Of a DNA stretch of 32,025 nt, positions 1 through 32,025 are shown piece by piece. This DNA comes from Bacteroidia bacterium. GTDB lineage: Bacteria; Bacteroidota; Bacteroidia; J057. Location: assembly GCA_030430575.1 (NCBI GenBank), contig JAUIKF010000076.1, forward strand, positions 1 to 32,025. The letters are read 5' to 3'. Every line of letters starts with the position of its first letter. Position 1 is the stretch's first letter. The position numbers and the translations under genes were made by a program. A model generated the notes under the pieces. That model did not search any database and was not told where the DNA came from. It saw nothing but the letters and a program-made list of their open reading frames with translations.

Positions 1-73
1 TTACCAACTCTAACACAACTTTTGCATCGGGGGAAAGACGTGAAATCAATTCTTGTATTTCAGTGGGTAACAT
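1..73 (-). CDS. N-terminus of a probable IS66-type transposase (partial)
   Basis: An open frame starts at an ATG (71-73) and runs off the window with 24 codons visible; it begins MLPTEIQELISRL. The fragment is too short to recognise on its own. The transposase call rests on its place 52 nt inside an IS66-like terminal sequence and on its predicted helical start, which would suit a TnpC N-terminus. It could be another first ORF of the element. Confidence 0.4.
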   Translation of the reverse strand, partial: MLPTEIQELISRLSPDAKVVLELV

Positions 74-125
74 AAAACAAGTCTAGCTATTTTTGATTTT
101 ATTCCCTAATCGGCTGAATAGTTAC
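1..125 (-). mobile_element. Outer end of an IS66-type insertion sequence (partial)
   Basis: Read on the minus strand from 125, the sequence begins GTAACTATTCAGC and an ATG follows exactly 52 nt later at 73. The same 13 bases with the same 52-nt spacing occur in the opposite orientation at 31900. IS66-family inverted repeats characteristically begin with GTAA, and the open frame starts just inside. The element continues off the left edge, so its other end, its target duplication and the rest of the transposase cannot be seen. The family assignment is an inference from the end sequence and layout. Confidence 0.6.
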
Positions 126-227
126 CATATTCTTTATCCCATTATTCTTTACCATCCTACCTTTTTTTATCTGTTTTTTTGTTGCTTTGCAATGTCTCTT
201 GAAAGAAAATATGAGAATGGCCTGCAA

Positions 228-262
228 GATTAATAAATCAATAATCATTCAATTTATTAATC
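228..262. repeat. 11-bp perfect inverted repeat upstream of the O-antigen ligase-like gene
   Basis: GATTAATAAAT (228-238) and ATTTATTAATC (252-262) are exact reverse complements around a 13-nt loop, ending 12 nt before the ATG at 275. All but two of the 11 pairs are A-T, so it would be a weak RNA hairpin. It could be a protein-binding dyad or chance in AT-rich DNA. No TAnnTTTG promoter box was found between the IS end at 125 and the gene. Confidence 0.4.
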
Positions 263-274
263 AATAATTTCAAT

Positions 275-1510
275 ATGCTTAACCGCTTAAAACACCTTTC
301 CCCGCAAGACTTGGGCTTCTTTGGCTGCCTGGTGATCATGGGATCTCTAACCCCCTCCAAGGCGCTATTGAGCATTGGGACGGGAATATTGGCTTTTGCA
401 GCGGTCTGGCAGGTGATCCGTAGCAAAAGGATTGGAAATTGGAAGGAACATCGGGTAGCACTTGTTGTGAGCTTGCTTTTTCTGCTGCCCTTGCTTTCTG
501 TTTTCTACACGACACATGTAGATGACTGGGCAAAAGATATTCGCGTAAAGTTGACATTGGTAGCTATTCCCTTGGCATTCAGTCTCTTGCCTCGATTTTC
601 TCGAAAGCATATTTACCTCTTACTATTGGTATTTATAGCCGCTCAAAGCTTGATGGCTCTAGGGTCGGTGATTCAATATTTCCTTGACTTTGAACATCTC
701 ACAGAAACGGTGAAAAAGAATTCTTCCCTGAATATCATAGGGAAGGTTAATCACATATACTTTGGCCTTGCGCTCGCTTGCGCCAATGTAGTAGGCATTC
801 ACCTCTTTCGAGAAAAAAGCTACGCATTCTTCCCGTGGAGTAAATATGTGCTACTATTTCTCGTCATTACAGGGATCACCTGTATTCATATCCTTACTTC
901 CCGAACGGGTCTGGTGGCATTTTATGGAGGTGTGATTGCTTATGTCTTATGGTATGTGATTCGGAAAAAAGCCTACCTGCAAGGACTTGCCTTTTTAGCC
1001 ATTTTTGCCCTCATCCCTGTAGCCAGTTACTTCCTTTTTCCGAGTTTCAAATACCGTTTTGACGTCACCGTATGGGATGCCAAGGAATCTCAAAAAGAAG
1101 GTCAAGACTTGAGCTTCCATTCCGTAGGGTTACGGTTTGTCGCTTGGCAAACTGCCTGGGAGATTTTTCAAGACAATCCTATTTTAGGCGTTGGAATCGC
1201 CGATTTGGAGCACGAGCTTATCCATCGTTATGAAGTGGCAAAACTCAATGCGAAACGAAAGCTTTGGCTGAGTTCTACGCACAATCAGTACTTGGAGCAT
1301 TTGGCTGGACTAGGGCTGTTGGGGTTGGGTACTTTATTGGGGGTAATGTGTTATGTGATTTGGTTTCGGGGTAAACAATCCACCGAGTTATTGATTGCCT
1401 TTATGGGAATCATGGCAGCGGGGATGCTGTCTGAATCCTTCTTGGAAAGGCAGATGGGCATTGCCCTTTTTACTACCTTATTGATGCTCATCATAGACTA
1501 TGAAAATTAG
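275..1510 (+). CDS. O-antigen ligase/polymerase-like membrane protein (Wzy_C family)
   Basis: The 411-residue product is strongly hydrophobic, with about ten to twelve predicted membrane segments, as in WaaL/Wzy glycan ligases and polymerases. Near residues 335-350 is the signature STHNQYLEHLAGLGLLGLG, typical of this superfamily: a large periplasmic loop with a conserved His, followed by Gly-rich membrane helices. The loop before it (about residues 265-335) is the long periplasmic segment expected. Such proteins transfer or polymerise undecaprenyl-linked glycans at the periplasmic face of the inner membrane. No glycan cluster is adjacent, so the substrate is unknown; ligase and polymerase cannot be separated by sequence. 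The start is an ATG after an AT-rich leader. Confidence 0.75.
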   Translation: MLNRLKHLSPQDLGFFGCLVIMGSLTPSKALLSIGTGILAFAAVWQVIRSKRIGNWKEHRVALVVSLLFLLPLLSVFYTTHVDDWAKDIRVKLTLVAIPLAFSLLPRFSRKHIYLLLLVFIAAQSLMALGSVIQYFLDFEHLTETVKKNSSLNIIGKVNHIYFGLALACANVVGIHLFREKSYAFFPWSKYVLLFLVITGITCIHILTSRTGLVAFYGGVIAYVLWYVIRKKAYLQGLAFLAIFALIPVASYFLFPSFKYRFDVTVWDAKESQKEGQDLSFHSVGLRFVAWQTAWEIFQDNPILGVGIADLEHELIHRYEVAKLNAKRKLWLSSTHNQYLEHLAGLGLLGLGTLLGVMCYVIWFRGKQSTELLIAFMGIMAAGMLSESFLERQMGIALFTTLLMLIIDYEN

Positions 1511-1529
1511 CGAAAATTCGCTATATTTG
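1499..1529 (+). promoter_or_regulatory. Bacteroidota-type promoter for the fused E1 gene
   Basis: A perfect -7 box TATATTTG lies at 1522-1529, preceded by TATG (1499-1502, one mismatch to the -33 TTTG) at a 19-bp spacing. The predicted start point is near 1536, giving a leader of about 50 nt. The palindrome AGCGAAAATTCGCT (1509-1522) fills most of the spacer and touches the -7 box. It begins within the stop codon of the upstream gene, so the promoter overlaps that gene's end. Confidence 0.6.
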
Positions 1530-1587
1530 CGGCTTCATTTTTCCTTGATATTCCAGCTATATTCCACCTTGAATTCGATCTGTATTT

Positions 1588-4005
1588 ATGGATATACCCA
1601 CACGTGACAAAATTGAGATTTCCCCAGAGTTATCCCTTCCAGTAGAGGAAGTCATTTCAGATTATCGTATTGTATACAAAAGCCGGCAGGCAAGCCTTAT
1701 AGGCAGGAAAGAAGTCCTCACAGGCAAAGCTAAATTTGGGATTTTTGGAGACGGAAAAGAACTCCCCCAAGTGGCAATGGCCAAATTTTTTCAGCCGGGA
1801 GATATTAGGTCTGGGTACTATAGGGACCAGACTTTTAGCATGGCGAAAGGCATTCAAGATATCAAGCAATTTTTTGCCCAACTATACGCAGATACAGACC
1901 TTAACAACGAGCCAAGCTCCGCTGGCCGCCAGATGAATGCGCATTTTGCTACGCGGACAATCAGCCCTGAGGGGCAATGGAAAGATTTAACCAAATTAAA
2001 TTACTCTTTTGCAGATATTTCGCCTACTGCTGGTCAGATGCCACGTATGGCGGGCCTTTCTTTAGCCTCTAAACTATACCGTGAATCCCCTGTCCTACAG
2101 GGATTTACACAGTTTTCTGAAAATGGCAATGAAGTGGTATTCGGTACCATAGGCAATGCCAGCTGTGCAGAGGGTCATTTTTGGGAAACGATTAACGCTG
2201 TAGGGGTGATGAAGGCTCCTTTGGTCATGTCCGTTTGGGATGATGATTATGGGATTTCTGTCCCTAACTATTACCAAATTACTAAATCCAGTATTTCTGA
2301 AGTCCTTAAAGGTTTTCAGCGAGAAGGTGACGGTTCTGGTTATGAGATTTTTGTCGTGGAAGGATGGGATTATGCAAAGCTATGTGCTACTTACCAAAAA
2401 GCAGCTGCATTTGCCCGAGAAGAACATGTTCCTTGCCTCGTGCATGTGATAGAACTCACACAGCCTCAAGGGCACTCCACATCTGGTAGCCATGAGCGGT
2501 ACAAGAGCCAGGAGCGACTTACCTGGGAGCGGGAGTATGACTGCATGAAGAAGATGCGAGAATGGATCATTGAGTCTGGGATAGCGACTGTGGAGGAAAT
2601 GGATGGCTATGAAAAGGCGGATCTAAAAGAGGTGCGGACCCTAAAAAGAGAAGCATGGGAAGCCTATCATCAACCAATCATGGCAGACCTGGCGGTGACC
2701 AAGCAGCATATTTTGGAATTAGCTGCGGATTCAGGTGAGCCTGAGAACTGGCGCGCTATCCATTCGAAATTGGAAAAGATGAAAGAGCCATTCCGTGCTG
2801 AGATCCTGGAGACAATTGGCGAAGCTATTTTGCTAGGAAGAGAAGAGGGAATGAATCCATCTGGATTAATCGCATGGAAAGAGGAACTCGATGAATTAGG
2901 GGAACAGCGATACAATACGCATTTGTACAATGAATCTCCCGAAACCAGTTTGAATGTGCCAATTATTCCGCCTGTCTATAGTGATAGCTCAGCGGAAATG
3001 CCAGGCTTTGAAGTATTGAATCGGAATTTTGACAAACTATTTGAACAAGAGCCTTTATTGGTTGCATTTGGAGAGGATGTGGGGAAATTGGGAGACGTAA
3101 ACCAAGGCTTGGCGGGCTTGCAAGAAAAGCATGGCAAACAACGCATATTTGATACGGGGATACGCGAAGCGACGATTGTAGGCCAAGCCATTGGCTTGGC
3201 AGCTCGTGGCCTACGCCCCATCGCCGAAATCCAATACCTGGATTACTTCCTTTACGGGCTTCAGACCCTGTCAGATGACCTTGCTACCCTCCAGTATCGC
3301 ACCGCAGGTGGCCAAAAAGCACCTGCGATTATTCGGACCCGAGGCCATCGCTTGGAAGGGGTTTGGCATGCCGGTTCTCCCATGGGCATGATTATTCATG
3401 CCCTGCGTGGCATGCACGTTTTGGTCCCTCGAAACATGACCCAAGCTGCGGGATTTTACAATACCTTGATCCAATCTCAAGACCCTGCGGTAGTCGTAGA
3501 GGTCCTAAATGCCTATCGCCTCAAAGAGCGGTGTCCTGAGAATTTAGCGGAATTTACCGTGCCATTAGGGGTTCCCGAAGTGCTCCAGCAAGGGACTGAC
3601 ATTTCCGTCGTGACCTATGGCGCCTGCTGTGCCATTGCACTCAAGGCTGCCAAACAATTGGCAGTTCACGGTATTAGCCTGGAGGTCATTGACGTGCAAA
3701 GCCTTTTGCCATTTGACCTGAATCATATCATTCTCGATTCCCTCAAAAAGACCAATCGCATCATCTTCCTGGATGAGGATGTTCCAGGAGGCGCTACAGC
3801 CTATATGATGCAACAGGTGATGGAAATCCAAGGAGGCTATTTTTACCTCGATTCTAAGCCCGTCACCTTGTGTTCACACCCGCATAGACCTGCTTATGGT
3901 ACGGATGGGGATTACTTCTCCAAACCTCAGGTGGAGCATGTTGTGAGAAAGGCATTTGACATGATGAATGAGGCTGATCCTGGACGAGTTGATGCGTTTT
4001 ATTGA
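1588..4005 (+). CDS. Fused 2-oxoacid dehydrogenase E1 component, alpha and beta subunits in one chain
   Basis: The 805-residue protein joins an E1-alpha-like half (about 1-440) to an E1-beta-like half (about 475-795), as in the fused thiamine-diphosphate E1 enzymes of branched-chain 2-oxoacid or pyruvate dehydrogenase complexes in Bacteroidota. It would catalyse decarboxylation of a 2-oxoacid and transfer of the acyl group to a lipoyl E2 partner; no E2 or E3 gene is visible here. The alpha half has the cofactor region from G189 (GNASCAEGHFWE) to WDDDYGIS (217-224). The beta half carries FGEDVG, DTGIRE, RTRGH, HAGSP and the C-terminal transketolase domain (ISVVTYG, LDEDVPGG). The usual GDG...NN ligands read GNA...DD. 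The gene has its own promoter. Substrate specificity cannot be assigned. Confidence 0.85.
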   Translation: MDIPTRDKIEISPELSLPVEEVISDYRIVYKSRQASLIGRKEVLTGKAKFGIFGDGKELPQVAMAKFFQPGDIRSGYYRDQTFSMAKGIQDIKQFFAQLYADTDLNNEPSSAGRQMNAHFATRTISPEGQWKDLTKLNYSFADISPTAGQMPRMAGLSLASKLYRESPVLQGFTQFSENGNEVVFGTIGNASCAEGHFWETINAVGVMKAPLVMSVWDDDYGISVPNYYQITKSSISEVLKGFQREGDGSGYEIFVVEGWDYAKLCATYQKAAAFAREEHVPCLVHVIELTQPQGHSTSGSHERYKSQERLTWEREYDCMKKMREWIIESGIATVEEMDGYEKADLKEVRTLKREAWEAYHQPIMADLAVTKQHILELAADSGEPENWRAIHSKLEKMKEPFRAEILETIGEAILLGREEGMNPSGLIAWKEELDELGEQRYNTHLYNESPETSLNVPIIPPVYSDSSAEMPGFEVLNRNFDKLFEQEPLLVAFGEDVGKLGDVNQGLAGLQEKHGKQRIFDTGIREATIVGQAIGLAARGLRPIAEIQYLDYFLYGLQTLSDDLATLQYRTAGGQKAPAIIRTRGHRLEGVWHAGSPMGMIIHALRGMHVLVPRNMTQAAGFYNTLIQSQDPAVVVEVLNAYRLKERCPENLAEFTVPLGVPEVLQQGTDISVVTYGACCAIALKAAKQLAVHGISLEVIDVQSLLPFDLNHIILDSLKKTNRIIFLDEDVPGGATAYMMQQVMEIQGGYFYLDSKPVTLCSHPHRPAYGTDGDYFSKPQVEHVVRKAFDMMNEADPGRVDAFY

Positions 4006-4087
4006 GAAAGGCTTTGACAAGAAATTGTCAGGAGAAGATGTGCTACCAGGATTTGAATTTGACCTTAATCAACTGAAACTAACCTAA
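3992..4087 (+). pseudogene. Short coding-like fragment, possible C-terminus of a Uma2-family nuclease
   Basis: In a different frame that starts inside the last codons of the E1 gene, an ATG at 3992 opens 31 codons containing EKGFDKKLSGEDVLPGFEFD, ending at TAA 4085-4087. The LPGFEFDL ending resembles the C-terminus common in Uma2 (DUF820) nucleases, so this may be the decayed tail of such a gene. It is also short enough to be chance. No upstream body is present, because the frame before it is overlapped by E1 coding sequence. Confidence 0.25.
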
Positions 4088-4111
4088 AACTCCGAACCTA
4101 GAACCTAAAAC
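4079..4111. repeat. Dispersed CCTAGAACYTAAAAC-type intergenic repeat, degenerate copy
   Basis: The gap between the converging E1 and kinase genes contains AACCTAAAACTCCGAACC followed by TAGAACCTAAAAC. These phrases match the 21-bp tandem repeat at 18028-18125 with few changes, including the CCCGAACCTAGAAC variant of its fourth unit. It lies just 3' of the minus-strand kinase gene. Confidence 0.5.
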
Positions 4112-4115
4112 TTCT

Positions 4116-5912
4116 TCAAGCTTCCTGCCGTTGCGGCAGGTATATCGTAACGGTAGTCCCTTTACCTTCTTCACTGGCATAGTTGATCGTGCCATTATGC
4201 TGTTCAATGATTCCCAAGCTAATCGCAAGCCCAAGGCCAGTTCCTTCACCAACATCCTTTGTGGTGAAAAAAGGCTCAAAAATTTTAGACATAATTTCTT
4301 CTGGAATGCCAGCTCCCGTGTCCGCAATAGTGAGCTGAACCCAGTCTTTAATGTCTGAAGAATCGTTATTAGGATTAGCTATTTCCTCACTAGTCAGGGT
4401 GATTTTTCCTTTGTCAGGGATTGCCTGGATGGCATTGCTCAGAATATTCATAAAGACCTGGTTGATCTTGCCTGGATAGCCTTCTATCGTGGGAAGAGAG
4501 CCATAGTTTTTAACAATTTCAATCTTGTCTTGATAATTTTTGCGTAATAAGGTCAAGGTTGAATCCAAGCCACTATGCAGGTCAAATGACTTGATTTCAA
4601 GCTCGTCGAGGCGAGAAAAATCCCGAAGCCCTTTGATAATTTCAGTTGTCCGATCGACGCCTTCGCCTATTCCGACCAGCAAAGTCTGGATTTCTGTTTT
4701 CAAATAATCCAAATCAATGTCCTCTTTTAAGGCATTAACTTCCTTAAAAGTTTCGTCCAATTGATGTTCGCTTACGGTGACTTCGTATAGGTTTAATAGC
4801 GTCAATAACTCATCAATATCTGTCCGAAGAGGAGCGATATTTCCTGAGATGAAGTTGACGGGATTATTGATCTCGTGAGCGATTCCAGCTGTGAGGAGGC
4901 CGAGAGAAGCCATCTTCTCTGATTCAACCAGTTTGGTCTGGGTAGACTTCAGTTTATGGAGAGTTTGCGCTAATTCTTTATTGGCGGATTGTAACTCGCG
5001 ATTGGCTTTTTTCTTCGTGAAAAAGAGAACATATAGCAGACCTGCAAGGGCGATGATAAGCCCAATAAAAATATACAAAGACCGTCGAAAACGGATAGCA
5101 GCTTCTAATTCTGCTGCTTGTTTTTCCATCTCCAGAAGCTGTATTTGCTGTTTTTGATGAAGCAATTCGATGTCCCGTTTCTGCTCATTGATTGTCTGGT
5201 GCATCATAATGGCCTGAGCCAGAGAATCTGCCCGGTGATTTTTTTCGGCTTCTCGAAGCTGTAGGGCCAGCAATCGGTATTTTTCGAGATAATTTTCGGA
5301 ATGTTGCTGTTGGGCCTTAGATGGAAGTGGAGAAAAGCGGCCTTCAGCTTTTAAGGTATCCTTCGTCTTGGGTTCACGCACCCCTGCGGCTGCCATTTCG
5401 GGTGCCAGTTCAGAAAAGAGAGAATCAGGCAGATCAGGTACGATAATGGGCTCTTCATTTAGGACAATTCCTTGAGCTGCAGCAGCTAGATCCATGAAAT
5501 GTCCTGCTTCAAAGGCATTGCCCAAGTCATTGTGAAGGCTTGCGATATGGTTGAATAATCGGGCCACCTCAAGGCTGTCGCCTTGGCCTCGGTAAATGGC
5601 CGCAGCACGCCTATAGGCATCAATGGCTTCATAGGTATTACCTTTCCTCTCCTGATTTTCCCCCCTGGATTCAAGGCTATTAAGGGTGATATTTCGAGAC
5701 TTAACCTTTACCTTTTCACCTAGCTTGAGGCTGTCGAGTTTGTCTTTTATTCCTTTTACCCACTTTATCCCTTTTTTCTTTTCAGGCGGCTCCTGGTCAT
5801 TTGGCATTACTTCTTTTTGAAGTGTTACTTCTTCCTGTGCCAATAAAGTTGGACAGGTTACGCTCCAACTAAGGAGCAATACACATACAAAAAGGAGGAA
5901 TCTTTTGACCAT
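4116..5912 (-). CDS. Membrane sensor histidine kinase with a periplasmic TPR-like domain
   Basis: The ATG at 5912 was chosen because it gives a clean signal peptide (MVKRFLLFVCVLLL... ending near LLAQ); a longer frame exists only from a TTG at 6008. The 598-residue protein then has a TPR-like helical region (about 70-150), a coiled coil, a membrane segment (about 280-300), a second coiled coil, the HisKA box GIAHEINNPVNFI with phospho-accepting H346, and a HATPase domain with NAIQAI, GAGIP and GTGLGLA motifs. It would autophosphorylate in response to a periplasmic or protein-protein cue. No receiver gene is adjacent; the NtrC-type regulator at 12620 is the nearest candidate partner. It lies 96 nt downstream of a TPR gene on the same strand. 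The last codons contain the hairpin CCTGCCG/CGGCAGG (4124-4140). Confidence 0.85.
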   Translation of the reverse strand: MVKRFLLFVCVLLLSWSVTCPTLLAQEEVTLQKEVMPNDQEPPEKKKGIKWVKGIKDKLDSLKLGEKVKVKSRNITLNSLESRGENQERKGNTYEAIDAYRRAAAIYRGQGDSLEVARLFNHIASLHNDLGNAFEAGHFMDLAAAAQGIVLNEEPIIVPDLPDSLFSELAPEMAAAGVREPKTKDTLKAEGRFSPLPSKAQQQHSENYLEKYRLLALQLREAEKNHRADSLAQAIMMHQTINEQKRDIELLHQKQQIQLLEMEKQAAELEAAIRFRRSLYIFIGLIIALAGLLYVLFFTKKKANRELQSANKELAQTLHKLKSTQTKLVESEKMASLGLLTAGIAHEINNPVNFISGNIAPLRTDIDELLTLLNLYEVTVSEHQLDETFKEVNALKEDIDLDYLKTEIQTLLVGIGEGVDRTTEIIKGLRDFSRLDELEIKSFDLHSGLDSTLTLLRKNYQDKIEIVKNYGSLPTIEGYPGKINQVFMNILSNAIQAIPDKGKITLTSEEIANPNNDSSDIKDWVQLTIADTGAGIPEEIMSKIFEPFFTTKDVGEGTGLGLAISLGIIEQHNGTINYASEEGKGTTVTIYLPQRQEA

Positions 5913-6008
5913 AATGCTTTCAAAGTAAGCAGACAAGGCTGTTTTAAGACGGAAAACAGGTGTGAAAGTAACATTTTTCGGATTGAACGCGTAGCAATTG
6001 CTGCTCAA

Positions 6009-6992
6009 TCAGGATATGCCCCCTAAAAGTGCCTGAAATTCAGGCGATTCCTTGAGCTTTACAAAAGCTTGATAGGCAGGTAAACCTTCTGGATTATATC
6101 CAGATTCGATTGCACTTTTGATATTCTCAATAGCTAAATCCGTCTGCTCATTGGCGGTAGCTATTTCTGCAAGGGCAAGGTATGCCCGATCATCCTTAGC
6201 ATCTAATTCCAATAAATAGTCATAATCTGCACGTGCAGCCTCCCAGTTTTGAAGGGCTATATAGGCACTTCCCCGACTGTGAAGGGCTTCTGGAATACCA
6301 GGACTAAGTTGCAAACAATGCGTTAAATTCTTTACCGCCATTTCCCATTTTTCCTCTGCCAAAAATACCTGCCCTCGTAAGAGGAAAGCTTGATAGAACC
6401 TAGGAGATCGGAGGATGAGTGCCAATAAGACTTCATGTGCTTTTTCAAAAGCCTTGAGTTGTGTGAGCAGTTGTGCAATAGAAAAGTAAACGGCTAGATT
6501 TTCAGGCTCTAGTTTGAGGGCACGTTGGTAGTCCTTGAGTGCCATTTCTGGCTTCTTCAATGTTTCGAGCAATTCTGCTCGATTGAGGTAAATCGGTGCG
6601 AATGTCGGATTGAGCTTTTGCGCTTGATTGTAAGCTGCTAAGGCGCCTCGGTATTTTTTGAGGGCAAAAAGGGCCATGCCTTTGCCATAATATGCCCTGG
6701 CATCTTCAGGAAGCAGGTCGATGGCATCAATAAAGTCTTCTAGCGCAGCTTCGGCGTCATTGACTTGAAGACAGGCAATGCCCCGCCATAGGTAAGCAGG
6801 GCCATAAGAAGGCCGTTCATCTATGGCTGCTTCGAATAGGTTAATAGCCTTTGGCAATTGCCCTTGCTTCATGGCTTGCATGGCAGCTACGTACTCAGGG
6901 CCAGGGCCCATTTCGCCTTCATCTAACCACTCCTCTACGTTGTCCTTCAGTTCGCGGAACATCTTTCCAGCACTTTCCAGAAAATCTTTCAT
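6009..6992 (-). CDS. Tetratricopeptide repeat protein
   Basis: The product starts MKDFLESAGKMFRELKDN at the ATG 6990-6992. A longer frame from a GTG at 7166 is rejected because it would overlap the divergent monooxygenase gene and its N-terminus is unlike a TPR protein. The 327 residues have no signal peptide and carry about seven or eight consecutive TPR units from residue 35 (repeated patterns such as AYLWRGIACLQ, AYYGKGMALFALKK, IYLNRAELLE, ALHSRGSAYIALQNWE). This is a cytoplasmic protein-interaction scaffold of unknown partner. It precedes the TPR histidine kinase by 96 nt, so the two may be co-transcribed. The start is only 35 nt from the divergent gene, so the two promoters must overlap or lie within the genes. 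Confidence 0.8.
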   Translation of the reverse strand: MKDFLESAGKMFRELKDNVEEWLDEGEMGPGPEYVAAMQAMKQGQLPKAINLFEAAIDERPSYGPAYLWRGIACLQVNDAEAALEDFIDAIDLLPEDARAYYGKGMALFALKKYRGALAAYNQAQKLNPTFAPIYLNRAELLETLKKPEMALKDYQRALKLEPENLAVYFSIAQLLTQLKAFEKAHEVLLALILRSPRFYQAFLLRGQVFLAEEKWEMAVKNLTHCLQLSPGIPEALHSRGSAYIALQNWEAARADYDYLLELDAKDDRAYLALAEIATANEQTDLAIENIKSAIESGYNPEGLPAYQAFVKLKESPEFQALLGGIS

Positions 6993-7027
6993 ATTTTTGA
7001 GAAATGAGAAGGTGATAACATGATTAA

Positions 7028-8311
7028 ATGGAACAAAAATTTGCCATAATAGGCGCAGGGCCTGCGGGACTAGCTGGAGCCAAGTGCCTCCAACAATACG
7101 GTATCCCTTTTGACGGCTTCGAAGCCCATTCGGATGTAGGAGGTCTTTGGGACATAGACAACCCACATAGTACTGTCTACGAGTCCGCCCACCTCATATC
7201 TTCCAAACGGATGACCGAATTTAAGGATTTTCCGATGAAAGCCCATGTGGCAGACTATCCACACCACAGTGAACTAAAACAATATTTCAGAGACTTTGCC
7301 CAACACTTTAACCTGTATGATCACTTTCGGTTTCAGACTAAAGTAAAAAAGGTAGTCCCTGAAGGAGATAAATGGATCGTAACCTTGGAGAATGGCGAAT
7401 CAATCCTATATAAAGGTGTGATTATTGCCAATGGAACGCTCTCTGAACCCAATTATCCTGAATTTAAGGGTGAATTTTCAGGTGAAATCATGCATTCTGC
7501 CCAGTATAAATCGGCTTCGATTTTTGAAGGGAAGCGGGTTTTGATTGTGGGGGCTGGAAATAGCGGGTGCGATATTGCGGTGGATGCGGTGCATCGGGCA
7601 AAAAGCGTAAGCCTGAGCATGCGAAGGGGATATCACTTTGTTCCGAAATACGCTTTTGGAAAGCCAGCTGATACGATAGGGGGGCGTATCAAACTTCCTC
7701 GTCCTTTGAAGCAGCGATTTGACACCTGGCTTGTCCGAATGATGGCGGGCAATCCCGCCAATTTTGGGTTTCCAGCTCCTGATCATAAACTATATGAGTC
7801 CCATCCCATTGTGAATTCACTGGTGCTACATTATGCAGGGCATGGAGACCTTAGCGTAAAGCCCAACATCGATCGATTTGAAGAAGAAAATGTCCACTTT
7901 TCCGATGGGACTGTAGAAGCATTTGACTTAGTCGTATCCGCCACAGGATACCAACTGCATTATCCTTTTATCGACCGCAAATACCTCAATTGGCAGGACA
8001 TGGCGCCAGCTCTATACCTGAATATATTCCATCCTGAGTTTAATAATTTGTTTGTATTAGGTATGGTAGAAGCGACGGGGATTGGCTGGCAAGGGCGCCA
8101 CGACCAGGCTGAGTTGTTGGCTCGATTTCTACGAGCATTGGCAGAAGGGCACCCGAGTGCAGAAGCCTTTATCCAACGAAAACGGACACATCATCCAGAT
8201 ACGAGTGGCGGATACCATTATCTCAAGCTACATCGCATGTCGTTTTATGTACACAAAGACACCTACTTGAAGCTGCTTCATAAGGATTTGAAGCGATTGA
8301 AATTTGATTGA
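7028..8311 (+). CDS. FAD-dependent flavin-containing monooxygenase (FMO-like)
   Basis: The 427-residue protein begins with the FAD Rossmann motif GAGPAGLAGAKCLQ. It has the FMO-type segment SSKRMTEFKDFPM, the fingerprint FKGEFSGEIMHSAQY (FxGxxxH class) and the NADPH motif GAGNSGCDIA near residue 175, followed by ATGYQLHYPF. This is the class B monooxygenase layout: NADPH and O2 are used to oxygenate a nucleophilic or carbonyl substrate. There is no signal peptide, so it is cytoplasmic and soluble. The next gene, an SDR enzyme, starts 7 nt after its stop, implying a two-gene operon and possibly sequential action on one substrate. The substrate cannot be told from sequence. Confidence 0.85.
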   Translation: MEQKFAIIGAGPAGLAGAKCLQQYGIPFDGFEAHSDVGGLWDIDNPHSTVYESAHLISSKRMTEFKDFPMKAHVADYPHHSELKQYFRDFAQHFNLYDHFRFQTKVKKVVPEGDKWIVTLENGESILYKGVIIANGTLSEPNYPEFKGEFSGEIMHSAQYKSASIFEGKRVLIVGAGNSGCDIAVDAVHRAKSVSLSMRRGYHFVPKYAFGKPADTIGGRIKLPRPLKQRFDTWLVRMMAGNPANFGFPAPDHKLYESHPIVNSLVLHYAGHGDLSVKPNIDRFEEENVHFSDGTVEAFDLVVSATGYQLHYPFIDRKYLNWQDMAPALYLNIFHPEFNNLFVLGMVEATGIGWQGRHDQAELLARFLRALAEGHPSAEAFIQRKRTHHPDTSGGYHYLKLHRMSFYVHKDTYLKLLHKDLKRLKFD

Positions 8312-8318
8312 CTAATAA

Positions 8319-9281
8319 ATGGTGAATAAAGAATTGAAAACCAGTGTCTTAATTACAGGTGGTGCTGGCTATTTGGGCAGCCAAGTGGTTCAGCGGCTTG
8401 CCAATCACCATCATATTCAGTTGGTGTCTATGGATATCAGAGAGGTCCCCAAAGAGGGCCAGTTGCCCGGCGTGACCTATCTGCAAGGCGATGTGGGAAA
8501 AGCTGATTTTGTCAAAATTCTTCAAACCTATCAGATTCAAACGGTGATTCACCTGGCGGCCATCGTCATGCCAGCGAAACCTATCCCTCGGGAAGTCATG
8601 TACCAGGTTGATGTGATAGGGACAAAGCGTTTGCTGGAAGCATGTGTAGAGACAGGGGTAAAGCGGTTTATTACGACTTCTAGTGGGGCCGCTTATGGCT
8701 ATTATCCCGACAATCCTTCCTGGTTGACAGAGGACGACCCTATTCGGGGGAATAAGGAATTTGCCTATGCCTATCATAAGCGATTAGGCGAAGAGATGTT
8801 GGCAGATTATCGGGAAAAATACCCATCCTTACAGCAGACGATCTTGCGAGTAGGGACGATTTTGGGAAAAAGTACCAAAAATCAAATCACAGCGCTTCTG
8901 GATAAAAATCCTATTTTAGGAATAAGAGGAACGGATAGCCCATTTGTCATGATTTGGGATCAGGACCTTGTCAGGTTGCTAGAATATACCGTTTTTACCC
9001 CTCAAACGGGTATTTACAATGTGGCAGGGGATGGTGCGCTTTCCGTCCAGGAAATTGCTTCCATACAAGGGAAGCGATGTGTAAAACTTCCAGCTTCAGT
9101 AGTAAAAATCGGCATTTCTATCCTGCGATTCTTCAGGCTAGTACCTTATGGCCCCGAGCAGGTCCGCTTTATCCAATATCGTCCCGTCCTATCTAACCAG
9201 CGACTAAAGACGGAATTGGAATTCATTCCTGAAAAAACGACCAGGGAAGTATTTGAATTTTATCTAAAGAACAGAGACTGA
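8319..9281 (+). CDS. NAD-dependent epimerase/dehydratase (extended SDR family)
   Basis: The 320-residue protein carries the NAD-binding motif GGAGYLGS (14-21), the HLAAIVMP loop, the TTSSGAAYG strand and the catalytic pair Y150/K154 (YAYHK), all standard for extended SDR sugar-nucleotide epimerases, dehydratases and related 3-beta-hydroxysteroid-type enzymes. No specific substrate motif was recognised. It begins 7 nt downstream of the monooxygenase gene and is almost certainly in the same transcript. Its last 18 nt overlap the end of the convergent DCC-family gene, so no dedicated terminator fits between them. Confidence 0.85.
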   Translation: MVNKELKTSVLITGGAGYLGSQVVQRLANHHHIQLVSMDIREVPKEGQLPGVTYLQGDVGKADFVKILQTYQIQTVIHLAAIVMPAKPIPREVMYQVDVIGTKRLLEACVETGVKRFITTSSGAAYGYYPDNPSWLTEDDPIRGNKEFAYAYHKRLGEEMLADYREKYPSLQQTILRVGTILGKSTKNQITALLDKNPILGIRGTDSPFVMIWDQDLVRLLEYTVFTPQTGIYNVAGDGALSVQEIASIQGKRCVKLPASVVKIGISILRFFRLVPYGPEQVRFIQYRPVLSNQRLKTELEFIPEKTTREVFEFYLKNRD

Positions 9282-9692
9282 TTCCTCTAGGAATCGGCCG
9301 CGCTCTTCTGGTGAGGGAATGCGGCAAGCCGATTTCTTTCCGAACCAGCGATAGCGGTTTCGGGCAATGAAGTCATAGACACCATCCCTAAGGAATTTGG
9401 GAATAAAAATAAAGTAATAGAGGAGGTAAAAAGGGAACCTTAAGCGCCTTGCAATCTGCAATGCTGCAGTTGATTTGTCAAAAAGTTTTCCTTCTGATAG
9501 GTAGTAAATCGTCCCTACTTCATGCGTCTCAACGCCATATTTTTCAAGGATTTTTTGCCCAGCTTCAGATTGATTGGCTGTAAAGAAGAATTGCTGCTTC
9601 ACATCATTTTTCAAGATGACTTGAACAGAGGTATCGCAAAAATTGCATACTCCATCAAAAATAATCAAATGGTCTGGAAGCTTTAATTCCAT
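9264..9692 (-). CDS. DCC-family thiol-disulfide oxidoreductase-like protein (DUF393)
   Basis: The start is taken as the ATG at 9690-9692 (MELKLPDHLIIFDGVCNFCD). A TTG five codons upstream would overlap the lspA stop. The 142-residue protein has the family hallmark DGVCNFCD near its N-terminus, where D and the two cysteines give DCC proteins their name, followed by FTANQSEAGQKIL. The fold is thioredoxin/glutaredoxin-like; functions are mostly unproven, though a thiol redox role is assumed. It sits 11 nt after lspA in a minus-strand operon. The 3' end overlaps the convergent SDR gene by 18 nt. Confidence 0.8.
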   Translation of the reverse strand: MELKLPDHLIIFDGVCNFCDTSVQVILKNDVKQQFFFTANQSEAGQKILEKYGVETHEVGTIYYLSEGKLFDKSTAALQIARRLRFPFYLLYYFIFIPKFLRDGVYDFIARNRYRWFGKKSACRIPSPEERGRFLEESVSVL

Positions 9693-9703
9693 ACTACCTA
9701 AAC

Positions 9704-10399
9704 TCAAGATTCGGAAGATGGTTGAGTATTTTCTGTTTTTGAAGCTTCTTTATGGTCTACTGGTGTTTCTGGACTTGAAGGGGCATCTTCAGTCTTTTTA
9801 GCATCCTCTTTTTTCTCTTCTTCCAATTCGCCAAAAAACTTCTTTTGCCTAAACAGTAGAATAAAAAATGCAACGGAAATAGCTGCATCAGCAATATTGA
9901 AAATAGGCCTGAAAAAGATGAAACTTTCCCCACTCCAAAATGGAAACCATTCGGGAAAATGCCCATGAATCATAGGGAAATACAACATGTCGATGACCTG
10001 ACCGTGTAGGAAGGCAAATGGCGCAGCAAAGTGCATATTATTCTCCAGCCAGACCCCATAGAATACGCTGTCAACCATATTGCCAAATGCGCCTCCAAGA
10101 ATCAATCCCAACGTCCATAGAAGGCCCGTATGCGCCTTTTTCTTTGCCATTCGATAGATAACATAGATCAGAACCCCTACCGCAATAATGCGAATAATAC
10201 TGAGCGCCATTTTCCCATAGGCAAAGTCCATTTCTATTCCATAGGCGATGCCTGGATTAAGGACGTAATGGAGTTTCGCCCAATCGCCAGCGAGGGTGAT
10301 CTCGCTATAGAGTTCCATATTAAAATAGACCCATAATTTCAGGGCGTGATCCAAGACGATCACAATCAGGGCGAGAAGATAATATCTGTAATATTTCAT
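9704..10399 (-). CDS. lspA: Lipoprotein signal peptidase (signal peptidase II)
   Basis: This inner-membrane aspartyl protease removes signal peptides from diacylglyceryl prolipoproteins. Four membrane helices are evident, with the catalytic aspartates in GGAFGNMVDS (D110) and FNIADAAIS (D171) and the conserved NPGIAYG motif. The interval between the two aspartates (61 residues) is much longer than in E. coli LspA. After the fourth helix is a charged tail of roughly 50 residues rich in E, K, S and T that is not part of the enzyme core. Its ATG overlaps the TGA of the upstream HTH-KdsC gene by 3-4 nt, implying translational coupling. At least two predicted lipoproteins in this window (DUF4249 and beta-helix proteins) would be substrates. 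Confidence 0.93.
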   Translation of the reverse strand: MKYYRYYLLALIVIVLDHALKLWVYFNMELYSEITLAGDWAKLHYVLNPGIAYGIEMDFAYGKMALSIIRIIAVGVLIYVIYRMAKKKAHTGLLWTLGLILGGAFGNMVDSVFYGVWLENNMHFAAPFAFLHGQVIDMLYFPMIHGHFPEWFPFWSGESFIFFRPIFNIADAAISVAFFILLFRQKKFFGELEEEKKEDAKKTEDAPSSPETPVDHKEASKTENTQPSSES

Positions 10400-11112
10400 G
10401 TGGTGTTCCCTTCTAGGTCATATCCAAGTACATCCTGTAAAAACTCTCTCACACAGCCTTCCCCACCTCTTTTATCCAAAATGATATTCACTGCAGCGCG
10501 AACCGCAGGTTCGGCGTCGGCGGGACAAGCTGATAATCCCGCTCGCTTGATAGCTGGAATGTCATTCACATCGTCTCCGATGTAAGCAACCTGCTTCCAG
10601 CTTATACCTAACTGTCCAAGCCATTCTTCGATTACCTTTACTTTGGGGCGATTGCCCCCATATACAAAAGCAACGTTTAATGCTTCGGCTCGCGCTTTCA
10701 GAATACTGATGGCACTAGACCCACTGATAAAACCAAATTTGACGGGGTAAAATTTCTCAACCCTTCGGATGGCCATGCCATCCTTAACGTTGAAGCATTT
10801 GAACTGGTCCCCTGATCCCGTATAGTAGAGCCCTCCGTCCGTGAGGGTGCCATCTACATCTAGCAAGACAAGCTTGAGCTTTTGGCGGCGGAGGCGTTTC
10901 TGTTGGCCTTCCAGGTCTTTTTTGAGCAGCGCATCTATGGGGATGTTCAGTTTGTCAGACACCTGAATGAGGGTATTGAGGTCAGGTTCCCCTTTCCCTT
11001 GCTCAAATTGACGCAAGCTACTTTCCCATACACCCAAATGCCTCGCCATATCATCAAGGCTAATGCCTTTTTGTTGGCGAATAAATTGGAGATTGGAACT
11101 GAAGTACAACAA
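10396..11112 (-). CDS. XRE-type HTH domain fused to a KdsC-like HAD phosphatase
   Basis: Residues 6-62 form a complete XRE-family helix-turn-helix (NLQFIRQQKGISLDDMARHL ... LRQFEQGKGEPDLNTL). Residues 80-236 match KdsC, the Kdo-8-phosphate phosphatase: HAD motif I DVDGTLTDGG (85-94), FNVKDGMAIR, motif II around ISGSSA (129-134), motif IV GDDVNDIP (179-186) and the KdsC-like C-terminus ADAEPAVRAA...GGEGCVREFLQDVL. KdsC makes free Kdo for the lipopolysaccharide core. Residues 63-79 are a basic linker (KRLRRQKLK). The start is a TTG at 11110-11112: an in-frame TAA lies directly upstream and no ATG precedes the HTH. It overlaps lspA by 4 nt. The HTH suggests binding to DNA, perhaps its own operon; that is untested inference. 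Confidence 0.85.
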   Translation of the reverse strand: MLYFSSNLQFIRQQKGISLDDMARHLGVWESSLRQFEQGKGEPDLNTLIQVSDKLNIPIDALLKKDLEGQQKRLRRQKLKLVLLDVDGTLTDGGLYYTGSGDQFKCFNVKDGMAIRRVEKFYPVKFGFISGSSAISILKARAEALNVAFVYGGNRPKVKVIEEWLGQLGISWKQVAYIGDDVNDIPAIKRAGLSACPADAEPAVRAAVNIILDKRGGEGCVREFLQDVLGYDLEGNTT

Positions 11113-11149
11113 TTAGTCGGAGATAAAAATGGTTGTAAGAATGTGGGCG

Positions 11150-11177
11150 CAAGATACACGAAAAACCCAATTCCAAA
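11150..11177 (-). promoter_or_regulatory. Possible promoter of the HTH-KdsC/lspA/DCC operon
   Basis: On the minus strand TTTG (11177-11174) is followed after 17 bp by TATCTTG (11156-11150), one T short of the TAnnTTTG consensus. It lies between the terminator of the regulator gene and the TTG start, which is where a promoter is needed. The match is imperfect. Confidence 0.35.
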
Positions 11178-11180
11178 AAG

Positions 11181-11207
11181 CAAAAAGCAGGCGCAAATGC
11201 ACCTGCT
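11181..11207 (-). terminator. Rho-independent terminator of the NtrC-type regulator gene
   Basis: On the minus strand AGCAGGTGCA and TGCGCCTGCT (11207-11186) pair over ten bases with one G-T wobble and a two-base loop, followed by TTTTTG and a second T run. It ends about 45 nt after the stop of the sigma-54 regulator and separates it from the HTH-KdsC operon. Confidence 0.7.
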
Positions 11208-11252
11208 CTTTATTCGATAATTGTATCCCTTATGAATAGGAATTCTGAATGG

Positions 11253-12620
11253 TCAATTTGAAACAGTTTCTCGTGAGATACTGTACTTCTGCATTTTGTT
11301 GTACAAATGACTCCGTTGAATTTCCATCATTTCTGCTGTTTTGGAGATGTTCCAATTGTTCTTTTCGAGTTTGCCTACAATAAACTCTTTTTCTACATGG
11401 TCCTTGAACTCTTGGAAAATGTCAAATTGCTGATAAATGGAGCCATTGCTTCTGCGCCTGCGTTGAGGAACTGCATAGTCTTGGACATCCTGTTCTGTGA
11501 TTTTATTGTCACACATGATGCTCAGGCGCTCAACGACGTTGTGCAATTCACGGACGTTTCCATTCCAGTCGAGCTTCATGAGCTCATGCATGGCCCCATC
11601 GGTGATCTCTGGAGCCGCAATGCCATATTCATCCCCAATATCTTTCAAAAAGCTCTTGACAAGCTCAGGAATATCTTCTCGACGATCTCTTAGGGGAGGA
11701 ACGTGAATCAAAATTACACTCAAGCGATGGTATAAATCCTCACGGAATGTCCCTTTTTCGATTTCTGCCAGAAGGTCTTTGTTGGTCGCTGCAAGGATAC
11801 GAACATCCACATTGATCTGCTTGTCGGAACCAATACGGGTGATTTTGCTTTCTTGTAAGGCGCGGAGTACCTTGGCTTGGGCAGAAAGGCTCATATCGCC
11901 GATCTCATCCATAAAAAGGGTACCGCCATTTGCTTGTTCAAATTTCCCAATTCGTTGCTTATAGGCACCAGTAAATGAACCTTTTTCGTGACCAAATAAT
12001 TCGCTTTCAATCAATTCGGAAGGAATCGCAGCACAATTGACCTCGACGATAGGTCCATGGGCGCGTTGGCTTTGTTCATGTACCCAACGAGCAACCAATT
12101 CTTTTCCCGTACCATTGCTTCCTGTAATGAGTACCCGGGCATCAGTTGGCGCCACTCGTGTGATGGTTTCCTTGATCTTTGTCATCACAGGCGATTCACC
12201 AATGATGTTACGGACTTTGCTGATTTTACGCCTCAGCTTTTTGGTCTCTACCACCAATTCAGTCTTGTTCATTCCATTACGAACAGAGACCAGGAGACGG
12301 TTGAGGTCTGGTGGCTTCTCAATAAAGTCAAAGGCGCCCTTTTTGGTGGCTTCTACGGCGGTATTGATGTCTGCGTGGCCAGAGATCATAATGAATTGGG
12401 TGTCTGGCTTGACCTCCAAGGCTTTTTCCAATACCTCAATCCCGTTCATCTTGGGCATCTTGATATCAGAAATGACGAGATCGTAGTCATTTTTGATAAT
12501 CATGTCCAGCCCTTCTTTCCCATCAGCAGCTTCATCAGATTCGTAGTCTTCATATTCGAGAATCTCTTTCAGTGTACTGCGGATGACATCTTCATCATCA
12601 ATGATTAGAATTTTAGGCAT
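11253..12620 (-). CDS. Sigma-54-dependent response regulator, NtrC/AtoC type
   Basis: The 455-residue protein has an N-terminal receiver (D8/D9, phospho-acceptor D52, K102), an AAA+ domain with Walker A GSNGTGKE (167-174), the sigma-54 contact loop GSFTGA (214-219), Walker B GGTLFMDEIGD and the R-finger region, and a C-terminal Fis-type HTH (WNISKTAEMMEIQRSHLYNKM). It would activate sigma-54 promoters after phosphorylation by a histidine kinase. No kinase is adjacent; the nearest in this window ends 5.3 kb away. It is a single-gene unit with its own promoter (TATATTTG) and terminator. GSFTGA is a common variant of GAFTGA. Confidence 0.93.
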   Translation of the reverse strand: MPKILIIDDEDVIRSTLKEILEYEDYESDEAADGKEGLDMIIKNDYDLVISDIKMPKMNGIEVLEKALEVKPDTQFIMISGHADINTAVEATKKGAFDFIEKPPDLNRLLVSVRNGMNKTELVVETKKLRRKISKVRNIIGESPVMTKIKETITRVAPTDARVLITGSNGTGKELVARWVHEQSQRAHGPIVEVNCAAIPSELIESELFGHEKGSFTGAYKQRIGKFEQANGGTLFMDEIGDMSLSAQAKVLRALQESKITRIGSDKQINVDVRILAATNKDLLAEIEKGTFREDLYHRLSVILIHVPPLRDRREDIPELVKSFLKDIGDEYGIAAPEITDGAMHELMKLDWNGNVRELHNVVERLSIMCDNKITEQDVQDYAVPQRRRRSNGSIYQQFDIFQEFKDHVEKEFIVGKLEKNNWNISKTAEMMEIQRSHLYNKMQKYSISRETVSN

Positions 12621-12974
12621 ATGCTGTGTAGTTAATAATGTACAAAATAGTCAATAGTTTGTATCTTTTAGTGGTCAAATATAGGGATTAAAATGATATG
12701 CCCAAATGCTATGTTAGCAATTGGGAATTGTTCAGTTTCCAGGTTTTGGAGAATGATTTATCTGCTGATGAAGGGAATTGGGCGGAAGTAAATCAATGAC
12801 ATCATGTATTAATGCATTGATAGTCAGTTGTTTAATTGATGGGGATGTAGACATGATTACAAGGTGCAAAGGATACCAGTGAATTAAACAAGCAAGTAGT
12901 GTGTAAATATTGCTTGCTAATAATTATGCATAACCTATGCCAGCATGTAAATGCCTGGAAATGAGCAGCAATTT
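12621..12974. other. 354-bp intergenic region between regulator and acyltransferase genes
   Basis: The right part of this gap holds the end of the acyltransferase gene and the left part the regulator promoter. The rest is AT-rich with no recognised RNA gene. It contains several short dyads: TCAATG/CATTGA around 12792-12820, AGCAAG/CTTGCT near 12890-12919 and the palindrome TTATGCATAA near 12923. A 33-codon plus-strand frame (12698-12799) is present but has no supporting evidence. No terminator with a T run was found for the acyltransferase gene. Confidence 0.5.
12676..12706 (-). promoter_or_regulatory. Bacteroidota-type promoter for the NtrC-type regulator
   Basis: On the minus strand TTTG (12706-12703) is followed by exactly 19 bp and then TATATTTG (12683-12676). 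Both boxes and the spacing match the Bacteroidota primary-sigma consensus. The predicted start point is near 12669, giving a leader of about 50 nt. Confidence 0.7.
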
Positions 12975-13523
12975 TTATCGTACCCCATTTTCTGGAATTT
13001 TTCCCTGGACTCCACGGTAGTTGTCCATAATAAAGGCCATGTCTTTTTCAAAGTCCCCTGAAGGGGAAAGGGGCTTTTTTATTTGTATAAGTTTTTTGCT
13101 GTAATCCAAAGATGCCATGATTATGGGGACTTTGGCATTGAGAGCGATATAGTAAAACCCGGATTTCCACTTGGGGATGTATTGTCGAGTGCCTTCTGGA
13201 GAAAGCGCGATAGCAAACCGCTCGTGTTGGTTGAAAATATCCACGACAGCTTGAACATAATTCTGACTACTTTTCCTGATTACAGGATAACCACCTAGTC
13301 CCCGCATTAAAATGCCTAATGGAAATTTGAAAAGCTCTGCCTTTCCTAGATATTTTGCATGTCCCATGCCAATCACACGACTGGCCATAATGCCAATGAC
13401 AAAGTCCCACCCACTAGTATGGGGGGCTACAATGACGACAAATTTGGGGGGGTAATTGCGGTCTTCAATTTCGATTTTCCAGCCGAGCAGTTTTAAGACA
13501 AGTCGATAGATAGGGGTAAGCAT
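12975..13523 (-). CDS. PlsC-like 1-acyl-glycerol-3-phosphate acyltransferase family protein
   Basis: The ATG at 13521-13523 gives 182 residues (MLTPIYRLVLKLLGWKIE). A TTG 13 codons upstream lies within the terminator hairpin of the previous gene and is rejected; an AAAGG sequence stands 9 nt before the ATG. The acyltransferase signature HTSGWD (H35, D40, the HX4D motif) and PEGTR are present, with the MRGLGGYPVIR segment between them. Proteins of this compact type transfer acyl chains to lysophospholipids or related lipids at the inner membrane. The acceptor is unknown. It is flanked upstream by a strong terminator and appears to be transcribed alone. Confidence 0.75.
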   Translation of the reverse strand: MLTPIYRLVLKLLGWKIEIEDRNYPPKFVVIVAPHTSGWDFVIGIMASRVIGMGHAKYLGKAELFKFPLGILMRGLGGYPVIRKSSQNYVQAVVDIFNQHERFAIALSPEGTRQYIPKWKSGFYYIALNAKVPIIMASLDYSKKLIQIKKPLSPSGDFEKDMAFIMDNYRGVQGKIPENGVR

Positions 13524-13544
13524 AAGTTGAGCCTTTAGGCTAAA

Positions 13545-13584
13545 GGTATAAAAAAATGACAATGTGAGAACACATTGTCATTTT
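13545..13584 (-). terminator. Strong rho-independent terminator of the DUF2807 gene
   Basis: AAAATGACAATGTG (13553-13566) and CACATTGTCATTTT (13571-13584) form a perfect 14-bp stem with a 4-nt loop. On the minus strand it is followed by a run of seven T. It lies 30 nt after the stop at 13614. On the plus strand a shorter T run also follows, so it could work both ways. Confidence 0.85.
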
Positions 13585-13613
13585 GATTGTTTGTTTGGTC
13601 GACTAAGATGGCC

Positions 13614-14300
13614 CTACATTTTGCTCACATTTCCCGATCCACGTTCCATGAGAATTTTCCTTTTAGGCTCACCTTTATAACGCACATCTCCAGAACCCAT
13701 AATAGAAGCGCTGAGTGCATTTAAGGCGTGTAACTCTACATCACCAGAACCCTGGATACGGACATTAGCATCAGTGGCCTCCAGATCAGCGGCTTCAATA
13801 TCCCCAGAGCCTTTGACGGAGAGTGTTACTTTTTCTGTATTGCCAGCTAGGTAGATATCCCCAGAACCTTTAATAGAGGCAGATACTTCGGCAGTTTGAA
13901 TAGACTTTAAGGAAATATCACCAGAGCCTTGAAGATTGATCGATAAATTGTCAGTAGAGATAGAAGACTCACAGTCAATATTTCCGGAGCCAAATAAGGA
14001 AATTGCTTCTAGCTTGGAGTAAGTGATGTATAAAGTAGCTTTGACATCCTTATATTCTCCTTCTTCCATTGTGACTTTCAGGGTACCATCTTTGACATCT
14101 GTCAGGATTTTATCAGGGTCAATATTCTGAGCTTCAATTGTTACAGTGTGGGTATTCCCTTTTTTGAGGACAACATCAAAACTGGTATAAGAAGAAATTT
14201 TATCAAATGACTCTACCCTACGATCTTGAGTAGTCTGAGCAAAAGCGACAAAACTGAACGCAATCAATGCGATGAAAATAGAAGTGATACGTGTTTTCAT
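13614..14300 (-). CDS. Secreted head-GIN domain protein (DUF2807)
   Basis: The 228-residue protein has a signal peptide (MKTRITSIFIALIAFSFVAFAQ) followed by a beta-rich domain with seven GSG(D/N) turns (GSGNI, GSGDI three times, GSGDV twice, GSGNV) spaced about 18-22 residues. This is the repeated stacked-strand pattern of the DUF2807 / head-GIN family, common in Bacteroidota and sometimes labelled auto-transporter adhesin-like. No enzymatic motif is visible; a cell-surface or periplasmic structural role is probable but unproven. A TAAATTTG box lies 26 nt upstream and a strong terminator follows, so it appears to be a single-gene unit. Confidence 0.85.
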   Translation of the reverse strand: MKTRITSIFIALIAFSFVAFAQTTQDRRVESFDKISSYTSFDVVLKKGNTHTVTIEAQNIDPDKILTDVKDGTLKVTMEEGEYKDVKATLYITYSKLEAISLFGSGNIDCESSISTDNLSINLQGSGDISLKSIQTAEVSASIKGSGDIYLAGNTEKVTLSVKGSGDIEAADLEATDANVRIQGSGDVELHALNALSASIMGSGDVRYKGEPKRKILMERGSGNVSKM

Positions 14301-14325
14301 ATAAATGTAGTTATTGGTATAAATT

Positions 14326-14333
14326 CAAATTTA
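14326..14333 (-). promoter_or_regulatory. Possible -7 box for the DUF2807 gene
   Basis: TAAATTTG on the minus strand matches TAnnTTTG exactly and would place the start point roughly 20 nt before the ATG at 14300. The best -33 candidate, TTG at 14351-14349, is only 15 bp away, shorter than usual, so the call is tentative. Confidence 0.4.
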
Positions 14334-14337
14334 CAAT

Positions 14338-15438
14338 TTATTTTACTTCAAGGTCATAGCTTTTGGACATATAAAATCCGCGCAGCTCGTTCAACGCTTT
14401 TTGGATGCCACAGTCCATCTTTCGATCAAGGTCCTCTAGCGTGCTGGTGGCCCGAAGGTCTACAGGGAGTCCGCGTCCTTCATAGCTTATAATATTAGCG
14501 GAAAAATGTTTTTGATAGGGCACATGACAAATCCACCCATTGGTCAAAGACAGAACTGTCTGACCTGAAAATATTCCTTGCGTGTGGGTGCCTAAAGTCG
14601 TCACATGAGGTAATCTGCGCATAGCTAGGGTAAATACCTCGGCAGCTGCTTGGGTTTCTTCATTGGTAAGCAGGAGAATCGTGGAGGTGAAAGAAGGTCC
14701 CTTGCTTGGGGGAGTCAGCAGCCTAGGTTCCAGCCCCTTTGCATGATTGGCTTGCATAGGTTTATGTTGCTCATAATGGCCTACCCGTTTCTGATCAGCA
14801 AAATAATTCGCAATCATATAAGCCAATTTGGTACTGCCCCCAGGATTGCATCGAACATCTAAAATGAGCCCCTCCTGTTTTGCTATTTCTGACAAAATGG
14901 TTTGAATGCTTTTCTTCATTTTTGCTGGACTTAAGCCCTCAAACCTGTGAACCCTAAGATAAGCATAACGCCCACTCAATGAATAACTCAATACGGGGTG
15001 TCCGTCTTCTCCTAAAATCATGGTAGGAAGGTCAAAGCCCTCCTTCCTTAAACTCCTGACCTGGTTTTCCTCCCATTGACGATGTAATAATGGGGTAGAG
15101 AAGGTGGAAGCAAATGTGGAGTTAGCATTTCCGCGGAATTGTGCATGGCTAGATTGTAGACTGATCTGTGGATCGTTTAGGGTAGCCAACATCTCAGACA
15201 TTACAGTAAAAAGCGCCTCATCGCTCATTTGATCATGAACCTTGGGCCGAAACAGTTCATACTGCTCATGCCAATCGATTCCTTTAGCTTGAAAGGAGGG
15301 ATAATGCTGATTGAAGTGGTCCCAAAGCTGCTCAAAACTCTGAACCGCAAGGCCAGATTGGGCAGAGGTGGTAGGTGAAATAGTGATAAGGGAAAGTAAA
15401 AAAACAAGCCCTAAAAAAGGTAGATTTCGCTCGGTCAT
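14338..15438 (-). CDS. Secreted S41-family peptidase homologue lacking the expected catalytic serine
   Basis: The 366-residue protein has a signal peptide (ending near TTSAQ) and the S41/tail-specific protease layout: an N-terminal helical part (QLWDHFNQHYPSF, DPQISL), the strand and turn LILDVRCNPGGST, then LLLTNEETQAAAEVFTLAMR and TLGTHTQGIFSG. No PDZ domain is evident. In active relatives the serine nucleophile sits in TxSAAE or TxSAGE; here the codon is GCA (A264; TQAAAE). It may therefore be a non-catalytic homologue acting by binding. If the alignment is off by a residue or two, another serine could serve, but none is close by. The stop is 37 nt upstream of the DUF2807 gene's start, on the same strand. 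Confidence 0.75.
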   Translation of the reverse strand: MTERNLPFLGLVFLLSLITISPTTSAQSGLAVQSFEQLWDHFNQHYPSFQAKGIDWHEQYELFRPKVHDQMSDEALFTVMSEMLATLNDPQISLQSSHAQFRGNANSTFASTFSTPLLHRQWEENQVRSLRKEGFDLPTMILGEDGHPVLSYSLSGRYAYLRVHRFEGLSPAKMKKSIQTILSEIAKQEGLILDVRCNPGGSTKLAYMIANYFADQKRVGHYEQHKPMQANHAKGLEPRLLTPPSKGPSFTSTILLLTNEETQAAAEVFTLAMRRLPHVTTLGTHTQGIFSGQTVLSLTNGWICHVPYQKHFSANIISYEGRGLPVDLRATSTLEDLDRKMDCGIQKALNELRGFYMSKSYDLEVK

Positions 15439-15501
15439 AGCGTGGGAGTTGCAGGTTGATGAAAAGACAAAAACGCTTTGGGGAAGGTTGCACTAAGGGG
15501 A

Positions 15502-15585
15502 GAAATGATAGAATGATAAAATGATAGAATGGGGTTTCTTATCCAGCCATTCTCTCATTTTATCATCCCCTTATTCTATCATTTC
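15502..15585. repeat. Imperfect inverted repeat of ATGATAGAAT-type sequence
   Basis: The left arm (15502-15532) is GAAATGATAGAAT then GATAAAATGATAGAATGG. The right arm (15547-15585) reads, as reverse complement, GAAATGATAGAAT, a 7-8-nt insertion, then GATAAAATGAGAGAATGG. The loop is 14 nt. The arms are themselves built from near-repeats of AATGATAGA, so slipped-strand duplication may have produced it. There is no clear T run for a terminator role. Confidence 0.55.
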
Positions 15586-15679
15586 CTACGACGTTTACGG
15601 AGTGGGGTTTGTTAAGAAATTGTTATTATCGACGGGGAGTAATACATTGACTATCAGTGGGTTGTATTTATAGACAAAA

Positions 15680-15805
15680 ATGGAAGCAGATGCACTCATA
15701 GAAGCCTGTTCCATATTGAGTCAACTGCTGTTTCAGATTGAAACAGCAGTGAATAGGATTCGTGAATTTATGGAAAATGAATTCTGGGAAAATGCGCTCA
15801 CATGA
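15680..15805 (+). CDS. Short hypothetical ORF of 41 codons
   Basis: An ATG at 15680 (after ACAAAA) opens a 41-residue frame starting MEADALIEACSILSQLL and ending NEFWENALT. The predicted product is helical and acidic. A perfect 12-bp hairpin (ACTGCTGTTTCA / TGAAACAGCAGT) lies within it. I do not recognise it and cannot separate a real small protein from a chance frame. It is listed because it occupies an otherwise empty intergenic region. Confidence 0.2.
   Translation: MEADALIEACSILSQLLFQIETAVNRIREFMENEFWENALT
15724..15750. repeat. Perfect 12-bp hairpin in the 15.4-15.8 kb gap
   Basis: ACTGCTGTTTCA (15724-15735) and TGAAACAGCAGT (15739-15750) are exact complements around a GAT loop. It lies 76 nt past the stop of the minus-strand gene ending at 15826, where a terminator could sit, but no T run follows on either strand. 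Confidence 0.6.
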
Positions 15806-15825
15806 TTTTATGGTCTCCCTAAAAA

Positions 15826-18021
15826 TTAAAACTTTATCCGCACTTGCACCTTCACCTCAGTCTGGGTATCCCCTTGAATCAGTTCGAGGTTATTACCCAC
15901 CACAGTTACACCTGCCGCATTTTGGAAGCTACGCTGGGCGACCCGTAACCAGCATTCAATCTTGCGGGTAGGTTTGTAGTTGAGCATGAGGTAGACGCGA
16001 CTGCCGACGCCGTTATAAGCAGGGATAGAGAAAAAGCCCAAGACATCGTTTTCATAGGCATAAATTCGCGCATCAAAGTCTGGGACGTCAAACAGCGCGT
16101 AGCGAGCTGTGAGCTTTAATTTAAACCCTACCTTATAGCTAAAGTCTTGAAATATCAGGAAGCCTTTGTGTACCTCATTGGGACCATCTTCAAATCGAGA
16201 AAATTCCACGCGCGTTTTTAGGCCGATGATGCGATCGATGGAGGTCTGGTAATGGAAGCGTAATTGCAGCCTTTGGGTAGGGTGGGGGGCTAGAATTTGC
16301 TGCCCAGGAAGGGGATCACTGGGGTTACGTTCTTTGTTGTCAGATCTGAAACGGACGTAGACAATGCTTTCTCGGTTGGGCTTATAGTTTAACTGGAGGA
16401 GGTATTCATATCCACGACTGGGATAGCCTATGCGGAAGTTGGGCGTAGGGAAAAAGAATTGGTCAAAATAAGAGCTGATTTGCCACTTATAATGCGGCTT
16501 GAGCTGCATGCCGATATAGAGGCCGCGCTCATTGCGGATAGCTGTAGGCCGCTCAGCAAAGGCGAAGCCTTTGAAGGAGTGAAAGTCTGCGTCAAAGCTC
16601 CGCGCCAAAATCGCCAGATCCAGAATCGGTGAGAGGCTAGACATCATCCCTGCTACACCGGCGATGCCTCCAGACTTACTGCGCGCCAGCTCTCCAAAGA
16701 AATTGAAATTTTGGTACACCCAGTCCACATCTAGGCTAGACAGGGAATTTTGATCCCCTCTAAAATCAAACTGATTATAATAGGTTAACCTGCGATTGAT
16801 TTCAGAGTCAAACTGCTGCTGATAGTGGGTGAGTCCCACTTTGAGGGTGCGGGACTGGTAGGCGACACGTCCACCAAAGACAGTCTCTGCAATCGCTTTG
16901 CGATTGGCGAGTTCTGAAAGCGTGCGGTGAAGCCCACTCGTTTGTAGACTGCCGACCAGCTCAGCAGCCTCTGTGAGGCTGTCGCGTTCTTGGACGGAAG
17001 CGTCCAAATGATTGCGCGAGCCAAAGGCTGTGACCTCTACTTTTCCAAACCCAAAAGTAGCGGCAGCGCCACGTAAATACTGGTTTTCATTGACCGAACT
17101 ATAGGGCCTGATGCCTCGCGCGGTGCGCTTTACGTTACTGATAACTGCAACGCCTTTTCCAAACCCGAGGCCTCGTGACAAGATCAGGCCTTGCCCAATC
17201 TCTAAAGTGTAATCGCCGATGGCCAATTTTTTTAACCTTCCATAATTTTGAAAATAGACGTGAAAGGAGAGGAAATCATATCCGTATTGCTGATTTTGAG
17301 GGTCCCATTTCCACCGTTCTCCGCGGTCTTTTTCACCTGTGATCCCAAAACTGAAGTGTGGATTATAGCGCAATCGCAAGCGTGTGTAGGACTGGTAAGG
17401 CGAACCTTGGTAACGAGTGCTTAGACTTGTATCTGTACCGATGGTATCTCCCATGCTGCTTGTAATGGGCTTAAAGGTGGTATCTGGCGGGGTGTAGCCT
17501 CGCTGCATTTCAGGAATGAATACTATTCGTTGGGTAAGCTCTCCATTGAGGTTGGAGAAGATTTCACCCAAGCCAGCCCCCTTTTTGCCCTGCTCATTTC
17601 CCAAAACTCCCTGATCATTTCCCACCTTCACATAGGGCAAAATGCCAGCAATCAATTGCTGATCAAAGCCCTTGACACTTTGCAGCTCATAAATGCTACT
17701 GAGCGGACCAAATTCAGAGATATGCTGCTGTAAATTACTGACTAACAGGACATTCATGCCTGGAAGCTGAATGAGGTCTTCAGGGGGAGCCGTGTTGATG
17801 TCCAAAGGACGTTGACGTAAATCTTGGAGGTAGTCAATTAGGTAGGTGAAATCAACCTGTTCATCTACTTCCGTATTGCCGATCGCATCCTCAATATCAG
17901 TATCTACTGCTTCATCAGGCGTTCGGAGGGTGTCTATTTGGGCCTGAGAAATTGAAAAAATGCTTCCTAGGAAAAAGAAAAGCAAGATCTTTTGTTGCAT
18001 TTTTTCTAAAGATACTCTCAT
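15826..18021 (-). CDS. Helix-hairpin-helix (ComEA-like) domain plus outer-membrane beta-barrel protein
   Basis: The 731-residue protein has a signal peptide (MQQKILLFFFLGSIFSISQAQ; either ATG 18021 or ATG 18000 could be the start, the latter preceded by AAAAA). Next is an acidic stretch, then a ComEA-like (HhH)2 domain at about residues 60-130 (LDINTAPPEDLIQLPGMN ... FGPLSSIYELQSVKGFD). The remaining 600 residues alternate like a large beta-barrel, with repeated Y/R/F-rich strands (GRLKKLAIGDYTLEIGQG, YLLQLNYKPNRESIVYVRFR) and an F-terminated C-terminus. ComEA-type HhH modules bind DNA in natural transformation. Here the module would face the periplasm beside a barrel, so DNA binding or uptake is possible but unproven. 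The family occurs in Bacteroidota genomes and is, to my knowledge, uncharacterised. Confidence 0.7.
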   Translation of the reverse strand: MRVSLEKMQQKILLFFFLGSIFSISQAQIDTLRTPDEAVDTDIEDAIGNTEVDEQVDFTYLIDYLQDLRQRPLDINTAPPEDLIQLPGMNVLLVSNLQQHISEFGPLSSIYELQSVKGFDQQLIAGILPYVKVGNDQGVLGNEQGKKGAGLGEIFSNLNGELTQRIVFIPEMQRGYTPPDTTFKPITSSMGDTIGTDTSLSTRYQGSPYQSYTRLRLRYNPHFSFGITGEKDRGERWKWDPQNQQYGYDFLSFHVYFQNYGRLKKLAIGDYTLEIGQGLILSRGLGFGKGVAVISNVKRTARGIRPYSSVNENQYLRGAAATFGFGKVEVTAFGSRNHLDASVQERDSLTEAAELVGSLQTSGLHRTLSELANRKAIAETVFGGRVAYQSRTLKVGLTHYQQQFDSEINRRLTYYNQFDFRGDQNSLSSLDVDWVYQNFNFFGELARSKSGGIAGVAGMMSSLSPILDLAILARSFDADFHSFKGFAFAERPTAIRNERGLYIGMQLKPHYKWQISSYFDQFFFPTPNFRIGYPSRGYEYLLQLNYKPNRESIVYVRFRSDNKERNPSDPLPGQQILAPHPTQRLQLRFHYQTSIDRIIGLKTRVEFSRFEDGPNEVHKGFLIFQDFSYKVGFKLKLTARYALFDVPDFDARIYAYENDVLGFFSIPAYNGVGSRVYLMLNYKPTRKIECWLRVAQRSFQNAAGVTVVGNNLELIQGDTQTEVKVQVRIKF

Positions 18022-18027
18022 GATTTA

Positions 18028-18125
18028 CCTAGAACTTAAAACCCAAAACCTAGAACTTAAAACCCAAAACCTAGAACTTAAAACCCAAAACCTAGAACTT
18101 AAAATCCCGAACCTAGAACTTAAAA
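18028..18125. repeat. 21-bp tandem repeat, about 4.7 copies
   Basis: Units begin CCTAGAACTTAAAACCC and repeat every 21 bp at 18028, 18049, 18070, 18091 and 18112. The first three are identical, the fourth ends TCCCGAA and the fifth is partial. Because 21 is a multiple of three, an open frame with a 7-residue repeat crosses it, but this is a by-product. The array fills the space between the HhH/barrel gene start and the preceding gene's stop, and its last copy overlaps that stop codon. Confidence 0.9.
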
Positions 18126-18953
18126 CGCATACGTCATCGACACATGGGGACTATACCCCAAAGGATCGACATAGCCAAAGGCAAAGTCACATTGGAAGTT
18201 TTTTAGTTTTACCCCGATGCCCCCACTCCATGCCAATGGCTGTGTGCTGACCCCTAGCCGCGCAAAGAAGTTCTCCGCAAAGAGGTATTCTATTCCTCCT
18301 CGAAACGAAACAGGGTGATCGACATCTTTTTGTACATCAGCTACTAGAAATACATTTTCTGAGGGTTGATATGCTATCCCTGCTGTGATCACGCTGGGAA
18401 TATCTTCCCTCCCAGCCAAGCTGATCAATTCAGCACGGTTGACATTGGTGGCGCTGAAGCCCACAGAGAGATCATCGGTGATACGCGTATTCAGGCCAAT
18501 ATCCACAATCAGGTTATTGGCTTGGCCATAATTCAAGATCGTGACGGAAGTGTATTTTGCATTTACCCCAATGCTCACCCGTTCTAGGAAAGTTGTGGCG
18601 TAAGCAAGACTGATGTTGCTTTCTCTATAGGTATCAAATCCTGCTGACCCAAAGGCGATACCTGCAGTATGCTTATTGTCAAGAAAGGGCAGAATCACGC
18701 CCGCATTGCCGTAGGTCAATTCTTTTAAGTTGAATCGCCGTTCTACATAAGCCCCAACTATGGGCTTTTCTATCCCTGCAATCCCAGCGGGATTGTGAAA
18801 CAGTGCCCAAAAGTCAGAGCGAACACCGGTATAAGCGAACCCTAAACTAATGGCTCTGGCACCTACCGCAGGACTGGGGTCATTGGCGGCAAAGGTTTTT
18901 TGGGTAAAGAGGGCCAGAAAGAGACAAGTGGCCAAGAGGAAAATTTGCTTCAT
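18120..18953 (-). CDS. PorV/PorQ-like outer-membrane beta-barrel protein
   Basis: The start is the ATG at 18951-18953 (MKQIFLLATCLFLALFTQ); the frame's earlier codon two positions upstream is a TTG. After the signal peptide comes the family signature ARAISLGFAYTGVRSDFWAL followed by FHNPAGI, and then alternating amphipathic strands to a terminal F (MTYAF). PorV and PorQ are accessory barrel proteins of T9SS, shuttling or anchoring sorting-domain cargo, but this superfamily also contains unrelated transport barrels, so a T9SS role is not assured. The length (277 aa) is shorter than PorV (about 380) and closer to PorQ-like proteins. Its stop codon lies in the tandem repeat preceding the HhH/barrel gene; the two may share a transcript. 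Confidence 0.7.
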   Translation of the reverse strand: MKQIFLLATCLFLALFTQKTFAANDPSPAVGARAISLGFAYTGVRSDFWALFHNPAGIAGIEKPIVGAYVERRFNLKELTYGNAGVILPFLDNKHTAGIAFGSAGFDTYRESNISLAYATTFLERVSIGVNAKYTSVTILNYGQANNLIVDIGLNTRITDDLSVGFSATNVNRAELISLAGREDIPSVITAGIAYQPSENVFLVADVQKDVDHPVSFRGGIEYLFAENFFARLGVSTQPLAWSGGIGVKLKNFQCDFAFGYVDPLGYSPHVSMTYAF

Positions 18954-19063
18954 GAACAAAATAGTTGTTTCACAAATAAACCAAAAAAATGTGACAGCTT
19001 TAAGGGAATTCTAATTCGTGTTTGTCACAATATAGAATTTCATCATCCCAAAAGTCTTCCATT

Positions 19064-19759
19064 ATGAAAAACCTATTGTTTTGCGTTACCTTATTGATCA
19101 TTTCTTTCTCCAGTTTAATGGCTCAGAATTCTGAGACTGGGAACACAGATGCTGCGAATGAATCGAATGAAAACCCTAACTTTTATTCATTGTCAAATGC
19201 CTTAAGGGTCAATTTTAGTTTCACCTACCAAAGTGCCAATTTTGGGGTGCAGACCCGGTTTTACAGCCCGGCTATTAGCTTGCAAATGTATAGAGGGAAA
19301 CGCCACCTTCATGAGATAGGCATTTTGTCACCGAGCTCCTTGAGTACTTTCCAAATTGCTGATGTAGGAAGAGGGATCACTGGAAGCTTGAATTTAAAAT
19401 ATCAATATAATTACATGCTAGGAACAGGGACTCAAAAATTTCGGCCCTATTTTGGCGCAGGGGTCTACCCTTCTTTTTTTTATGCTCGGAATGATCCGAC
19501 CACGAACAATAATTTCCCTACCAGAAGCAGCGGAGCTGTATTTGGATTTGGGGCCGTATCAGGCTTGCAACTTAATTTAAAGTCAAATTTTTTTCTAGAT
19601 GTGAGCATCCCTTTACGATTTGCGAGTATCCAGTTTATTCAAGGTACTGTCTTGAATCCAGCGCTCCCGATTGAAAACCAGATAGTCAGCTTTACCCGTA
19701 CCAATTTCTTTTTGCCTGAAGTCTTCATCATTGAGATTGGCGGAGGATTGAGGTTTTAG
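19064..19759 (+). CDS. Predicted outer-membrane beta-barrel protein
   Basis: The ATG at 19064 gives a clean signal peptide (MKNLLFCVTLLIISFSSLMAQN); the frame could extend upstream to 19022 but would then bury the signal. The 231-residue product alternates hydrophobic strands and ends in IEIGGGLRF, as in small outer-membrane barrels of the OmpW/porin-like classes. A proline/asparagine-rich turn (NDPTTNNNFPTRSS) probably marks a surface loop. No specific family was recognised. The gene is convergent with the DUF4249 gene, only 4 nt apart at their ends. Confidence 0.7.
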   Translation: MKNLLFCVTLLIISFSSLMAQNSETGNTDAANESNENPNFYSLSNALRVNFSFTYQSANFGVQTRFYSPAISLQMYRGKRHLHEIGILSPSSLSTFQIADVGRGITGSLNLKYQYNYMLGTGTQKFRPYFGAGVYPSFFYARNDPTTNNNFPTRSSGAVFGFGAVSGLQLNLKSNFFLDVSIPLRFASIQFIQGTVLNPALPIENQIVSFTRTNFFLPEVFIIEIGGGLRF

Positions 19760-19763
19760 GAAG

Positions 19764-20621
19764 CTAAAGGTCAGGTACCCGGTATCGCTTTTCTTTCACT
19801 TCATGAGTTGAAAAATAGCCTATTGCTCCATCGCTTAAATTGGTGGGCAGGTTTCCTGGAGGGGTATCAAAAAGCCCTCCTCGCCATTCTGTCTCAGAAA
19901 AAAGGGCACGTAGGTATCGATAGTGCAAACCAGAAATAGACAACCTTCTGAAGGTAATGCCTAACCCTGCTGGATAGCCATAGTAGTTTGTGGGGGAAAA
20001 AGTGAATAAGCCGTTTGGCTCGATAAGCGGGTGAGTATAGTAAGTGAATGTCCGACTGGCAACTTCTACCAAAACGGAATCCCCTCCGGTTCTTGAGGGC
20101 CTATAATAGGCTGTGTCGTCCACTATTACTTCCCATTGATGCGGTTCATCAAACCCAAACTGATGATCGATAATAGCAAAGCTTGCCCCTTTATAATCTG
20201 GGTCTGGAGGCGGATGAAAAAGGAGTTCCTCATCAAAATCCCCACCCGAATACAATTTCTCTGAAGCAGTATAAGTCTTTCCCTCCGAGACAATGGTAAG
20301 GGAATAGGTTTCCCCCACCTTTCCTTGCATGGAAGGATTAGATTGGTAGATGCCTGGTTCATTTTCTGTGAAATGCCAGGTCCTACTACCATCTGATACA
20401 GATACCTCCGCACCAGAGACCGGAACAGCAGGCTCATTCAGGGCCTCAAGACTTTTGGATAATGTCAGTTTGACGGTCTGGGGGCCTTCCTGAGTGGTGA
20501 TGGCACCATCAACGACAAGAAGAGAAACAGGGTCAACCAGGCTGTCTGGTTCTAGCTCCTGAACACAGGAGATGAGGCAAACCAGGCAAAAAACTAAGAG
20601 AAATATCTTTGGCGAATCCAT
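19764..20621 (-). CDS. DUF4249 family lipoprotein, partner of the TonB receptor
   Basis: The 285-residue protein has a lipoprotein signal (MDSPKIFLLVFCLVCLISC, lipidated C19) followed by VQELEPDS and the DUF4249 beta-rich pattern (LLVVDGAITTQEGPQTVKL, SGAEVSVSDGSRTW, GETYSLTIVSEGKTYTA). Such proteins are usually encoded immediately after a TonB-dependent receptor, as here (4-nt gap), and probably act at the outer membrane as its ligand-capturing partner, in place of a SusD. The substrate is unknown. The gene is the last of the sigma / FecR / receptor locus. Confidence 0.85.
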   Translation of the reverse strand: MDSPKIFLLVFCLVCLISCVQELEPDSLVDPVSLLVVDGAITTQEGPQTVKLTLSKSLEALNEPAVPVSGAEVSVSDGSRTWHFTENEPGIYQSNPSMQGKVGETYSLTIVSEGKTYTASEKLYSGGDFDEELLFHPPPDPDYKGASFAIIDHQFGFDEPHQWEVIVDDTAYYRPSRTGGDSVLVEVASRTFTYYTHPLIEPNGLFTFSPTNYYGYPAGLGITFRRLSISGLHYRYLRALFSETEWRGGLFDTPPGNLPTNLSDGAIGYFSTHEVKEKRYRVPDL

Positions 20622-20625
20622 ATAG

Positions 20626-23220
20626 CTAGAAGTTAAAGTTGTAAGTAATGCTAGGCAGAACTGCTAAGAGCCATGTTTTGCTTAGGACAGTCTCCTGTGG
20701 GGTGACAGGAATCCTATCTGGGCCTAGACGAGGACTGAAATTGACAGAAAGGGCATTTTTTCGGTAATAAGCATTGTAGACTGAGAAAACCCAGCTACTA
20801 CGGTTTTTGCGATGCGCTTTGGCGTGAAGGGTAGCTGATAGATCCAGGCGATGGTAGGTCGGTAATCGCTCCCCATTGCGAGAAGAATAGATGGGGATTT
20901 CTCTCCCTTGATATTCATAGGCTCCAATGGGGAGGGTTACCGCACCACCAGAGCTTATTTGCCAATTGCCTGCAAACTCCCAGCGATCGCTTTTTTGATA
21001 ACTCAAAACCAGTGAAAAATCATGCGGCCGATCAAAAAAGGTAGGGTAGGGCTGGCCGTTATTGATTTCGGGGATTTCCAAGAAGCTTCTTGACCAGTTG
21101 TAGCTAACCCAGCCTTTCAGCCTCCCTTTTTGCTTTCTTAACAAAATTTCAACCCCGTAAGCTCGTCCTCTACCTTCCTGTAAATGGTTTGGGAAATTGG
21201 AGTTTTGTAAAATGATTAAATGGTCTTTCACATCCACTAGGTGGTCAAGCCATTTGTAATAGCCTTCAATTGAAAAAGCAAATACATGCTCCCGTAATTC
21301 TCGATAGTATCCAGCACTTAGCTGGTCGGCACGCTGTGGGTTGACGGCTCCAAAAATACTGGGCAACCAGACATCCAATGACGAAAAGGAGAGTGTACTA
21401 TTGCGTATCAAATGCATGTACTGGAAGTTGCGATGGAACCCTGCTTTGACGGCAGATGCTTCTCCTGTATTAATGCGAAGATTTGCGCGAGGAGAGATAT
21501 TTTTGGGGCTCGATTTCCAGTCTGTGAAATCTCCATTCCAAATAGTTTGGAACATGGATGCACGAAGGCCATATTCAAGGAGAATCTTGGGTGCTATTTC
21601 AAAGCGGTGACTGAGGTAAAGGGCATAGGTTAAAGCATTTGTTTCAAGGTCGTGGATATAGGGTCCATCAAAATCTGGGATTACACTTAATAGTGACTTG
21701 GCAGTATCTCCTGGAAAGAAATGATTGTGAAAGCTTTCCATTCCCCACCTTAATTGATGTTTGGGATGAGGATAAAAGGTAAAATCGGCTTTTGCACCTG
21801 CGGTTCGGATATTGGCAAAGAGCGTAACCGCTTGCGTAGTCACATCAGAAGGGAGGACAGAATTTTCGTAAAAATAGTCTGTATAGATCAGGCTAAAATT
21901 GGCAAAAAGCTTTTTACTGAACAGGTGATTCCATCGTACTGTACCTGTCGCATTGCCCCAATTGATGCTATACTGATCGAAATACCGCAAGCGGTCCCGC
22001 CCAAAATAGCCTGAGACAAACAGGCGATTTCGCTCGTTTATCCTGAAGTTCACCTTGGCATTCAGGTCATAGAAATAGAGATCATTCCCTCCATCATTTG
22101 GATTTATTTTGAGAAAAACATCTCCATAGGTTCTCCGCCCAGACAGCATAAAACTGCTTTTTCCCTTCTTGATCGGGCCTTCGACGGTCAGTCTGCTCGC
22201 CAGTAACCCTATGCCTCCTGAGGCTTCGAATTTTTTATTATTCCCCTCTTTCATTCTAATATCCAACACAGAAGACAATCGCCCTCCATATTGGGCGGGC
22301 ATTGTCCCCTTATAGAGTTCCAAGCCTTGGATGGCATCTGTGTTGAATACTGAGAAAAATCCCAATAAATGGGAAGGGTTGTAAACAGGCGCTTCATCCA
22401 GTAAAATAAGGTTTTGCCCCATATCACCGCCCCGGACAAACATTCCCGTCGAGCCTTCCGAAACTGTTTTGACACCGGGCAACAATTGCACAGCGCGGAT
22501 AGGATCTGCCTCCCCAAGCATCGGTGGCATGTCCTTCAGGTCTGCAACTGATAACCGATCAATGCCCATGTCAAGGGTCTGGCTATTGGCTTCTTCATCA
22601 GCAATGATGATGACATCATCTACCAGTTCTGTATTAGGGGATAAGCTTATGTTTCTCAAAGTATCTCTGTCAAGTACTAACTTGAATGTCAGGCTTTTAC
22701 AGCCTGGAAATTGAACCTTTACCTCATAGGTGTCTGGGGGGAGGGAAAGGGAGAAGAAACCGTATTCATTCGTATAAGTCCCCACTTTTAGTAAGGGAAT
22801 GGAAACTGCTGCGCCGTAAAGGTGTTCTCCATTGGGCTGGAACAGGACATAGCCACTGAAGGTGTATTTGGTAGGCTTTACGTGCTTGATCTCAGGTATG
22901 GGAGCTTTGAACAAAATGATCTTTTCATTAGATATCTGAAAGCGCAGGCCGTTTTTTTCGCTGATCTTCAAGAGCAATTCCTCTATCTCATATTCCTGCT
23001 TATTCAGCGTAAGGGAGCTATCCAGTGGGATGTCATTTTTGCTATAAGCCAGCGTCAGGGGATGTTGTGTTTCGATTATTTCCAATAATTCGCCCACCGT
23101 ATGTTGGCCTTGAGAGAGATAGATCAACTTTGGGGCGTAGGTTTGTGTCAATCCCAGAAATGGGATAAGCAGCAAAGCGATCTGAAGGGATAAAATATGA
23201 TACTTCATATAAGTTTTCAT
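20626..23220 (-). CDS. TonB-dependent receptor with N-terminal STN signalling domain
   Basis: The ATG at 23218-23220 follows the FecR stop by one nucleotide and starts MKTYMKYHILSLQIALLLIP, a signal peptide; earlier in-frame ATGs overlap fecR and lack this logic. The roughly 864-residue receptor has an STN/secretin-like domain (LLEIIETQHPLTLAYSKNDI), a carboxypeptidase-regulatory-like beta domain (FSGYVLFQPNGE...GFFSLSLPPDTYEV), a plug (PPMLGEADPIRAVQLLPGVK, VRGGDMGQNLILLDEAPV) and a barrel ending YNFNF. The STN domain is what talks to FecR across the periplasm. The receptor therefore probably imports an unknown ligand and reports its binding to the anti-sigma/sigma pair encoded just upstream. 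Confidence 0.9.
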   Translation of the reverse strand: MKTYMKYHILSLQIALLLIPFLGLTQTYAPKLIYLSQGQHTVGELLEIIETQHPLTLAYSKNDIPLDSSLTLNKQEYEIEELLLKISEKNGLRFQISNEKIILFKAPIPEIKHVKPTKYTFSGYVLFQPNGEHLYGAAVSIPLLKVGTYTNEYGFFSLSLPPDTYEVKVQFPGCKSLTFKLVLDRDTLRNISLSPNTELVDDVIIIADEEANSQTLDMGIDRLSVADLKDMPPMLGEADPIRAVQLLPGVKTVSEGSTGMFVRGGDMGQNLILLDEAPVYNPSHLLGFFSVFNTDAIQGLELYKGTMPAQYGGRLSSVLDIRMKEGNNKKFEASGGIGLLASRLTVEGPIKKGKSSFMLSGRRTYGDVFLKINPNDGGNDLYFYDLNAKVNFRINERNRLFVSGYFGRDRLRYFDQYSINWGNATGTVRWNHLFSKKLFANFSLIYTDYFYENSVLPSDVTTQAVTLFANIRTAGAKADFTFYPHPKHQLRWGMESFHNHFFPGDTAKSLLSVIPDFDGPYIHDLETNALTYALYLSHRFEIAPKILLEYGLRASMFQTIWNGDFTDWKSSPKNISPRANLRINTGEASAVKAGFHRNFQYMHLIRNSTLSFSSLDVWLPSIFGAVNPQRADQLSAGYYRELREHVFAFSIEGYYKWLDHLVDVKDHLIILQNSNFPNHLQEGRGRAYGVEILLRKQKGRLKGWVSYNWSRSFLEIPEINNGQPYPTFFDRPHDFSLVLSYQKSDRWEFAGNWQISSGGAVTLPIGAYEYQGREIPIYSSRNGERLPTYHRLDLSATLHAKAHRKNRSSWVFSVYNAYYRKNALSVNFSPRLGPDRIPVTPQETVLSKTWLLAVLPSITYNFNF

Positions 23221-23221
23221 T

Positions 23222-24199
23222 TTAAGGTAAAGCACAACCAGTTCCATGTAGGATGACTGTTTCTCCATCTACTTCGACAGTGAAACCAAAAATCGTTTCT
23301 AATACATGCAGCACATATTCTAGCTTAGGGCGATCGTAGCGAGTCGTAAGGATACAGGAAGCTGCTTTTTCATTTGCTAATTGAATCTTTTTCCCAAAAT
23401 AATCCGATAATTCCGCTACGACTTCGTCCAAATTCCTATCCTCAAAAGTGAGCTGATGCGTTTTCCAGGCGAGTAGATTCGGATTGTCATATTCTTGGGA
23501 AATCACTCCCTGAGAGGATTTAGCATAAATTCCTCGAAGGTTTGGCGTGAGTAAAACCTGCTTTTGTGGGGTTAATATGGGATGAAAGGCCACTTTGCCC
23601 GTCACGACTGATACTTGAATAAGGCTATCCGAAGGATTTGCCTCAACCAAGAAAGAAGTGCCCAGCACCTGCGTAATAACGTCTTCCGTGAGGATAGTAA
23701 ATGGACGTGTGCTGTCCCTTGCTACTTCGAAAAAGGCTTCGCCTAGCAACGTTACTTCCCTTTTGTCTGGGGCAAAATGGGCTGGATAGCGCAGCTGACT
23801 GCCTTCCCGAAGGCTCACTATTGAGCCATCAGGAAGGGTGACTTCGCCAGATTCATGGCTGGCCATCGTGACTGTTGTCCATTGATCATCCGAACCCTGA
23901 GTAAAGACATACCCTAATCCAGCCAATAGGGTGATGGCCGCCGCAATGATGATCGCCCAGGTCCGTAATCGTCTGACTTTCTGCCGCTTATCCCCTGCTA
24001 TTTGATCGTGGACTTTAGAAAGGGCCACCTCAATATTTGGGGTGAAAGTAGATTCTTGAAAGGCAGATGCTTCCCAGGCTTGGGCCATTTGTTGAAAATG
24101 TGCTTCATTTTCGGGTTTGGTATTTCGCCAGACTTCGAGCGTTTGACGCTCGTCTGGAGAAGCTTGTTCCGAGAGGTATTTGGTGATGAGTTGATCCAT
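23222..24199 (-). CDS. FecR-family anti-sigma factor
   Basis: The 325-residue protein has an N-terminal cytoplasmic anti-sigma domain (LITKYLSEQASPDERQTLEV), one membrane helix (about 84-104, TWAIIIAAAITLLAGLGYVF) and the periplasmic FecR domain (VTLPDGSIVSLREGSQL, VTLLGEAFFEVARDS...PFTI, QVLGTSFLVEA), then an STN-like C-terminal part (FEDRNLDEVVAELSDYFGK). It would bind the ECF sigma on the cytoplasmic side and the receptor STN domain on the periplasmic side. Its start codon lies in an inverted repeat that could occlude translation. The stop is 1 nt before the receptor start, so the two are tightly coupled. Confidence 0.93.
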   Translation of the reverse strand: MDQLITKYLSEQASPDERQTLEVWRNTKPENEAHFQQMAQAWEASAFQESTFTPNIEVALSKVHDQIAGDKRQKVRRLRTWAIIIAAAITLLAGLGYVFTQGSDDQWTTVTMASHESGEVTLPDGSIVSLREGSQLRYPAHFAPDKREVTLLGEAFFEVARDSTRPFTILTEDVITQVLGTSFLVEANPSDSLIQVSVVTGKVAFHPILTPQKQVLLTPNLRGIYAKSSQGVISQEYDNPNLLAWKTHQLTFEDRNLDEVVAELSDYFGKKIQLANEKAASCILTTRYDRPKLEYVLHVLETIFGFTVEVDGETVILHGTGCALP

Positions 24200-24359
24200 A
24201 GAAAAAGCTGCTGAAAGCAGGTTGTTTTTTCTATGTCACAGAAAATGGGGAGGACCCCTAAAGAAGAAAGAAGAAAGAAGAAAGAAGATTTATGAATATT
24301 GAACAAGGATTTAGGATTTTTGAAGTAAAAGAGACTTCATCCATCTTAATTCCTTGTTC
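24197..24359 (-). promoter_or_regulatory. Structured spacer between the sigma and anti-sigma genes
   Basis: The 175-nt gap contains three features. A 9-bp inverted repeat GAACAAGGA / TCCTTGTTC (24301-24309, 24351-24359) encloses the smaller dyad TGAAGT / ACTTCA (24321-24326, 24334-24339). Four exact copies of AAAGAAG sit at 24260-24287. A 10-bp perfect repeat CATAGAAAAA / TTTTTCTATG (24197-24206, 24226-24235) includes the FecR start codon and encloses CTGCT/AGCAG. No TAnnTTTG box was found, so the two genes are probably on one transcript with this spacer inside it. Confidence 0.5.
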
Positions 24360-24374
24360 GTCAATCGATATTCT

Positions 24375-24908
24375 TTAATCAATTGCCTTCCTCAACCGCT
24401 TCAACGCTATCCCCATCTGCGCCTCCACCGTTTTTACCGAAATCCCTAATTCTTCGGCGATCTCTTTATAGCTCAGGCCAGCATGTCGACTCAGGCGAAA
24501 AATAGCCTGGCATCTTGGAGGAAGGTGGTTAATGGCATGTTGCAGGCGAATGTTGAGCTCTTGTGAAAATAACTCCGATTCGATTTTGGGGGGAGCAACC
24601 GCATCTGTCTCAGTGACTTCATCAAATGGGATTACAGCCTTGCGGAGGTGATTAAGGCATTGGTACTTGATGGCTTGGTAGAGGTAGGCTTTGATAGAAT
24701 GACTGATTGTGAGCCTTTTACGCCTTTGCCATACATCAACAAACACATCCTGAACGACCTCTTCACTTTCCGCTTCATTTCCCAAAAACCGCAAAGCATA
24801 ACGCGAAAGCATCACATAATACCGCTTAAATAGCACATCAAAAGCGCTTTGATCCCCTTGTTGGATCAGGGGAATCAATTGATCATCTGGGAGGTTTGTA
24901 GGGATCAA
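24375..24908 (-). CDS. ECF-type RNA polymerase sigma factor
   Basis: The 177-residue protein has sigma-70 region 2 (SAFDVLFKRYYVMLSRYALR ... SEEVVQDVFVDVW) and region 4 (LPPRCQAIFRLSRHAGLSYKEIAEELGISVKTVEAQMG), with no other domain: an ECF sigma of the Bacteroidota FecI-like expansion. It is partnered by the downstream FecR and TonB receptor genes and probably directs transcription of that uptake locus. The start appears to be a TTG at 24906-24908: an in-frame TGA lies 7 codons upstream and there is no ATG before region 2. Two other TTG codons a little downstream are alternatives. The promoter was not identified. Confidence 0.9.
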   Translation of the reverse strand: MIPTNLPDDQLIPLIQQGDQSAFDVLFKRYYVMLSRYALRFLGNEAESEEVVQDVFVDVWQRRKRLTISHSIKAYLYQAIKYQCLNHLRKAVIPFDEVTETDAVAPPKIESELFSQELNIRLQHAINHLPPRCQAIFRLSRHAGLSYKEIAEELGISVKTVEAQMGIALKRLRKAID

Positions 24909-24925
24909 GGGAGTAGGGGAGACGA

Positions 24926-24996
24926 AAGTTCAAGTTCAAATCTTATCCTGAGCCTGCCGAAGGGCCAACCTCAACCTTCTTTTTGAACTTGAACTT
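24926..24996. repeat. 15-bp inverted repeat enclosing a CCTGAG...CGAAGG element
   Basis: AAGTTCAAGTTCAAA (24926-24940) and TTTGAACTTGAACTT (24982-24996) are exact complements around a 41-nt loop. The loop contains TCCTGAGCCTGCCGAAGGG, a version of a short sequence (CCTGAGCCTGTCGAAGG) that I recall being dispersed through many bacterial genomes. It lies between the lipoprotein gene stop (25018) and the sigma start (24908). There is no T run. Confidence 0.75.
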
Positions 24997-25017
24997 GTAT
25001 TTGAGTTTGATCTTTTT

Positions 25018-26532
25018 CTACATCTCTATCGGATAGTATTCATATGCCCCTAAGTCAAAGGTCGCGTCATTTCTGGGGAATTCCCCAAAATTGTCGCGGA
25101 TGTCTACATCGAAGCGCGTACTCAGGTCAATACCCGCATCAATAACAGGGCTATTTTCCATCGGACGATAGTCAAAGTCGCGGGGCGAATTGAACAATGG
25201 ATCCATGTTTTGTAGATGATTTAGGAAATAAGGGCTGTAGTCGTACATGCGCTCTGGATCTTCGCTGGTCTTGACCAGCGTGTGGTCGAAGACTACATCA
25301 AAGCTTTTTCCAAAATCTTCTAACAACAGCTCTTCCTCCTCAGTCCCATACAAGATGGAATTGGTCATGCGGAATCGAAGATCGTATTCACCGATAATCT
25401 GCTCAGAGACAGGGTCGTAGAGGTAATTATTGGCGTAAAGCTGAGGCGTTCGACGAATAAAGCCAAAATTGTAATTGGCAAAGGTGCAGTTGTAAAACTC
25501 GTAGTTACCGCCTCCATTAGCGAGAATGGTGCGTTCCGCACAATTATGCACCAGGCAGTTTTCCATGACAAGCATAGGCGCATCCCCCAAACCATTAGGA
25601 TCAAATCCCAAGCCCCAAATGCCATAGGCGGCCATATTCCTGATTTCAGTGAACTTCATCGTCAATTTGGGCTCGTTGGAGCCACGGTAAGCTGTGGAGT
25701 CTATCCGAATCCCGATCAGGCCATTTTTGATCAACGCATGCTCTATGTGGTTGTTATAGCTGTTTTTGGTAAACCAAAGGCCTCGCCATTGGCCAGGGTT
25801 TTCCTTATAGTCCCCAAAGGAAGTCGAATCAAAGCGTGAACTATGAAGCTGGACAGGCATGCCTGGCATCCCCTGAATGACCAATCTGCCCGTATCGACA
25901 TAAATCATCGAGAAGAGGTTGAAATTGTCGTCTTTGAAAGGCGTAAAGGCAATGCGCGTCCCTGCTGCGAGGGTGAGGGTAGCTCCTCCCTCCACAACCA
26001 GAGGTCCATCTACAACGATAAATTTGTCGGTAGGTAGCGTCGTATCATTTCGAATCACTGGGATCAGGTACCGCCCCAGGGAGTCCCTTTCTGTGCGAAT
26101 CAGGTAAGCATCTATGATTCTGGCGCGGACCATCACTTGTTGGAGTTCTCCGCCTACCTCAAAATTGATAAACTCCTCAATGAAATTATCGCGCTCTGTC
26201 GAAGTGAAGGTGACAAAGACATGGAGGCTATCGCCTTTGGCGAGTTCGACGTCAGAGACGTCGTCGGCGACAACGCCATCTACGATGAGCGAAAGCTCCG
26301 AGTCCAGGCCCGAATTGAGCCATACGCGAGAGATACGGACGTTTTTCTTGGTATTGTTGGTGACAATCAAGCGACCCGTAGGCGCCTGATGGGTAGTGAA
26401 AATAGAATCATATTTGAGGGTATCAGCAGAAAAGTCCAGCATACCTTCTTCGACAAACACACGAGGCTTTTCACATGCACTTAGGGCTACAATAAAAAGC
26501 GTAATGACTCCGAAATAGAATGTTAATTTCAT
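25018..26532 (-). CDS. Lipoprotein with a right-handed parallel beta-helix domain
   Basis: The 504-residue protein has a lipoprotein signal (MKLTFYFGVITLFIVALSAC, lipidated C20) and an N-terminal Ig-like region (LKYDSIFTTHQAPTGRLIVT). About residues 170-440 form parallel beta-helix turns (IVVDGPLVVEGGATLTLAAG, HIEHALIKNGLIGIRI, MKFTEIRNMAAYGIWGLGF, YEFYNCTFANYNFGF). The ending RPMENSPVIDAGIDL...FDLGAYEYYP is the choice-of-anchor-Q-like C-terminus frequent in Bacteroidota. It is probably anchored to the outer membrane and surface-exposed, with unknown function; beta-helix folds often bind or cleave polysaccharide, but no catalytic motif was seen. It is transcribed in the same direction as the sigma gene, but a repeat separates them. 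Confidence 0.8.
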   Translation of the reverse strand: MKLTFYFGVITLFIVALSACEKPRVFVEEGMLDFSADTLKYDSIFTTHQAPTGRLIVTNNTKKNVRISRVWLNSGLDSELSLIVDGVVADDVSDVELAKGDSLHVFVTFTSTERDNFIEEFINFEVGGELQQVMVRARIIDAYLIRTERDSLGRYLIPVIRNDTTLPTDKFIVVDGPLVVEGGATLTLAAGTRIAFTPFKDDNFNLFSMIYVDTGRLVIQGMPGMPVQLHSSRFDSTSFGDYKENPGQWRGLWFTKNSYNNHIEHALIKNGLIGIRIDSTAYRGSNEPKLTMKFTEIRNMAAYGIWGLGFDPNGLGDAPMLVMENCLVHNCAERTILANGGGNYEFYNCTFANYNFGFIRRTPQLYANNYLYDPVSEQIIGEYDLRFRMTNSILYGTEEEELLLEDFGKSFDVVFDHTLVKTSEDPERMYDYSPYFLNHLQNMDPLFNSPRDFDYRPMENSPVIDAGIDLSTRFDVDIRDNFGEFPRNDATFDLGAYEYYPIEM

Positions 26533-26595
26533 CCTACAAACATAGGACTATTGCCAAAAAGATTCTAGGTAAAAAAAAATATGCTATCTTGAGCT

Positions 26596-27246
26596 ATGGC
26601 TAACAAAACTGCAATGCTTGTTGGAGCCACTGGCCTAGTAGGGGGCTTCTTAATGGATTTACTATTGGCTTCATCCTATTATGATGAAGTGAAAGTGTTG
26701 ACAAGGCGTAGCTTAAAGGCGGATCACCCTAAGCTTAGAGAGCTGTTAGTGGATTTTGATGATTTATCATCTTATGCTGATGATATGGTCGCGGACGATG
26801 TGTATTGCTGTATAGGTACTACCATCAAAAAAGCCAAAACCCAGGAACGGTTTCGCAAAGTAGACCATGATTATCCCCTCGAAGTAGCGAAGATTGCCCG
26901 AAAGAATGGAGCTTCACAATACCTGCTGCTTACAGCAATGGGAGCTGATAAGAATTCGATGATTTTTTATAATCGGGTAAAGGGGGAGATAGAGGACCAT
27001 ATTGTGGCATTAGGCTTTGATACAACACTTATCTTTAGGCCTTCTTTGTTGTTGGGAAAGCGGGATGAGATCCGCCCCATGGAAAAACTAGGACAAACCG
27101 TGATGTCAGCCTTAGATCCCCTTATGCTAGGGCCGTTGGGACGATATAAGGCAGTTCCTGCTACAGAGGTAGCTAATGCCATGTTACGCGAAGGGATGGC
27201 TGGCCATAAGGGCAAAAAGGTGCTTCTTTCTGATGAATTAGGGTGA
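26596..27246 (+). CDS. NAD(P)-binding atypical SDR oxidoreductase (HTATIP2-like)
   Basis: The 216-residue protein starts with the nucleotide-binding motif GATGLVGG (10-17) and VLTRR, and has the family features DDVYCCIGTTIKKA, FRKVDHDYPLEVAK, LLLTAMGAD, YNRVKGEIE (YxxxK) and FRPSLLLG. This matches the HTATIP2/TIP30-like atypical short-chain dehydrogenases, common single-domain cytoplasmic proteins in Bacteroidota whose substrates are unknown. The gene is divergent from the lipoprotein gene with 63 nt between start codons. The 10-bp dyad ATTTCCGAAA / TTTCGGAAAT at 27285-27311 follows its stop. Confidence 0.8.
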   Translation: MANKTAMLVGATGLVGGFLMDLLLASSYYDEVKVLTRRSLKADHPKLRELLVDFDDLSSYADDMVADDVYCCIGTTIKKAKTQERFRKVDHDYPLEVAKIARKNGASQYLLLTAMGADKNSMIFYNRVKGEIEDHIVALGFDTTLIFRPSLLLGKRDEIRPMEKLGQTVMSALDPLMLGPLGRYKAVPATEVANAMLREGMAGHKGKKVLLSDELG

Positions 27247-27284
27247 GAATTTTAGCTGAAATATTTTTTGACTTTTCGTAATTA

Positions 27285-27311
27285 ATTTCCGAAATTAGCG
27301 TTTTCGGAAAT
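27285..27311. repeat. 10-bp inverted repeat upstream of the secreted thioredoxin gene
   Basis: ATTTCCGAAA (27285-27294) and TTTCGGAAAT (27302-27311) are exact complements around the 7-nt loop TTAGCGT, 40 nt before the ATG at 27351. It could be an operator or a weak terminator for the oxidoreductase gene; no T run follows directly. Confidence 0.5.
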
Positions 27312-27350
27312 CGTGACTTATTTAATTCTTTAACCCCTCTTATTAGCAAT

Positions 27351-28802
27351 ATGCTAAAGTTTATTTCTACTTTTATTCTTGCTTCCCTTCTCTTTCTTTC
27401 CCCCGTCTTTGCACAACCTAATAACCCCGCCACTGCACCCAATTGGACATTGACTGACATGAATGGTCAATCTCACACCCTCAATGACTACCTGGATCAG
27501 GGAGTTACAGTTATTATGGACATGTGGGCGACTTGGTGTGGACCTTGTATCGGTTCCTTGCCTGGTCTGGAGCAAATATGGGCATCCCATGGCTTTAGTG
27601 CTACAGGTGATAGCAGCATCATGATTCTCTCTGTGGAGATCGATGGTGGCACCTCCAATGAGGCCAGTATTGTCAGCCAATACATGATTCACAACCCTGT
27701 ATTTGACAATGGCCACATGATTGACAGCCTCAATTACAGTTCAGGATTTATCCCTACATTCTTTGTCGTATGTCCCGACCATTCATACACTATGTATGTG
27801 GGTGGGATTGGCAATGATCCCACTCCTTTGCTGAATATTGTCAATTCATGTGCGGCTCCTCCAACAACATCTGTAGATGTGCAGGTGAAAGATGGGTGGT
27901 ATACGGGTGATGTTGGTGCTTGTATTGGCGATGAAGTCAATCAATCGCTTTGGATCAAAAATATGGGTAGCCAGCCATTGACTTCTGCGGGAGTAGAACT
28001 TCGCATGAATGGTACCTTGATTACCACCTTTCCTTGGATGGGTAACCTGGCTCAGTTTGAGTCTGAAGAAGTGGTGCTTCCGTCACTCGCCAATTTTCCT
28101 GGAACCAGTGACCTTTCCTATACCCTTGTCAATCCCAATGGGATGGTGGACGAAAATACGGCTGACAATGAACTGACCCAGAAGGTGGAAGGCCTTCAGA
28201 TTTATGACGTGGAGCTAGAGTTGACGCTACGGACTGACCGCTGGGGTGATGAGACTTCCTGGGATATCAAGAATAGCCTGGGAGTTATTGTTGCTGAAGG
28301 CGGCAAGGTAAGTGGATATGGCAATAGCAGTACTTTTGTGGAGCCGATCACTTTGCCCGTTTTTGGGGAGTGCTATTCCTTTACCTTATATGATAGCTAT
28401 GGAGATGGAATCACTGATGGCGGTGGATTTGATCTTATCGTCAAAACAACTGGGCAAACAATCATGACTAGCAGTGGTGATTTTGAATCCAATACAGGAA
28501 CCAAGTTCAATAATGTTGACAATACAGCCATTGATGAGACTGCCTTTGTCAATGACCTCAAAGTCTATCCGAATCCATTCCATGGCGAAGCGCGGGTCAG
28601 TTTCGATTTGGTGAGTGCAGAGCAGGTGCGGATAGATTTGGTGGATATTGTAGGCAAAAAGTTGATGTCTAAAGATTTTGGGATGATGGGTACAGGCCAT
28701 CAGGAAGTGCGTATTTCTGCTGGAAACATTCCTGCGGGTATCTATTTTCTCCAAGTCGTAATTGGCAATCAGCACACCAGTCGTAAGGTGACGCTGAAGT
28801 AG
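27351..28802 (+). CDS. T9SS-exported thioredoxin-like protein
   Basis: The 483-residue protein has a signal peptide (ending LSPVFAQ) and a thioredoxin/AhpC-TSA domain at about 28-165 with the redox centre WCGPC (C63, C66) and the cis-proline loop FIPT. A CARDB-like beta domain follows (about 175-285; VKDGWYTGDVGACIGDEVNQ), then a beta-sandwich with ITLPVFGECYSFTLYDSYGD. The C-terminus is a type A T9SS sorting domain (VYPNPFHGEARVSFDL ... IPAGIYFLQVV ... SRKVTLK). It should be carried across the outer membrane by T9SS and anchored or released, placing a thiol-disulfide oxidoreductase outside the cell. It has its own leader with a 10-bp dyad upstream. Confidence 0.88.
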   Translation: MLKFISTFILASLLFLSPVFAQPNNPATAPNWTLTDMNGQSHTLNDYLDQGVTVIMDMWATWCGPCIGSLPGLEQIWASHGFSATGDSSIMILSVEIDGGTSNEASIVSQYMIHNPVFDNGHMIDSLNYSSGFIPTFFVVCPDHSYTMYVGGIGNDPTPLLNIVNSCAAPPTTSVDVQVKDGWYTGDVGACIGDEVNQSLWIKNMGSQPLTSAGVELRMNGTLITTFPWMGNLAQFESEEVVLPSLANFPGTSDLSYTLVNPNGMVDENTADNELTQKVEGLQIYDVELELTLRTDRWGDETSWDIKNSLGVIVAEGGKVSGYGNSSTFVEPITLPVFGECYSFTLYDSYGDGITDGGGFDLIVKTTGQTIMTSSGDFESNTGTKFNNVDNTAIDETAFVNDLKVYPNPFHGEARVSFDLVSAEQVRIDLVDIVGKKLMSKDFGMMGTGHQEVRISAGNIPAGIYFLQVVIGNQHTSRKVTLK

Positions 28803-28831
28803 GGAGTAATTTTGAATGATTGAATGCTTGC

Positions 28832-28851
28832 CCTGAGTCTATCGAAGGGGT
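28832..28851. repeat. Second copy of the CCTGAG...CGAAGG dispersed element
   Basis: CCCTGAGTCTATCGAAGGGG matches the copy at 24945-24964 at most positions and sits in the gap between the two T9SS cargo genes. Flanking it, TTTTGAAT occurs on both sides (28811 and 28854). Confidence 0.55.
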
Positions 28852-28918
28852 GAATTTTGAATAAAAACTTCTTTCACATGCTTTTATCATTAATGAATTT
28901 CCCCCAATTAGGCGACTT

Positions 28919-28983
28919 TTTGTAGACTGAAAAAACCTTATATTTGTCAAAGGCCCATAGCGAGTATTCGTTATGGGCTTTTT
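28919..28983 (+). promoter_or_regulatory. Promoter followed immediately by a terminator-like hairpin
   Basis: TTTG (28919-28922) precedes a perfect -7 box TATATTTG (28939-28946) at a short 16-bp spacing. The predicted start point (about 28953) is the base of the hairpin GCCCATAGCGA / TCGTTATGGGC (28953-28963, 28968-28978), which is followed by five T. Position suggests a terminator for the thioredoxin gene, an attenuator, or a 5' stem-loop for the next gene. Confidence 0.5.
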
Positions 28984-29016
28984 ATTCGTTTAAGGGAAAA
29001 TAAATTTCGACCCATT

Positions 29017-30888
29017 ATGTACCGGATTATTAGTTTGCTTGGTGTGATGTTTTTGTTAGGACAAATGTTCGCTCAATCGCGGGAAGTTATAGCGACCAAA
29101 CATCCGCTGTTATTTGTGCCAAAGACCAGCACTGTCAACCCCTTAGATAGGCAGCCCGATTGGTATCCTCAAATGCGCAATACAGATAGATTGCATCAAC
29201 CTCATCCCGCCCAAAAAGCTATTTATCAATCCCGCTTAGAAGAGATCGGAAGTGAAGGACAAAGTGTTGGTAGCCAGTCGATTACTCCAAACCTAAGAAC
29301 TTCTACTTCAAGCAGTCCCTTACGTTATAGCGGCTTCCCCGCAAATGTCCGAGATACTGGCAACCCCAATGACAATGACATTGCCATAAGTAAGGATGGG
29401 GCACGAATTATCAGTGTAGTCAACTTAGACATTAGTGCCTATGATAGTGCAGGTTCGGAACTATTTAGCAAGTCTTTGCAAGCCTTTAGCCCAGATGTGG
29501 GCAACAACCAAAAGTTTGATCCACGAATCTTGTACGATCCCCTCCACGACCGTTTTATCTTTGTCTGCCTCAACGGCTTTAATCCTACCACTACCCGCGT
29601 GGTACTGGCCTTTTCGTCCACCAATCGGCCAGAAGACCCTTGGTACGTTTATGGCCTGAACGCCAATGTGGAATTGATAACGGGAGTGGATGTGTGGGCT
29701 GATTTTCCCCATATTGGCATTACCCGAGAAGAGCTATTTGTTTCTGTAAATCTCTTCAATGCCGACAATGAAGGCCAAGGTACAGGAGTTTGGCAAATAG
29801 ATTTGGAGAAAGGATATGATGGAGAAGACCTGGTGGTCCAAACGCATAGCCTGCAAGGGACATTTTCGATTTCCCCTGTGCATGGTGCTGTAGAGCCCTA
29901 TGGGCCGAATATGTATTTTGTAGACAATGTAAGCCTTGGGGCTGACAATCGGATTTTCCTCCATGAAATCAGCAATACCATTGCTGAAAACGGACAATTT
30001 AACACAGTTCTGACATTTACAGATCAATCCTATCGACTCTCGCCTGGGGGAAGGCAAAAAGATGTGCCCATCATTTTGATGGCAGGAGACTGCCGCATTC
30101 ATTCAGCTTATAAGATTGATAACCGGATCTATTTTGGGTTTAATGCGCGCGCTGGTGGAAAAGCAGGGATCTATTTTGGTACCTTAAAATTATCTCCTAT
30201 CGCCCCTACCTTCTCGTCTCTGGACAGTGAACTGTTATTCGATGACCGCTTTGACATGGCATATCCCAGCCTGGCCTGGGGCGGTTGTCGCAATGCCAGG
30301 GGCACCCAACATGCTACCATGATGATGGTGAATATAAGTGCCCCAGATACCTTTCCGGGGAATGCTGTATATCAGATAGATACCCTTGGAGATTTAAGCG
30401 AACCTACGGTCTGCGGTTTGGGGAATCGCTATTTGGGGCGATTGGAAAATAATCCAGACAGTGTCTGGCGGTGGGGAGACTATACAGGCATTTCCAGCCC
30501 TACACCTGGAGAGGTATGGGTGGCTGGGTATACTGTCACTGGGGCAGGCCGCAATCAGACCATTGTTTCGCGTGTATTCAATCCAGATTGTTCGGAAATC
30601 CCTCAACCACCGTTGCCTCCCCTGATCGAGGAGACACGGGTCATTCCCTTTCCCAATCCGGTGAATGGCATGTTGAATTTCAAAGTGGAAATTGCTACAT
30701 CAGCCATGTATAGAGCTACGATTATCGATCCTACTGGGCGACGTATCCATACCCTGATAGAAGGGCAGCTTGAGGCAGGGACTGCCCAGGTGTCCTTCAA
30801 CACTGAGCCGTTGGCTGCGGGAATTTATATCCTCTTGCTGGAAAGCAATGGGGATCGGGTGTTGTATGAGAAATTTGTGGTGGAGTAA
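29017..30888 (+). CDS. T9SS-exported protein with a propeller-like domain, function unknown
   Basis: The 623-residue protein has a signal peptide (MYRIISLLGVMFLLGQMFAQ) and a long beta-rich body with repeated motifs suggestive of a propeller (NDNDIAISKDGARIISVVNL, FDPRILYDPLHDRFIFVCL, WADFPHIGITREELFVSVNL, WRWGDYTGIS). A proline-rich linker (PQPPLPPLIEE) follows, then a type A T9SS sorting domain (PFPNPVNGMLNFKVEI ... LAAGIYILLLESNG ... YEKFVVE). I recognise no enzymatic motif; the pattern resembles other uncharacterised secreted Bacteroidota proteins. It should be translocated by T9SS and exposed on or released from the cell surface. A promoter/hairpin precedes it. Confidence 0.8.
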   Translation: MYRIISLLGVMFLLGQMFAQSREVIATKHPLLFVPKTSTVNPLDRQPDWYPQMRNTDRLHQPHPAQKAIYQSRLEEIGSEGQSVGSQSITPNLRTSTSSSPLRYSGFPANVRDTGNPNDNDIAISKDGARIISVVNLDISAYDSAGSELFSKSLQAFSPDVGNNQKFDPRILYDPLHDRFIFVCLNGFNPTTTRVVLAFSSTNRPEDPWYVYGLNANVELITGVDVWADFPHIGITREELFVSVNLFNADNEGQGTGVWQIDLEKGYDGEDLVVQTHSLQGTFSISPVHGAVEPYGPNMYFVDNVSLGADNRIFLHEISNTIAENGQFNTVLTFTDQSYRLSPGGRQKDVPIILMAGDCRIHSAYKIDNRIYFGFNARAGGKAGIYFGTLKLSPIAPTFSSLDSELLFDDRFDMAYPSLAWGGCRNARGTQHATMMMVNISAPDTFPGNAVYQIDTLGDLSEPTVCGLGNRYLGRLENNPDSVWRWGDYTGISSPTPGEVWVAGYTVTGAGRNQTIVSRVFNPDCSEIPQPPLPPLIEETRVIPFPNPVNGMLNFKVEIATSAMYRATIIDPTGRRIHTLIEGQLEAGTAQVSFNTEPLAAGIYILLLESNGDRVLYEKFVVE

Positions 30889-30928
30889 TAAGTTTTTGTG
30901 CCCTGCAAATTTCATTTGTTGGAGAAAT

Positions 30929-30959
30929 TAAAAAACAGGAGGAATTAAATTCCCCCTGT
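30929..30959 (-). terminator. Rho-independent terminator of the second PlsC-like gene
   Basis: ACAGGAGGAAT (30935-30945) and ATTCCCCCTGT (30949-30959) pair with one mismatch around a TAA loop. On the minus strand a run of six T follows. It lies about 55 nt after the stop at 31015. Confidence 0.7.
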
Positions 30960-31014
30960 ACTTAGGATTCTGCACTTCAACCATATCAAAACTTAAATTT
31001 TATTCCAACTAAAT

Positions 31015-31827
31015 TTATGTTATGGTGATTTCGGAAGGCCATGACGCTTGATCCTTGCTGTATGAAGGCAAAGACTCTGGATACAGAAGAGATAACTTCC
31101 TGTCCGTCCTTGTTTCCTTCAATTTGCTGTCAATCCATTTTTGGGTTTGGTGTAAAAGCCGATCTGGGTCGTTGGAGTAAATTGCTCGCCCTAATCCTAC
31201 AGATACTTCTATAACGGGCTTCATACAAAGTCTGAACAAATGGGAAATCAATGAATCATTCCCTACCCAAGCGTCAAGCGGATCTCGATACTCTATGGCT
31301 ACTGGAATAATAGGGAACCCTTGTTCGGCAGCTACAATAAAAGTCCCTTTTCTAAAAGCAATAGTTTGCGGACTGGAATGGGTAGTACCTTCTGGGTAGA
31401 TAAAAACAGACTTGCCTGCATGGAGAGTATCAGCAATAGCTTCGCGTGTTTGACGCCGACCTTGCTTGTCAGTTCTTTTTCCACATAACACCCCTGTGAT
31501 TTTGCTAATATAACCTATAAGGGACCACTGGGCGACATCAGCTTTGGCGACTGGGAGGAAAATATGATCTTGATGGAAAACAACGGTGTCAAGATATGAA
31601 CGATGATTGGCTACGAAAATAACAGGCCCTTGGGGAGACCTGCCAGTTAGCGTTAGATTGATCCGCAATCGTCTGATCAGAAAATGGGCTAGTTTTTTTC
31701 GTTGGCTGAGTGCCCAATCTAAGTCATGACCCTTAATGATACTTCTGAAAAAGCATTTACTTACAAATATTCCTACGGCTGCGAATATCCCCACAATCCT
31801 AAAAAAGGCAAATATGTTTTTATGCAT
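31015..31827 (-). CDS. PlsC-like lysophospholipid acyltransferase
   Basis: The 270-residue protein starts with a hydrophobic segment (NIFAFFRIVGIFAAVGIFVS), a likely membrane anchor. It has the acyltransferase motifs NHRSYLD (H75, D80), GVLCGKRTDKQGRRQ (motif II region) and FIYPEGTTH (145-148, motif III), with FIVAAEQGFPIIPVAIEYRD as motif IV. This is the standard 1-acyl-sn-glycerol-3-phosphate or related lysolipid acyltransferase fold at the cytoplasmic face of the membrane. It is longer and more canonical than the PlsC-like gene at 13523. It ends before its own terminator and starts 72 nt from the right-hand IS end. Confidence 0.85.
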   Translation of the reverse strand: MHKNIFAFFRIVGIFAAVGIFVSKCFFRSIIKGHDLDWALSQRKKLAHFLIRRLRINLTLTGRSPQGPVIFVANHRSYLDTVVFHQDHIFLPVAKADVAQWSLIGYISKITGVLCGKRTDKQGRRQTREAIADTLHAGKSVFIYPEGTTHSSPQTIAFRKGTFIVAAEQGFPIIPVAIEYRDPLDAWVGNDSLISHLFRLCMKPVIEVSVGLGRAIYSNDPDRLLHQTQKWIDSKLKETRTDRKLSLLYPESLPSYSKDQASWPSEITIT

Positions 31828-31899
31828 TCCTACTATATTATGGGCTGCATAATAAAAACTGTTTTTTAGGGGAAAATTAAGTGGATATTAATTTTTTAA

Positions 31900-32025
31900 G
31901 TAACTATTCAGCGGGGTTGTTGAAAATAGGGAAAAATTCTTAGCTTCGAGTATGTCAAGTGTTGAATTTGCCGAGTTAGAGAAAGAGCTTGCCCTTTTGT
32001 CGGGGAAAGTTGATGGTTCTGTTCA
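31900..32025 (+). mobile_element. Outer end of a second IS66-type insertion sequence (partial)
   Basis: The plus strand reads GTAACTATTCAGC at 31900-31912, identical to the end at 125 on the other side, and an ATG follows 52 nt later at 31952. The internal sequence differs from the left copy, so these are related but distinct elements. The rest lies outside the window, so a target duplication cannot be checked. Confidence 0.6.
31952..32025 (+). CDS. N-terminus of the first ORF of the right-hand IS66-type element (partial)
   Basis: A frame from the ATG at 31952 (MSSVEFAELEKELALLSGKV) stays open to the window edge, 24 codons. Only its position inside an IS66-like end identifies it; the residues are too few for a family call. 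A flavoenzyme start of similar composition cannot be excluded. Confidence 0.35.
   Translation, partial: MSSVEFAELEKELALLSGKVDGSV

Follow-up and report, generated by a model that had tools for sequence, protein, structure and literature searches.

The KdsC (YrbI) phosphatases, described by the model TIGR01670, share with the protein considered here a HAD phosphatase domain, the catalytic residues, the fold, and the pathway context. What the latter adds is an N-terminal domain of ~66 residues, apparently derived from an XRE-type helix-turn-helix (HTH), together with a linker helix, and the solved KdsC structures that matched it comprise the enzyme part only. The nearest architectural precedent is BzdR, with the same order of N-terminal XRE domain, linker, and C-terminal metabolic-enzyme domain. 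Excerpts of one report describe BzdR as an XRE domain joined to a shikimate-kinase-like effector domain, the effector being without detectable kinase activity, and an artificial XRE-shikimate kinase chimera as a bifunctional regulator (PMC3602430). A further point of comparison is the Bacteroides KDN-9-P phosphatase (BT1677 type, which can be fused to NeuA), which provides the nearest solved structures by sequence and is among the nearest by fold. It differs in its fusion partner, a cytidylyltransferase rather than an XRE domain, and in two residues, Glu56 and Lys67, that are not kept in the fusion protein.

The fusion of an XRE-type domain to a KdsC phosphatase is encoded in the genome of Bacteroidia bacterium (assembly GCA_030430575.1). 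The window, meaning the whole stretch of DNA analysed, comprises positions 1-32,025 of contig JAUIKF010000076.1 (32,025 nucleotides), and holds the following features:

10396..11112, minus strand: HTH-KdsC fusion gene, 238 aa, TTG start (ORF, Pfam, NCBIfam)
10921..11103, minus strand: XRE-type domain, helices 1-5, residues 4-64 (HTH_3 at 11-61; AlphaFold2 helices, high pLDDT)
11002..11025, minus strand: predicted recognition helix (helix 3), residues 30-37 (AlphaFold2 model; missing in 22 of 30 extended aligned rows)
10885..10914, minus strand: linker helix between the two domains, residues 67-76 (AlphaFold2 model)
10426..10878, minus strand: KdsC (HAD) phosphatase domain, residues 79-229 (TIGR01670 above cut-off; invariant catalytic residues; Foldseek)
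9704..10399, minus strand: lspA, second gene of the unit (PF01252; NF011369 above cut-off)
9264..9707, minus strand: DCC1-like thiol-disulfide oxidoreductase gene, third gene of the unit (PF04134)
11181..11212, minus strand: terminator-like hairpin, between the upstream response-regulator-like gene and the fusion gene (mean 0.1 in shuffles)

The fusion gene, its unit and its distribution

The fusion gene is a single 238-aa open reading frame on the minus strand, running from a TTG start at window position 11112 down to 10396, with a TAA just 5' of the TTG. Pfam places HTH_3 (PF01381) at residues 11-61, scoring 41.3 bits (gathering threshold 23), and HTH_19 reaches 36.9 bits (threshold 30.2); KdsC (TIGR01670, NCBIfam) is matched at residues 79-225 with 128.9 bits against a cut-off of 106.95 (129.8 bits in the genome search). 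The AlphaFold2 model of the protein (mean pLDDT 91.6, pTM 0.79) has helices at residues 4-15, 19-26, 30-37, 45-55, 59-64 and 67-76, and the HTH_3 score, together with the five-helix fold in the model, places the domain in the XRE type. An earlier note on this DNA, made from the letters alone, had proposed an XRE-type HTH and a KdsC in one continuous frame, overlapping lspA, and on both points it was right: the lspA start sits inside the fusion-gene stop (ATGA).

The DCC1-like gene in turn overlaps lspA by four bases. With a terminator-like hairpin lying 3' of the response-regulator-like gene, the three genes HTH-KdsC, lspA and DCC1-like probably form their own transcription unit, headed by the fusion gene, and we infer one promoter in the short gap upstream of it. 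In 6 of 11 family members (window position 11112, and loci L035, L036, L037, L039 and L041), the start codon of the fusion gene, as picked by the analyst from the alignment, is TTG or GTG rather than ATG, which perhaps keeps translation of the protein low.

Full-length fusions are present in 11 of the 13 genomes of the family, the window's genome included. As the same full-length frame recurs in ten other family genomes, a sequencing frameshift or assembly artefact, which the note had named as the finding that would undo its proposal, can be set aside. One of the remaining family members (G002) was not found to hold the HTH fusion; there, the phosphatase is fused to the C-terminus of IspD (L015:808-2022, L106:4299-5501). 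No KdsC match was found in the other (G008, 93% complete). Beyond the family, 6 of the 9 genomes from other families of the order have a phosphatase match, the earliest of which starts at residue 68, so none of the six extends back into the HTH region. Among 40 matching plasmid records, none covers 80% of the fusion protein. The note had supposed the XRE-KdsC fusion to be undescribed, and a description was indeed not found among the matches listed from open-licence PMC papers. The fusion is thus real, common to a whole family, and undescribed as far as the literature was searched.

The neighbours are less constant. Among 10 family loci read (G010 left out, and genes beyond the window identified by eye), lspA comes directly after HTH-KdsC in two, the window and its genus mate, whereas the DCC1-like gene comes next, either at once or behind lspA, in six, and beyond it the neighbours are not conserved. 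A conserved coupling to lspA was accordingly rejected. The connection to lipoprotein processing that the note had drawn is thus a local arrangement, as lspA lies beside the fusion in one genus only among the loci read.

The only KdsC of the genome

In the window's genome (99% complete), the fusion is the only KdsC-family match; a second, ordinary KdsC was considered and rejected, none being found in the genome search. The remainder of a Kdo pathway that needs a KdsC is present: KdsA and KdsB both score above their cut-offs, WaaA is matched, and beside kdsA lies a KdsD-type protein (G000:C40:48863-50103) matching positions 1-152 of 268, which is the SIS part only and falls under the family cut-off. 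In one other family member (G009), the fusion gene is the second gene downstream of kdsA. The residues of HAD motifs I-IV (D85, D87, S130, K157, D180, D181 and D184) are invariant across 35 aligned rows, and the best Foldseek matches are KdsC/YrbI and KDN-9-P phosphatase structures, with all 50 of the matches listed covering the enzyme part and leaving the N-terminal domain uncovered. Taken together, elimination, residues and pathway context indicate that the fusion protein is very probably the cell's Kdo-8-P phosphatase.

Two genomes of the family stand apart in their KdsC complement. The genus mate, G001, carries an additional KdsC-type phosphatase (33% identity) on a contig that also encodes a cytidylyltransferase nearby (G001:C29:67157-69368), perhaps marking a nonulosonate locus. 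G008 has KdsB- and WaaA-type matches; KdsA, KdsD and KdsC were looked for there and not found.

The N-terminal domain and its relatives

Outside the family, most relatives with an N-terminal extension lack the helix that would read DNA: in a 35-row alignment, a nine-column gap falls at helix 3 in 22 of the 30 extended proteins. An AlphaFold2 model of one such relative (mean pLDDT 85.3, pTM 0.77) has helices at residues 2-14, 18-24, 35-45, 49-54 and 60-68, and agrees with the window protein in helix order and spacing. Both models contain helices 1, 2, 4 and 5 and the linker helix, helix 3 being found in the window protein only. When the profiles of the HTH and helix-3-less groups were compared, the E-value was 1.3e-4 (a single comparison) and the probability 54%, with helix 3 as the only large gap; with cruder borders, which cut four rows badly, these values were 5.6e-4 and 30%. 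The helix-3-less domains have a negative net charge (mean -7.9, range -11 to -2, 24 rows).

The phosphatase domains were also placed in a tree of 76 rows, rooted at the midpoint only. In it, a clade of 66 rows (support 96/94) unites 10 HTH-bearing, 40 extended and 15 bare proteins with one fused to IspD, and splits into the family rows with the IspD fusion (83/81) and 55 others (96/84), including four rows from Gammaproteobacteria MAGs. A motif filter removed 11 rows (six NeuA-fused, two KdsA-fused and three short); L103-L105, being copies, were also excluded, and G010 is therefore absent. The N-termini were parsed for 67 of the best 80 loci from a genome scan, and intermediate forms are seen in L107, L108, L109 and L125. 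The profile comparison, the models and the tree, each of moderate weight, support a shared origin of the HTH and helix-3-less forms. Stand-alone Bacteroidota KdsC-type genes beside Maf- and UbiA-like genes (L058-L060; neighbours named by eye) belong to the same superfamily, and perhaps catalyse the same reaction, but fall outside the 66-row clade and have no N-terminal domain.

Within the family the picture is mixed. The recognition helix is kept in six rows, where its mean identity (0.53) is close to that of the enzyme (0.55), and is different or shortened in G003, G009, G011 and G012, so that over all 10 rows the means are 0.33 against 0.54. Degeneracy of the HTH in homologues, a second outcome by which the note would have judged itself mistaken, is seen outside the family and not in these six rows, and the sub-group may still use helix 3, for DNA or for something else.

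In phage repressors, a Gln opening helix 2 makes a phosphate contact. None of the 10 aligned family members has Gln at the start of helix 2, against 11 of 12 XRE domains taken as controls from these genomes (17 control loci were given, of which 12 had an alignment spanning more than 50 residues). The alignment holds 10 of the 11 family proteins; the remaining one, G007, was read separately and is likewise without the Gln, and G012 is ambiguous at this position. The mean net charge of the N-terminal domain is -1.6 over 10 family rows and +0.9 over the 12 control XRE domains, a modest difference. A search of the 11 upstream regions found no shared word above the maximum of the shuffles and no common dyad, which is a weak test, as the genomes are distant, one region has 84 bases, the regions lie upstream of this gene only, and the shuffles were crude rearrangements of two-base blocks. 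The missing Gln, the charge, the weak operator search and the loss of helix 3 in relatives all argue against a conserved DNA-binding role. Of these, the strongest line is the last, in that same-clade relatives appear, from alignment and models, to keep the domain and lose the reading helix.

The reading we lean towards, at somewhat better than even confidence, is that of a sole Kdo-8-P phosphatase whose XRE-derived N-terminal domain serves as a protein-contact module and does not read an operator. On this account, a KdsC clade mainly of Bacteroidota would have acquired the XRE-derived domain early on; the KdsC part would catalyse the Kdo-8-P step, as its residues and pathway context suggest; and the N-terminal domain would make protein contacts, either in oligomer assembly or in docking a partner enzyme or protein. 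Judged by what is conserved and what is not, a contact role would be the most likely one for the domain. Several observations sit awkwardly with it: helix 3 is as conserved as the enzyme in six family rows, which a lost function would not predict; HTH models of Pfam are matched at E <1 by only 2 of the 24 helix-3-less members, both weakly; the charge difference in the family is modest; and 15 bare rows lie inside the clade.

The principal alternative is a trigger enzyme, in which the XRE domain binds an operator and Kdo-8-P in the phosphatase site alters that binding, so that the level of Kdo precursor controls either its own unit or further envelope genes. An HTH_3 match above the gathering score and the helix 3 conserved in six family rows speak for such a regulator, as does the architecture, which matches that of BzdR and resembles the chimera reported in the excerpts cited above as a bifunctional regulator. 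It is nonetheless unlikely, given the absent helix 2 Gln, an upstream search that returned neither word nor dyad in 11 regions (weakly informative, as noted), neighbours that are not conserved beyond the DCC1-like gene, and sister lineages that retain the domain without its recognition helix. The regulatory link that the note had proposed, from precursor level to operon expression, finds no support in the Gln, in the weak operator search, in the conservation of lspA or in the fate of helix 3 outside the family. Neither does the protein look like a BzdR-type sensor without catalysis: its catalytic residues are intact and it is the sole KdsC of the genome, unlike the effector domain of BzdR, described in those excerpts as without detectable kinase activity (PMC3602430). 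It differs from both BzdR and the chimera in that, among its relatives, it is the HTH and not the enzyme that appears to decay.

A second alternative, which we regard as rather improbable, is that the XRE domain arrived through a chance fusion, does no harm at the N-terminus, and is decaying as a passenger without a function of its own. The 15 bare rows inside the clade suggest that some members can do without the domain and that it may be such a passenger, and the IspD found in its place in G002 points the same way, as do the least conserved segments of the family rows, the linker region at 65-78 (0.21) and helix 2 (0.27). Against it, helices 1, 4 and 5 of the 24 helix-3-less proteins are conserved nearly like the enzyme (0.56, 0.57 and 0.56 against 0.60), which fits selection on the remaining fold, and thus a kept function of that fold rather than a mere passenger.

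A different sugar acid phosphate as the substrate, either KDN-9-P or a 3-deoxy-ulosonate that is not Kdo-8-P, would make the link to the Kdo of LPS wrong. This is very improbable. The KDN-9-phosphatase model NF058599 does give the fusion protein its best NCBIfam score, the top sequence match in the PDB is the Bacteroides KDN-9-P phosphatase, and elsewhere in the KdsC clade the gene adjoins a DAHP-synthase-like gene. Against this, that score is 135.1 bits where the cut-off is 180; of 10 family rows, none has Glu56 and a single one, not the window protein, has Lys67; and KdsA, KdsB, WaaA and a KdsD-type protein are all present in the genome, with no other KdsC. We take Glu56 and Lys67 to be markers of the Bacteroides enzyme; a mutant E56A/K67A is named in a PDB title, and both residues are present in the four NeuA-fused relatives read. 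Identity as a KDN-9-P phosphatase was therefore rejected on score and residues.

If the contact-module reading is right, the locus departs from the usual story, in which an enzyme joined to a DNA-binding domain becomes a regulator. Here the enzyme is intact and the DNA-reading helix vanishes, which is the opposite direction, and orthologues at different stages make the case testable. It also carries a warning for annotation, as such proteins could be labelled transcriptional regulators when each is probably the cell's only Kdo-8-P phosphatase.

Rpe-CBS and DAHP-synthase-like genes in the wider clade

A more important lead may lie in the neighbourhood of the clade outside the family. Elsewhere in the class, other families have KdsC next to a DAHP-synthase-like gene (motif KPRTS) and a gene with a ribulose-phosphate-3-epimerase domain and CBS domains (for example L046, L048-L050, L052, L055 and L057). 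Neighbours were searched in all of the best 80 loci (L103-L182), and 39 have the order Rpe-CBS, DAHP-synthase-like, KdsC on one strand. In the culturable Brumimicrobium oceani (L127), both partner genes come immediately ahead of KdsC. Four of these 39 (L119, L129, L132 and L135) are from Gammaproteobacteria MAGs with KdsCs that fall inside the Bacteroidota clade, the result of either transfer or binning error. In 11 of the best 80, the gene upstream of KdsC instead resembles true KdsA; with one exception, these 11 carry labels of other phyla, such as Ignavibacteria and Geobacter.

Across 149 genomes of the class, an Rpe-like gene (E 1e-30 or better) is found in 33, namely in 33 of the 37 genomes without KdsA and in none of the 112 with it, four genomes being without both. 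KdsA was counted as present for four matches just under the cut-off and for two that were split or fragmentary, and the KdsA, KdsB and Rpe-CBS searches are assumed to have used the same draw of 149 genomes, as far as the lists show. Fisher's test gives 5e-29 for this exclusion, a figure that is not the probability of the claim, as the counts are not phylogenetically independent; six families hold both genome types. The Rpe-like match spans the full model in 29 of the 33 and the epimerase part only in the other four, all of family f9, and Pfam found no CBS in the one f9 protein scanned. KdsB is above its cut-off in 31 of the 33 genomes, the other two being 69% complete, and the Rpe-like gene adjoins a DAHP-synthase-like gene in 27 of the 28 cases checked among the 33.

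The KdsD model matched only CBS parts and weak SIS matches of less than 25 bits in nine KdsA-less genomes, and no class II DAHP synthase was found in 30 genomes, 29 of them Rpe-CBS genomes. Two genomes (G027 and G049) have one PF00793 protein only, which would then have to serve the aromatic pathway too. In six Rpe-CBS rows, His31, Asp33, His58 and Asp160 are invariant; presumably they serve such epimerases in metal binding and acid-base catalysis.

Rpe-CBS and the DAHP-synthase-like enzyme may thus replace KdsD and KdsA, or may make another 3-deoxy-ulosonate activated by KdsB. Excerpts of one paper describe the classical KdsD-KdsA steps in one marine Bacteroidetes (PMC9478572), and among the matches listed from open-licence PMC papers no title describes a route to Kdo through Rpe-CBS and a DAHP-synthase-like enzyme. 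Some observations fit poorly. The DAHP-synthase-like enzymes carry the ordinary DAHP synthase motif, and score above the DAHP synthase models and not the KdsA model; G043 has KdsA and keeps a DAHP-synthase-like gene beside KdsC, without Rpe-CBS; and G008 combines its KdsB- and WaaA-type genes with neither KdsA, KdsD nor KdsC among the genes found. It is possible, and proposed only tentatively, that both ideas hold at once, the former repressor domain being the docking part of a Kdo-making assembly, and the clade outside the family supplying the third enzyme of a so far unrecognised pathway that makes Kdo, or some other 3-deoxy-ulosonate for KdsB to activate, with Rpe-CBS and the DAHP-synthase-like enzyme replacing KdsD and KdsA.

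A further arrangement was seen in two Bacteroidia MAGs, one labelled Paludibacter, in which KdsA and a KdsC-type phosphatase are encoded in one chain (L164:5041-6480 and L165:5260-6639); their KdsA parts share 57-58% identity with the G009 KdsA.
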